DNA from: Ornithinibacter aureus
GTDB lineage: Bacteria > Actinomycetota > Actinomycetes > Actinomycetales > Dermatophilaceae
Assembly (NCBI RefSeq): GCF_009858245.1
Contig: NZ_VMSB01000001.1
Coordinates: 2,919,623-2,983,622 of the forward strand
Direction of reading: 5' to 3'
DNA length: 64,000 nucleotides
Positions within the stretch are counted from its first letter, which is position 1, and each line of letters opens with the position of its first letter. Made by a program: the position numbers and the translations under genes. This document shows positions 1 to 64,000 of the stretch, in pieces. The notes below the pieces were generated by a model. It made no database searches. It worked only from the letters and a program-made list of their open reading frames with translations, and had not been told where the DNA came from.

Positions 1-3000
1 AACGAGCACGGCGAGATCTCGGTGACCCAGGTGAAGCGCCAGAACAACATCACCGATCACTGGACGATCGCAGCCCTCCGAGGTCGCGGAGTCCTAGCGG
101 CAGCTGCTCGCCACGTTGCCGCTGGGCGTAATTTCCACTTCAGTTCTATGACTCCGAGCGGGGCGCTTCGCGTCTTGGCTGCCCTGTCACGGCAATCGGC
201 GGACGAACAACAGTTCGTTGCTCATCTGCTCACGCGCGAGTTGAGGCCAACCTTCGATGAGCTAACCGCGGCGAATGTCTTCGGAGGCTCTGAGTCTGCC
301 TGGCAGACCCTGCGCGGTATGTGGATCGAGATTGAAGTTGAAGAGCAGTTGGTCATGACCAACGCCATGCTCGCCGAAGTTAGCTTGGAGGGAGCGACTG
401 GCGAACTCGTGGCAATTGCTATAGGTGCAGTGCTGCTCGACAACCTGCGCACGCGTATGACGCGACGCGAGTTGCTCGACGCTCTCGCTCGCGACGGCAT
501 CAAACCGCGCGACTCCCTGGCACGGCGAACGTCTCATGAGCAGGTGGTCGCTACGACCCAGAGCTGGCGCGGCACGATCGAGCGCGAACTGCTCTCGCCG
601 TCGATCGAAAGGCAGGAGGCTGCAGACCTCGTCGACCTCATGGCTACGACCCGCCTTGCCCTTGTCGTTGGGGCTGGCGGTGGTGGAAAGAGTTCGGTTC
701 TCTACCAGGCGGCGGGCGAGTTCGAGGCACAGGGCGCTGAGGTGCTGGCCTTCCGACTCGACCGTCGTGGCGCCTTCAGTTCGACCATCGAACTGGGCAT
801 CCAGCTTGGCCTCCCAACCTCGCCGGTCGCGGCGCTGCGACTGGCGGCAGACGGCCGCGAAGCCTTCCTGATCATCGACCAACTCGACGCCGTGTCGCTA
901 GCTTCCGGGCGCCTCTCGGAGCGCTACGACGTCATTGCCGATCTCATTCAAGAAGCGACGGCGGTTGACGGGGTGTACGTAATCTTGGCCTGCCGACTGT
1001 TCGACGTCGAGAACGATCATCGCATCCGCAAACTTGATGCGCGAAACGATGTCGAGCGACTGACCGTGGAGCCGCTACCTGTTGAATCAGTGGCGGACGC
1101 TGTATCAGCCATGGGTCTCGATCCGGACTTGCTCACTGCTCCGCAACGAGCATTGCTCAGGTCACCGCTCAACCTCGTCCTACTGGAGACGATCGCGAGC
1201 CAGCCAGGTGCCCTGAACTTCACTTCCCGAGGCTCCCTCTTCGAAGCCTTCTGGCAGCGCAAAGAACAGACCTCTGAGGAGCGACGCCCCGGTACGTTGT
1301 TCAACGACGTGTTGGCCCGTATCGCCAACACTGCGAGCGACAACCAGACGTTGTCCGTCCCCGTCGAGATCCTCGGTCCTGGCGACTTCACTAAACATGC
1401 GCGTGTCCTTGCTTCCGAGCAGGTCATCGCGATCGAGGACGACCGGGTCTCCTTTTTCCACGAGACGTTCTTCGACTTCACATTCGCCCGCCAGTGGCTG
1501 TCACGACAGCAGTCGATGGTCGAATTCCTCAGTGCTCAGGAGCAGGAACTATTCCGGCGCGCGCAGGTACGGCAGATCCTTGAGCTTCTCCGTGAGCGGG
1601 ATCCGGATCGGTTCCGCTCGGAGATCGAGGCGGTCCTAAGCAGCGCAGATGTTCGGTTTCACATCAAGGAGACGGTGGTCGCCGTCTTCGCGAACGTCAG
1701 TGATGCGAAGCTCGAGGATGTCGAACTTGTGCTGCACCTTGCCGAGACGGAATCCACGCTCACGAAACAGCTGTGGCTGCAGCTCGCACGCCCTACCTGG
1801 TTCGGAGCGTTCTACGCTCATGGCGACCTGGAAGGGTGGCTCGACAGCGAAGACGCCGCACTACGCGATCGGTGCGTCAACTGGATGGGCAACGCTGGCG
1901 CCAAGTATGGCGCTGAGGTGGCTGGCCTCTTGACGGCGCGGAACCAGTCACCCGACTACGTGACGTGGCTCCGTTGGGTGACGCAGCGCGTCGACCTGCA
2001 CCACCACCGGCGGCTGTTCGAGCTGTTGCTAGATGCGATCCGTGCCGGCGAGATCAACCCAGCCGATCGGAACGTCTGGCTCTCGGCACACGAACTTGCG
2101 GAACACCAGCCACTCTGGGCAATCGAGATGCTCAAGGCCTGCTTTGTCGAGAGTCCGTCCGCTCTGGTGCTCGGTAGCGATGGCAAAGTAGCCCTTCTCG
2201 GCATTCATGAGTACGGCGCCACTCAGATGATCGAGGCAGCGTGCAAAGCCGAGCCGCGAGCGTTCGCCGAGGCGTTCGTGCCACATCTGCTGGCAGTCAT
2301 GGACGCGACGCACTACGACCGCCACGAGCAGGATCTTCTTCGTGACCGGCACTTCAGCCTGAGGCTTCGAATTGAGCCAAGGCACTCCGACGTCGATGAC
2401 GCGATGTACGACGGCGCGGCGGACGCTCTCGGAAAATGGGCACAGACGTCGCCGGAATCCATCGAGTCGATGTTGCAACTCCTGGCCGATAACGAACACG
2501 AAGCGGCGCAGTCGTTGTTGTATCGCGCCTTGATTGCTGGGGCCGTGACCTTTGCTCCGTGGGCAGCTGAACTGATTCTCCAAGGCGGCAACCGCCTGAA
2601 AGCGGGCTACCTATCCGACTCGCACTGGCTTTCGCGCGAGGTCGTCGAGGCTATCGCACCGATTGTCAGCGATGAGGTCCACCTGCAACTCGAAGAGCTC
2701 TTTCGCGACCTTCCCGCGACATACCAATCTTCCGACCTCCACCATAGGCTTCGGTCGTTCGGCTACACCGCCTTCAAGTTCCTCTCAGCGCTCGATGCCG
2801 GGCGGTTAACACCGTTGGGAGTTCGACGGCTACAGGAGTACCAACGCAAGTTCGACCGCGATTTGCCTGAGCCACCAACCGGCATCATCACCTACACGGT
2901 CGGGTCGCCGATTGGTGGCCCAGCCACAAGCAAGATGAGCAACGCGCAGTGGCTGCAGGCCATGGCAAAACACGACAACGACGACCGCGACTTCGGCAGC

Positions 3001-4314
3001 GAGGTAGGCGGTGCTCGCGAGTTGGCGCAGCAGCTAAAGGCGCGAACGGCCGAGGATCCGCTCAGGTTCGCTGTATTGGCCATGGAGTTGACGCCCGAGA
3101 CCAACGAGGTCTATCCCGGCGCGATCTTGGGGGGCTTCGGAGAAGCGTCTATCCCGGAGGAAGCGCAGCACGCCGTCTTCGACGCCATCCGTCATGTCAT
3201 GAGCCTCGGCCTCGACGACTGTGACCGCTGGCTTGGCTGGGCGGTCCGTCACGTCTCTGACGAGGCACCTTTGGACATCGTTGAGCTGGTCCTCGACCGG
3301 GCGCTGCACGCTCCTGACCCTGTCGACAACTTGCCTGTCTTCCAACGCCGAGACGACCACCAACCCGGACGTGACTTGTTCCAGAACGGCTACAACACCT
3401 CGCGAGGGAGCTTGGCCGAGTCGCTCGGCGATCTCCTGGTCCATGATCCTGATGGAATGCGCACGGAACTCGTGGCACCGCATCTCGTGGAGCTGGCGAG
3501 CGATCCGGTACTTAGTGTCCGCGCGTGCGTTGCCCACACCGTCGCTGCCTGCCTACGGCATGCACGGCCAAGGGCATACGCGGCCTTCGAACGCCTCATC
3601 GACGCCGACGATCTCCTGCTTGCCTCGGATAGGTTGGATGACCTGATGATGTACATCGGCAACGCCGATCCAGAAGTAGTCGATCCGGTTATCGATCGCA
3701 TGCTCAGCTCGACAGATGCCGAGGTTCGGAGGGCAGGGGGTCGGATGGCGGCTTTCGCCGCGCTGCAATGGGGGCGTTCAGCCCTAATGGACCGCGCCGT
3801 GACCAGCGATGTTCAAGTTCGAGGCGGTCTGGCTGAGGTCTGCGCCGCGAGAGTCGATCGATCCGCTGATTCAGAACTCGTGCTCTCGACTCTGCGCCGC
3901 CTGATGCATGACGAGGACGATGAGGTTCGGAAGAAAGTTGGCACTCTGGCCGGTCACCTGCGTGGAGCCGACCTGCGCCCTTACGCCGAGTTCTTGGCCG
4001 ACTTGATCGAGTCACCAAGCTACGTGCACGCGACCCCGCAACTGCTCATCACGCTGCAGGAAGCGCCCGGCAAGGTCGACGATCTCGTGGACCTTGCCGC
4101 ACACCGCTTTCTGAACGTCCATGGTGAAGACGTGGCCGACATCAGGACTGGTGCTGCGGGGGATGCTCACTACATCTCGGATCTGGTGGTCCGTGGGTTG
4201 GCGCAGACTCGCGACCGAGGGCGCATCACGGCGCTACTTGACATCCTTGATCGCCTGCTCGAACTCGGCGTCTACGGAGTCGATCGAGCAATCGAAGGGG
4301 CCGTGCGCGACTAG
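1..4314 (+). CDS. STAND-type ATPase with nuclease-like N terminus, probable antiviral defence protein (5' end outside window)
   Basis: The reading frame is open from base 1 to a TAG at 4312-4314, so the true start lies upstream; the GTG at 22 is only the first in-window start codon. The first residues (SVTQVKRQNN) followed by W-T..L..RGVL and an F-H-F-S-S strand resemble the Q/E-x-K half of a PD-(D/E)xK nuclease fold of the DUF4297/Cap4 kind; the catalytic Asp would be upstream. A P-loop GAGGGGKSS is encoded near 670-696 and a Walker B-like FLIIDQLD near 865-888. The remaining 900-odd residues are helical and HEAT-like, with no catalytic motif I recognise, and would suit target sensing. This nuclease-NTPase-repeat layout is that of Avs-like STAND proteins, which cut DNA after sensing phage proteins. 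The function is inferred from architecture only. Confidence 0.72.
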   Translation, partial: NEHGEISVTQVKRQNNITDHWTIAALRGRGVLAAAARHVAAGRNFHFSSMTPSGALRVLAALSRQSADEQQFVAHLLTRELRPTFDELTAANVFGGSESAWQTLRGMWIEIEVEEQLVMTNAMLAEVSLEGATGELVAIAIGAVLLDNLRTRMTRRELLDALARDGIKPRDSLARRTSHEQVVATTQSWRGTIERELLSPSIERQEAADLVDLMATTRLALVVGAGGGGKSSVLYQAAGEFEAQGAEVLAFRLDRRGAFSSTIELGIQLGLPTSPVAALRLAADGREAFLIIDQLDAVSLASGRLSERYDVIADLIQEATAVDGVYVILACRLFDVENDHRIRKLDARNDVERLTVEPLPVESVADAVSAMGLDPDLLTAPQRALLRSPLNLVLLETIASQPGALNFTSRGSLFEAFWQRKEQTSEERRPGTLFNDVLARIANTASDNQTLSVPVEILGPGDFTKHARVLASEQVIAIEDDRVSFFHETFFDFTFARQWLSRQQSMVEFLSAQEQELFRRAQVRQILELLRERDPDRFRSEIEAVLSSADVRFHIKETVVAVFANVSDAKLEDVELVLHLAETESTLTKQLWLQLARPTWFGAFYAHGDLEGWLDSEDAALRDRCVNWMGNAGAKYGAEVAGLLTARNQSPDYVTWLRWVTQRVDLHHHRRLFELLLDAIRAGEINPADRNVWLSAHELAEHQPLWAIEMLKACFVESPSALVLGSDGKVALLGIHEYGATQMIEAACKAEPRAFAEAFVPHLLAVMDATHYDRHEQDLLRDRHFSLRLRIEPRHSDVDDAMYDGAADALGKWAQTSPESIESMLQLLADNEHEAAQSLLYRALIAGAVTFAPWAAELILQGGNRLKAGYLSDSHWLSREVVEAIAPIVSDEVHLQLEELFRDLPATYQSSDLHHRLRSFGYTAFKFLSALDAGRLTPLGVRRLQEYQRKFDRDLPEPPTGIITYTVGSPIGGPATSKMSNAQWLQAMAKHDNDDRDFGSEVGGARELAQQLKARTAEDPLRFAVLAMELTPETNEVYPGAILGGFGEASIPEEAQHAVFDAIRHVMSLGLDDCDRWLGWAVRHVSDEAPLDIVELVLDRALHAPDPVDNLPVFQRRDDHQPGRDLFQNGYNTSRGSLAESLGDLLVHDPDGMRTELVAPHLVELASDPVLSVRACVAHTVAACLRHARPRAYAAFERLIDADDLLLASDRLDDLMMYIGNADPEVVDPVIDRMLSSTDAEVRRAGGRMAAFAALQWGRSALMDRAVTSDVQVRGGLAEVCAARVDRSADSELVLSTLRRLMHDEDDEVRKKVGTLAGHLRGADLRPYAEFLADLIESPSYVHATPQLLITLQEAPGKVDDLVDLAAHRFLNVHGEDVADIRTGAAGDAHYISDLVVRGLAQTRDRGRITALLDILDRLLELGVYGVDRAIEGAVRD

Positions 4315-4546
4315 GCAGAAGCGAGCAGCTCGCGCTGCTGCTCGGGAGCTGACAAGCCTCCCCCAGCGACCATAATGGAATGCCTTTCCGCCGAGGCAGG
4401 GCCAACCTAGAGGCGCAACGGGCAGCGCCACGGAAAGACTTCGCTCCTGCCCGGAGCCAAACTGCAGAGCGGGGCGGCGACGCCTGTGCACTCCACGTGG
4501 GCAACGGCCACCACTTGTGCTGGATGCATATAGCGGGTCCGTTTCC

Positions 4547-4730
4547 CCTTCCGCCTGGGGTGCGGGGTCGTCATGATTACTCTCATGCTGAGTTCGGCAG
4601 AGCTGCTCGATGGTTTCGCCACGTGGTGGACCACCGACAGAGGTATCAGCATCGCCGGAGGCGTAGCTACGCTGATCGGCTTGATGATCGCTGTGTGGCA
4701 GCTGCTCAGGACCCGTCGGGCGGCCGAGGC
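4547..4730. repeat. Left copy of 184-bp direct repeat flanking IS element
   Basis: This stretch recurs at 6428-6611 with one mismatch (G at 4643, T at 6524). The copies lie directly outside the two ends of the IS1549-like element, so they are best read as an unusually long target-site duplication. Confidence 0.9.
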
Positions 4731-4749
4731 CCTGACTCGTGCCACTTGA
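4573..4749 (+). pseudogene. Duplicated 5' end of a small membrane-protein gene, running into the IS
   Basis: ATG at 4573 opens a 58-codon frame with one hydrophobic helix (ISIAGGVATLIGLMIAVWQ) followed by R-T-R-R-A-A-E-A. The last few codons and the stop come from the left end of the IS element. The same gene start is present at 6454, because the target duplication copied it. This copy is therefore a by-product of transposition; it could still be translated into a one-helix membrane peptide. Confidence 0.7.
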
Positions 4750-6427
4750 GGGTTGATCGTCGATTCTGTTGGTGTTTGTGCTGGTCAGGGGCGTGGGCGG
4801 GAGCGATTTGACGTACCCCGGGGTGGGTAGGGTCGGCTGTGTGGTGTTCATCCGGAAGTCGGCTGGCCGTTCTGGCGCCACGAAGGTGCAGATCGCCGAG
4901 CGTCGCGGCGGGCGGAACCACATCGTCGAGCATGTCGGGACGGCTCGCTCGGAGGTTGAGTTGGCTGTGCTGATGGCCGAGGCGAACCGGCGGTTGCGCC
5001 CTGGGCAGGAGGTGCTCGACCTGGGGATCGATGACGAGCCCGTGCCGGGGCGGGCTGGGGTGATCACCGGGAAGCGGTCCGCGGTGCTGTGGCAGGTCCT
5101 TACGGCCGTGTACGCGCGGTTGGGGTTCGACACCATCGGTGATGCCGCGTTCGAGCAGCTGGTGCTGGCCCGGATCGTGGAGCCGACGAGCAAGGCGGAC
5201 TCGCTGCGGGTGCTCGACGAGCTCGGGGTGGGGCACGGGTCGCTACGCACGATGTTCCGCTGCCTGAAGCGCGCTGGGGTTGAGGACTATCGATCCCAGG
5301 TCGCGTCTGCGTGCTTCGAGCACGCCTCCACCAGCGGGGACGTCTCCTTGTGCCTTTACGACGTGACCACGTTGTACTTCGAGGCCGAGCACGAGGACGA
5401 GCTGCGCAAGGTCGGCTACTCCAAGGAACGCAGGGTGGACCCGCAGATCATCGTCGGGCTGCTGGTGGACCGGGCCGGGTTCCCGTTGGAGATCGGCTGC
5501 TGGGAGGGCAACAAGGCCGAGACGGCGACGATGCTCCCGATCATCCGCCAGTTCCAGGCCCGGCACAGCATCGAGGCCATGGTCGTGGTCGCCGACGCGG
5601 GGATGCTGTCCGCGGGCAACCTCAAAGACCTGCACGAGGCCGGGCTGCGGTTCATCGTCGGCTCCAGGGTCACCAAGGCCCCGGCCGACCTGGCCTCGCA
5701 CTTTCGCTGGCACGGCGACGCATTCACCGACGGGCAGGTCATCGACACCATCACCCCGCGGGTGGCCACCACCACCGCACGCGGCGTCAACGACGAGAAG
5801 AAGCGGGCGGAGCCGGTGTGGGACCCGGGCGTGCACGAGCGGTCGTGGCGAGCGGTGTGGGCGTACTCGGCCAAACGCGCCGCCAGGGACGCCAAGACGT
5901 TGACGTTGCAGGAGAACCGGGCCAAGGCTGTGATCGCCGGGGAGAAGGCTGCCCGCACGCCGAGGTTCGTGACGGTCAAGAACGGCTCACGCAGCTTGGA
6001 CGAGACCTCGCTGGCGCGGGCGCGTCGCGTGGTCGGGCTCAAGGGGTACGTCACGAACATCCCCGCGACGCTGATGCCCGCCGGTGAAGTCATCGCCAGC
6101 TACCACGAGCTGTGGCACGTCGAAGCGTCGTTCCGGATGAGCAAGAGCGACCTGCGAGCCCGGCCGATCTTCCACCACACCCGCGACGCGATCGAGGCCC
6201 ACCTCACGATCGTGTTCGCCGCGTTGGCCGTCGCCCGCTACCTGCAAGACGCCACCGGGATGAGCATCAAGAAGATCGTCAACACGCTGCGACCGCTGCA
6301 ACAAGTCACCGTCCGCATCGCCGGCCACGAACACCTCGCCCACGACCCGCTCACCCCCGCCGCGGAATCGATCCTCGACGCCCTCGACCTCAGCGCTCAG
6401 TGACGTACCCCGGTGGCACGAGTCGGG
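4731..6427 (+). mobile_element. IS1634/IS1549-like insertion sequence, copy 1
   Basis: The element is 1,697 bp. Its left end reads CCTGACTCGTGCCAC and its right end, read inwards, CCCGACTCGTGCCAC, giving 15-bp inverted repeats with one mismatch. It carries a single transposase gene. The flanks are a 184-bp direct repeat. Long, variable target duplications are a known property of IS1549 (Mycobacterium) and IS1634 (Mycoplasma), which agrees with the transposase family. Confidence 0.9.
4841..6403 (+). CDS. IS1634-family (IS4-like DDE) transposase, copy 1
   Basis: It catalyses cut-and-paste movement of the surrounding IS. The open frame reaches back to 4769, but the family usually begins with an xxIRK...VQIAE stretch, so GTG at 4841 is chosen (about 520 aa); GTG 4844 is equally possible. 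The first catalytic Asp is in LCLYDVTTLYFEAE, the second in VVVADAGMLSAGNL, and the C-terminal signature is SYHELWHVEASFRMSKSDL, which holds the Y...E-x6-K pattern of IS4-like enzymes. No frameshift is visible and the ends are intact, so this copy may be active. It differs from copy 2 (11261-12832) mainly in the N-terminal 150 residues. Confidence 0.93.
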   Translation: MVFIRKSAGRSGATKVQIAERRGGRNHIVEHVGTARSEVELAVLMAEANRRLRPGQEVLDLGIDDEPVPGRAGVITGKRSAVLWQVLTAVYARLGFDTIGDAAFEQLVLARIVEPTSKADSLRVLDELGVGHGSLRTMFRCLKRAGVEDYRSQVASACFEHASTSGDVSLCLYDVTTLYFEAEHEDELRKVGYSKERRVDPQIIVGLLVDRAGFPLEIGCWEGNKAETATMLPIIRQFQARHSIEAMVVVADAGMLSAGNLKDLHEAGLRFIVGSRVTKAPADLASHFRWHGDAFTDGQVIDTITPRVATTTARGVNDEKKRAEPVWDPGVHERSWRAVWAYSAKRAARDAKTLTLQENRAKAVIAGEKAARTPRFVTVKNGSRSLDETSLARARRVVGLKGYVTNIPATLMPAGEVIASYHELWHVEASFRMSKSDLRARPIFHHTRDAIEAHLTIVFAALAVARYLQDATGMSIKKIVNTLRPLQQVTVRIAGHEHLAHDPLTPAAESILDALDLSAQ

Positions 6428-6611
6428 CCTTCCGCCTGGGGTGCGGGGTCGTCATGATTACTCTCATGCTGAGTTCGGCAGAGCTGCTCGATGGTTTCGC
6501 CACGTGGTGGACCACCGACAGAGTTATCAGCATCGCCGGAGGCGTAGCTACGCTGATCGGCTTGATGATCGCTGTGTGGCAGCTGCTCAGGACCCGTCGG
6601 GCGGCCGAGGC
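6428..6611. repeat. Right copy of 184-bp direct repeat flanking IS element
   Basis: This copy is 183/184 identical to 4547-4730. It contains the ATG at 6454 and the membrane helix of the disrupted small gene, so the insertion duplicated the start of its target instead of only interrupting it. Confidence 0.9.
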
Positions 6612-6696
6612 GGCCCGATCGGCTGCCGAAGGGACCACCACAGTTCTGAGAACGTCCGACCTTAGCCTCGATCCACCGACGTCCTGGGTGGGGTGA
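6454..6696 (+). pseudogene. Small membrane-protein gene, 5' part, cut by an IS1380-like element
   Basis: ATG 6454 opens an 80-codon frame: a short N terminus, one hydrophobic helix (VISIAGGVATLIGLMIAVWQ), then the basic/helical run RTRRAAEAARSAAEG. The frame runs into the presumed left end of the IS1380-like element near 6683 and stops at 6696. A helical fragment without a start codon appears just beyond the element (8296-8706), so the two are probably halves of one membrane-anchored, coiled-coil protein of unknown function. I cannot prove the join, because the target duplication is not clear. Confidence 0.55.
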
Positions 6697-8294
6697 GCTG
6701 ATTTCGCTTTGGGCCGCGGCTCCGGCTTGAGGGCGTGGCTGTTGTCCTGACCTGGCTGTCAGGGTGTTCCACGTCGGTTGTTCGGTCGGGCCGGGGCGGC
6801 TGGGTGGTCAGGGATTGACCGGTTCTGGTGGGCCGCAGTTCTGGGTGAACAGGCGGGTCCACGCTTCCTGCCAGGGCCAGGCGGTCGGTAGGTGCAGGGT
6901 GACCCGTCGGGCCGAGGACGCCACCCGGGCGGGGACGGTGATCAGCTTGCGGCGGATGGTGGCGGTGGTGGCTCTGGCGAGGTCGGCGCTGGCGATGGTG
7001 GCTGCGGTGCGGGTGAGGTTGAACGCGATGACGGCCAGCACGAGCCAGGCGGCGTTGGCGGTGAACTTGCCTGAGGGCAGGTGCGCCAGGGCGGAGTTCT
7101 TGAGGTCGGCGTGGACCTGCTCGATGATCGCGTGTCCGCGGTGGGTCTTATCCGCGGCGACGGTGTCCAGGTCGGTGGGGTCGGTGGTGGTGAAGAAGGC
7201 GTGGAAGCGCCAGGTGTCGAACAGGGTGCCCTGCCCGGTTGCCTTCTTCTTCTCGGCGTTGACGTCGGGGATGCGGCGCACCACCAGGCGCCCGGGAACC
7301 TGATCGGCCGCCTTCTTGGAGGAGAACGCGGTGAAGGGCACCTCGGCGACCTCAGCCCGCGACACCCAGGTGCCGCTGACCTCGTCGAAGACGGCGTCGG
7401 TGTACTCGATCGGGGTCCACGCGTGTTCGCTGATGGTGGTGATCGCGGCCTTGACCTTGGGGTCCAGGCGTACGGTGACCGACACCTGCGCCCCGGCGCG
7501 AACCGCGGCACCGACGGTGGGCGCCCCGTAGAACGCCGAGTCCGCCCGCAGCAACGGCTTGCCCTGACCGGGGTGCAACGTGCGCACGGTCTTGAGCGCG
7601 TCAGCGACCAACCGTTTGGCTCCGCGCGGGGACCCGCACGACCCTTTCCGCAGCCGCTGCGCCACGACCACCGGTGCCGACCCAGTGGTGGTGACCGTGG
7701 CCAGCAACGCGTTCAGCCCGCGGACCCCGGAGTAGCCGAACCCGGCACCCTGTTTGGCGTGGCCGTGCACCTGAATGATCGTGTCGTCGATATCGACCAA
7801 CACCCGGCCACCGGTGCCGTCGCCGACGACCTGCGCGGCTCGCTCGCCTTGAGCTGCCAGGCGTGTGAGGAACCTCGAGGCGAGCGCGTCGAGCTGGCGG
7901 ACGTGACCGAACGTGAACGAGCGCAGGAACGACCCCAACGTCGACGGCGCGTACGCCCGGGCGAAGACCCGGCCCATCCCACCGTGCCGCAGCAGCGCCA
8001 TGTCATCGATGCTGTCGGCGCCAGCGACCATCCCCGCGACCAGCGAGGCGACCTTCAACCCGGCGTTGGCGCCCTTGTCACCCGGCACGCTCAGATGCTC
8101 ATCCGCAAGGCGTCGCAGCCCCGCCCGATCAGCCAGGGCCAAGACCGGAACCAACCCGGCGGCCGACACAAGATTCGGGTCGTCGAAGACCGCCGAGGTC
8201 GCTGGGAGGGTGTGAGAGAGTTTCACCTACGAGATGCCCCTTGCGTGTGTGACGAACTGAAGCGTGAAGAACTCCAATTCTGTTGCCACACAGG
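6683..8294 (-). mobile_element. IS1380-like insertion sequence (ends approximate)
   Basis: The element is defined by the transposase at 6808-8226. Candidate ends are CCTGGGTGG at 6683 and, read inwards from 8294, CCTGTGTGG; they match at 8 of 9 positions, but no target duplication is evident. The outer limits may therefore be off by tens of bases. Confidence 0.55.
6808..8226 (-). CDS. IS1380-family DDE transposase
   Basis: A complete 472-residue transposase. The N-terminal region has the family pattern of a helical domain with GDSIDD-like sequence (GADSIDDMALLRHGG). The catalytic core shows VLVDIDDTIIQVHGHAKQG (first Asp), LLRADSAFYG (second Asp) and the C-terminal IIEQVHADLKNSALAHLPSG stretch holding the conserved Glu. 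The length is usual for the family and no frameshift is seen. It lies opposite to the genes on both sides and appears to have split the gene whose halves are at 6454 and 8296. Confidence 0.93.
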   Translation of the reverse strand: MKLSHTLPATSAVFDDPNLVSAAGLVPVLALADRAGLRRLADEHLSVPGDKGANAGLKVASLVAGMVAGADSIDDMALLRHGGMGRVFARAYAPSTLGSFLRSFTFGHVRQLDALASRFLTRLAAQGERAAQVVGDGTGGRVLVDIDDTIIQVHGHAKQGAGFGYSGVRGLNALLATVTTTGSAPVVVAQRLRKGSCGSPRGAKRLVADALKTVRTLHPGQGKPLLRADSAFYGAPTVGAAVRAGAQVSVTVRLDPKVKAAITTISEHAWTPIEYTDAVFDEVSGTWVSRAEVAEVPFTAFSSKKAADQVPGRLVVRRIPDVNAEKKKATGQGTLFDTWRFHAFFTTTDPTDLDTVAADKTHRGHAIIEQVHADLKNSALAHLPSGKFTANAAWLVLAVIAFNLTRTAATIASADLARATTATIRRKLITVPARVASSARRVTLHLPTAWPWQEAWTRLFTQNCGPPEPVNP

Positions 8295-8295
8295 G

Positions 8296-8706
8296 GCATT
8301 CTCATGTCCCGACACGCCTCCTCAGCCCACTACCACCCTGCCCATCGGTGGATCGAGGCTTAGGCGGGCACTGGAGGAATCGCTCGAGGTCGGCCGTCGG
8401 ATCAGCGCCGAGCAAACGACCAATCGAACAGCGTATAGGTTCCACCTCGGCGCGTGGCTGACGGCTGCCCACAGGATCCACGGACTACTCAAGGGCGAGA
8501 CAGGCCACGCCGCGACTCCCTTCATGCATGCCTTGGAGGACGTCCGGGCCGAAATGCTGGTGGCTCGAAGTGCATTGGACGAAGCGGGCTCTTGGCGGAC
8601 CTACAACCGGCACGTGCTCCGATCCGTCTTAGAACCATATGCCGACGAGGCCGAGGCCATGATCGTGGCAGGCGACAACAGATTGGTGGACAAGGATGTC
8701 AAATGA
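8296..8706 (+). pseudogene. 3' part of the gene interrupted by the IS1380-like element
   Basis: The frame encodes a helical protein segment from about LRRALEESLEVGRR to a stop at 8706, about 135 codons, but has no usable start codon near its beginning and enters directly from the IS. Its stop overlaps the start of the next gene at 8696 by 11 bp, so it was once the upstream gene of that operon. No catalytic motif is visible. It is probably the C-terminal part of the membrane protein begun at 6454. Confidence 0.55.
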
Positions 8707-9061
8707 TCTTCCCCTGAATGAGCAGTTGGACTTGGTTCGACGCACTGTCGCCCAGACCCTCGCAGGCAAGATCGAGTGGAAGGAAACTGGGGAAGCCGGC
8801 ACCTACAGAAGCGTGCGGCCCAATGCCGTCGCGGTCCTAGACCGCATCGGTACAGGCATGCACGCACGGGTACGACTCCGCTTCAGCCCTCCCGGCCAGT
8901 CCGCGTTCGACACGATCATCACGCAAGTGCTCACCGAGGGCGAGCCTTTCCGCGAAGAGCAGGACCTAGACGGTCAGTTGGAGCTCTTGTACGCGCGCGT
9001 GGACGCTCGATCAGACCGCCACCGCACATCCGCCTCGCTGTTCTTGGATGACGACGATTGA
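8696..9061 (+). CDS. Hypothetical protein, 121 aa
   Basis: ATG 8696 overlaps the end of the upstream fragment by 11 bp, and its own 3' end overlaps the next gene by 14 bp, so the three were translationally linked. The protein is soluble, with a helical start (LNEQLDLVRRTVAQTLAG), a likely beta-rich middle (RIGTGMHARVRLRFSP) and an acidic tail ending in four Asp. I do not recognise the family. The tight overlap suggests a job linked to the 286-residue protein downstream and to the disrupted membrane protein upstream. Confidence 0.65.
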   Translation: MSNDLPLNEQLDLVRRTVAQTLAGKIEWKETGEAGTYRSVRPNAVAVLDRIGTGMHARVRLRFSPPGQSAFDTIITQVLTEGEPFREEQDLDGQLELLYARVDARSDRHRTSASLFLDDDD

Positions 9062-9908
9062 ATGCTCGCGCACGCCTAGCGTGGGTGGGCTCCATAGACT
9101 TGACCGCGTGATCGAGTCGCGTCGTGACGCAGGACGCCAGGCAATGGTGGCGCTTCTGCCGTCTACATTTCGTCGGATTGACCAGCTGCAAACTCCGGTG
9201 GACAAGCGACGAGAGCCTTGGAAAGTGCAACCCGGCTCGAGTCTCTACTTGGACGACGAAGCGTCGTCGCCAGTTCAGGTCTCGCACACGGCTCAACGTC
9301 TCTTTTTAGTGGCGATTGACCACCTCACCGCCGTGCGCATCCTTTTGGCACCCAATCAAGAAGCCCCGGAACAGATCACCGGACATCTGCACATCTACGC
9401 CGACTACACACTCCTGCGCGGCGCCCTCGAGGCTTCACTCACCGCCCTTTGGCTGCTACGTCCCGCAGATCGGATGACTCGGGTGGCTCGCAGCGTTGTG
9501 TTGGCGCAACAGGACGCGTTCGATGCGGCAGTCGCAGTCCCTTCAGACGAGGATCGGGAACTTATGCGGGCGCAAGGCCGAAGTCGCGTACAGCCTGTGC
9601 TCGACCGCAACCCGGGCATGTCAAAGCCAGCCCGCGTGCCCATGACCACGATGTTGACCGAGGCCGTCGCAGGAACGAGGCGCGAAGGAGTTGTGACCAT
9701 GTGGCGCCTCTGTTCTGGGATGGCCCATGCTCGCTTCTGGGCGACCCAGGTCCTGAGTTCCAACATTCGATTGAAGGTCGGTCCCGACACCTACCACTTC
9801 CGCTCGGAGGGGGACCTCAGCAACGTCGCAATGATGCTGCACGAGGCGGTTGCGATTCTGGACTCAGCTATCGGGATCTATGAAGGACGTGCCCTTCCTT
9901 CACATTGA
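9048..9908 (+). CDS. Hypothetical protein, 286 aa
   Basis: ATG 9048 lies inside the end of the previous gene; GTG 9108 or ATG 9144 are alternative starts. The protein has a mostly helical core with HLHIYADYTLLRGALEASLT and a later RLCSGMAHARFW segment. That pattern, a helical bundle with a conserved G-x-x-H/A-H region, is common in unannotated actinobacterial proteins, but I cannot name a function. There is no signal peptide or membrane helix. It is the last gene of the small cluster that starts at 6454. Confidence 0.65.
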   Translation: MTTIECSRTPSVGGLHRLDRVIESRRDAGRQAMVALLPSTFRRIDQLQTPVDKRREPWKVQPGSSLYLDDEASSPVQVSHTAQRLFLVAIDHLTAVRILLAPNQEAPEQITGHLHIYADYTLLRGALEASLTALWLLRPADRMTRVARSVVLAQQDAFDAAVAVPSDEDRELMRAQGRSRVQPVLDRNPGMSKPARVPMTTMLTEAVAGTRREGVVTMWRLCSGMAHARFWATQVLSSNIRLKVGPDTYHFRSEGDLSNVAMMLHEAVAILDSAIGIYEGRALPSH

Positions 9909-9996
9909 CTCCTGTTTCCTTGTATTGGCGCCCGGGGGTAGTAGCCCGAACCGCTGACTGCGGCGCGCTCGGGCGAACTGGGCGCTCGCGGCGGCG

Positions 9997-10240
9997 TCAC
10001 CAGGCGTAGGTCCGTGGGGCTGCTCCTGGTCCGGGAAAGATCTCGTCGAGCGCTTGTATTGTTGCTGGTTCGAGGGTGGGGTTGAGGGCGTCGAGCTGGC
10101 CGATGCTTGCGGGACCGACGATGGCGGCGGAGTCACGGGGTTGCTGAGTACCCGGGCCAGGGCCACATGGGTTGGTGTGGCGCCGAGCTCTGCGCAGAGC
10201 GCCTCGTAGGTGTTCAGCTGGTCACGCATGAAGTGGGCCA
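9997..10240 (-). pseudogene. C-terminal remnant of an aldo/keto reductase, frameshifted
   Basis: On the minus strand the sequence reads NTYEALCAELGATPTHVALA and then RVLSNPV, shifts frame, and continues as IVGPASIGQLDALNPTLEPA to a stop at 9997-9999 after Y-A-W. These are the last two helices of NADPH-dependent aldo/keto reductases (..VALAWVL.NP.V...I.G....QL...). Catalytic residues and the rest of the barrel are missing, and no start exists. It is a decayed gene fragment left in the island. Confidence 0.75.
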
Positions 10241-10441
10241 GATGTGTCAGAGCACCCCTTACGAGGCCCATCGATGGTGAGGACCATCCGTCGCGAGAAC
10301 CGACTTCGAAGCCCAGGTCGCATCGAGAGAACGTGAGCCGCAGCGGGACCTCGCAACAACAGCGGTCCCCATGAATGAGCGCAGTCCACCTGCGTCCTAT
10401 GCCGCGCAGTGTGTGCCAGTCGCTTGGCGTTGGGACGTCCG

Positions 10442-10966
10442 TCAGGTCCAGCGCCGGTTGAAGGCCTCGACCAGGGCGGCGACGGCTGGCCGGAGGGCCG
10501 GAACGTCCCGGTCGTAGATGCGGCCGCGGTCGAGCCGGTCGCTGAGCTCCGCGAGAATGCCAGCCCATTCATCCACCGTCTGCGGTGCGACAGCGATGGG
10601 CGCCTCGACGATGACCCTCTGCACCTTCGTGATCGTCCGCACGACCTCCACCGGTCGGTCGACGACCTCGATGGCTGCACGTCCTGAGTCTGCGGCCCGG
10701 CGCTGCTCCCACGCGCGGTGACGGCAAGTGACGGAACACCACTTGGGGATCCGGCCGCGGCTGGGCACGGTGACCGTTGCGCCGCACCAGCCGCACTCCA
10801 CCGTGCCCCCCGGGGCTCGCGGCAGCCGGCGCTCGAACTTGGGATTCGTGGTGGGTACCTGCTCCGCGGGTCGACGGCGAGGATCCTGCCGGTTCGCGGG
10901 GATGCCGTCGAGCATGGCGCGGCGTGCCGCTTGCCGTTTGGCCTGCTTCCTGAGCTTGCGTTCCAT
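10442..10966 (-). CDS. Zinc-finger protein of unknown function, 174 aa
   Basis: The start at 10966 is supported by an AGGAGG seven bases upstream. The basic N terminus (RKLRKQAKRQAARRAML) is followed near residues 57-82 by C-x2-C (ECGWCG) and C-x3-C (PKWCSVTCRHRAW), a likely four-Cys zinc site of the kind seen in small MGE-borne DNA-binding proteins. The second half is a helical region (VDEWAGILAELSDRLDRG). A nucleic-acid-binding role is inferred from the basic stretch and zinc ribbon; no partner is evident, as its neighbours are a pseudogene and an IS element. Confidence 0.7.
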   Translation of the reverse strand: MERKLRKQAKRQAARRAMLDGIPANRQDPRRRPAEQVPTTNPKFERRLPRAPGGTVECGWCGATVTVPSRGRIPKWCSVTCRHRAWEQRRAADSGRAAIEVVDRPVEVVRTITKVQRVIVEAPIAVAPQTVDEWAGILAELSDRLDRGRIYDRDVPALRPAVAALVEAFNRRWT

Positions 10967-11127
10967 CGTCGCCTCCTGGTTGGTGTCCCTACTTCCCTAC
11001 GCATGCGGGACGCCTCTTGGGGGCCACATCGCTGGAGTGTTCAGCCGGTGAATGAGTCGTCACAACGACTGGGGTGCCCGCCGCGGATGCATGAGGTGTG
11101 CGGGCCACGACAACGTTCGGATTCGTC

Positions 11128-11150
11128 GGGTAGGAACATCGGCCGTTCGG
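11128..11150. repeat. 23-bp direct repeat, left of IS copy 2
   Basis: GGGTAGGAACATCGG then CCGTTCGG lies immediately left of the element and is repeated exactly at 12888-12910. It is the target-site duplication of this copy and is much longer than is normal for IS elements. Confidence 0.9.
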
Positions 11151-11260
11151 CCCGACTCGTGCCACTTGACGGATAGGGCGCGACGCTAGCGGCAAAGGTG
11201 CTGGTCAGGGCCTCGGTCGTGGTCGGGATGACACACCCCGGGGTCGGTAGTGTCGGGCTC

Positions 11261-12832
11261 GTGGTGTTCGTGCGGAAGTCCCCGGGTCGCACTGGGAGCA
11301 CCAAGGTTCAAATCGCGGAGCGTCGTGCCGGCCGGGATGTCGTCCTTGAGCACGTGGGCACGGCCCGCAGCGAGGGCGAGTTGGCGGTGCTGATGGCTGA
11401 GGCCCGTCGACGACTGCGGCCCGGGCAGGAAGCGTTCGACCTGGACGGGGTGGGCCTGGAGCAGGAAGGCCTGCCGCAGCGGCCCGGAGTGATCACGGGC
11501 AAGCGGTCCGTGGTGCTCTGGCAGGTCCTGTCGAGCGTGTACGCGCGGCTGGGGTTCGACGTGGTGGGCGACGAGGCGTTCAAGCAGCTGGTGCTCGCCC
11601 GTATCGTGGAGCCCACGAGCAAGGCCGACTCGCTGCGGGTGCTCGACGAGCTCGGGGTGGTGCACGGGTCGCTGCGCACGATGTTCCGCTCCCTGGCCCG
11701 CGCCCAGGAGCGCGGCTACCGCGACACGGTCGCGTCCGCGTGCTTCGCCCACGCCTCCACCAGCGGGGACGTCTCGCTGTGCCTGTACGACGTGACCACG
11801 TTGTACTTCGAGGCCGAACACGAGGACGAGCTGCGCAAGGTCGGCTACTCCAAGGAACGCCGCGTGGACCCGCAGATCATTGTCGGGCTGCTGGTGGACC
11901 GGGTCGGGTTCCCGTTGGAGATCGGCTGCTGGGAGGGCAACAAGGCTGAGACGACCACGATGCTCCCGATCATCCGCCAGTTCCAGGAGCGGCACAGCAT
12001 TCAGGCCATGGTCGTGGTCGCTGATGCGGGGATGCTGTCCGCGGGCAACCTCAAGGACCTGCACGAGGCGGGGCTGCGGTTCATCGTCGGCTCCCGGGCC
12101 ACCAAGGCCCCGGCTGACCTGGCCTCGCACTTTCGCTGGCACGGGGACGCGTTCACCGACGGTCAGGTCATCGACACGATCACCCCACGGGTGGCCACCA
12201 CCACCGCCCGCGGTGTCAACGACGAGCAGAAACGGGCCGAGCCGGTGTGGGACCCGGCCGTGCACGAACGCTCGTGGCGGGCGGTGTGGTCGTACTCGGC
12301 CAAACGCGCCGCCAGGGACGCCAAGACCCTGACCCTGCAGGAGAACCGCGCCAAAGCCGTGATCGCCGGGGAGAAGGCCGCCCGCACCCCGCGGTTCGTG
12401 ACCGTCAAGAACGGCTCACGCAGCCTGGACGAGACCTCACTGGCCAGAGCGCGTCGCGTGGTCGGGCTCAAGGGTTACGTCACGAACATCCCCGCGACGC
12501 TGATGCCCGCCGGTGAAGTCATCGCCAGCTACCACGAGCTGTGGCACGTCGAAGCGTCGTTCCGGATGAGCAAGAGCGACCTACGCGCCCGCCCGATCTT
12601 CCACCACACCCGCGACGCGATCGAGGCCCACCTCACCATCGTGTTCGCCGCGCTGGCCGTCGCCCGCTACCTGCAGGACACCACGGGGATGAGCATCAAG
12701 AAGATCGTCAACACCCTGCGGCCGCTGCAACACGTCACCGTCCGCATCGCCGGCCATGAACACCTCGCCCACGACCCGCTCACCCCAACGGCAGAAACGA
12801 TCCTCGACGCACTCGACCTCCGCGCTCAGTGA
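11261..12832 (+). CDS. IS1634-family transposase, copy 2
   Basis: It catalyses movement of the enclosing IS. GTG 11261 is chosen by analogy with copy 1; the open frame reaches back to 11198. The protein is about 523 aa with the same catalytic stretches as copy 1 (LCLYDVTTLYFEAE, VVVADAGMLSAGNL, YHELWHVEASFRMSKSDL). The C-terminal two thirds are almost identical to copy 1, whereas the region around residues 60-150 diverges and includes a short insertion (GVGLEQEGLPQRPGV). The gene is intact. Confidence 0.93.
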   Translation: MVFVRKSPGRTGSTKVQIAERRAGRDVVLEHVGTARSEGELAVLMAEARRRLRPGQEAFDLDGVGLEQEGLPQRPGVITGKRSVVLWQVLSSVYARLGFDVVGDEAFKQLVLARIVEPTSKADSLRVLDELGVVHGSLRTMFRSLARAQERGYRDTVASACFAHASTSGDVSLCLYDVTTLYFEAEHEDELRKVGYSKERRVDPQIIVGLLVDRVGFPLEIGCWEGNKAETTTMLPIIRQFQERHSIQAMVVVADAGMLSAGNLKDLHEAGLRFIVGSRATKAPADLASHFRWHGDAFTDGQVIDTITPRVATTTARGVNDEQKRAEPVWDPAVHERSWRAVWSYSAKRAARDAKTLTLQENRAKAVIAGEKAARTPRFVTVKNGSRSLDETSLARARRVVGLKGYVTNIPATLMPAGEVIASYHELWHVEASFRMSKSDLRARPIFHHTRDAIEAHLTIVFAALAVARYLQDTTGMSIKKIVNTLRPLQHVTVRIAGHEHLAHDPLTPTAETILDALDLRAQ

Positions 12833-12887
12833 CACACCCCGGTGGCACGAGTCGGGTCAGTGACACACCCCGGTGGCACGAGTCGGG
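12826..12887. repeat. 31-bp tandem duplication of the IS right end
   Basis: Two identical 31-bp units, 12826-12856 and 12857-12887, each run from TCAGTGACAC through the inverted repeat GTGGCACGAGTCGGG. The element therefore has two usable right ends in tandem, probably from slippage or an aberrant transposition. Confidence 0.9.
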
Positions 12888-12929
12888 GGGTAGGAACATC
12901 GGCCGTTCGGGGAGGCTCGGTCGGGGCGC

Positions 12930-12987
12930 AGGTCCCAGCGCGGAACACCTCCAACAACTGCGACGGGGCAGACTGAGACGAGGCCAT
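12930..12987 (-). pseudogene. Possible N-terminal stub of an IS256-family transposase
   Basis: On the minus strand a GAAGGAG ribosome site precedes ATG 12987, which opens MASSQSAPSQLLEVFRAG. This resembles the start of actinobacterial IS256-family transposases (..SAL.ELLEALRAG..). The similarity is lost after about 18 residues, near the IS copy 2 insertion. The match is short, so it is offered with caution. Confidence 0.4.
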
Positions 12988-13249
12988 CGGTGAGATCTCC
13001 TTCGGTGAGTGCTTGGCCGTACACACCAAGAATCTCGCCGATGACCCCACTCACTTCAGAGCCACACCGCTACCCCTAAGCCCCTCCACGGGACTCATAC
13101 CCCGCCGCGTCAGTGGCGTGCGTGCTTGCGCCCACTTGGGGCTACGTCCCAGCGCCTACTGCACGCCCACCCGGCACCCTCTTGAGCGTCCAGCCCCGCA
13201 GGCGCCACACGGGGAAGTCAAGACCCTGAACGGCCCTTTGGGTTGTACG

Positions 13250-13911
13250 CTACAAAATCCCTCGATTAACGAGGATCTCAAAAGCCATGCGATCACCTAG
13301 GCCCCATCGGTTCTCGTCAGAGAAACCAGTCACGGACGTCACATAATCACCAGCATAAGAAAGCGCCTGGCCATACTGGTTCAAACCGATTCGACCCTGC
13401 ACTAAAACCCCAACAAATTCGGCTGACACACGGCGTGCCGCTTCCGCAAGGTTTTCGAGAGTACACACTTCTGGGAGCGCGAAGGATGCCTGCAGCGTTT
13501 CATACTCAGAGATCACCAGGTCCGGCTTCCCGCCGATTGCAGATTCCACGAAATCGAAATCCCCAACCTGCTCAAAGAATGCGTGGGGCACCAGGTCAAC
13601 CATGAAGAATGCACCAGATCGCCGCGCCTCCCGGTAGATGGCTTGACTGGCCTTCCTACATGTCGGGCGGTCGAGCCCCAGCCAATATCCGGACAACAAA
13701 ACGGCGCGGACTTCACCGCCACCAATTCGTTCGCACGCGGAGGCAATTAGTTCATCAGTCGAGCCTACGGCGCCAGCTGCCTTTGGGCGCAGCAACAGCC
13801 GCTCCCCCCCTTGCATGAAATAGATCATGACCGAAGTTAATGTCTCTCGATCCTCTACCGTCCAGACCAACTCCGTAGAAATCCCCAGGTGAGCAAGTTC
13901 CTCGACAATCC
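13250..13911 (-). pseudogene. PfkB-family carbohydrate/nucleoside kinase, 3' part (gene split by ISL3)
   Basis: Reading from the junction, RIVEELAHLGISTELVW continues the frame that stops at 15351 once the IS and one copy of the 8-bp duplication are removed. The fragment covers the PfkB core (LLLRPKAAGAVGSTDELI, AVLLSGYWLGLDRP, KPDLVISEYETLQ) and ends with WGLGDRMAFEIL, which matches the C-terminal GAGD box with the catalytic-base Asp kept. The restored protein would be about 310 aa, normal for the ribokinase/PfkB family. The substrate cannot be told from the sequence. It was the third gene of the minus-strand cassette. Confidence 0.82.
13904..13911. repeat. 8-bp target duplication of the ISL3 element (left)
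   Basis: GACAATCC occurs here and again at 15351-15358, directly outside the two ends of the element. Eight bases is the usual ISL3 duplication length. Confidence 0.93.
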
Positions 13912-15350
13912 GGCTCATCCCAATCGAGGGTGTAGGAGTTGGGGTCTGAAGCCGCCGGATTCGAGGAGGCATCTGGCGATGTAGTTGGTGAGGTTGCGGA
14001 ACCCGAGGGCTGATCCGCGTAGGTGCTCGAGGCGACCGTTGATGGCTTCGGTGGGTCCGTTGCTGGTGCCGGGGCGGTCGAAGTAGGCCAGGACATCAGC
14101 GGCTCGGGTCTTCAGGGTCCGGCCGAGTTTGGTGACCTCGACCAGCGCGGTGGGGACGCCGGTGCTGACGGAGTCGATGAGCTTGACCATCAGCTCACGT
14201 CCTGTCGCGCGGTCTTCGTGCCGGTAGGCGGCGATCATTCTCTGGTAGATGCCCCAGGTCGCCTCGACCTGCACGTGCTCGTCTGGCGTGAACAGGGCGG
14301 TGAGCCGCTCGGCCTGTGTGTCGGTGAGCAGGTCAGCGCCGGTGTGCAGGGTCCGCCGGGCCCGGTAGAGCGGGTCGCTCTTGCGGCCGCGGTGGCCGTG
14401 CAGGTCTTGTTGGACGCGGCGCCGGCAGGTGTCCAGGGCGTCCCCGGCCAAGCGCACGACGTGAAAGGGATCCATGACGGTGACCGCGTCGGGTAGTTCC
14501 TCGGCGGTGGCGGTCTTGAACCCGGTGAACCCGTCCATCGCGACCACCTCCACAGCGTCACGCCACGCTTGGGGGCGGTGCGCGAGCCAGGTCTTGAACG
14601 CCGCCTTGGAGCGGCCCTCGACCATGTCGAGCAGCCGGGCTGGACCGGTGCCGTCACGGATCCCGGTGAGGTCGATGATCACGGTGACGTACTTGTCGCC
14701 CGTGCGGGTGTGGCGCCACACGTGCTCGTCGACGCCGATCGCGGTGACGCCGTCGAAGCGTCCCGGGTCGTCGATCAGGGCCCGTTTGCCCTCGGCCAGG
14801 ACGGCGTTGTTGGCGGTGTTCCACGCGACCGCGAGTCCTTCGGCGACCCGCGCCACCGTGAGGTGTTTGAGCACGATCGCCTCCAGTGCCCACCGCAGCC
14901 CCTGACGTGACAACTTCGCCCGCGGCTCCGCCGCGGCGGTGGTGTCTTGGCGCCACACGTGGCCGCAGTGCGCACACCGGTACCGACGGACCGTCACCAC
15001 CAGCGTGGTCGGGCGCCACCCGAACGGTTCGTGCGCCAACACCCTGGTAACCGTGTCCCGCGGTGCGCCCTCGCACCCACACCGCCGGCACCACTGATCA
15101 GGCTCGACCACCCGGCACGCGATCACCGCACGGTCACGCTCCACCCGCTGCCCCACCGCCTCGAGGCCGAGCTCGTCAAGGCGGGCGAACGTGGTCAGGT
15201 CAGGGCTGGTGAAGGTAGCGTCAGGCACGTCGAGGTCTTCCAGGTGGGCAGCGTCAGAACTTCCATCCTGCGAAGGCCTCGACGCCTATCCCCGCACCGA
15301 CGCGCCGACCACGGCGAAGTCAGGCCCTACACCCTCGATTGGGAAGAGCC
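13912..15350 (-). mobile_element. ISL3-family insertion sequence, complete
   Basis: The element is 1,439 bp. Its ends are GGCTCATCCCAATCGAGGGT at 13912 and, read inwards from 15350, GGCTCTTCCCAATCGAGGGT; they differ at one base and have the GGCTCTTC start typical of ISL3. With an exact 8-bp duplication on both sides the insertion looks recent. It sits in the PfkB-like kinase gene. Confidence 0.95.
13915..15228 (-). CDS. ISL3-family transposase
   Basis: A complete 437-residue transposase that moves the surrounding IS. The N-terminal zinc ribbon shows WCRRCGCEG and YRCAHCGHVW; the DDE core shows AIGVDEHVWRHTRTGDKYV and VMDPFHVVRLAGDALD, and the C-terminal stretch GPTEAINGRLEHLRGSALGF followed by FRNLTNYIARCLL is diagnostic of ISL3. 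The stop codon lies inside the terminal inverted repeat. No frameshift is visible. Confidence 0.95.
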   Translation of the reverse strand: MPDATFTSPDLTTFARLDELGLEAVGQRVERDRAVIACRVVEPDQWCRRCGCEGAPRDTVTRVLAHEPFGWRPTTLVVTVRRYRCAHCGHVWRQDTTAAAEPRAKLSRQGLRWALEAIVLKHLTVARVAEGLAVAWNTANNAVLAEGKRALIDDPGRFDGVTAIGVDEHVWRHTRTGDKYVTVIIDLTGIRDGTGPARLLDMVEGRSKAAFKTWLAHRPQAWRDAVEVVAMDGFTGFKTATAEELPDAVTVMDPFHVVRLAGDALDTCRRRVQQDLHGHRGRKSDPLYRARRTLHTGADLLTDTQAERLTALFTPDEHVQVEATWGIYQRMIAAYRHEDRATGRELMVKLIDSVSTGVPTALVEVTKLGRTLKTRAADVLAYFDRPGTSNGPTEAINGRLEHLRGSALGFRNLTNYIARCLLESGGFRPQLLHPRLG

Positions 15351-15358
15351 GACAATCC
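15351..15358. repeat. 8-bp target duplication of the ISL3 element (right)
   Basis: GACAATCC, identical to 13904-13911. Removing the IS and one copy restores the kinase reading frame as ...G-Q-R-I-V-E-E-L-A.... Confidence 0.93.
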
Positions 15359-15599
15359 TCTGCCCCGCTAGATCATCTCCAACTGCACTAAAGGGAATGG
15401 GCCGAACATTCGGCACTTCAAGGGCAGCCACCGCAGCAGCTAAGGCCGTGCCGCCCGCATGATCCTTCCGCGTTGAAGCGAAACTGAGACTGTGGTCCCG
15501 CGGCCAACTGACTATCCGTGGACCATCGACAAGAAAGGAACTATCTAGCACCAAATCGCCCATAAGCAGCACCTGTGGGACACTTCTCTTGATGCTCAT
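15351..15599 (-). pseudogene. PfkB-family kinase, 5' part (gene split by ISL3)
   Basis: ATG 15599 overlaps the stop codon of the upstream NUDIX-HIT gene (TCAT on the plus strand at 15596-15599), so the two genes are translationally coupled. The fragment encodes VPQVLLMGDLVLDSSFLVDG, then GGTALAAAVAAL and PFSAVGDDLAGQRIV, the N-terminal substrate-binding sheet and glycine motif of PfkB kinases. The protein is cut after about 83 codons by the ISL3 element; the rest is at 13250-13911. Confidence 0.82.
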
Positions 15600-16696
15600 T
15601 CTCGACCACCATGGCGATGCCCCAACTTCCAAGAGGCGTGGAGGGCAGTTATAGAATCGGTGGGAATCCTTCCAAGAAGGACAGTGTCGCTCCAGTTCCA
15701 GAACTCCGTGCCCAAGAAGCCCGAGATTCTCCGCCGCAGAACCTGAGACGGAGCGGAGCCGAGTCGCACGTTGACGCGACCCTCTACAATTAAGAGGTAG
15801 TCCGTTCCGGGAGGTACCGCGTCGCTGGCAGATTCGAGGCTGTCGTATTCACGCCAGCCGCTGAGATCCTCCGCCAAACCCATCAGGGATGCCTCGAGTG
15901 GCAGCACGTGCAGATGCGCATGGCTGATCCCGCACCCTTGGTCGGAGACACATGCGCCGTGCTCAAACGCAATCGCTCGCTTTCCATAAATGGCTTGAAG
16001 CCTTGCACTGCAATATTCGAGGATTCCCTCTAGGTCCACTAAGTGGGATCGGGGCCCAGAAAACAGTCCCTTCGTATGCTCTCGTGACACAATTAGCAAG
16101 TGGCCGGGGGTCAAGGGGGCGACGTCGCTGACCGCAACATAGAAGGCACTCTCACAAAGAACCTCAGAGGGTAGCTGGGCTTGATCCATAGAGGTTCGTA
16201 TCGGCGCGTCAGGGCTCTCATCTAGTACTTGACATAGGACACATTCAGAGAATTTCTGCTCCTTCTCACCTCTCGGAATAAGGGCCATCGAACGCGCAAT
16301 CGCGACACGCGAGTTCTCGTCTATTGATTCAGGAAGTGCGCTGATCTGGAACCATCGATTTTCACCGAGCCTCTCAGATGCGTCCCGGTATCTTAGAGAC
16401 AATTGCCCATGCCACTGGATGGCATCTCGCGCCAAAGCCAATACACTTTCTCCGTCATCGGTACTGAAGGCCCAGACATGTACAGGTTTTCCTGAGATGG
16501 CGTTTATGCCAACCTCTTCCAGAATTTCACGACTGAACGCCTCATCAAGAGTTTCGCCTTCCTGTAGTCGACCGCCGGGAAGTTCCCACCTTAGGGTGCC
16601 ACCCGAATCGTCAAGGCGCTCTACCAACAACACCTCGTGGCGACCGCGGAATATCATCGCCTTTTGAGCAAATTGAACTCTTGCGTTGACGCTCAA
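15596..16696 (-). CDS. NUDIX hydrolase-HIT domain fusion protein
   Basis: A 366-residue fusion of two nucleotide-cleaving domains. Residues 1-145 are a NUDIX domain with a full NUDIX box, G42-x5-E48-x7-REILEEVGI. Residues 150-270 are a HIT domain with a CVLC zinc-like pair at 152-155, the TPGHLLIVSREH segment and the histidine triad HAHLHVL at 259-265. A tail with SQVLRRRISGFLG and W-N-W follows, as in some stand-alone HIT proteins. Such domains hydrolyse NDP-X and nucleotide-phosphoramidate/AMP conjugates respectively, so a two-step processing of one modified nucleotide is plausible. The ATG is 11 bp behind the upstream gene and the stop overlaps the kinase start. The base composition is clearly lower in GC than the chromosome half. 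Confidence 0.88.
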   Translation of the reverse strand: MSVNARVQFAQKAMIFRGRHEVLLVERLDDSGGTLRWELPGGRLQEGETLDEAFSREILEEVGINAISGKPVHVWAFSTDDGESVLALARDAIQWHGQLSLRYRDASERLGENRWFQISALPESIDENSRVAIARSMALIPRGEKEQKFSECVLCQVLDESPDAPIRTSMDQAQLPSEVLCESAFYVAVSDVAPLTPGHLLIVSREHTKGLFSGPRSHLVDLEGILEYCSARLQAIYGKRAIAFEHGACVSDQGCGISHAHLHVLPLEASLMGLAEDLSGWREYDSLESASDAVPPGTDYLLIVEGRVNVRLGSAPSQVLRRRISGFLGTEFWNWSDTVLLGRIPTDSITALHASWKLGHRHGGRE

Positions 16697-16707
16697 AATC
16701 TTCTCCT

Positions 16708-17940
16708 TCAGTCCCCTCGTTCTGGCGACGAGTCAATTTGAATGGCCAGCAGAAGGATCGGCAGGATGACACTCAGGACCGTCTGAGGTAGGTCTATGCT
16801 GCCTTGGCGCCAAAGGAGAATGAAGGTGAGGATCCATCCGAAACACGCAACCTGTATTAGGCGCCTCTTCCACTGCCTGCCGGGTCGCAATGAGGACAGA
16901 GCCAACAGCCACAGGCTTGTGATCGACCCGGTGTAGGTGGCGATGGCCCGTTGGCTCCAGGTCGCCTTCCGTCCAGTGCCGATCCAGCGCTCGATTCTTG
17001 CGGCGGCCTGAGCTCTCGGAACCAAGGTCCATAGGCAGGACATCGAGTTCCCGTTGTCGGACCGCGTCCACCAGCTTTGGGAGGCCTCGCTCTCCCATCG
17101 TGAGGCGACACTTAAGACCTTGTGAGGTAGCCGTAGGGTCCCGCCCTCTGTGAGAGCGAGCACAATCTCGGCTTCTGTGTCAAAGATATTGGTGATCCGA
17201 TGATACGGGTCGCCGATGTGGAAGTCGTAACTCTCATGCCGTATTCCCTCCCGCCCGGGCCTCCAGTTCTCTTCGATATATTTGACGCCCTCTTGAGCCG
17301 AATGGGAGTTGGGGCCTTCGACCACAAAAAGTGCACGAACGGCCATTGCAGTATGTGCCAGGCCCCCATCCTTGTCGGGTGTTTCACCCCAAGAACCGTC
17401 TTGCCGCTTGGACTGTTTCAGCCAGAGCGCCCCTTTGGCGACCGTCTCTGCCGAAACGTTTGTGGATCCTGCGAGTGCTCTGAGTGCGAGTGCCGTCGTG
17501 TAGGTCCTGGGTTGATTAGTCTTGTCAGACCCCCAGCCGCCAGATTGGTGTTGCTGGGCGGCCAGCCAAGACTCGGCCTCAAGAACGGCTTGGAGACTGC
17601 CTGAATGATCACAGTATCGAAGGGCCATCAAGGCTGGAGCGGTTCCCTCCACGCTCGGTGCATTGGAAACGGCGAGCACATGCCAGCCCGCCTGTGCGTG
17701 CCGGGCCCTTAGCAGTGAGTTCACGAGTTCGTTCTGATTGAACTCTGCGATCTGTCCAACCTCTCGCAGAAAGGTCATCGGGATGGCAGTTCCAGGTGCG
17801 CCAATTCGGCCAGACTCGAACCGTCCATGCCAGCCTGCGCGATCGCCAAGAGGGTCAGCGACGCGAGTTTGAGTCTCAGCAAGTTGCCTTACTGCGCCAT
17901 CAACGATCCTGTGCATGCCTGACTGCGAAACGTTCCTCAT
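16708..17940 (-). CDS. Terpenoid-cyclase-toroid repeat protein with C-terminal membrane anchor
   Basis: The frame reaches 17961, but ATG 17940 (MRNVSQSGMHRIVDG) is the likely start, giving about 410 aa. Two QW-like repeats, QHQSGGWG near residue 132 and KRQDGSWGE near 178, with repeated helical A-L-A-L-R-A-L and T-A-M-A-V-R-A-L pairs, indicate a prenyltransferase/squalene-cyclase alpha-alpha toroid. The DxDD or DCTAE motifs of true cyclases are not seen. The last 70 residues hold two or three hydrophobic helices (SITSLWLLALSSL, CFGWILTFILLW, TVLSVILPILLLAIQ), so the toroid is probably anchored to the membrane. It is the first gene of the cassette with NUDIX-HIT and PfkB. The toroid may be a binding scaffold instead of an enzyme. 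Confidence 0.8.
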   Translation of the reverse strand: MRNVSQSGMHRIVDGAVRQLAETQTRVADPLGDRAGWHGRFESGRIGAPGTAIPMTFLREVGQIAEFNQNELVNSLLRARHAQAGWHVLAVSNAPSVEGTAPALMALRYCDHSGSLQAVLEAESWLAAQQHQSGGWGSDKTNQPRTYTTALALRALAGSTNVSAETVAKGALWLKQSKRQDGSWGETPDKDGGLAHTAMAVRALFVVEGPNSHSAQEGVKYIEENWRPGREGIRHESYDFHIGDPYHRITNIFDTEAEIVLALTEGGTLRLPHKVLSVASRWESEASQSWWTRSDNGNSMSCLWTLVPRAQAAARIERWIGTGRKATWSQRAIATYTGSITSLWLLALSSLRPGRQWKRRLIQVACFGWILTFILLWRQGSIDLPQTVLSVILPILLLAIQIDSSPERGD

Positions 17941-18049
17941 AGCAGGAACATACAAGAGCAAAGCTCACGGCACGTCCAGTTCCCCAGGGGTACAGGCTGA
18001 TCTCTGGGGACTGTCCGACCAACGGTGTTCTGGCGTTCATCTTGTTAGA

Positions 18050-18400
18050 GGTTCTCGACGGTCGGCGAGGGGTGACGGCGAACGCGTTCAGGGCCGGGCT
18101 TTCACCTCATGGTCCAGCGTGCCTGCCCGGTGCCCTTGGGGTCCATCCCGCGGGCGACCAGGTACAGCGTCTTCAGGGAGGGCTGCTCGGTCGGGATGTG
18201 GCCCCAGGCCCCGACCGCCCTGCGGTAGCGGGCGTTGAGGCACTTGATCGCGTTCGTGCAGAGCAACGCCCGGCGGATCTCGACGTCGTGCGCGAGAAAG
18301 GCCCGAACTCTTCCCAGGCGGCGCGCGGCAGCTTGGGGATGGGCGGGTAGGGCATGCTCCATTTCGCCCCAGAGGGGACCCCATTCGAGTTCCTCGCACG
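18050..18400 (-). pseudogene. C-terminal remnant of an IS256-family transposase
   Basis: On the minus strand PIPKLPRAAWEEFGPF, then after a frameshift AHDVEIRRALLCTNAIKCLN, ARYRRAV and GHIPTEQPSLKTLYLVARGM match the end of IS256 (Mutator) transposases. A stop follows W-T-M-R where the family has W-K-P-A-L-N-A-F, and further shifts occur. It is joined directly to an IS3-family fragment on its upstream side. Confidence 0.8.
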
Positions 18401-18598
18401 CCGCCCAGACCCATGTGAGGACTTCGAACTCGACGTGCTCCAGTGATCGCAAGGGCCCGAGGTGGCGGATGACTTCGGTCTTGAAGAGCCGGTTGAGGGC
18501 CTCGGCGCTGGCACTGTCATACGAGTCGCCCTTGGATCCGACAGAGGCAACGATCCCGAGCTCCTCGAGGCGTTCGGTGTAGCGAATCGCGAGGTATT
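18400..18598 (-). pseudogene. IS3-family orfB, 3' fragment (split by the IS30-like element)
   Basis: The minus strand reads YLAIRYTERLEELGIVASVG, then SKGDSYDSASAEALNRLFKT and LEHVEFEVLTWVW, the end of the IS3 integrase core with its catalytic Glu. It begins exactly where the 20051-20515 fragment stops (H-S-D-R-G-V-Q). At its 3' side it changes abruptly into IS256 sequence. Confidence 0.85.
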
Positions 18599-20050
18599 AG
18601 GCGGATTCAATCGGTCGTCGCACCACCTCTATCGGGAGGTGTGGGATGGGTCGTTCACAGGGATGGTCGCAGCGGGTCACGGGGAGGCCGTCGGTGCGGT
18701 CGCCGGGGCGTCCAGGGGTCGCGCGTCGGGAGGTTCTTGCGGCCTTCTGGGATGAGGTCGGCCTCGGCGCCTCTACTGAGGAGGCGGCGGCTGCTGTCGG
18801 TGTGTCGCCGGCGGTGGGGACGCGGTGGTTTCGCCAGTGTGGCGGCATGCGCAACGTGCCTTCGTCCCCGGTGTCGGGCCGCTACCTGTCGTTTGCCGAG
18901 CGTGAGGAGATCTCCTTGCTGCAGGCCGCCGGTGAGGGGGTGCGCGCGATCGCTCGGGCGATCGGTCGGGATCCGTCGACGATCTCGCGCGAGCTGCGCC
19001 GTAACGCCGGGACTCGTTCGGGCACGGTGGCGTACAAGGCGTCCACCGCCCAGTGGTAAAGCGCTACGGTCCTCGGCCCGTCCCAAGGAGTCCAAGCTGG
19101 CGTGCAACGAGCGGCTGCGGCAGTACGTCCAGGATCGGTTGAGCGGGGCCATCGCCCGCCCCGACGGGAACCTGGCTGCTGGTCCGACGGTCCGGTGGAA
19201 GGGACGCCGCCACGGACGTCGAGCGGATCGCCGGTGCGCCAGGGCGTGGAGCCCAACGCAGATCGCGAACCGGTGCAAGATCGACTTCCCCGACGACCCG
19301 ACCATGCGGATCGCCACGAGGCCATCTATCAGGCGCTGCTCATCCACGGCCGAGGTGGCCTGTCCCGGGAACTGACCGCGTGCCTACGAACGGGCCGGGC
19401 CCTGCGCGTGCCCCGGGCACGTCGCCGCCGTGCAGGGAGGCACTTCATCACCGAGGAGGTGAAGATCGGGAACCGGCCCGTGGAGGTCGATGACCGTGAA
19501 CAGGCCGGGCACTGGGAAGGGGATCTGATCATCGGGTTGGACAAGTCGGCGATCGGGACGCTGGTGGAGCGGACCACCCGGTACACGATGCTGCTGCACC
19601 TGCCCCGGATGGAGGAGTTCGCCACCGCGCAGCGCTTCAAGAACGGCCCTCCCGTGGCCGGGCACGGCGCCCAGGCGGTCCGTCAGGCCATCACCACGGC
19701 GATGCAGCGCTGGCCCGTGCACCTGCGGCGCACGCTGACCTGGGACCAGGGCGCGGAGATGGCCCAGCACGCCGAGCTCACCCTGGAGTCCGGCATCAAG
19801 GTCTTCTTCTGTGACCCGCGCTCCCCGTGGCAACGCGGAACCGACGAGAACACCAACGGGGTGCTACGCCAGTACTTCCCCAAAGGCACCGACCTGTGCC
19901 GGCACCCCAATCGACGACCTCGAGGCTGTCGCCGCCGCCTTGAACGACCGCCCCCGCAAGATCCTGGGATGGCGCACTCCCGCCGAGGCCATGAGCACGC
20001 CACTTTCCCAGCAGAACTCAAGCAGTGTTGCGACGACCCTTGAACCTGCG
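18599..20050 (+). mobile_element. IS30-like insertion sequence nested in an IS3-family remnant
   Basis: Inverted repeats are visible as GGATTCAATCGGTCGTCGCA near 18603 and, read inwards from the right end, AGGTTCAAGGGTCGTCGCA. A 2-bp duplication TT (18597-18598 and 20051-20052) flanks the element; removing it restores the IS3 orfB frame through H-S-D-R-G-V-Q-Y-L-A-I-R. The length is 1,452 bp. The transposase is frameshifted, so the element is dead. Confidence 0.85.
18646..20044 (+). pseudogene. IS30-family transposase with several frameshifts
   Basis: The N-terminal HTH region (YLSFAEREEISLLQAAGEGV, then IGRDPSTISRELRRN) is in one frame and stops at 19059. ESKLACNERLRQYVQDRLSG and WSPTQIANRCKIDFPDD follow in a second frame, and the catalytic core (EAIYQALLIHGRGGLSREL, QAGHWEGDLIIGLDKSAIGT, LTWDQGAEMAQH, SPWQRGTDENTNGVLRQYFP) in a third. 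The end, DDLEAVAAALNDRPRKILGW, is again shifted. All three acidic positions of the DDE triad can still be read, but at least three frameshifts rule out a normal product. Confidence 0.88.
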
Positions 20051-20515
20051 TTGAACTCCACGGTCCGAGTGATGGATCAGCCCGGTGAGGTCGTGCCCGT
20101 GCTGTTGGCGGGTCCAGATGCCCTGCTCGAGGGCGTCGAGCGCGAGGTCGGTGGGTAGCGAGGACGAGACCCGCCAGCCGGCGATCCGCCGCGAGTACAG
20201 GTCCAGCACGAACGCGACGTACACGAACCCCACCCAGGTGGGGACGTAGGTGATGTCGGCGACCCAGCGAGTGTTGGGTGCCGCGGCGGAGAAGCCCCGG
20301 CTCAACGCGTCTTCGAGGCGGTGGTCGACGGCAGGGGTCGTGGGACGCGGCTTCTTGTGATCGCCGGCGACAGCTCCTCGAAGGCCCGGCACCTTCATCC
20401 GACGGGCCACGGCGCACCGCGCCACCGGCGAGTAATTGCGGTTGGTCGGCTCGCTGTACTTCCTTGGTGCAGGCATGGCTCCAGCCTCCCTGAAGAGGTC
20501 ACGACCCTCCACCAA
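20051..20515 (-). pseudogene. IS3-family transposase, 5' fragment with internal deletion
   Basis: The fragment starts like an orfA product (MPAPRKYSEPTNRNYS) and passes directly into the middle of orfB (MKVPGLRGAVAGDHKKPRP, FSAAAPNTRWVADITYVPTW, FVYVAFVLDLYSRRIAGW, HDLTGLIHHSDRGVQ), so orfA and the first part of orfB were deleted. It is then cut by the IS30-like element; its continuation is at 18400-18598. The first two catalytic Asp are in VADITY and HHSDRG. Confidence 0.85.
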
Positions 20516-20601
20516 ACCCGGGGCGGTTCAATTGTCAAGTAGCCGCGACGTGACCTACTTGGCCAGGGCCCCGATCCCAACAAAGAGGTAGGGTTCCTAC
20601 G

Positions 20602-21201
20602 GTGAGCGTCTTGGAGCAGAGGCTGAAAGCGTTTTATGCCGCCGAGATGATGGATCGCGCGGGCCGGATGCTTAGTCTCGAACGCACGACTCGGGTCGAT
20701 GCTTTTGTGCAGGGACTGCGCGCAGTTCGAGCGCAGCTCGTCCTCGAGGTCGGGTGCGGTGCCGGGCGCGACGGGGTCATTTTGCGCCAGAGCGGATGCG
20801 CATACGTAGGCGTCGATTTCTCGCCAGTCGCTGTCCGCACGTGCCGTGACAGGAAGCTCAACGCGGTCGTGGCATCGGCAACCGAGGTTCCCTTTGCTGA
20901 CGACTCCTTCGATGCTGCGTGGTCGATGAGTACCTTGATGCACCTACCCGGAGATGGCTTCTCAAAGGCGATCCGAGAGCTTGGTCGCGTGGTGCGGTGT
21001 GGCGGCGTCGTCGAGATTGGGGTGTGGGGCCACTTTCGCAACCGAGAGTGGACCAGCCCGGACGGGCGCTACTTCATCCACCGATCGGACGATCAAGTGC
21101 AAAGCGACGTAAAAGCTCTTGGCGAAGTCGTTGCCTTTGACACATGGAGCTGGTCTCCTGACGGTGGGCACTACCAATGGGTTCGGGTCATCACGCGATA
21201 G
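20602..21201 (+). CDS. Class I SAM-dependent methyltransferase
   Basis: A 199-residue methyltransferase of the Methyltransf_11 kind. Motif I is LVLEVGCGAGRDG near residue 50, motif II ends in YVGVDFSPVAV, and motif IV/post-I is ATEVPFADDSFDAAWSMSTL, followed by IRELGRVVRCGGVVEIGVWG. The C-terminal beta strands end in GHYQWVRVITR. GTG 20602 is preceded by AAAGAGGTAG. The substrate is unknown; a small molecule is most likely from the fold. It is one of the few intact cargo genes of the island, flanked on both sides by transposase wreckage, with no partner gene. Confidence 0.85.
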   Translation: MSVLEQRLKAFYAAEMMDRAGRMLSLERTTRVDAFVQGLRAVRAQLVLEVGCGAGRDGVILRQSGCAYVGVDFSPVAVRTCRDRKLNAVVASATEVPFADDSFDAAWSMSTLMHLPGDGFSKAIRELGRVVRCGGVVEIGVWGHFRNREWTSPDGRYFIHRSDDQVQSDVKALGEVVAFDTWSWSPDGGHYQWVRVITR

Positions 21202-21405
21202 TTCGTGGCGAGACCAACTTTTGTTCCCTGAAGTGGTTCGTTTAAGCCGGAACGCCGCTTCAAAACGTATCGGGTCGTTAATCCGGACATTCGTGTAGGT
21301 TCGCTCCATGCGAGGTCGAAATCCTCGCTGCGGCTCATATATACGTTGTCCTGGGGGAACGGCTACATGAGCTCGGAGCCCTAAGCTGGCTGTTCGAATT
21401 TCCGC

Positions 21406-21690
21406 GGGCGGCCGTGGCAATGCTGCGTCTTGTCGTGCTCGTGTGAGCGAGATGGTTGGGAGTATTCGGCGCTGGTAGTTCCCGAGGTTGCGGAAGCCGC
21501 AGGCGACGCGCCTGGTGTTCTTGATGATCCGGTTGAAGCCTTCGGTCCAGGCGTTGGTGACCTTGAGGGCAAGTGCGACGTGGATGGCCGGCACCAGGTC
21601 TCGGTGGTGGTGGCGAGCCGGGTGGTCTCGGGCATGTCCGCTCTGGCGGCGTCCCGGTAGAACTCTCGTATAGGCGGTGACGGATCTGGT
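21406..21690 (-). pseudogene. C-terminal remnant of an ISL3-family transposase
   Basis: REFYRDAARADMPETTRLAT, then TTETW and, after loss of one G, PAIHVALALKVTNAWTEGFN, RIIKNTRRVACGFRN and NYQRRIL are the last third of an ISL3-type transposase. The similarity ends near 21406. It belongs to a different ISL3 subgroup from the intact element at 13912. Confidence 0.8.
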
Positions 21691-21737
21691 GCTCGTCGGG
21701 GCACTTAGAAATCACCGAATATGGGTACTCTCGTTTG

Positions 21738-22295
21738 ATGGCCACGACCGACCAGCGCCGTGCGCGACTGCAGTCGCTGATCGACGCTGCGGGCATGACA
21801 GGTACCCAGGCCGCCTTCGCGATCGGACGCACTCCGTCCCGGCTCGGGGACTACCTCGCCGGGCGCACGGTCCCCTCGGCTCTGGTTCTCCTCGATCTCG
21901 AGGAAGCCGCAGAGCAGGCGTCCAAGCGCACCTGGATGCGGGCGGCCGACGTGGTCGATGCCGTCGGGGACCACGCCGATACAGACCCGATCTTGGCGAT
22001 GCGGATGCTGCTCCAGGGCCGGGACCAGTCGCTCGCGCTCAACACGCCGGCCAGGCAGGCCATCTGGGCCACTGGGTCCCCGAGCCGTGGGCTGACCGGC
22101 CCGTGGAAGACGCTCACCTACCAACTGCTGAGGGACAGTGCGTGTGCCGGGCGACCGATCCCCAGGTGGCTCGTCGCCCCAACTCCGTTGGAACGGTCGT
22201 GGGCGCCCTTGCCGGTTCGCGAGGACCGGCCGCTGCACCAAGGGCTTGCCAAGCTTGGCGTTCTCGTCAACGAGCGCGACCTTCTCACCGTCTGA
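21738..22295 (+). CDS. Helix-turn-helix protein of unknown function, 185 aa
   Basis: The protein starts at ATG 21738. The first 60 residues form a cI/Xre-like HTH: RRARLQSLIDAAGMTGTQAA, FAIGRTPSRLGDYLAG, with the classical helix spacing. The rest (WMRAADVVDAVGDHADTDPI, GPWKTLTYQLLRDSACAGRP) is a helical domain I cannot assign. HTH proteins of this size in islands are often antitoxins or element regulators, but no toxin partner is adjacent, apart from the frameshifted antitoxin gene on the opposite strand. Confidence 0.7.
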   Translation: MATTDQRRARLQSLIDAAGMTGTQAAFAIGRTPSRLGDYLAGRTVPSALVLLDLEEAAEQASKRTWMRAADVVDAVGDHADTDPILAMRMLLQGRDQSLALNTPARQAIWATGSPSRGLTGPWKTLTYQLLRDSACAGRPIPRWLVAPTPLERSWAPLPVREDRPLHQGLAKLGVLVNERDLLTV

Positions 22296-22313
22296 GCTCG
22301 TAGCTGCTTTCGC

Positions 22314-22579
22314 TCACGACCTCAGGGCGCGAACGGCATCGACTCCGCGGACGACATCACTGGCTGCGAACGCGGCATCCGATTCGCGTATGTCCGGTAA
22401 GGCTTGAGGGTCGCTGAGGACCGCCAGCGTCTCTTCGAGCTCGGCGAGGTCTTCGGGGCTGAGGATGACGGCCACCGCGCGGCCGTCGCGGGTGACGGTG
22501 ACGCGCTCGCGTCGTTGCTCCACGCGGCGATGACGTCGCTGAGGTTGTTGCGTACCTCGTCAAGCGGTTCGACGGCCAT
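22314..22579 (-). pseudogene. Phd/YefM-type antitoxin with a frameshift
   Basis: ATG 22579 opens MAVEPLDEVRNNLSDVIAA; after the loss of one G the sequence continues in the next frame as EQRRERVTVTRDGRAVAVIL and SPEDLAELEETLAVL to the stop at 22314. This is the complete YefM/Phd fold (N-terminal DNA-binding sheet, then the R-V-x-V-T-R-x-G-R motif). No RelE/Doc toxin gene follows on the minus strand. The single-base break could also be a sequencing error. Confidence 0.78.
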
Positions 22580-22868
22580 GGACACCAGTGTGCCGTCCGC
22601 GGCGGTTCGCCCTGCGGTCAGAAGCCAGGTCGCCCGTCTGGGCACAACGCCTTGGGCGTGCCGGACAGGTCCCGTATCGTCGAAGGAGGAGCCGAGCGGG
22701 GCGCATGAAAGTTCCTAGTGAGTTCCCAGAGGGCCAGGACGTTGTCGCACGACACAGGTGTACATTGATGGACATCACCGTCGCACGGCTGTCGCACGAG
22801 GCCATTTTCGGCGCCAAGATTTCGCATCGTCGCAGGTCAGGACGGGGGAGGAACGAAATCCCACACTC
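22580..22868. other. Gene-free right end of the island
   Basis: I find no convincing gene here. The stretch contains the repeated word GTCGCACG at three places (near 22743, 22789 and 22800), which could be integrase arm-type sites close to the attachment site. No integrase gene is present on this side. Confidence 0.4.
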
Positions 22869-22910
22869 CTTGTAAACAGGGGGTTGAGGGTTCGAGTCCC
22901 TTCGCCAGCT
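22869..22910 (+). other. Attachment site: 3' half of a tRNA-Thr(TGT) gene
   Basis: The sequence runs from an anticodon loop CTTGTAA (anticodon TGT) through the 3' anticodon strand ACAGG, a variable loop, the T arm (GAGGG, TTCGAGT, CCCTT) and the 3' acceptor strand CGCCAGC plus T. The D arm, the 5' acceptor strand and the 5' half of the anticodon stem are absent, so it is not a functional tRNA. A tRNA 3' end starting at the anticodon loop is the usual core copied when a tyrosine-integrase element enters a tRNA gene. It divides the IS-rich island from the compositionally uniform chromosome. Confidence 0.82.
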
Positions 22911-23172
22911 CTCGTCTCAGTGGTTGCAGCCGTCGGCGGTCAGGGCGGCCAGTCGAGGAGTCGTAACACGCCGACGAATTCGGGCGATCCCGGGCATGTC
23001 TCGACTCCTCGATGTGAGCCTGCGGGCCCACGACGCTGACCGCATCCGCGGCGTTGATCTGGCGGGCCGTCCGGATGGCGCGCTCGAGCTGGTGACCCGT
23101 CGGCACCCAGCCCGCCCCTTCGGGACGTGAGCGCCGCGAACGCTGTCGCCAGCGCCGAGTAGCGTCGCCGCC
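22911..23172. other. Gene-free stretch after the attachment site
   Basis: No supported gene or RNA is seen here. The stretch has chromosome-like composition and leads into the beta-mannosidase gene. Confidence 0.4.
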
Positions 23173-25674
23173 ATGACCTGGGGATCGCACGGCGGAGACG
23201 GAGGCGAGGGCATGGGCGTGCTGCGGGGGCTCGACCGCGGGTGGACGGTGCGTGCGATGGCCGGCCCGGTGCCCGCCCACCTCACCGGTGCACTCGTCGA
23301 TGGCTGCGTGCAGGCCACCGTGCCCGGGGTGGTCCACCTCGACCTGCTCGCGGCCGGGTTGATCCCCGACCCGCACCTCGACCTCAACGAGTCGCTGCTC
23401 ACCTGGATCGGCCTGGTCGACTGGGCGTACTCGACGACGGTGGAGGTGAGTCCCGACGAGCTCGCCGGGGCGCAGCGCCACGAGATCGTCTTCTCCGGGC
23501 TCGACACCGTCGCCACGGTCGTGCTGAACGGGCACGTCATCGCCGAGGTCGCGAACCAGCACTGCACCCACCGACTCGACGTCACCGGCATCCTCACCGA
23601 GGGCGACAACCTGCTCGAGGTGCGCTTGCGCAGCCCGGTGAAGTACGCGAACGCCCAGAGCCTGACCTACGGCGCGCGCCCCGGCCCGTACCCGATGCCG
23701 TTCGAGGCGATCCGCAAGTCGGCGTGCAGCTTCGGGTGGGACTGGGGGCCGGCGACGTTCACGAGCGGCATCTGGCGCCCGGTGCACCTGGAGTCGTGGA
23801 GCGGGGCGCGGTTCGACGAGGTGCTCGTGCGCGCGGATGCCGTGGGCGACGGTGGTTGCGTCGAGGTCGTGGCTCGCGTCGCGTCGACCTCGGATGCCGT
23901 TCGCACGGTGACCGTGTCCGTCGCCGGGGCGTGCGCGTCGGCAACGATCGCCGCCGGCGAGAGCGGGGCGACGGCATCCGTGGAGTGCGCGACGGTCGAC
24001 CGCTGGTGGCCGACGGGGCACGGCGACCAGCCCCTGTACGACGTGGAGGTCGAGCTGGTCGGCGACGGTGCGGTGCTCGACCGCGTCCGGCGGCGGGTGG
24101 GCTTTCGCACGCTGCGCTGGGACACCACGCCGGATGCCGCGGGCACCCCCTTCCAGCTCGTCGTCAACGACCGCGCGATCCTGGTCAAAGGGGTCAACTG
24201 GATCCCGGACGACTCCTTCCCGGTGCGCGTGGACCGAGCCCGCTATTCCGAGCGCCTCACCCAGGCCAGGGCAGCGAACGCCAACCTCGTGCGGGTGTGG
24301 GGCGGCGGGATCTACGAGTCCGACAGCTTCTACGACCTGTGCGACGAGCTGGGCCTGCTGACCTGGCAGGACTTCCTCTTCGCGTGCGCGGCCTACCCGG
24401 AGGAGGAGCCCCTGCGGTCCGAGGTCGAGGCCGAGGCGCGGCAGAACGTGGCCCGGCTCGCGCACCACACCTCGTTGGCGCTGCTCACCGGCAACAATGA
24501 GAACCTGTGGGGTTACGAGGACTGGGGATGGAAGGAGCGGCTCGACGGCCGCACCTGGGGTGCGCACTACTACGACGAGCTGCTCCCGGCCGTCGTCGCC
24601 GAGGTCGCGCCGCACGTGCCGTACGCCCCGGGCAGTCCCTTCAGCCCGGGCGGGCAGCACCCGAACGACCCGAGCCACGGCACCACCCACCTGTGGGAGC
24701 AGTGGAACTCCTTGGACTGGGTGACCTACCGGGACGTCACCCCGCGGTTCGTCGCGGAGTTCGGCTGGCAGGGGCCCCCGACCTGGTCGACCCTCACCGC
24801 CGCGATCAGCGACGACCCGCTCACCCCCGAGTCGCCCGGCATGCTCGCCCACCAGAAGGCCGTCGACGGCAATGCCAAGCTCGTCGGAGGGCTCGTGCGC
24901 CACCACCGGGTGCCCGACGACATGCAGACCTGGCACTGGGCCATGCAGCTGAACCAAGCCAACGCCATCACCTGTGCCCTCGGCTGGTTCCGCTCCCTGG
25001 CGCCCTCGTGCTCTGGCGCCGTCGTCTGGCAGCTCAACGACTGCTGGCCGGTCACGTCGTGGGCGGCGATCGACGGAAGCGGCCGTGAGAAGCCGCTGTA
25101 CTTCGCCCTGCAGAACGCGTTCGCGCCACGGGTGGTGTCGGTCCAGCCCCGGGGTGGCCGTCTGGTGGCCTCGCTCGGCAACGACACGGACGTGCCGTGG
25201 GAGGGCTCGCTCACGTGTCGGCGGTTGCGGTTCGACGGCACGCAGTGTGGATCGCACGAGGCTGCGGTGACCGTGCCCGCCCGTGGGTCGGTGACCATCG
25301 ACCTCCCCGCGGTGGTCGCGAAAGCCGCCGACCCGGCATCCGAGGTGGTGGTCGTCGAGGCCCTCGGGACGCGAGGCTCCTGGTTCTTCTGCGAGCCGCG
25401 GGACAGTGCGCTTCCTCCCGCGGCTCTCGAGGTGAGCGTGGCCGCGACGGATGCCGGGTTAGACGTCTCCGTGACCGCACGGACGCTCGTGCGAGACCTG
25501 ACCCTGCTGATCGACAAGGTCGATCCTTCCGCTCGGGTCGACCGTGGGCTGGTCACGCTGCTGCCGGGGGAGTCGGCCACCTTCCGGGTGACGGGGGTTG
25601 GCTCACTGGACGTGGGCGCGATGTGCGCGCCCGGCATCCTGCGCTGTGGAAACGAGCTGATGAACCCGACGTGA
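23173..25674 (+). CDS. Beta-mannosidase, glycoside hydrolase family 2
   Basis: It removes non-reducing beta-D-mannose units from mannosides, probably intracellularly, because no signal peptide is seen. The 833-residue protein has the GH2 layout: a jelly-roll start (ATVPGVVHLDLLAAGLIPDP, DWAYSTTVEVS), Ig-like domains and a barrel with WGGGIYESDSFYDLCDELGL. The acid/base Glu lies in LLTGNNENLWGYEDWGW and the nucleophile in RFVAEFGWQGPP. The length is normal for the family. ATG 23173 is taken as the start; ATG 23212 is also possible. It stands alone. Confidence 0.93.
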   Translation: MTWGSHGGDGGEGMGVLRGLDRGWTVRAMAGPVPAHLTGALVDGCVQATVPGVVHLDLLAAGLIPDPHLDLNESLLTWIGLVDWAYSTTVEVSPDELAGAQRHEIVFSGLDTVATVVLNGHVIAEVANQHCTHRLDVTGILTEGDNLLEVRLRSPVKYANAQSLTYGARPGPYPMPFEAIRKSACSFGWDWGPATFTSGIWRPVHLESWSGARFDEVLVRADAVGDGGCVEVVARVASTSDAVRTVTVSVAGACASATIAAGESGATASVECATVDRWWPTGHGDQPLYDVEVELVGDGAVLDRVRRRVGFRTLRWDTTPDAAGTPFQLVVNDRAILVKGVNWIPDDSFPVRVDRARYSERLTQARAANANLVRVWGGGIYESDSFYDLCDELGLLTWQDFLFACAAYPEEEPLRSEVEAEARQNVARLAHHTSLALLTGNNENLWGYEDWGWKERLDGRTWGAHYYDELLPAVVAEVAPHVPYAPGSPFSPGGQHPNDPSHGTTHLWEQWNSLDWVTYRDVTPRFVAEFGWQGPPTWSTLTAAISDDPLTPESPGMLAHQKAVDGNAKLVGGLVRHHRVPDDMQTWHWAMQLNQANAITCALGWFRSLAPSCSGAVVWQLNDCWPVTSWAAIDGSGREKPLYFALQNAFAPRVVSVQPRGGRLVASLGNDTDVPWEGSLTCRRLRFDGTQCGSHEAAVTVPARGSVTIDLPAVVAKAADPASEVVVVEALGTRGSWFFCEPRDSALPPAALEVSVAATDAGLDVSVTARTLVRDLTLLIDKVDPSARVDRGLVTLLPGESATFRVTGVGSLDVGAMCAPGILRCGNELMNPT

Positions 25675-25743
25675 TCCGAGGGCCCGGGTCGGGGATCACG
25701 GTCGTGCAGGACCGACTGGCGACCTTCGGCGTGCCGGCCCCGC

Positions 25744-26547
25744 TCAGCCCTCGAGGGTGGCCGAGAAGTCGGGCACCGCCTGCTGGAGCGAGCGGTCGGG
25801 GCGCACGTACCCCTTCGACGGTGGCCGCGGCGGGAGCTCGACCAACGGCGCCTCGACGGGCTCGTAGGGCACCTGGGAGAGCAGGTGGGCGATCATGTTG
25901 AGCCGCGAGCGACGCTTGTCCTCGCTCTCGACGACCCACCAAGGCGCGGCCGCGATGTCGGTGTGCACCATCATCTCGTCCTTGGCCCGCGAGTAGTCCT
26001 CCCAGTGGGTGATCGACTCGACGTCGGTCGTCGACAGCTTCCAGCGGCGCATGGGGTCGGTGAGGCGGGACTCGAAGCGGCGCTGCTGCTCGGCATCGCT
26101 CACTGAGAACCAGTACTTGAGCAGCCGGATGCCGTCCTCGACGAACATGCGCTCGACGATGGGGCACTGGCGCAGGAAGCGCTGGTGCTCCTGGGGGGTG
26201 CAGTACCCGAGCACGCGCTCGACGCCGGCGCGGTTGTACCAGCTGCGGTCGAACAGCACGATCTCACCGGCGGCCGGCAGGTGCTCGATGTACCGCTGGA
26301 AGTACCACTGGGTGCGTTGGCGCTCGGTCGGTGTGGGCAGCGCGACGACCCGCGCCGAGCGGGGGTTGAGGTACTCGGTGACCCGCTTGATGGCCGATCC
26401 CTTACCGGCGGCGTCACGGCCCTCGAAGACGATCACGACGCGCTCACCCTCGCGCTTGACCCACTCCTGCATCGTCACCAGCTCGGCCTGGAGCCGGACG
26501 AGCTCGGCCTCGTAGACGGCCTTCTTCAGTCGCGCGTTCTTCGCCAT
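25744..26547 (-). CDS. ppk2: Polyphosphate kinase 2 (PPK2 family)
   Basis: It transfers phosphate between polyphosphate and nucleoside (di)phosphates in the cytoplasm. The protein is 267 aa, a single-domain PPK2. Walker A is FEGRDAAGKGSAIKR (residues 41-55) and Walker B is IVLFDRSWYNRAGVERVLG (96-114), both with the exact PPK2 pattern; the lid region Q-x3-R-F-E-S-R-x2-D-P follows. The ATG at 26547 fits the family start (MAKNARLKKAVYEAEL). It is transcribed towards the beta-mannosidase gene. Whether it prefers GDP or ADP cannot be read from the sequence. Confidence 0.93.
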   Translation of the reverse strand: MAKNARLKKAVYEAELVRLQAELVTMQEWVKREGERVVIVFEGRDAAGKGSAIKRVTEYLNPRSARVVALPTPTERQRTQWYFQRYIEHLPAAGEIVLFDRSWYNRAGVERVLGYCTPQEHQRFLRQCPIVERMFVEDGIRLLKYWFSVSDAEQQRRFESRLTDPMRRWKLSTTDVESITHWEDYSRAKDEMMVHTDIAAAPWWVVESEDKRRSRLNMIAHLLSQVPYEPVEAPLVELPPRPPSKGYVRPDRSLQQAVPDFSATLEG

Positions 26548-26676
26548 CGCGCCATCGTGGCAGACCCGGCCGGATGCCGCCCGCTCGCCACGTGATCATC
26601 AGGAACGTTCCCGTGGCCTGACACCGCGGGGGTAGCGTGACGAGAAATCTCTTGCCGCCACCCCGGAGGTCGGTCC

Positions 26677-27129
26677 GTGAAGCTCGCCCGTCACGCCTCG
26701 CAGTTCGCTGCGTTCGCCGCCATGTTGGCCCTGTTGACGGCCCTGTCGGGGTGCGGTGGCTCGTCCGCGAACACGGACAGCTCCGAACTCGACGGGTCGT
26801 GGACCCTCGAATCTCTCGGTGGAGTCTCCGACCTCACGCCGGCTGACCCCGCGGTGACGTCCACCCTCGTCCTCGAGGACGGCCAGGTGTCCGGCAACGG
26901 CGGGGTGAACACCTTCCGTGGTTCCTATGAGTCGCCCGCTGACGGCGAGCTCACCTTCTCGCCGCTGGCGAGCACGCGGATGGCCGGCCCCGAGGCCGCG
27001 ATGGCGCAGGAGACCGCGTTCCTCAAGGCGCTCGAGCAGACCAAGCGCTTCGAGCTGGACGGCGATCGGCTTGTGCTGGGCAACGCTGGGAACGACACCC
27101 TCGCGGTGCTGAGGCCGACCGCCCCCTGA
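26677..27129 (+). CDS. META-domain lipoprotein
   Basis: GTG 26677 follows CCGGAGGTCGG. The signal peptide (FAAFAAMLALLTALSGCG) ends in a lipobox with Cys near residue 26, so the protein is exported and lipid-anchored. The mature part is a META (HslJ-like) domain: LDGSWTLESLGGV, GNGGVNTFRGSYESPADGEL, ETAFLKALEQTKRFELDGD. These beta-barrel proteins are linked to envelope or heat stress; the exact role is unknown. It stands alone, with a long palindrome just downstream. Confidence 0.88.
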   Translation: MKLARHASQFAAFAAMLALLTALSGCGGSSANTDSSELDGSWTLESLGGVSDLTPADPAVTSTLVLEDGQVSGNGGVNTFRGSYESPADGELTFSPLASTRMAGPEAAMAQETAFLKALEQTKRFELDGDRLVLGNAGNDTLAVLRPTAP

Positions 27130-27154
27130 CGGCTGCGTCCCACCACCCCCCACA

Positions 27155-27227
27155 CGACTTCGTGCGACTTGCCTACGGTTCTGCACCATTTCTGGTGCTG
27201 GAACCGCGGGTAAGTCGCACGAAGTCG
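27155..27227. terminator. Long perfect-arm palindrome between convergent genes
   Basis: CGACTTCGTGCGACTT (27155-27170) is the exact inverse of AAGTCGCACGAAGTCG (27212-27227). Inside lies a second hairpin, GGTTC..GCACCA / TGGTGC..GAACC. It sits between the convergent META lipoprotein and katG genes, so it may end transcription from both sides; it could also be a mobile palindromic unit. Confidence 0.65.
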
Positions 27228-27259
27228 AGGTGTGGGCGGTCTGGTTCAGCTCAACCGCA

Positions 27260-29554
<2,295 letters not shown>

Positions 29555-29560
29555 TCAGTT

Positions 29561-29998
29561 TCATCGTGCCGCCTGTGCGACCTGTGCGCAGGTCGCACAG
29601 GTTCCCCAGTACGTGACTTCGGCCTCGTCGATCACGAAGCCTTGGTCGTCGGATGCCGTGAGGCACGGCGTCGCGGACACCGCGCAGTCCACGTCGGCGA
29701 TCGCCCCGCAGGTGCGACAGACGACGTGGTGGTGGTTGTCCCCGACCCGGGCCTCGTACCGGGCCACGGAGCCAGCGGGTTGGATGCGGCGCAGCAGGCC
29801 CGCGGTGGTGAGCGCGCGCAGCACGTCGTAGACGGCTTGGTGGGACACCACGCCGAGCTCGCCGCGGACGGCCTCGATGACGGCATCCGTGCTCGTGTGG
29901 GGCGAGGCGTGGACTGCGCCGAGGACGGCCAGTCGCGGCCGGGTGACCCGGAGTCGGTGCTCGCGCAGCAGCTGCTCGAGATCGGTGGAGGACGGCAC
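29561..29998 (-). CDS. furA: Fur-family repressor FurA
   Basis: It is a metal-dependent, peroxide-responsive repressor of its own operon with katG. The frame extends upstream to 30100, but that would overlap the divergent promoter; GTG 29998 gives a 145-residue protein (VPSSTDLEQLLREHRLRVTR) of normal length. The winged helix has GVVSHQAVYDVLRALTTAGL; the metal-binding hinge is DNHHHVVCRTCGAIADVDC, and a second CATC pair lies near the C terminus. It is divergent from the rhodanese gene. Confidence 0.92.
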   Translation of the reverse strand: MPSSTDLEQLLREHRLRVTRPRLAVLGAVHASPHTSTDAVIEAVRGELGVVSHQAVYDVLRALTTAGLLRRIQPAGSVARYEARVGDNHHHVVCRTCGAIADVDCAVSATPCLTASDDQGFVIDEAEVTYWGTCATCAQVAQAAR

Positions 29999-30019
29999 AA
30001 CGACGAGTCTGCCGCTTTT

Positions 30020-30034
30020 CTTGAGTAAGTCAAG
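30020..30034 (-). promoter_or_regulatory. Probable FurA autoregulatory operator over the furA promoter
   Basis: CTTGAGTAAGTCAAG is an inverted repeat (CTTGA-5-TCAAG). On the minus strand it supplies TTGACT as a -35-like hexamer, followed by the A-rich CAAGAAAAG. The layout resembles the known FurA box of mycobacterial and Streptomyces furA promoters. Binding is inferred. Confidence 0.6.
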
Positions 30035-30048
30035 AGTTTTTCGACATA

Positions 30049-30066
30049 CATACCCCTGGGGGTATG
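30049..30066 (+). promoter_or_regulatory. CsoR/CstR-type operator upstream of the rhodanese gene
   Basis: CATACCCCTGGGGGTATG is a perfect inverted repeat of CATACCCC around a 2-bp centre, ending 8 bp before the rhodanese start. CsoR-family repressors (copper or persulfide sensors) bind such TACCCC-GGGGTA palindromes. With a rhodanese target, a persulfide-sensing CstR-like repressor is more likely than a copper sensor. No csoR gene lies in the window. Confidence 0.72.
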
Positions 30067-30074
30067 CTGGTCCC

Positions 30075-30392
30075 ATGACGAAGACCATTGACATCACCAC
30101 CCTCCGGGCCCGGCACGCCCACGGTGCCGTTGTCCTCGACGTCCGTGAGCCCGCTGAGTACGTCGGGGGTCACGTCCCCGGCGCGATCCTGGCCCCGATG
30201 AGCCGCATCACGGCCTCGCTCGGTGGGGTGCCCAAGGACCAGACCGTGCACGTCATCTGCCAGAGCGGCAACCGCAGCCGGTCCATGGCTGACCTGCTCA
30301 CCGCCCTGGGCTATGACGCGGTCTCCGTCGACGGCGGCACCGCGGGCTGGATCGCGGCCGGTCTTCCCATCGTGCAGGGCCCGCAGGCCTGA
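30075..30392 (+). CDS. Single-domain rhodanese (sulfurtransferase)
   Basis: It probably transfers sulfane sulfur, for example to cyanide, thiols or protein acceptors, in the cytoplasm. ATG 30075 gives 105 aa. The rhodanese fold shows AVVLDVREPAEYVGGHVPGA and the active-site loop VICQSGNRSRSMADLL, with the persulfide Cys in C-x5-S; the C-terminal VDGGTAGWIAAGLP is typical. A CsoR/CstR-like palindrome overlaps its promoter, and furA lies divergently upstream. The PIG-L gene begins 9 bp after its stop. Confidence 0.92.
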   Translation: MTKTIDITTLRARHAHGAVVLDVREPAEYVGGHVPGAILAPMSRITASLGGVPKDQTVHVICQSGNRSRSMADLLTALGYDAVSVDGGTAGWIAAGLPIVQGPQA

Positions 30393-30400
30393 GTTCGCCG

Positions 30401-31086
30401 GTGTCTTCCCTGGCGGTAACGGGCCCTGGGTCCGACTGGACGCGGGTGCTCGTCGTCGTCGCTCACCCCGATGACGAGTCGTTCGCACTCGGTGCGCTCA
30501 TCGACCGCTCCGTCCGTCTCGGCGCCGAGGTGAGCGTGCTGTGCCTGACGCGCGGAGAGGCCTCGGGGCCGGGACGGGCGACCTCGCAGCCCAGCGGACA
30601 GCCGAGCTGTCGGATGCCGCGCGTGTGCTGGGGTGTGCGCGCACGACCCTGCTCGCACACCCGGACGGCTCCCTGGCCGACCTCGACGTGCGCGTCATCG
30701 AGGCCGAGGTCGAGGCCGAGGTCCGAGCGACGCAACCGGACGGCATCCTCGTGTTCGACCCGCTCGGCGGTGTCACGGGCCACCCCGACCACCGGGCTGC
30801 GTCCGAGGCTGCGCTCGCCGTGGCCGCTCGACACGGCATCCCGGTGCTGGGGTGGGCCCTGCCGCAGCAGGTGAGCCGGGTGCTGAACGACACCGACGGG
30901 GCGGCCTTCGCGGGTCATCCGCTCCACGACCTCACCGCCATCGCCGTCGACCGTCGCTGCCAGTTCACGGCGGTGCACTGCCACGTCAGCCAAGCGGTCC
31001 CGGGAAGTGTGCTCTGGCAGCGACTGGAGCTCCTCGGGGACGTCGAGTACGTCCGCGTGCTGGCTCCTGCGGGGAGCCGGGCCTGA
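30401..31086 (+). pseudogene. PIG-L/LmbE-family deacetylase with one-base frameshift
   Basis: The gene is read in two frames. The first (from GTG 30401) has VLVVVAHPDDESFALGALID, the zinc-binding AHPDDE motif, and LTRGEAS; the second has GTGDLAAQRTAELSDAARVL, then DPLGGVTGHPDHRAASEAAL with the second zinc motif, to a stop at 31086. Adding one G to the run in GCCTCGGGGCC near 30565 restores a single frame of about 229 aa. Members deacetylate N-acetylglucosamine-type conjugates such as mycothiol precursors. Either the gene is dead or the G run was mis-called. Confidence 0.82.
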
Positions 31087-31246
31087 CGCGTCAGTGGCAG
31101 CCATGGCCTCGTCGGACACCGATCCGCTGACGATGAACTGGCATCGCATCAGTGCCTTTTCCTGCATCATGGGGACCTTCCTTCCGGGTCAGCCTGACAG
31201 CAGGCGCCCGGCCCGGCCTCGTGCGTAGTGGGTGAGCGTGCGGGGA

Positions 31247-31465
31247 TCAGAGCAGGCCGAGGTCGCGGGCAGCGGTAATGGCATCGCGCCGCGTGCCCGC
31301 TCCGAGCTTCGCGTAGATCGAGCGCACGTGGGTGTTCACGGTGTCGAGGCTGATGCCCTGTGCCTCGCCGACCTGCGCCTGGCCCTCGAGCGGGGCGTGG
31401 GTGCGGGCCGACTCTCCGTGCTTGCGTCGCTCAGCGGGACTGAGGTCGGCCACGCCGAACACCAC
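31247..31465 (-). pseudogene. Remnant of a LuxR-type HTH regulator, C-terminal end
   Basis: The last 40 residues, ISLDTVNTHVRSIYAKLGAG and RRDAITAARDLGLL, are the recognition helix and end of a LuxR/GerE HTH. The part before it (LEGQAQVGEAQ) is scrambled relative to the family, and no upstream sensor domain is present, so this is a decayed tail. Confidence 0.65.
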
Positions 31466-31494
31466 CTCTCGTCGTCATCCGGCGTGCGGGCCGG

Positions 31495-31605
31495 TCAGCC
31501 GAGCAGCTTGGCCTTCTGGGCGGCGAACTCGTCCTCGGTGAGGATGCCCTGGTCGCGAAGCTCCTGGCCAACTGGTTCGGCCGCCGGGCGGCGGAGCGGG
31601 CCTGA
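31495..31605 (-). pseudogene. SHOCT-domain C-terminal remnant
   Basis: The minus strand ends LRDQGILTEDEFAAQKAKLL-G before the stop at 31495-31497, the exact pattern of a SHOCT (short C-terminal) domain. An in-frame stop occurs about 35 codons upstream and there is no start, so only the tail of the original gene is left. Confidence 0.65.
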
Positions 31606-31720
31606 GGGCTACTCCCCGGCGTGAGTCGGAGGCCAAACGCCCTGAGCGTGGCACGCCTTTGGCGACCGTCCTCGTTCCCTTCGACCGCGCCGTAGGATCG
31701 GACGTGAGGGGGTGCGCGTC

Positions 31721-32581
31721 ATGGCGGATGGGTTCCGGGTGGTCACCACAACCGGTTCTCGCCAGCCGGGGCGACGAGCGCCGGGATCGATGATCGGCGC
31801 CGTCCCCTACATCTTCGGAGTCTGCCGGGCGTCCGCGCTGCCGGGCCCGGTACTCGTCGCGCTGCTCGGCGATCTGGGCCTGACCCAGTCGGCCGCCAAG
31901 GCCTTGGTGCATCGTGTCGCCGGGTATGGCTTGCTCGACCTCACGCGCCACGGCCGCGTCGGCGTCTATCGGTTGGCGGGGCAGTTGCGCGCGAACTTCG
32001 AGCAGCTCCGGGGGGCGGGCGCGAGCGCCGACTGGGACGGCCGCTTCCACGTGCTCGTCTACGACGTCCCGGAATCGCGACGTGCGCTGCGCGAGGCGTT
32101 CCTGTCTGCGGCCGCGCGGTTCGGTTATCGGCAGCTGCGGCCCGGGGTGGTGGTGGCGTTGCGGGACGCGTCGGCGGGTCTGGGTGATCTGCTGTCGGCT
32201 GCGGCCGCGGTCACGGGCTGGCTCGACGTCGACGCGAGTGCCTCCACCCGACTCATCGAGCACGCCTGGGACCTTCCGGCCCTCGCCGGACGCTACGGCG
32301 ACGTGATCAGCAGGCTCGACGCGATCAAGACCGCGGAGGCCGACCCGCTGGTCGCCTTCCGGTCGCTGTACGAGGCGAGCTCGGAGGCGTACCAGCTGCT
32401 GGGGGAAGAGGGTTCGCTGCCCCGGGTGGCACTGCCCGAGGACTGGCCCGCCGGTCGCCTCGGCGAGGCGCTCGGCCGGGTGCTCGCCCTGCTCGGGCCC
32501 GCCGCCACCGGGCACGCCGACGCGGTGATCAACGCCAGTCGCCACGCAGCTCTCGCCGAGCGTGACCCCGGCTGGGGGTGA
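31721..32581 (+). CDS. PaaX-family transcriptional regulator
   Basis: A 286-residue GntR-related regulator; relatives repress phenylacetate or other catabolic genes with a CoA ester as inducer. The N-terminal winged helix has LVALLGDLGLTQSAAKALVH and DLTRHGRVGVYRLAG; the central domain has WDGRFHVLVYDVPESRRALR and FGYRQLRPGVVVALRD, and the C-terminal domain ADPLVAFRSLYEASSEAYQL matches PaaX_C. ATG 31721 is preferred over GTG 31712. No phenylacetate genes adjoin it, so the target is unknown. Confidence 0.82.
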   Translation: MADGFRVVTTTGSRQPGRRAPGSMIGAVPYIFGVCRASALPGPVLVALLGDLGLTQSAAKALVHRVAGYGLLDLTRHGRVGVYRLAGQLRANFEQLRGAGASADWDGRFHVLVYDVPESRRALREAFLSAAARFGYRQLRPGVVVALRDASAGLGDLLSAAAAVTGWLDVDASASTRLIEHAWDLPALAGRYGDVISRLDAIKTAEADPLVAFRSLYEASSEAYQLLGEEGSLPRVALPEDWPAGRLGEALGRVLALLGPAATGHADAVINASRHAALAERDPGWG

Positions 32582-33379
32582 TCAGCCGATCTGGACGCCC
32601 AGATTGAGGGCCTGGTTGAGCAGGATGAGTCCGGCGAGGAGGGCGAGGCCCACGACGGGGATCGGCTTGAGCTTGAGCGGCTCGTAGGGCTGCGCGTTCA
32701 TTTTGCGCTGGAAGATCATGGCCATCGGCGCGAACACCAGCGTGGCGGAGCCGGCCGCCAGGATCACCGTCACTTCACCGGGGGACAGGGCCGCCCGGTG
32801 GGTCGCCATCGACAGGCCCGACAGGCCGAGGTTGACCACGGTGCCGAGCAGCCACGGCCACAGGGTCGCGTCGAGGCGGGCGCCGCGGTCCGCGCCCGCC
32901 ATGCGGCCGACCGGGTGGGCGAAACCCCAGGCCAGGGCGAACTGGCCGGCGATGCCCCCGGCGAGCAGCACCCAACCGACCGCGGGCGGCCAGCCGAGGT
33001 GGCTGGCGACCGCGGCGGTGTCGCCGGCCCCGAACGGGGTGATCTCGAGGTAGCCGATGCCCTCCATCATCGAGGAGTAGGCGAACCACAGCCACAGCAG
33101 GTGCCAGAACGACCGCGTGGCGCGCAATGGTTGCCACAGTGCCATCACCAGGCCGGTGAGCAGGCTGAACATCGGTCCCGCCCCCGCCATGATCGCGTTC
33201 TGGACGGGGGACCCCTCGTGGGCCACGCCGTAGGAGTACAGGGTGCCCGGGATGCCCATCGCCAAGCCCGCGACCAGGTGGCTGAGCTCGTGGGCCAGCA
33301 CCATCAGGCCGGCGCCCAGCACTGCGGCCACAGTGGAGTTGACCAGGAGCGCGCGGCGCTCGGTGGGTGCGTCACTCAT
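32582..33379 (-). CDS. Membrane protein with HELSH motif, site-2-protease-like
   Basis: The start MSDAPTERRALLVNSTVAAV at 33379 is chosen; a longer frame exists but lacks support. The protein has about six hydrophobic helices. LMVLAHELSHLVAGLAMGIP carries an H-E-x-x-H motif in a membrane helix, and AGAGPMFSLLTGLVMAL resembles the second conserved region of M50 proteases. A loop of the N-P-D-G type is not seen, so protease activity is uncertain. It converges on the PaaX-like gene, with the two stop codons touching. Confidence 0.7.
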   Translation of the reverse strand: MSDAPTERRALLVNSTVAAVLGAGLMVLAHELSHLVAGLAMGIPGTLYSYGVAHEGSPVQNAIMAGAGPMFSLLTGLVMALWQPLRATRSFWHLLWLWFAYSSMMEGIGYLEITPFGAGDTAAVASHLGWPPAVGWVLLAGGIAGQFALAWGFAHPVGRMAGADRGARLDATLWPWLLGTVVNLGLSGLSMATHRAALSPGEVTVILAAGSATLVFAPMAMIFQRKMNAQPYEPLKLKPIPVVGLALLAGLILLNQALNLGVQIG

Positions 33380-33486
33380 GAGGCCCAGCGTACGTACAAT
33401 CGTTGCGCAAGTCACTACGCAGCGGTGCGCATGATGCAACGGATCAGGGGGGCCATCACCGGGCCCGGACGGTTACGGTGTCCGGC

Positions 33487-34190
33487 ATGGCACGCACCGT
33501 CACCGCGGCGAGACGATCGGCTACGCCGCCGGCAGCGTGGGCACCGGGGGGTTCGGGACGCTGCCCGGGCTCGTGCTGGCCTACTACCTGACCGACACGC
33601 TCGGGGTGGCGCCCGCGTTGGGCGCGCTGGTGGTGCTGCTCCCCAAGGTCTGGGACGTCGCCATCGACCCCTTCGTCGGCGCCCTCTCCGACGCCGAGGC
33701 CCGCCGCCGCAGCACCCGCACCCGGCTGGTGGCGCTCGGGGCAGTGACGCTGCCGGTCGGCTTCCTGGGCATGTTCGCCGTGCCGACGGGGCTTGCGCCC
33801 GGCGCGTCCGCGGTGTGGATCGCGGTGGCATTCGTGCTGGCCACGACGTCGTTCAGCCTGTTCCAGGTGCCCTACATCGCGCTGCCGGCCGACCTCACCG
33901 ACGGCTACCGCGAGCGCACCCGGCTGCTCAGCTGGCGCATCGCCGTGCTCGCGCTGGCGATCCTCGCGATGGGTGCCGGCGGCCCCGCCATCCGTGACGC
34001 CGCGGGCGGCGAGCACCGCAGCTACCTCATCATGGGTGCCGCGATCGCGGCGCTGCTCGTGGCGGGCATGCTCGCCACGGTGCTCCTCGTCGGGCGCACC
34101 CAGCGCGCGGTCCCGGACGCCGCAGCCCCGTCCGGGCCGTGGCACGGCTACGCCGAGGGCGTCCGCTTGCTGCGCCGGGACGCGCGCTAG
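33487..34190 (+). pseudogene. MFS (GPH-like) transporter, N-terminal half only, frameshifted
   Basis: After MARTVT a one-base shift is needed to enter GETIGYAAGSVGTGGFGTLP, the usual start of sugar:cation symporters. About five helices follow (GLVLAYYLTDTLGVAPALGA, VWDVAIDPFVGALSD with the conserved D, YIALPADLTDGYRERTRLLS). The frame ends at GVRLLRRDAR with a TAG at 34188-34190, where the second half of the transporter should begin. Sequence of a histidine kinase takes over immediately. Confidence 0.8.
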
Positions 34191-43248: not shown

Positions 43249-44072
43249 GGGGTGGAGAACCCTGCTGACGCGAGCACCTCGGCTCCCTCGTCGGAGAGGA
43301 CGTGCTCGACGAAGGCGCGGGCAGCGGCGGGGTGCTCCGACTCGGTGAGCGTGGTGATGGGGTAGGTCGTGCTGGCGTTGACGTCGGCCGGGATGTCGAT
43401 GTCCGTGACCTCGCCGCCGGCGGCCCGGACGTCAGTGACGTAGACGATGCCGGCGTCCACCTCGCCCAGCCTGACCTTGGTGAGCACCGCCTTGACGTCC
43501 GACTCCTCGCTCACGGGCACCACCGTGAGCGAGGCGTTGTCGAACACCGTTGCGGCGGCCTTGCCGCACGGCACCTGGGTCTGGCACAGGGCCACCTTGA
43601 CGCCCGACCTCGTGAGGTCGGACAACGCGGTGATCCCCGCCGGGTTGGCCGGTGGGACCGCGATCTGCATCGTGTTCTTCGCGAAGGCCGTCGCCGATTC
43701 CGCGGCTCCGGCGGCGATGACGGTGTCCATCGTCGACTGGCTCGCGGAGGCGAACACGTCGGCTGGTTGGCCCTGCGTGATGCCGGTGGCCAGGGCCGAG
43801 CTCGCCCCGAGGTTCAGGATGACGTCGACCTCGGGATTCGCCTGCTCGAACTGCTCCTCGAACGTCGTGAACGACTCCTGGAGCGACGCCGCTGCGAACA
43901 CGGTGACGGTGCCGGAGAGGCCGCCCGAGGCCGACTGCGTGCCGGACGACCCGCGGCTCGCGGAGTCGGTGCTGCCGGCGTCAGTGGTGCCGGAGTCGCT
44001 CGAGCTGCACCCTGCGGCGAGCAGCGCGGCCAGAGCGGTCGCGGCGGCCAGGGAGAGGCACTTGGCCTTCAT
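43245..44072 (-). CDS. modA: Molybdate-binding lipoprotein ModA
   Basis: The substrate-binding protein of the molybdate importer, 275 aa, anchored outside the membrane. The signal peptide is LSLAAATALAALLAAGCSSS with the lipobox Cys at residue 22. The mature protein has LSGTVTVFAAASLQESFTTF, NLGASSALATGITQGQPADV and FASASQSTMDTVIAAG, the oxyanion-binding loops of ModA. The ATG overlaps the stop of the regulator gene upstream by 4 bp. Confidence 0.94.
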   Translation of the reverse strand: MKAKCLSLAAATALAALLAAGCSSSDSGTTDAGSTDSASRGSSGTQSASGGLSGTVTVFAAASLQESFTTFEEQFEQANPEVDVILNLGASSALATGITQGQPADVFASASQSTMDTVIAAGAAESATAFAKNTMQIAVPPANPAGITALSDLTRSGVKVALCQTQVPCGKAAATVFDNASLTVVPVSEESDVKAVLTKVRLGEVDAGIVYVTDVRAAGGEVTDIDIPADVNASTTYPITTLTESEHPAAARAFVEHVLSDEGAEVLASAGFSTP

Positions 44073-44464
44073 CGGGGGACTCCTACGACGACGTTCGTGG
44101 ACTTGATCGAGGCGACGGCCACCGAACCGACCTCGAGGCCGAGGTCGTCGACGGCTTCACGGGACATGAGAGAGACGACGCGGAACGGGCCGCACTGGAG
44201 CTCGACCTGGGCCATGACGGTGTCCTTGAGCACCCGGGTGACGATGCCGCGCATCCGGTTGCGGGCCGATTCGTCGGCGACGACGCCCACGGGGGCCGGC
44301 CGGGCGAGCTCCTGGGCCACCTCGGCGAGGTCGGCACCGTCGACGACGATGCGCCCGGAGCCGTCATGGGTGCTGGGCAGGCGCTGCGCGTCGATCATGC
44401 GGCGCACCGTGTCATCGGACACGCCAAGGAGGGCGGCGGCATCCAAGATCCGAATCTGCGACAT
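44069..44464 (-). CDS. HTH-TOBE molybdenum-dependent regulator (ModE-like)
   Basis: A 131-residue protein with an excisionase/MerR-like HTH (IRILDAAALLGVSDDTVRRM) and a C-terminal Mop/TOBE domain (KDTVMAQVELQCGPFRVVSL, then LGLEVGSVAVASIKSTNVVV). TOBE domains bind molybdate or tungstate, so this is probably the molybdate-sensing regulator of the operon it heads. It differs from E. coli ModE in having only one Mop unit and a different HTH. The stop overlaps modA by 4 bp. Confidence 0.88.
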   Translation of the reverse strand: MSQIRILDAAALLGVSDDTVRRMIDAQRLPSTHDGSGRIVVDGADLAEVAQELARPAPVGVVADESARNRMRGIVTRVLKDTVMAQVELQCGPFRVVSLMSREAVDDLGLEVGSVAVASIKSTNVVVGVPR

Positions 44465-44541
44465 GGAGCTGACCCTACCTCCGCATCTGCGGACCTGCGA
44501 GGGTAGCGGCACGTGGTGGGACGCCTGGGAGGGGGCGAGGC

Positions 44542-44632
44542 GTACCCAAATCGACCAATAGGTCACTCGGGGTACAGGTGATTCGGGGACGGGCTGTGCC
44601 CAGATCGACCAATAGGTCACTCGGGGTACAGG
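44542..44632. repeat. Two copies of a 37-bp interspersed repeat containing GACCAATAGGTCA
   Basis: The units begin with GTACCCAAATCGACCAATAG (about 44542-44578) and GTGCCCAGATCGACCAATAG (about 44596-44632); both end in GTCACTCGGGGTACAGG. The same repeat, inverted, occurs twice at 51646-51734, and its core occurs again at 63858. It lies in the 304-bp gap upstream of the molybdate regulator gene; no gene is seen in that gap. Confidence 0.85.
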
Positions 44633-44658
44633 CCGGTTGGGCGTCCTTGCTCCGGATT

Positions 44659-44746
44659 GCTGGGCCTTGCTCCCGCCGCAGATCGCAACTCCCGATGTGC
44701 GCCCTTGCAGCAGCGCACATCGGGAGCAAGAGCGCACATCGGGAGT
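44659..44746. repeat. 88-bp double-hairpin repeat, copy A
   Basis: It is about 91% identical to 63702-63789 (8 mismatches in 88). It holds one left arm CTCCCGATGTGCG (44689-44701) and two tandem right arms CGCACATCGGGAG (44714-44726 and 44733-44745), so two alternative hairpins can form. Confidence 0.88.
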
Positions 44747-44768
44747 AAGGATCTGCGAGGAGGAGCGG

Positions 44769-45599
44769 TCACCCCTCGGGCAGTGACCCGTGGGCCGGCT
44801 CCAGTTCAGGGTCGCGCAGGGACGTGAGGGTCGGGCGCTTGGCTGCGAGGCGGTCTCCTGACGACTCGCCGCGCAGCCGGCGCTGCACCCACGGGGCGGC
44901 GTGGGTCCTGGCCCACTGGGCGTGCTCGCGGAACTCGTCGCGCCGAGCTCCCCGCGCAGCGGGCGGCAGCGGCGTGGCCCACTCCGCCGCGTCGGTGCCG
45001 TGCCCGAGCGCGGTGAGCGCTGCCAGGGCGACCCGGCTGTGACCCTCGGTGCTGAGGTGGATGCGGTCCTCGCCCCACATCCGCCAGTCACGCAGTGCCG
45101 CGATGCCCCAGAGGTTCAGCACGAAGCAGTCGTGACGCTGCGCAATGGTGAAGATGTTGGCCGAGTGCACCGCGTGGCGGGGGCGCAGGGCCTTGAACAG
45201 CCCGGCGTCGCGGGGGTCGGCCGGGGTGGCGAGCAACACGTCGGCGCCGGCTCGACGAAGGCGCACCACGGCATCCTCGATGCGACTGGCCAGCGAGTCG
45301 AGGTCGACGCTGGGGCGAAGGAGATCGTTGCCGCCACCGACCATCGACACGAGGTCGGGCGCCAGCGACAGGGCTTTGTCGAGCTGCGGGCCGACGACGT
45401 CGTCGAGCTTGCGGCCGCGCACTGCCAGGTTCGCGTACGCGAAGGGCACGTGGGCCTCCTCGGCCACGGCGTCGAGCTGCACCGCCAGCCGGTCGGCCCA
45501 CCCGACGTAGGCGTCGGAGGTCACGGGGTCGGGGTCGGACATCCCCTCGGTGAAGGAGTCACCGATCGCGACGTAGCGGGTCCAGACGGGGGCGGTCAC
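44769..45599 (-). CDS. SGNH/GDSL-family hydrolase
   Basis: A 276-residue esterase/lipase-like enzyme. Block I is [20 protein letters not shown] with the catalytic Ser, block III is [15 protein letters not shown], and block V is [20 protein letters not shown] with the catalytic Asp and His. No signal peptide is visible, so it appears cytoplasmic; the substrate is unknown. GTG 45599 overlaps the ung stop by 4 bp, so the two genes are translated as a pair. The longer upstream frame is antisense or out-of-frame ung sequence. Confidence 0.9.
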
Positions 45600-46285
45600 G
45601 GCAGGCTCCACTTCACGGGGTCGGCGCCCTGACGGGCGAGCAGGTCGTTGGTGCGGCTGAAGGGGCGCGAGCCGAAGAAGCCGTTGCGCGCCGACAGCGG
45701 GCTCGGGTGCGCTGACTCGATGAGGGCAACCCCCGGCAGGTGGGGCGCCAGGCCACGAGCGTCGCGGCCCCACAGGATGGCGACGAGCGGGCCGCCGCGC
45801 TCGACCAGGGCCGAGATCGCACAGGCGGTGACCTCTTCCCAGCCGCGCCCGCGGTGGCTGCCGGGGGCGCCCGGGGTGACGGTGAGGACGCGGTTGAGCA
45901 GCAGCACGCCCTGGTCGGCCCACGGCGTGAGGTCGCCGCTGCTTGGCCGGGGCAGGCCGAGGTCGGCCTCGAGCTCGGTGAAGATGTTGGCCAGGCTGCG
46001 GGGCACCGGCCGGGTGTCGGGGGCGACCGAGAACGACAGTCCCACCGCGTGCCCGGGCGTCGGGTACGGGTCCTGGCCGACGACGAGCACGCGCACGGCA
46101 TCCAGGGGTTGCTGGAAGGCGCGCAGCACGTTGGAGCCGCTCGGCAGGTAACCGCGCCCGCTGGCCACCTCGGCCCGCAGGAAGTCACCCAGCCTCGCGA
46201 CGACCGGCTCGACGGGTGCCAGGGCCCGCGCCCACGACGGGTGGACGAGGTCACGAAGGGGGCGTGCGGCATCCGTCGGTGTCAT
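45596..46285 (-). CDS. ung: Uracil-DNA glycosylase
   Basis: It removes uracil from DNA as the first step of base-excision repair. The protein is 229 aa, of family-1 UDG length. The water-activating loop is [20 protein letters not shown], the uracil pocket is [20 protein letters not shown] (L-L-L-N), and the DNA-intercalation loop is [23 protein letters not shown] 46285 is chosen; GTG 46294 is possible. A SGNH hydrolase gene follows with a 4-bp overlap. Confidence 0.96.
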
Positions 46286-46323
46286 CGATGCCACCGTATC
46301 CCGCCCCGCGCACCCACGACTGA

Positions 46324-46372
46324 TTGCACCCCAGCCACCTGAGCCAAGTGGCCGCGGGTGGCTGGAGTGCAA
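46324..46372. repeat. Palindrome between ung and arsR
   Basis: TTGCACCCCAGCCACC pairs with GGTGGCTGGAGTGCAA across about 17 bp, with one mismatch. It lies between the start of ung and the end of arsR. Its design resembles the palindrome at 27155-27227, with unrelated arm sequence. Confidence 0.75.
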
Positions 46373-46401
46373 GAAGTCGGGGAAGGCGATGTCGGATGCC
46401 G

Positions 46402-46758
46402 TCAGCGGAAGATCGCGGTCACGTCGTCGAGTCGCGCGGGCACCAATCGGAACCATGCCCACGTGCCGCGCTTCTCGCGCTCGAGCAGGCCGGCCTCGAC
46501 GAGCACCTTGAGGTGGTGCGACACGGTGGGCTGGGACAGCCCGACGACGGGGGTGAGGTCGCAGACGCAGGCCTCGCCGTCGGCCGTGGCCCGGATGGCG
46601 CTCAGCAGCTGGAGCCGCACGGGGTCGGCAACGGCCTTGAGCAGCGCTGCGCTGGTCTCCGCGGCCTCGCGGGTCAGGCCCCCGTCGACACCGATGCCAC
46701 AACAGTCGTCGGTGACCGACCCGGCCGTGACCGGGGGAGCGGTGGTGGTGGTCGGCAC
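46402..46758 (-). CDS. arsR: ArsR-family arsenic-responsive repressor
   Basis: It represses the arsenic operon until arsenite binds. GTG 46758 is chosen because GAGGAG lies 6 bp upstream, whereas ATG 46773 has no ribosome site and sits on the operator; this gives 118 aa. The wHTH has [20 protein letters not shown] and [20 protein letters not shown]; the metal site is [12 protein letters not shown] (C-V-C), and an extra Cys pair (DDCCGIG) lies near the N terminus. It is divergent from the arsI-like gene. Confidence 0.92.
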
Positions 46759-46776
46759 GGGAGCTCCTCGCATGAA

Positions 46777-46796
46777 ATATTGACGAACGTCGATAT
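46777..46796. promoter_or_regulatory. ArsR operator
   Basis: ATATTGACGAACGTCGATAT is a nearly perfect inverted repeat just upstream of the arsR start, in the divergent promoter region. A second related half-palindrome (ATCGATGGTAGTCGATAT) lies near 46822-46839, in front of the arsI-like gene. Confidence 0.72.
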
Positions 46797-46853
46797 CTTG
46801 TGATCGACTGTGAGGCAACACATCGATGGTAGTCGATATTTAGGAGGTCCGTC

Positions 46854-47384
46854 GTGAACACCACCAGCGCCACCACGAGCCGGGTGCAGCTAGCCCTCAA
46901 CGTCAGCGACCTGGAGGCCAGCATCGCGTTCTACTCCGCCATGTTCGGGGTCGAGCCGCACAAGCGCCGCCCCGGGTACGCCAACTTCGCGATCACCGAG
47001 CCTCCCCTGAAGCTCGTGCTCATCGAGACGAGCGAGGCCGCCCGCGGAACCGGCACGGCGGGCGCCCTGAACCACCTCGGCGTCGAGGTGCCCTCGACCG
47101 ACGACGTCACCGCCGCGCGCACCCGCTTCTCGGATGCCGGTCTGGCCTCCTTCGACGAGAACGACACCACCTGCTGCTACGCCCTCCAGGACAAGGTCTG
47201 GGTGCACGACCCGGCCGGGGCGCCGTGGGAGGTCTACACCGTCAAGGACGAGAACCCGCTCGACGCCCGTCCCGCCACGGCGAGCCTGGAGATCCTCGGC
47301 GGGCCGACGGCCGGTGCCTGCTGCTCCCCGAGTGCCGACGCCACACCGGTCGAGCCGGCCCCCGAGAAGGCTCAGGCCTGCTGA
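46854..47384 (+). CDS. ArsI/CadI-family vicinal-oxygen-chelate protein (C-As lyase-like)
   Basis: A glyoxalase-fold protein of 176 aa in an arsenic operon. [40 protein letters not shown] and [18 protein letters not shown] match ArsI/CadI, including the adjacent Cys pair followed by Y-A-x-Q-D-K-x-W-V that binds organic arsenicals in ArsI. A C-terminal tail rich in Cys, Ala and Pro ([10 protein letters not shown]) is added. ArsI cleaves C-As bonds of methylarsenite; CadI is known only as cadmium-induced, so activity is inferred. GTG 46854 has an AGGAGG site. Confidence 0.85.
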
Positions 47385-47386
47385 TC

Positions 47387-48469
47387 GTGACCACCGCATC
47401 CCCCGCGCGCGACACGGCATCCGCCACTCCCGACCAGCCGAGGCACCTGTCCACCCTCGACCGCTTCCTGCCGGTGTGGATCGGCCTCGCGATGCTCGTG
47501 GGGCTCGTGCTCGGCCGGCTGGTACCGGGGCTCGGGAAGGCCCTGTCCGCGGTCGAGGTGGAGGGGGTCTCGCTCCCCATCGCCATCGGCCTGCTCGTCA
47601 TGATGTACCCGGTGCTGGCCAAGGTGCGCTACGACCGGCTCGACACCGTCACGGCCGACCACCGCATGCTCGGCGCCAGCCTGGCCCTGAACTGGGTGAT
47701 CGGGCCCGCGCTCATGTTCGCCCTGGCCTGGCTCCTGCTGCCCGACCTGCCCGAGTACCGCACCGGCCTGATCATCGTCGGGTTGGCCCGATGCATCGCC
47801 ATGGTCATCATCTGGAACGACCTCGCCTGCGGTGACCGCGAGGCCGCGGCCGTTCTCGTGGCGCTCAACTCGGTCTTCCAGGTGCTCATGTTCGGGCTGC
47901 TCGGCTGGTTCTACCTCTCGGTGCTGCCCGGCTGGCTCGGCCTGCCGCAGGCGGACCTCGACGTCTCGCCGTGGCAGATCGCCGGGTCGGTGCTCGTCTT
48001 CCTCGGCCTGCCGCTGCTCGCCGGCTACCTGTCGCGCACGGTGGGTGAGAAGCGGTGGGGGCGAACGGCATACGAGACGTCGTTCCTCCCGCGCATCGGC
48101 CCGTGGGCGCTGTACGGCCTGCTGTTCACCATCGTCATCCTGTTCGCCCTCCAGGGCGACCAGATCACGACCAGCCCGCTCGACGTCGCGCGGATCGCGC
48201 TGCCGCTCCTCGCGTACTTCGCCCTCATGTGGGGTGGCGGTTTCGCCCTCGGGGCCGCGCTCGGCATGACGTACGAGCGCACCACGACCCTGGCCTTCAC
48301 GGCCGCCGGCAACAACTTCGAGCTCGCCATCGCCGTCGCGATCGCCACCTTCGGGGTGACGTCCGGGCAGGCCCTCGCGGGGGTCGTCGGGCCCCTGATC
48401 GAGGTGCCGGTGCTCGTCGGCCTCGTCTACGTCTCCCTTGCCCTGCGAAAGAGGTTCCGCCATGTCTGA
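47387..48469 (+). CDS. arsB: Arsenite efflux transporter ACR3
   Basis: It exports arsenite through the cytoplasmic membrane. GTG 47387 starts 2 bp after the arsI-like stop; the product is 360 aa with ten hydrophobic helices. ACR3 signatures are LDRFLPVWIGLAMLVGLVLG, GLLVMMYPVLAKVRYDRL, GLARCIAMVIIWNDLACGDR with the essential Cys, and FTAAGNNFELAIAVAIATFG. It overlaps the arsenate reductase gene by 8 bp. Confidence 0.95.
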   Translation: MTTASPARDTASATPDQPRHLSTLDRFLPVWIGLAMLVGLVLGRLVPGLGKALSAVEVEGVSLPIAIGLLVMMYPVLAKVRYDRLDTVTADHRMLGASLALNWVIGPALMFALAWLLLPDLPEYRTGLIIVGLARCIAMVIIWNDLACGDREAAAVLVALNSVFQVLMFGLLGWFYLSVLPGWLGLPQADLDVSPWQIAGSVLVFLGLPLLAGYLSRTVGEKRWGRTAYETSFLPRIGPWALYGLLFTIVILFALQGDQITTSPLDVARIALPLLAYFALMWGGGFALGAALGMTYERTTTLAFTAAGNNFELAIAVAIATFGVTSGQALAGVVGPLIEVPVLVGLVYVSLALRKRFRHV

Positions 48470-48902
48470 CCTGTCGTTCGACCCGTCCACCACCACCCGC
48501 CCGTCGGTGCTTTTCGTCTGCGTCCACAACGCCGGCCGCTCGCAGATGGCGGCGGCGTGGGTGCAGCACCTGTCCGGTGGCGCCGTGGAGGTGCGCTCGG
48601 CCGGCAGCGCCCCGGCCGGGTCGGTCAACCCGGCTGCCGTCGAGGCGATGCTCGAGGAGGGCATCGACATGAGCGCGGAGGTGCCGAAGATCCTGACCAC
48701 GGATGCCGTGCGCGAGTCCGACGTCGTCATCACCATGGGCTGTGGCGACACCTGTCCGGTCTTCCCGGGTAAGCGCTACGAGGACTGGGCCCTGGAGGAC
48801 CCCGCAGGCCAGGGCGTGGATGCCGTGCGTCCGATTCGCGACGAGATCCGGGTCCGCGTGCTCGGCCTGCTCGAGAGCCTGGGTGTCCAACCCGTCGCCT
48901 GA
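48462..48902 (+). CDS. arsC: Arsenate reductase, low-molecular-weight phosphatase type
   Basis: It reduces arsenate to arsenite for export by ACR3. ATG 48462 lies inside the end of the transporter gene; the protein is 146 aa. The phosphatase loop is VLFVCVHNAGRSQMAAAWVQ (C-x5-R), and a redox Cys pair lies in VITMGCGDTCPVFPGKRYED. The acidic D-P near LEDPAGQG completes the active site. This is the ArsC type recycled by thioredoxin or mycothiol. Confidence 0.94.
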   Translation: MSDLSFDPSTTTRPSVLFVCVHNAGRSQMAAAWVQHLSGGAVEVRSAGSAPAGSVNPAAVEAMLEEGIDMSAEVPKILTTDAVRESDVVITMGCGDTCPVFPGKRYEDWALEDPAGQGVDAVRPIRDEIRVRVLGLLESLGVQPVA

Positions 48903-48931
48903 ACCCTGCGAGGGGTTGACAGACTGTCCCG

Positions 48932-49588
48932 ATGCGCCCCCGCTTCAACACCGTCCTTTTTGACCTCGACGGCACCCTGGCCGACACCATTCCCCTCATC
49001 GTCGCCTCGTACCAGCACGCCTTCCGCACCGTGCTCGGCGAGGAGATCGACGAGGCCACGGCCCGCGCGTGGATCGGCCGCCCGCTGCTGGCCGCGCTGC
49101 TCGAGGAGTCGCCCGAGCACGGGCACGTGCTCGACGCGTCCTACCGCGAGTGGAACCTTGCCAACACCGCCCGCCTCATCCAGCGCTACGACGGTGTCCC
49201 CGAGATGCTCGACGCCCTGACCGCCGCCGGTGTGCGCATGGCGGTCGCGACGTCGAAGCGGCGCAAGACCGCACGCCTGGCACTGGAGGGCGTCGGCATC
49301 GACCACCTCATCGAGGTCGCGGCCGGGCTGGAGGACACGACCCGGCACAAGCCGGAACCCGACCCGCTGCTGCACGCCGCGGCCTCCCTGCGTGCCCAGC
49401 CCGCCGAATGCGTCTACGTGGGCGACGCCACGGTCGACGTCCTCGCGGCCCGGGCCGCCGGTATGGCCGCGGTCGCCGTGAGCTGGGGCGCAGCCGAGCG
49501 CGCCGCCCTCGAGGCCACCGGACCCGATGCCCTGGTCGACACCGTGGGGGACCTCACGGCGTATCTGCTGGGCCACCCCGAGGGCTAG
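48932..49588 (+). CDS. HAD-superfamily phosphatase (PpaX/Gph-like)
   Basis: A cytoplasmic phosphohydrolase of 218 aa. Motif I is VLFDLDGTLADTIPLIVASY with the nucleophile Asp, motif II Ser/Thr is MAVATSKRRKTARL, motif III Lys is HKPEPDPLLHAAA and motif IV is CVYVGDATVDVLAARAAGM. The helical cap between motifs I and II is of the phosphoglycolate-phosphatase/PpaX kind. It lies 10 bp before the decarboxylase gene, so the two may be co-transcribed. Confidence 0.9.
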   Translation: MRPRFNTVLFDLDGTLADTIPLIVASYQHAFRTVLGEEIDEATARAWIGRPLLAALLEESPEHGHVLDASYREWNLANTARLIQRYDGVPEMLDALTAAGVRMAVATSKRRKTARLALEGVGIDHLIEVAAGLEDTTRHKPEPDPLLHAAASLRAQPAECVYVGDATVDVLAARAAGMAAVAVSWGAAERAALEATGPDALVDTVGDLTAYLLGHPEG

Positions 49589-49598
49589 AGTCGCCGCC

Positions 49599-50963
49599 GT
49601 GCGCGGAAAGACCTACCAGGAGAACAAGCACGTCGAGCTGGCAGCGCTGGCCGACGCGGTCATGGCCTACGCCGAGGAGCGGGTGCGCATGGCCCCGCCG
49701 CTGGACCGCCCGGTGTCCGAGGCCGAACTGCGCTCGCGGGTCGGGGAGACGATCACCCCCGGTGGGATCGGCGGCGTCGACGCCATGCGCCTTTTCGCGC
49801 AGGACCTCGCCCCCACCTGCCTGTCCACCGACCACCCGCGCTACCTGTCCTTCATCCCGTGCGCGCCGAGTGACGCCGCCGTGATGTTCGACCTGGTCGT
49901 CGGTGCCTCCTCGATCTATGCGGGGTCCTGGCTCGAGGGCTCGGGCGCGGTGTACGCCGAGAACCAGGCGTTGCGCTGGATCGCCGACCTCGTCGGGATG
50001 CCGTCGCGCTCCGGCGGCGTGTTCACCCCCGGTGGGACGATCGGCAACCTCTCGGCGCTGGTGACTGCTCGGCACGCCGCGCGCGCCTGCGCGAAGCCGG
50101 GCGACCGGCCGTACCGGGTGGCGGCCACGGCCGGGGCGCACTCGTCGATCGCGTCGGCCTGCGACGTCATGGACGCCCAGTTCGTCGGCGTCCCCGCCGA
50201 CGACGCGTGGCGCCTGACCGGCGGGAACCTGCGGGCGGTGCTCGAGGAGAACGGCCCGGAGACGTTCTTCGCCGTCGTCGCGACGTGCGGCACGACGAAC
50301 TTCGGGGTCATCGACGACCTGGCATCGGTGGCCGAGGTGTGTCGCGAGTACGGCATCTGGTTCCATGTCGACGGTGCCTACGGCGGGGCCGGCCTGGCCG
50401 CGCCCTCGGTGCGGGGCCTGTACGCCGGGATCGAGCACTGCGATTCCTTCATCGTCGACCCGCACAAGTGGCTGTTCGCACCGTTCGACTGCTGCGCCCT
50501 GCTGTATCGGGAGCCGTCGCTGGCGCGGGCGGCCCATACCCAGAAGGCGGGGTACCTCGACGTCCTCACCGACGCCCCCGACTGGAACCCCACGGACTAC
50601 TCGGTGGGCCTGACCCGTCGGGCCCGTGGCCTGCCGTTCTGGTTCTCGCTGGTCGTCAACGGCAGCGACGCCTACGAGGCGGCCATCGAGCACACCCTGG
50701 ATGTCGCGCGGTTCGCCGAGGCGGAGGTGCTGCGCCGCCCCGACCTCGAGCTGGTGCGCAAGCGCGACCTGTCCGTCGTCGTCTTCCGCCGGCTCGGCTG
50801 GGAGCCCGCGGACTACGCCGCGTGGTCGGACCGGATGCTGGCCGAGGAGTTCGCCTTCGTGGTGCCGACGAGCCACGACGGGGAGACCTTGGCGCGCTTC
50901 GCGATCGTCAACCCGGAGACCAGCGAGGACGACATCACCGCGATCCTCGACACCATGGTGTAG
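49599..50963 (+). CDS. PLP-dependent group II amino-acid decarboxylase
   Basis: A 454-residue enzyme that decarboxylates an aromatic or acidic amino acid. GTG 49599 fits the family N terminus. Seen are LSFIPCAPSDAAVMFDLVVG, GGVFTPGGTIGNLSALVTAR, the cofactor-stacking His in AATAGAHSSIASACDVMD, IWFHVDGAYGGAGLAAPSVR with the PLP-nitrogen Asp, and SFIVDPHKWLFAPFDCCALL with the Schiff-base Lys. The substrate (Tyr, Trp, DOPA or Glu) cannot be settled by eye. Confidence 0.9.
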   Translation: MRGKTYQENKHVELAALADAVMAYAEERVRMAPPLDRPVSEAELRSRVGETITPGGIGGVDAMRLFAQDLAPTCLSTDHPRYLSFIPCAPSDAAVMFDLVVGASSIYAGSWLEGSGAVYAENQALRWIADLVGMPSRSGGVFTPGGTIGNLSALVTARHAARACAKPGDRPYRVAATAGAHSSIASACDVMDAQFVGVPADDAWRLTGGNLRAVLEENGPETFFAVVATCGTTNFGVIDDLASVAEVCREYGIWFHVDGAYGGAGLAAPSVRGLYAGIEHCDSFIVDPHKWLFAPFDCCALLYREPSLARAAHTQKAGYLDVLTDAPDWNPTDYSVGLTRRARGLPFWFSLVVNGSDAYEAAIEHTLDVARFAEAEVLRRPDLELVRKRDLSVVVFRRLGWEPADYAAWSDRMLAEEFAFVVPTSHDGETLARFAIVNPETSEDDITAILDTMV

Positions 50964-51025
50964 CCGACCGAGCCTGACTGGACTGCTTCCCCCGCCCGCC
51001 CGTCCCGCAACTTTCTCGCCCGATG

Positions 51026-51079
51026 CCGGAAGGTTCAGGTTCGCACCAGAACATTCCCAAACGGAGCAGAACCTTCCGG
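51026..51079. repeat. Palindrome in the 332-bp gap after the decarboxylase gene
   Basis: CCGGAAGGTTC (51026-51036) is the exact inverse of GAACCTTCCGG (51069-51079), with 32 bp between. It may act as a terminator for the decarboxylase gene, but has no T run. The rest of the gap 50964-51295 holds no gene that I can support. Confidence 0.7.
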
Positions 51080-51295
51080 TGCGAGGATCCGCACACGCCT
51101 GCTGGTTGCCGGTCTGGTGGCGCCCTGGCGGGGTTCGTGTGGCTCGTGTGACGGGTGCGGCTGGGGTGTCGTGACCGGGCCCGTGCCCGGTGGCCCGACG
51201 CGCGGAACGGCGGCCCGAGCGAATGACAGGCGTGTGATTTCCCGGCTACAGTGGGCGCTCACGCACGGTCAGCAACGAAGGGTCGAGGAACACAC

Positions 51296-51589
51296 GTGAG
51301 CGCCGCCTCCGAACAGCTCAGCACCGACGCGCCCGCGGCCGGGCTCACCGAGCGCGACCGCGAGATCATCGCCTTTGAACGTCAGTGGTGGAAGTACGCG
51401 GGCTCGAAGGAGACCGCCATCAAGGAGCTGTTCGACATGAGCTCCACCCGGTACTACCAGGTGCTCAACTCCCTCATCGACCACCCCGGCGCCCTCGAGC
51501 ACGACCCGATGCTCATCAAGCGGCTTCGTCGCCTGCGCGCCAGCCGCCAGCGCGCGCGCTCTGCCCGGCGCCTCGGCATGGAGCCCTGA
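51296..51589 (+). CDS. DUF3263-family protein
   Basis: A 97-residue actinobacterial protein. GTG 51296 follows GAGGA. The conserved core is LTERDREIIAFERQWWKYAG, KETAIKELFDMSSTRYYQVL and NSLIDHPGALEHDPMLIKRL, ending in a basic Arg-rich tail. The central part looks like a HTH (K-E-x-A-I-K-x-x-F-x-x-S-x-x-R-Y-Y), so DNA binding is plausible. The family has no known function. Confidence 0.9.
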   Translation: MSAASEQLSTDAPAAGLTERDREIIAFERQWWKYAGSKETAIKELFDMSSTRYYQVLNSLIDHPGALEHDPMLIKRLRRLRASRQRARSARRLGMEP

Positions 51590-51611
51590 GCCCCAGCCCC
51601 AAGAACCAGCG

Positions 51612-51643
51612 ACGCCCGTCCGTGAGGGAAGCCGGACGGGCGT
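51612..51643 (+). terminator. Intrinsic-type hairpin after the DUF3263 gene
   Basis: ACGCCCGTCC pairs with GGACGGGCGT around a 12-bp loop, 22 bp after the stop codon. A strong GC stem without a long T run is usual for terminators in this GC range. Confidence 0.72.
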
Positions 51644-51645
51644 TG

Positions 51646-51734
51646 CTGTACCTGCGGTGACCTATTGGTCGATGTGGGTACGCCTCTGGTGGGCGAGCTG
51701 TACCTGTGGTGACCCATTGGTCGATGTGGATACG
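51646..51734. repeat. Two further copies of the 37-bp interspersed repeat
   Basis: The units 51646-51682 and 51698-51734 both read CTGTACCTG-GGTGACC-ATTGGTCGATG-GG-TACG, differing at three positions. They are the inverse of the units at 44542-44632. Confidence 0.85.
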
Positions 51735-51802
51735 TGACGTTGCGGCAGGTTGGGTCTGGGGTTGGGTGTGGGCCTGGGCCAGGGTCTGGGCCCGAGTTGA
51801 GG

Positions 51803-52414
51803 TCAGTCCTCGCCCGGGTCCGGGAAGTCCACCGGCCATCCCTTGGCGGCCAACCGGTCGCGCACGCGCCGCAGGTCGTCCGGCGTGGCCTCGGAGTGGG
51901 TGAGGTCCGCGATGGCCGCCGCGATGTCGTCCGGGCTGGCCGGGGCGATGGACGCCCGGCGCAGGGCCTTGGCGACCTTCTTGACCTCGCCCCGTGTCAG
52001 GCGTCGCTCGAGCAGGGCGAACAGGGGGACGTAGTCGTGCTCGGGCACCCCGGAGGGGTAGCCCTCACGCAGCCACGCGACGATGCGGCCCAGGTAGGAG
52101 CCGGGCTCGGTGTCGTCCTCGTCGTCGAGGTCGTCACCGGGCGGGTTGCCGAGCGGCCACCCGCCCATGACCAGTCGGGCGGCGACCCTGCGCAGGTCGC
52201 TCTGCGGCAGTGGCGCCTTCGGGGCGCTCCCGGATGCCGCGTGGTCGGCGCTCAGTGCCCCGCCGGCGACCAGCGCCAGCGCGACCGACAGCGTGCGGGC
52301 GGACCCGATGCGCTGACGCAGCAGCGCGAGCAGGGGGGCGGCATCCTCTTCCGGGACGCCGTCGGGGTAGGCCTCGGCGAGGTACCGGAGGGCTTGGCTG
52401 TTCGTGTCGACCAT
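51803..52414 (-). CDS. Tandem DUF3349 protein
   Basis: A 203-residue actinobacterial protein made of two DUF3349 units. The first has YLAEAYPDGVPEEDAAPLLA and DLRRVAARLVMGGWPLG; the second repeats this as WLREGYPSGVPEHDYVPLFA and DLRRVRDRLAAKGWPVDFPD, joined by an acidic linker (DDLDDEDDTEPG). Single-unit relatives in mycobacteria are small helical proteins of unknown function. The gene is in line with a small membrane protein and the phosphate transporter upstream, 23 bp away. Confidence 0.88.
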   Translation of the reverse strand: MVDTNSQALRYLAEAYPDGVPEEDAAPLLALLRQRIGSARTLSVALALVAGGALSADHAASGSAPKAPLPQSDLRRVAARLVMGGWPLGNPPGDDLDDEDDTEPGSYLGRIVAWLREGYPSGVPEHDYVPLFALLERRLTRGEVKKVAKALRRASIAPASPDDIAAAIADLTHSEATPDDLRRVRDRLAAKGWPVDFPDPGED

Positions 52415-52437
52415 GGCGTGGGTGGACTCCGCTTTCG

Positions 52438-52749
52438 TTACTTGTCGACGATCGTCGGCAGGATGCCGTCGCCGCTGAAGCTCACCGTCTTGCCGAAGCC
52501 GGAGGCGGCGATCATGGTGATGCCGAGCGCGACGGCCCCGACGATCACGGCCAACAGCACGCCGGCGACGGCTCGGCCGAGCACGGTGTGGTGGACGGTG
52601 GTGTGGCCGCTGGCGTCCTCGGTCACCGTGCTTCCGGTGACGAGGGCGCGCATCGCGAGCGCGTAGACCACGGGGAGGCCGGCGCCGAAGATCAGGCCGG
52701 CCATGAGGACACTGGCCGCGCCCTGGAGTGCAAGTTCGATGCTGCGCAT
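52438..52749 (-). CDS. Small membrane protein, hypothetical
   Basis: A 103-residue protein with two hydrophobic helices (LQGAASVLMAGLIFGAGLPV, then AVAGVLLAVIVGAVALGITM) and a soluble loop containing TVTEDASGHTTVHHTVLGRA. It lies 16 bp behind the pit gene on the same strand and 23 bp before the DUF3349 gene, so the three probably form an operon. A role linked to phosphate transport is suggested only by position. Confidence 0.8.
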   Translation of the reverse strand: MRSIELALQGAASVLMAGLIFGAGLPVVYALAMRALVTGSTVTEDASGHTTVHHTVLGRAVAGVLLAVIVGAVALGITMIAASGFGKTVSFSGDGILPTIVDK

Positions 52750-52765
52750 TGCTGGGTCCTTTCGG

Positions 52766-54031
52766 TCAGTGGCTCTTGGTGCGGTGGGTCGTGGTGCCGG
52801 CGGGGTCCTCGGGCGTCTCGGGTGCCGGCGGGAACTTGTCGAGCAGGTCGTCGGGGGTGTCCCACTCGTCGTTGACGTTGTGGGCGCCGACGTCGTCCTG
52901 CTTGGACCGCCAGAACATGTACGCCGAGGCCATGCAGAGCACGATGAACACGACGACCGAGCCGAGCGCTCCACCGATGCTGTGCCCGAGCCACCACGTG
53001 AGTGCTCCGCCCAGGGCTGCCAGGGGGAAGGTGGTCGCCCACGCGGTGACCATGCGCCCGGCGGTGTTCCAGCGCACGTGGGTGCCTCGGCCGAGCCCTC
53101 CGCCGAGGACGGATCCGGTGGCGACGTGGGTCGTGGAGAGGGCGAAGCCGAGGTGGCTCGCAGCGAGCAGGGTGGCTGCGGTGGCGCCGTCGCTGGCCAT
53201 GCCCTGGCGAGGAGTGATGTCGACCAGACCCTTGCCGAGGGTGCGGATGATGCGCCAGCCGCCCAGGTAGGTGCCGGCGGCGATTGCCAGGGCGGCGCTC
53301 ACCTTGACCCACCACGGGACCGAGGAGGTGTCGGTCCAGTGGCCGCTCGCGAGCAGGGCCAGGGTCATGACGCCCATGGTCTTCTGCGCGTCGTTGGTGC
53401 CGTGCGCGAGGGAGACCAGCGACGCGCTGCCGATCTGGCCCCAGCGGAAGGTGCCTTCACCGAGCTTGTGCACGATCGAGTTGGTGATGCGGTGGACGAG
53501 CCAGCACCCGATGAAGGCGACGATCAGGGCGATCACGGGGGACAGGAAGCTCGGCAGCAGGACCTTGCCGACGACGCCGTCGAGCTTGGTGCCGTCGCCG
53601 GTCCACTTCACCCCGGACAGCCCGTAGGCGGCCGCCGCGGCTCCCGTGAGCCCACCCAGCAGGGCGTGCGACGAACTCGACGGCAAGCCCAGCAGCCAGG
53701 TGAACAGGTTCCAGATGATGCCGCCCACGAGACCGCACAGGATGACGAGCAGCAGCCCCTGGCCGCCGTCGGAGAGGAACTCCTCCTTGGGTGCGCCGGA
53801 CTTGTCCTGGATGTTGATGACGGCGTTGGACACCGTCAGCGCCACCTCGACGGAGAGAAAGGCACCGACGAGGTTGAGGATGGCCGCCAGGGCCACCGCC
53901 ACCTTCGGCTTCAGCGCCCCGGTCGAGATGGAGGCGGCCATGGCATTGGCCGTGTCATGAAAGCCGTTCGTGAAGTCGAAGGCCAGTGCTGTCACGATGA
54001 CGAGCACGAGAGTGAGGGTCGCAGCGTCCAC
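52766..54031 (-). CDS. pit: Inorganic phosphate transporter, Pit family
   Basis: A low-affinity phosphate/cation symporter of 421 aa. The duplicated Pit signature is present as FDFTNGFHDTANAMAASIST in the N-terminal half and SLVSLAHGTNDAQKTMGVMT in the C-terminal half, with GLPSSSSHALLGGLTGAAAA and ALSTTHVATGSVLGGGLGRG as the matching second motifs. About ten helices and a cytoplasmic C-terminal tail complete it. It is the first gene of the operon with 52438-52749 and the DUF3349 gene. Confidence 0.94.
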   Translation of the reverse strand: MDAATLTLVLVIVTALAFDFTNGFHDTANAMAASISTGALKPKVAVALAAILNLVGAFLSVEVALTVSNAVINIQDKSGAPKEEFLSDGGQGLLLVILCGLVGGIIWNLFTWLLGLPSSSSHALLGGLTGAAAAAYGLSGVKWTGDGTKLDGVVGKVLLPSFLSPVIALIVAFIGCWLVHRITNSIVHKLGEGTFRWGQIGSASLVSLAHGTNDAQKTMGVMTLALLASGHWTDTSSVPWWVKVSAALAIAAGTYLGGWRIIRTLGKGLVDITPRQGMASDGATAATLLAASHLGFALSTTHVATGSVLGGGLGRGTHVRWNTAGRMVTAWATTFPLAALGGALTWWLGHSIGGALGSVVVFIVLCMASAYMFWRSKQDDVGAHNVNDEWDTPDDLLDKFPPAPETPEDPAGTTTHRTKSH

Positions 54032-54145
54032 GATCCTTCAGTCTGGTCCTGAAACCTCGAGTTCGCCAAGCGGAGGGGTGTTGTTCACCTCTCGTTCATC
54101 ATCGCTCGTGGCACCTGCCGTCGCACGCGGTGACAGGATGCGCCG

Positions 54146-54610
54146 ATGAGTGACCTGGACTGGAGCACGGTGGACGGGCTCGCCGCCATCCGCGAGCACC
54201 TCGCGGCCCGGATCGAGGGGTGGCGCCAGCCGGTGGCGTACGCCGTCGGTCTGAGCCCCGCGTCGTCCTCGCCGGAGTGGGACTTCGCCCACGTCAACAC
54301 CCCTGGCGGGCGGCACGGGCTGCCCGCGGTGGTGCTCGCGACGATCCTCGGTCACGACGGCTCGACCGCCTCGCTCCCGGTGACGGCGCACCAGCTGGCC
54401 GCGGCCGTCGAGTCGCTGGCCCCCGCGCAGGCCTGCACGGAGGTCGAGCACCCCAACCTCGCGGCCTGGCGCGCGGCGCTGGCCGACCTCGAGGGCAATC
54501 CGGCTCGGGAGGCGGTGGCCGTCTTCGTGGCCGACCTCGACGACCCGGTGACCTCCGAGGCCGACGGGTCGATGCGTGCGACGTTCGAAGGCCACGCCCC
54601 CGCGCTCTGA
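54146..54610 (+). CDS. Hypothetical protein, 154 aa
   Basis: ATG 54146 is followed by a soluble protein starting MSDLDWSTVDGLAAIREHLA. It contains WDFAHVNTPGGRHGLPAVVL, a patch rich in His and aromatic residues, and ends in an acidic region. There is no signal peptide, membrane helix or catalytic motif that I recognise. It is divergent from pit, sharing a 114-bp intergenic region with it. Confidence 0.68.
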   Translation: MSDLDWSTVDGLAAIREHLAARIEGWRQPVAYAVGLSPASSSPEWDFAHVNTPGGRHGLPAVVLATILGHDGSTASLPVTAHQLAAAVESLAPAQACTEVEHPNLAAWRAALADLEGNPAREAVAVFVADLDDPVTSEADGSMRATFEGHAPAL

Positions 54611-54722
54611 ACGCCGACGCGGCAGGGGACGAAACGGCATCCTCGGTCGTTGGGACTCCCGGCCGGATGCGTGCGGAGCTCCCGCGCGTGATCGACGGGC
54701 CCGTGGACGTCGGAGGTAGCCC

Positions 54723-55352
54723 GTGCTCGACACGCTCACCGCGCTCGTCGAGGCTGGTGCCGCCGCGGCGTGGGTGCTGCCCGTGGTGCTGCTCGTGGCC
54801 GTGTTCGACGCCCTGGTCCCGCCGGTGCCGAGTGAGGGGATCGTCGTCGCCCTGGCGGCTGTCGCCGTCGCCGGTGACGGGCCGAACCTGATGGCGCTCG
54901 CGGTGGCAGCCGGCGTCGGGGCCTTCCTCGGTGACTCCCTGACCTACGTCGTCGGTCGGCGGTTCGGTCCGCAGCGTCTGCACCGGATCACCCGGCCTTC
55001 CGCTCAGCGAGCCCTGAGCCGGGCTTCGGACACGCTCGACCGGCGCGGTGCCGTCGTCATCCTCTCGGCGCGCTACGTCCCGCTCGGCCGGGTGGCCGTG
55101 AACCTCACCGCGGGGGCGACCGGGTTCCCGCCCCGTCGTTTCGTCGGCTTGGCGGCAGTGGCCGCGACGACCTGGGCCGCCTGGTCGGTCGGGGTGGGTG
55201 CCCTGGCCGGCCACTGGCTCGAGGGCAACCCGCTGCTCGGATCGGTCCTGGGCGTGGTGGCGGCCCTGCTGCTCGGCCTCGGCATCGACCGGGTCGCCCG
55301 GCGCGCCAGCGGGTGGGGCCGGATGCCGTCCGCGGTCGTCGCGCGCACCTGA
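54723..55352 (+). CDS. DedA/VTT-domain membrane protein
   Basis: A 209-residue membrane protein of the DedA family, whose members flip or recycle lipid carriers such as undecaprenyl phosphate. After an N-terminal helix (AAWVLPVVLLVAVFDALVPP) come the conserved V-P-S-E, the G-x-x-x-G-D segment GVGAFLGDSLTYVVGRRFGP and the arginine motif VVILSARYVPLGRVAVNLTA with G-A-T-G-F. GTG 54723 is the start. The exact lipid substrate is unknown. Confidence 0.87.
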   Translation: MLDTLTALVEAGAAAAWVLPVVLLVAVFDALVPPVPSEGIVVALAAVAVAGDGPNLMALAVAAGVGAFLGDSLTYVVGRRFGPQRLHRITRPSAQRALSRASDTLDRRGAVVILSARYVPLGRVAVNLTAGATGFPPRRFVGLAAVAATTWAAWSVGVGALAGHWLEGNPLLGSVLGVVAALLLGLGIDRVARRASGWGRMPSAVVART

Positions 55353-55415
55353 CCTCCCGGGTCGCCCGGCAGGGAGGGTGTCGGTCACCGTGGCCCGCCT
55401 GAGGGCGGCCCGGCG

Positions 55416-55442
55416 TTTGCACTCTCATGGGGAGAGTGCCAA
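55416..55442 (+). promoter_or_regulatory. CIRCE element 1 (HrcA operator) of groL
   Basis: TTTGCACTC-9 bp-GAGTGCCAA is an 8/9-matching inverted repeat and a clear CIRCE. HrcA binds it and represses groEL until heat shock. Confidence 0.93.
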
Positions 55443-55450
55443 TAATGGCG

Positions 55451-55477
55451 TTAGCACTCTCACCATGAGAGTGACAA
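55451..55477 (+). promoter_or_regulatory. CIRCE element 2 (HrcA operator) of groL
   Basis: TTAGCACTC-9 bp-GAGTGACAA lies 8 bp after the first element. The left arm is the CIRCE consensus; the right arm has one deviation. Two copies in tandem suggest tight repression. Confidence 0.93.
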
Positions 55478-55518
55478 TCCTGACCGGTCCGGTGAGGGTG
55501 GGGTGCCCCGGCGCGTGA

Positions 55519-57219
<1,701 letters not shown>

Positions 57220-57242
57220 CCCGAGCCACCCAGGTCTCACCG

Positions 57243-57278
57243 CACGAGGGCGGTCCCCACAGCGGGGCCGCCCTCGTG
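57243..57278 (+). terminator. Terminator hairpin after groL
   Basis: CACGAGGGCGG and CCGCCCTCGTG form an 11-bp stem, 23 bp after the groL stop, with an inner TCCCC/GGGG extension. It lies between the convergent groL and 57288-57905 genes. Confidence 0.85.
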
Positions 57279-57287
57279 GCATGTCCG

Positions 57288-57905
57288 TCAGGTCATGCGC
57301 AGGCCGCGGCCCTGGTCGACCGGGGTCCGCGCCCGCAGCAGCAACCGCACCGCAGTGCCCAGCCACAGGGCGGCCAGGGCCACCGCGACCACCAGGCTCG
57401 AGGTCGTCGGCAGCTCGTCACGGCCGAGGAGGAGCAGGGGCACGCCCAGCACGCCGAAGGAGACCACGGCCAGCGCCCTGTCGGCGGCGCCCCAGCGCCG
57501 CGAGAGCAGCACGAGCACACAGCCGATCAGCCACGGCAGCGGTGCGAACGCCGAGGTCGCCGGCACGAGCGCCAGGACGACCGATGCCGCGAGCAGCGTG
57601 ATCGTCACGACCTCCAGCCACGGGGGCCCGGTCACCGGGGCGCCGAACGGGTCGGGTGCGAGGTACTCGATCTCGGGAGCCACCGCCTGGCCGCTGGCCT
57701 CGGCGACGAGGTCGGCAGGATCCCCGAGGTCGGCGAGCACCTGGCGAACCGCGGCCTCCGAGCGGGGGGTGGTGCCGACGGCATCCGCGAGGTACTCGTC
57801 GATGCTCGTGCGCAGCTCGGCCCGCCGCTCCGCCGGCAGCGCCGACGCCTCGGTGTCGAGTCGGGCGAGCCACTCGTCGACCGCCGGGTGGTTCGGGGTC
57901 GTCAT
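57288..57905 (-). CDS. HAAS-domain (DUF1700-like) membrane protein
   Basis: A 205-residue protein. Residues 1-65 are a HAAS-like signalling helical domain: VDEWLARLDTEASALPAERR, then AELRTSIDEYLADAVG and VRQVLADLGDPADLVAEASG. After an acidic linker come about four membrane helices (VVTITLLAASVVLALVPATS, LVVAVALAALWLGTAVRLLL). Such proteins often pair with a PadR repressor and act as membrane-bound signalling or anti-sigma-like partners. No PadR gene is adjacent here. Confidence 0.82.
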   Translation of the reverse strand: MTTPNHPAVDEWLARLDTEASALPAERRAELRTSIDEYLADAVGTTPRSEAAVRQVLADLGDPADLVAEASGQAVAPEIEYLAPDPFGAPVTGPPWLEVVTITLLAASVVLALVPATSAFAPLPWLIGCVLVLLSRRWGAADRALAVVSFGVLGVPLLLLGRDELPTTSSLVVAVALAALWLGTAVRLLLRARTPVDQGRGLRMT

Positions 57906-58017
57906 GTCCGCGCGCCTGCCATGGCGAACACGGTAGTCGCCACGTAGACGCCGTGCGCTCAGCAACCATTCAGGGGGTGCCCAGCATCTGGTGGGAAAGG
58001 CGAGGCAGGATCGACCC

Positions 58018-59739
58018 ATGACCACGGCCACCGCCACTGACCCGCTCGTCCTCGGACCCCTGCTGCGCTACGTCGACGAGTCGTCGGCGACGATCTGGGT
58101 TCGCACGGCGGATCCCGCGCTGGTCACCGTCGAGCGGGCCGGGCACGTCTGGAGTGCCCCGACCTTCGCCGTCCACGGCTCTCACTTCGCGCTCGTCGTG
58201 CTCGACGGGCTCGAGCCCGGCAGCGACGACGCGTACGAGGTGCGCCTCGACGGCATCCCCGTCTGGCCACGCGAGGGGATGCCGCCGAGCCGGGTTCGCA
58301 CGCTGGACCCGGCCCGCGAACCGCGGCTGGCCTTCGGCACCTGCCGCACGACCGGGAGCCACGACGAGGTGGGCAACCGGGCCCACGGGGTCGATGCGCT
58401 GCGTTCCTTCGCGATCGCCCTGAGGGACGACCCGACGACGCACTGGCCCGACCTGCTCCTGCTGCTCGGTGACCAGGTGTACGCGGACACCACCCCGCAC
58501 CCCGAGCTCGAGGAGTTCATGGCGTCGCGGCGCGACCTGTCGCTGCCACCCGGGGACGAGATCAAGGACTTCGTCGAGTACGCCGAGCTGTACCGGCTCG
58601 CGTGGAGCGACGACGTCGTGCGCTGGGTGCTGTCGACGGTGCCCTCGGCGATGATGTTCGACGACCACGACATCCGCGACGACTGGAACACCTCGTGGTC
58701 CTGGCGCCGCGAGATCCGGGCCACGACGTGGTGGCAGGAACGCATCGTCGCCGGGCTCGGGGCCTACTGGGTGCACCAGCACATCGGCAACCTCTCGCCG
58801 GCCGAGCTCGCCGACGAGGAGGTGTGGCGCCACGTGAGCGCGCACGCGGCATCCGGGGAGGCCGGTGAGCTCGACCTCTCGGACGTGCTGGATGCCGTGG
58901 CCGCCCGGGCGGACGAGGAACCGTCGACCTACCGCTGGAGCTACGCCCGAGCCCTCGGGGACTGCGCCCTCGTCGTCGTCGACTCGCGCGCGGCTCGTGA
59001 ACTGCGCCCCGACGGCCGCTCGATGCTCGACGCCGACGAGATGCGCTGGCTCGACGGGGTGATGCGCGGTGGGGTGCGCCACCTGTTCATCGGCACCTCG
59101 CTGCCGTTCCTCCTGCCGCCCGGTCTGCACGACTTCGAGGCGATGAACGAGGCGATGGCGCAGGGGTCGCACGGGCGACGGGTGGCCAGGGCTGCCGAGC
59201 GCGTTCGCCGACGCATCGACCTCGAGCACTGGGCGGCCTTCAACGAGGGGTTCGACGAGGTGTTCGAGATGGTCATGGCGGTCGCCCGTGGTGAGCGGGG
59301 CGCGGCGCCGCAGACCGTGACCTTCCTGTCGGGGGACGTGCACAACTCCTACCTGGCCCAGGTGAGCGACCCGCGGCGTCTTGGCGCCTCGTCGCGGATC
59401 GTGCAGGCGGTGTGCTCCCCGATCCGCAACCCCATGCCGCGGGGTGTGCGAGTCGTCATGTCGCTGTTCGCCCGCTCGCTCGTGCGCCCGATGCGGTTCA
59501 TCGCCGCCCGGTCGCGGCGGGTGCCCAACCCGGCGTACCCGTGGACGATCACCGACGGGCCGTGGTTCGACAACAACCTCGCCCTCGTGACCGTCGGCGA
59601 GGGGGCGCTGGAGCTGTCGTGGGTGACCGGGGTCGTCGCTGATGACGTGGACCATCCGGCGTTGCAGACCGTGTATGCCGCCCGCATCACGCCGTTGGTG
59701 CCGTCACCACGGTTGGTCGAGGGTCTGTCTAAGGTTTGA
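58018..59739 (+). CDS. PhoD-like metallophosphatase
   Basis: A 573-residue protein with an N-terminal Ig-like domain (LRYVDESSATIWVRTADPAL) and a PhoD/metallophosphatase core. Metal ligands are in LLLLLGDQVYADTTPHPELE, MMFDDHDIRDDWNTSWSWRR and TVTFLSGDVHNSYLAQVSD. It has no signal peptide or Tat motif, unlike secreted PhoD enzymes, so it is probably cytoplasmic and may act on phosphodiesters of unknown nature. ATG 58018 is chosen over the slightly longer frame. It is divergent from the HAAS gene. Confidence 0.87.
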   Translation: MTTATATDPLVLGPLLRYVDESSATIWVRTADPALVTVERAGHVWSAPTFAVHGSHFALVVLDGLEPGSDDAYEVRLDGIPVWPREGMPPSRVRTLDPAREPRLAFGTCRTTGSHDEVGNRAHGVDALRSFAIALRDDPTTHWPDLLLLLGDQVYADTTPHPELEEFMASRRDLSLPPGDEIKDFVEYAELYRLAWSDDVVRWVLSTVPSAMMFDDHDIRDDWNTSWSWRREIRATTWWQERIVAGLGAYWVHQHIGNLSPAELADEEVWRHVSAHAASGEAGELDLSDVLDAVAARADEEPSTYRWSYARALGDCALVVVDSRAARELRPDGRSMLDADEMRWLDGVMRGGVRHLFIGTSLPFLLPPGLHDFEAMNEAMAQGSHGRRVARAAERVRRRIDLEHWAAFNEGFDEVFEMVMAVARGERGAAPQTVTFLSGDVHNSYLAQVSDPRRLGASSRIVQAVCSPIRNPMPRGVRVVMSLFARSLVRPMRFIAARSRRVPNPAYPWTITDGPWFDNNLALVTVGEGALELSWVTGVVADDVDHPALQTVYAARITPLVPSPRLVEGLSKV

Positions 59740-59854
59740 CAGCCAGCGCGGAACACGGTGGGCCTCGCCTACCGTTGGGCGGGCAGTGGGTGCGCGTGTG
59801 CGCCCTCCTGATCCCCTGCCGGGTTTCGTGCCGGCCACGCTGACAAGGACTGCC

Positions 59855-60631
59855 ATGACCCTCGCCGAAACCACCGCCCGCGAGACGACGCCGCGCCTGG
59901 CCGCCGCCCGGGTCGAGGGGCTGAGCAAGGTGTACGGCTCGGGGGAGACCCGGGTCGTCGCGCTCGATGACGTGACCCTGGACCTGTACGCGGGGGAGTT
60001 CACCGCGATCATGGGCAAGTCGGGGTCGGGGAAGTCCACGCTGATGCACTGTGCGGCAGGGTTGGACGAGGCGAGCGCCGGGCACGTCTTCGTCGGGGAC
60101 GTCGACCTCACGACGCTCAAGGAGCGGGCGCTCACCGAGCTGCGGCGCGACCGCATCGGGTTCGTGTTCCAGGCCTTCAACCTCGTGCCCACGCTCACCG
60201 CCCGCGAGAACATCGTGCTCCCGGCGGCCATCGCCGGACGCGAGCCGGATGCCGCGTGGTTCGACGAGGTCGTCGACACCGTCGGGTTGCGCGACCGACT
60301 CGGGCACCGCCCGAGCGAGATGTCCGGGGGCCAGCAGCAGCGCGTCGCCTGCGCCCGCGCGCTCGTCGGGCGGCCCGACATCGTCTTTGCCGACGAGCCC
60401 ACCGGCAACCTCGACTCCACGTCGGGCGCCGAGGTCCTGGGCTTCCTGCGGCGGGTCGTCGACACCCACGGCCAGACCGTGGTCATGGTGACGCACGACC
60501 CCGGCGCGGCCAGCTGGACCGACCGGGTCGTCTTCCTCGCCGACGGCAAGGTGGTCGACGAGCTGCGCGAGCCGACCCCCGAGCTGGTCCTGGAGAAGAT
60601 GGCCGCCCTCGGTCGGCCGGTCGGGGCCTGA
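59855..60631 (+). CDS. ABC transporter ATP-binding protein, MacB/LolD type
   Basis: A 258-residue ATPase that drives the FtsX-like permease encoded 3 bp downstream. Walker A is FTAIMGKSGSGKSTLMHCAA, the signature is SEMSGGQQQRVACARALVG, and Walker B is IVFADEPTGNLDSTSGAEVL, with the T-G-N-L-D typical of the MacB/LolD group. ATG 59855 fits; an N-terminal extension of about 20 residues precedes the core. The pair probably exports a compound or acts on cell-envelope processes; the substrate is unknown. Confidence 0.92.
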   Translation: MTLAETTARETTPRLAAARVEGLSKVYGSGETRVVALDDVTLDLYAGEFTAIMGKSGSGKSTLMHCAAGLDEASAGHVFVGDVDLTTLKERALTELRRDRIGFVFQAFNLVPTLTARENIVLPAAIAGREPDAAWFDEVVDTVGLRDRLGHRPSEMSGGQQQRVACARALVGRPDIVFADEPTGNLDSTSGAEVLGFLRRVVDTHGQTVVMVTHDPGAASWTDRVVFLADGKVVDELREPTPELVLEKMAALGRPVGA

Positions 60632-60634
60632 CCC

Positions 60635-63190
60635 GTGCTCAAGGCCACCTGGCGCAATGTCTTCGCGCACAAGGTGCGGCTGTTCCTCAGCGCCTTCGCC
60701 GTCATCCTCGGTGTGGCGTTCGTGGCCGGCTCCTACATCTTCACCGACACCCTCGACCGGGCCTTCACCGGCCTTACGAGCGGGGCCGTCGGGGACGTCA
60801 TCGTGCAGCCCGGGTCGAGCGATGGCGAGGAGGCGTCCGGTCTGGGCGCCCTCGGAAGCCGCACCGTCCCGGCATCCTTGGTCGAGGAACTGGGCGCAGT
60901 TCCCGGGGCGGCCCGCGCGGACGGGCGGGTGTCGAACTTCGGCACGTTCGTCGTCGGCAAGGACGGCAAGCTCATCGGTGGCCAGGGCCCGCCCGGGATC
61001 GCCGTCAACCGCAGCGAGGGGCCGGCCGCGAACGGCATCCCGTTGGCCACGCTGGAGAGCGGACGCTGGCCCGAGGCGCCCGACGAGGTCGTGCTCGACC
61101 CGTCGACGGCACGCAAGGCCGGCTACCTGCTGGGGGAGCGGATCCCGCTCGTCACGACGAGTGAGGTGCCGCGGATCGAGCTGACCTATGTCGGGACCGC
61201 GAGCTTCGGCGGGTCGGCCCTGGTGGGTGCGAGCGTCGTCATGCTCGAGACCTCGAAGGCCCAGGAGGTGTACCTCGGTGGTGAGGACGCCTTCTCCGCG
61301 GTGTGGGTGACCGCGGCGCCGGGCACGAGCCAGGAGCAGTTGCTCGCCTCGGTCAAGGAGGCGCTGCCCGAGGGGTTCCGGGCCGCGACCGGCGACGCGA
61401 CCTCCGAGCGCGCCTCGACCCGCATCGACGAGGCACTGTCCTTCGTCACGACGTTCCTCCTCGTCTTCGCCGGGGTCGCCCTGACCGTCGGCGCCTTCCT
61501 CATCGTCAACACCTTCTCGATCCTCGTCGCCCAGCGCAGCCGTGAACTGGCGCTGCTGCGGGCCATCGGTGCCAGCCGACGCCAGGTGGCGCGGTCGGTG
61601 CTTGCGGAGGCCGGCGTCGTGGGCCTCGTCGGATCCGCCGTGGGTATCGCGATGGGCTTCGTGCTCGCCGTCGGGATCAAGTTGCTCTTCAGTCGGATCG
61701 GGCTCGACCTCAGCGCCAACGAGCTCGTGCTGCGGCCGCGCACGGTCGTCGTCGCACTCGTGGTCGGCATCCTCGTCACCCTGGCCGCCGCGTACCTGCC
61801 GGCTCGTCGGGCTGGCCGGGTTCCCCCGGTCGCGGCGATGCGGGACGACGTCGCCCTCGCCGAGAGCGGGCTGCGCTGGCGCCTCGTCGTGGGTGCGGCG
61901 CTCCTCGCCGCCGGGATCGCGGCCATGGCGGCCGGGCTCGCCGGCCTCGGGTCGCAGCCGACGTACGTCCTCGGTGCGGGTGCGTTCGGTGTCCTCGTCG
62001 GCACGGCGCTGCTGAGCCCCGTGCTCGGCCGGCCGGTGCTGGCCGCCCTGGGGTGGTTCTACCGCCGCTCCTTCGGAGCCGTGGGGCTGATGGCCGAGCA
62101 GAACGCCCGCCGCAACCCGCGACGCACGGCGGCCACGGCATCCGCCCTGATGATCGGCGTCGCCCTGGTGACGATGATGTCCGTGCTCGGTGCGTCGGCC
62201 AAGGCCAGCCTGGACCAGTCGCTCTCCGAGGACATCGTGGCCGACTTCGTCGTGTCCAATGCCGTGGGGCAGGCCTTCTCCTCGACGGTCGCCGACGAGA
62301 TCGAGCAGGTCGACGGGGTTGCCGCGCTCGCCCGGGTACGCAGTGCGGTGCTCCAGGTCGACGGCGACCGCGACTTCGCGTCGGCGGTCGACCCGTCGGC
62401 CGTGGATGCCGTGGCACGGCCGGAGATCGTCACCGGCGCCCTGGCTGATCTCGACGCGACCTCGGTGGCGATCTCCAGCGAGCTCGCTGCGGATCGGGGG
62501 TGGGCGGTCGGGTCGACCGTCAAGATCGGGTATGCCGGGACGACGTCGGACGCCACGGTCGTCGCGACCTATGTCGAGGGTGCCGTGCTGCAGTCGGACG
62601 TCACGATGTCGCTGGAGGGCTTCGATGCGATCGGGGTGCCGCCGACCGATCGCACGGTCTACGTCGTGGCAGCCCCCGGTGTCGACCGGGCGGTGCTGGG
62701 CGCTGCGCTGAAGGACGTCGTGGTCGACCTGCCGACCGTCACGGTCAACGACCAGGAGACCTTCGCGCAGGAGCAGCGCGCGCCGATCGACCAGCTGCTG
62801 TTCATCGTCTACGCACTCCTTGGTCTGGCCGTGGTCATCGCCGTGCTCGGCATCGTCAACACGCTGGCCCTGTCGGTCATCGAGCGGGTGCGTGAGATCG
62901 GGCTGCTGCGGGCGGTGGGCCTCAGCCGCACCCAGTTGCGCACGATGCTGCGGTTGGAGTCGGTGGCGATCGCACTGCTCGGGGCGGTGCTCGGCATCGC
63001 GCTCGGCCTCGCGTTTGCCCTGGCGCTGCAGCGCTCGCTCATCGACGACGGCATCGACGTGCTCGCCATCCCCGTCGGGCAGTTGGCGCTGTTCGTCGCG
63101 GTGGCCGCCGTGGTCGGGGTGCTCGCTGCCCTGTGGCCGGGCCGCCGCGCCGCCAAGCTCGACATCCTGCGCGCCATCGCCAGCGACTGA
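60635..63190 (+). CDS. FtsX-like ABC permease, large two-domain type
   Basis: An 851-residue membrane protein partnering the ATPase just upstream. It has an N-terminal helix (KVRLFLSAFAVILGVAFVAG), a long extracytoplasmic MacB periplasmic domain, then an FtsX unit with three helices (FVTTFLLVFAGVALTVGAFL, LRAIGASRRQVARSVLAEAG). A second extracellular domain and a second FtsX unit end in LGLAVVIAVLGIVNTLALSV and LRAVGLSRTQLRTMLRLESV. Such long permeases in Gram-positive bacteria work as monomers or homodimers in peptide or antibiotic export. The substrate is unknown. Confidence 0.92.
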   Translation: MLKATWRNVFAHKVRLFLSAFAVILGVAFVAGSYIFTDTLDRAFTGLTSGAVGDVIVQPGSSDGEEASGLGALGSRTVPASLVEELGAVPGAARADGRVSNFGTFVVGKDGKLIGGQGPPGIAVNRSEGPAANGIPLATLESGRWPEAPDEVVLDPSTARKAGYLLGERIPLVTTSEVPRIELTYVGTASFGGSALVGASVVMLETSKAQEVYLGGEDAFSAVWVTAAPGTSQEQLLASVKEALPEGFRAATGDATSERASTRIDEALSFVTTFLLVFAGVALTVGAFLIVNTFSILVAQRSRELALLRAIGASRRQVARSVLAEAGVVGLVGSAVGIAMGFVLAVGIKLLFSRIGLDLSANELVLRPRTVVVALVVGILVTLAAAYLPARRAGRVPPVAAMRDDVALAESGLRWRLVVGAALLAAGIAAMAAGLAGLGSQPTYVLGAGAFGVLVGTALLSPVLGRPVLAALGWFYRRSFGAVGLMAEQNARRNPRRTAATASALMIGVALVTMMSVLGASAKASLDQSLSEDIVADFVVSNAVGQAFSSTVADEIEQVDGVAALARVRSAVLQVDGDRDFASAVDPSAVDAVARPEIVTGALADLDATSVAISSELAADRGWAVGSTVKIGYAGTTSDATVVATYVEGAVLQSDVTMSLEGFDAIGVPPTDRTVYVVAAPGVDRAVLGAALKDVVVDLPTVTVNDQETFAQEQRAPIDQLLFIVYALLGLAVVIAVLGIVNTLALSVIERVREIGLLRAVGLSRTQLRTMLRLESVAIALLGAVLGIALGLAFALALQRSLIDDGIDVLAIPVGQLALFVAVAAVVGVLAALWPGRRAAKLDILRAIASD

Positions 63191-63238
63191 CCGGCTCAGC
63201 CGAGCTGGCGGGGGGCCGAGCTCGGCTGATGAGCGCGG

Positions 63239-63532
63239 TCAGGGAGTGAACATCCGCGTGGCTGCGGCCTCGGCGTCGGCGTACTGGGTGCCCGCGGCGC
63301 CGAGCACCTGGCCGATGGAGTCCAGCGAGGTGCGCACCTGCTGCTGCGTGCCCCGCCACTGCGAGACGACACCCTGGAACTGCGCCGACGCCGTGCCGGT
63401 CCACGCGTCCTGAAGGCCGTTGAGCCGGGCCATCATCGTGGCGACCTGGCCCTCGATCTCGGCGGAGATGCGCGCGATGTCGCCGGCTGCACCCGCGATG
63501 CGCTCGGTGTCGACGGTGAACTGTGCTGCCAT
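63239..63532 (-). CDS. WXG100-family (ESAT-6-like) protein
   Basis: A 97-residue helical-hairpin protein. The central turn is LQDAWTGTASAQFQGVVSQW with W-x-G, and two helices of about 40 residues flank it. Its size and sequence match type VII secretion substrates. No EccC ATPase or partner gene lies next to it in the window, so it is either an orphan substrate or its partner is elsewhere. Confidence 0.92.
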   Translation of the reverse strand: MAAQFTVDTERIAGAAGDIARISAEIEGQVATMMARLNGLQDAWTGTASAQFQGVVSQWRGTQQQVRTSLDSIGQVLGAAGTQYADAEAAATRMFTP

Positions 63533-63701
63533 GGGAATCCCCCTCGTTCAGGGCTGCACCCGAGTGGCGCACCCGCTGCTGACGACACTAGGACGATTCG
63601 CGACACGGCCCCGAGACTTATCCACAGGGCTGGGTCGAGGGGCGTGCCCTTGCGCATCCGGGTGCGCTGCGTATCGGTGGTGGCGGGCGGCCGGCTCGAT
63701 G

Positions 63702-63789
63702 GCTGGGCCTTACTCCCGTCGCAGATCCTTACTCCCGATGTGCGTCGTTGCAGCAGCGCACATCGGGAGCAAGGGCGCACATCGGGAGT
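63702..63789. repeat. 88-bp double-hairpin repeat, copy B
   Basis: This is the partner of 44659-44746. Its arms are CTCCCGATGTGCG and two CGCACATCGGGAG. It lies in the 377-bp gap between the WXG100 gene and the DUF4031 gene, which holds no other gene. Confidence 0.88.
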
Positions 63790-63847
63790 TGGGCCCCGCC
63801 GTCGACACCTCACCGGGTACCGAGCCGGCCGAGAGGGGGTCGGACCT

Positions 63848-63881
63848 GTGCCGGAACTGACCTATTGGTCACGTCCGGCAC
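63848..63881. repeat. TGACCTATTGGTCA palindrome nested in a larger hairpin
   Basis: TGACCTATTGGTCA (63858-63871) is an inverted repeat TGACC-4-GGTCA, flanked by GTGCCGGA and TCCGGCAC. It is the core of the 37-bp repeat, here without its outer parts and 29 bp before the DUF4031 start. Confidence 0.72.
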
Positions 63882-63909
63882 TCGCGTCGCCCCGGCCTAC
63901 GATCGGGGC

Positions 63910-64000
63910 GTGGCCATCCTCATCGACCCGCCGCGCCCCGAGGCGCACGGCCGCCGGTGGTCGCACCTGATCAGCGACACCAGCACCGAGGAGCTGCACG
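63910..64000 (+). CDS. DUF4031 protein, 5' end only
   Basis: GTG 63910 opens AILIDPPRPEAHGRRWSHLI, then SDTSTEELH before the window ends. The I-D-P-P-x-x-x-A-H-G-x-x-W-S-H-L-x-S-D pattern is the beginning of DUF4031 proteins, a small family with no known function. The gene continues outside the window. Confidence 0.85.
   Translation, partial: MAILIDPPRPEAHGRRWSHLISDTSTEELH

Follow-up and report, generated by a model that had tools for sequence, protein, structure and literature searches.

An IS1634-Family Element between Two Copies of a 184-bp Sequence

The window, by which is meant the whole stretch of 64,000 nucleotides that was analyzed, corresponds to C1:2919623-2983622 of a closed 3.70-Mb genome. 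In its left part lies an insertion sequence with a single open reading frame, bounded by short terminal inverted repeats and enclosed by two direct copies of a 184-bp sequence:

4547..4730, no strand: left copy of the 184-bp target duplication (repeat scan)
4731..6427, + strand: IS1634-family insertion sequence, 1,697 bp
4731..4745, + strand: left terminal inverted repeat CCTGACTCGTGCCAC, 15 bp
4809..4821, + strand: left subterminal motif TGACGTACCCCGG
4841..6403, + strand: transposase, 520 aa, the element's single ORF; DDE by alignment D174, D252, E428; predicted Tn5-like fold
6401..6413, + strand: right subterminal motif TGACGTACCCCGG, in the same orientation as the left motif
6413..6427, - strand: right terminal inverted repeat, 15 bp, GTGGCACGAGTCGGG on the + strand
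6428..6611, no strand: right 184-bp copy of the target duplication, differing at one base (repeat scan)

In a repeat search, the two 184-bp sequences are identical at 183/184 positions (99%) with a spacing of 1,881, the sole difference being a G in the left copy and a T in the right one, and both adjoin the element exactly, touching its terminal inverted repeats. An earlier note on this DNA had described this arrangement, and its coordinates, identity, and abutment are borne out. The 184-bp sequence has no further occurrence in the closed genome; the two repeats are one target site that was duplicated on insertion of the element. The right copy holds the start of a small membrane-protein-like ORF, which is intact on that side. 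Within the element, the right subterminal motif shares bases with the stop codon of the transposase gene and reaches the right terminal repeat.

The neighborhood contains several other features. An ORF at 22-4314 (+) encodes a 1,430-aa protein with weak matches to STAND NTPases, to HEAT repeats, and, in PADLOC, to the candidate-defence entry PDC-M54A (E 3e-11), and an IS1380-like transposase gene (DDE_Tnp_1_4; 6808-8226, - strand) adjoins the 184-bp repeat on the other side. Farther along the window, a pair of 92-bp repeats (44655-44746 and 63698-63789; 90% identical), each with several inverted copies of ACTCCCGATGTGCG / CGCACATCGGGAG, possibly represents a dispersed hairpin repeat.

Family Assignment and Predicted Fold of the Transposase

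The element belongs to the IS1634 family, in line with the IS1634/IS1549-like identity proposed for it in the earlier note: its transposase scores 402.8 bits against the NCBIfam IS1634 model NF033559 (cutoff 100), and it scores far below the cutoffs of the IS4 and IS701 models. Elements of this family are 1,500-2,000 bp long with a single ORF (PMC2266710), a description that fits the 1,697 bp and the one 520-aa ORF found here. The family is further described as having a DDE triad with a long spacer before the glutamate and as usually lacking the YREK arginine (PMC2266710); correspondingly, D174, D252, and E428 are invariant in 23 aligned sequences, and the YREK region consists of Y421, L424 replacing the arginine, and K435. 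Of the family's end pattern, C-----YT, the sequence CCTGACTC fits C1 and Y7 but has C rather than T at position 8, and the ends of many relatives (CCTGACTT) fit the pattern fully.

A search of the PDB by transposase sequence gave no match. When a predicted structure (pLDDT 76.8) was compared by Foldseek, the best match was the Tn5 transposase 1muh (E 2e-8, TM 0.43/0.48), and all of the top five PDB matches were Tn5 transposase. The protein is predicted from this model to adopt a Tn5-like, RNase H-like DDE fold with an insertion before the glutamate. Tn5/IS50, a member of the IS4 family, is thus its best structural counterpart, but differs in the fixed 8-9 bp repeats of the IS50 subgroup (PMC2266710) and in its full YREK motif, of which only part is present here. 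A GQxxLDL-like N-terminal segment also occurs in many of the clade's transposases and in this protein comprises residues 55-61 in a low-confidence loop; Q56, L59, and L61 are invariant in the 23 sequences.

Repeat Lengths Vary within One Genome and across the Clade

Nearly all DDE transposases generate a fixed, small target duplication, as both element ends strike one target within a rigid complex. That IS1549 and IS1634 make long repeats of variable length has been on record since 1998-99. The genome studied here contains five more close copies of the element, 87-89% identical in DNA, and a sixth, divergent one (77%). Flanking repeats of 58 bp (L002), 5 bp (L004; TGTTA), 23 bp (L005), 32 bp (L006), and 222 bp (L007) were found, and L003 is without a flanking repeat (CCTGA versus CCTGG). 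With lengths of 5, 23, 32, 58, 184, and 222 bp, the same kind of element evidently makes very different duplications in one genome. L005 also lies in the window:

11128..11150, no strand: left 23-bp target repeat of the second element
11151..12856, + strand: second element copy, 87% DNA identity to the first
12857..12887, no strand: extra tandem copy of the second element's last 31 bp, between its right end and the target duplication
12888..12910, no strand: right 23-bp target repeat of the second element

The tandem 31-bp right-end unit of this copy (12826-12887; TCAGTGACACACCCCGGTGGCACGAGTCGGG) ends exactly at the terminal base and begins at a TCAGT site, like the sites used as targets. The duplication may record the joining of a right end 31 bp inside an element end.

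To extend the measurements, relatives with 46-90% transposase identity were surveyed in named genome contigs, whole genomes, and plasmids. Ends were placed by the inverted repeat, a flanking repeat was required to begin exactly at both ends, and duplicate insertions were removed, leaving 109 independent clean cases. The repeat is exactly 5 bp long in 22 of them, 6 bp in one, 8 bp in one, and between 11 and 1,361 bp in the remaining 85. The same scan applied to 2,160 randomly displaced end pairs returned five repeats of at least 5 bp and none of at least 11 bp. The long repeats follow a log-normal length distribution with a median of about 96 bp (Shapiro p 0.48), and 79/85 are free of mismatches, including the longest, a 1,361-bp repeat in Mycobacterium riyadhense; the five copies measured in that species are all of the long type (122, 359, 536, 608, and 1,361 bp). 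The length scale differs mildly among elements or hosts (permutation p 0.02). Helical phasing of the repeat length was considered and rejected, because the long repeats show no 10-11 bp periodicity. The expectation of the earlier note that IS1549/IS1634-like long, variable repeats would be found in another actinobacterium thus holds for the genome's own copies (5-222 bp) and for the 85 long cases of the clade, and measurement of all copies and relatives, the check suggested there, revealed variation within a genome as well as among the 109 insertions.

Length class is not clustered by lineage. Mapped onto a 99-transposase tree, the two labels (5-bp and long) require 19 changes, compared to 19.4 when shuffled, and a clade making only 5-bp repeats is not supported, the classes being scattered over the tree. 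The Pseudonocardia and Salinispora copies, at about 50% identity, all have 5-bp repeats. Five sets of identical proteins contain both 5-bp and long repeats, and near-identical, recently amplified copies comprise 35 long and 10 5-bp cases. Since near-identical elements make both classes, a long or a 5-bp repeat is the outcome of the individual event rather than a type of element, and the preponderance of long repeats among recent copies indicates that these form at or soon after insertion.

Copies without any repeat number up to about 21, which is an upper bound, versus 85 long cases. In three apparent examples (L052, L164, and L196) repeated flanks are present but displaced, and these are read as long repeats broken by indels; in four others (L003, L086, L097, and L228) 4/5 positions match, as expected for mixed 5-bp sites. 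Empty sites were sought for the copies without a repeat to reveal target deletions, and none was usable. Orientation relative to replication, judged by eye with contigs assumed to start at the origin, showed no apparent bias and is given no weight.

Empty Sites of Four Other Insertions Contain a Single Copy of the Repeated Sequence

Virtual empty sites containing one repeat copy were constructed and searched for among plasmids. For a 102-bp case on Rhodococcus pRDE01, a single-copy empty site is present in NZ_CP142145.1 (742/742 bp contiguous, 99.7%); for a 93-bp case on R. ruber plas1, one is present in NZ_CP086071.1 (contiguous over 1-722); and for a 93-bp case on pNit, one is present in the Dietzia plasmid CP155441.1 (contiguous over 4-731, 77.7% identity). 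A fourth comes from the same genome, where L006 sits inside an IS1380-like transposase gene and an intact gene copy in the window has the 32-bp sequence once:

8054..8085, - strand: single copy of the 32-bp sequence of L006, 1 mismatch; same-genome empty site in the IS1380-like transposase gene

The single-copy empty site anticipated in the earlier note is therefore found for four other insertions and not for the 184-bp locus, for which 98 related genomes yielded no empty site. An empty site already holding two tandem copies, named there as evidence to the contrary, was not encountered at any testable site.

Both Junctions of Long Repeats Resemble the 5-bp Target Site

Insertions with 5-bp repeats occur at the target TC-n-GA (C 0.90, G 0.86). 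At long repeats, both junctions, read inward from outside, conform to CG|TSNNA (S = C/G) as mirror images of each other. T at +1 is present at 38/81 and 41/81 junctions of the two ends (p 4e-9 and 5e-11) and A at +5 at 37/81 and 40/81 (p 1e-8 and 2e-10), with A at +2 at only 3/81 and 0/81. Right-end sites are predicted by a matrix trained on the left-end ones (p 5e-17), and left-end sites by one trained on the right-end ones (p 1e-20), and the site scores of long repeats are correlated neither between the two ends nor with length. Given the same mirror-image site at both junctions and the independence of the ends, it appears that the two ends use separate sites, each of them a complete site of the 5-bp type. 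The junctions of the window's element, CCTTC and GCCTC read inward, fit the consensus weakly.

Most of the elements, 66 of the 74 distinct ones, carry a paired subterminal motif of 9-14 bp. Its left copy lies about 80 bp (70-82) inside the left end and its right copy 25-31 bp inside the right end, and the two are direct, not inverted, repeats of each other. Within an element the two copies agree, but the motif sequence changes from one element to another (TGACGTACCCCGG here; TCACGCACTAA, AGGCACTAA, and GAGTGACACACTAA elsewhere). This left/right co-variation suggests that the motif is a candidate transposase binding site, and its direct orientation may render the two ends non-equivalent. A role of the motif as a length switch was rejected, as it is also present in elements with 5-bp repeats.

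Models for the Formation of Long Repeats

Of the models considered, two-site joining followed by repair synthesis accounts best for the data and is, on balance, the probable one. A Tn5-like DDE transposase would join the two element ends to opposite target strands, with the two joinings not locked to one spacing. If both ends were to act on one palindromic TCNGA site, a 5-bp repeat would result; more often, the ends would take different TSNNA sites, separated by 11 to about 1,400 bp and with a 5' stagger, and repair synthesis with strand displacement, starting at the target's two 3' ends, would copy all that lies between the nicks. We infer that the two joinings take place on a single duplex and in a single event. 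Joinings with the opposite stagger, which could be completed only after 3' flaps were removed and at the cost of a target deletion, would mostly be lost, which may explain why so few copies lack a repeat: at most about 21 versus 85 long cases is below the 1:1 ratio of random polarity, indirectly pointing to a scarcity of deletions. More generally, the ends of this DDE transposase would choose their targets independently, one enzyme producing 5-bp or 11-1,400 bp repeats by chance with only the fill-in polarity surviving, a proposition for which the case is evenly poised. Two considerations weigh against the two-site model, in that the half-site pattern would also arise from two separate 5-bp events and that the junctions of the window's own element fit the consensus weakly.

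Alternatively, a 5-bp insertion could come first and be followed by secondary local transposition, as in the hybrid element insertion of P elements and the sister chromatid transposition of Ac/Ds (PMC3744419). Once the site has been replicated, a left end from one sister copy and a right end from the other would behave as a hybrid element and insert at a nearby TSNNA site, so that the intervening segment becomes duplicated around the element. Such a process, in which the ends act apart and a segment comes to lie on both sides, would explain the complete 5-bp site at each junction and the local distances, and the 31-bp right-end tandem duplication in L005 resembles the product of such an event. 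The known examples are secondary events of eukaryotic elements from other families and come with reciprocal deletions. Such deletions would, however, be expected to be equally common, in conflict with the no-repeat copies being so much rarer than long repeats. In addition, the 35/45 long cases in near-identical copies and 5/5 in M. riyadhense would demand a secondary step after nearly every insertion, and this route is considered unlikely.

Similarly doubtful is insertion at a replication fork, where the ends would join two new sister duplexes at different points and resolution would leave a duplication. Binding to the beta sliding clamp has been shown for an Acidiphilium IS1634 transposase (PMC4549789), and the conserved N-terminal GQxxLDL segment weakly resembles a clamp-binding motif; the motif described for the family, however, lies C-terminal (PMC4549789), and fork insertion predicts deletions as numerous as duplications.

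Homologous recombination between two nearby 5-bp insertions of the same element on sister chromosomes, leaving segment-IS-segment, would also account for the complete sites observed at both junctions, but is very unlikely: for most copies it needs two insertions in the same orientation, typically within 100 bp, and intermediates carrying both insertions did not emerge as a class from the survey. Entry of the element between two pre-existing tandem 184-bp copies can practically be dismissed, as no supporting evidence was found, repeats abut exactly in 109 insertions, and all four testable insertions have single-copy empty sites.

Relation to Known Elements and Significance

The family and its long-repeat behavior were already known, and the element described here is a further case. 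Published repeats of IS1549 and IS1634 span 8-514 bp, with no mechanistic model proposed (PMC2266710, 2008 review), compared to a reach of 1,361 bp and about one-fifth of exactly 5 bp among the relatives surveyed here. IS1549 of Mycobacterium smegmatis is, by its description, alike as an actinobacterial IS1634-family element with long, variable repeats (PMC2266710). The family prototype, IS1634 of Mycoplasma mycoides subsp. mycoides SC, is likened by description as well, its long, variable repeats being given in PMC2266710 and in the title of Vilei et al. 1999 as it appears in PMC11004492, but it is a low-GC mollicute element. ISPfe2/Tn6097 of Paracoccus and ISGka5 of Geobacillus, of the same family, were observed to transpose with 6-bp repeats (PMC3281130, PMC8024623), a length near that of the 5-bp class, and no long repeats are reported in those two papers.

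To this the present analysis adds that the behavior is general in an actinobacterial clade, that the range extends to 1,361 bp, that 5-bp and long repeats come from one element, and that mirror-image half-sites and a paired subterminal motif accompany it. These points were not found described in the literature searched, which did not extend to the original IS1549 and IS1634 papers, so that priority is not certain.

The clade data narrow the mechanism to a few testable models. An insertion with long repeats can leave the target gene with one intact copy, and will be misjudged by IS-finding programs designed around short repeats.
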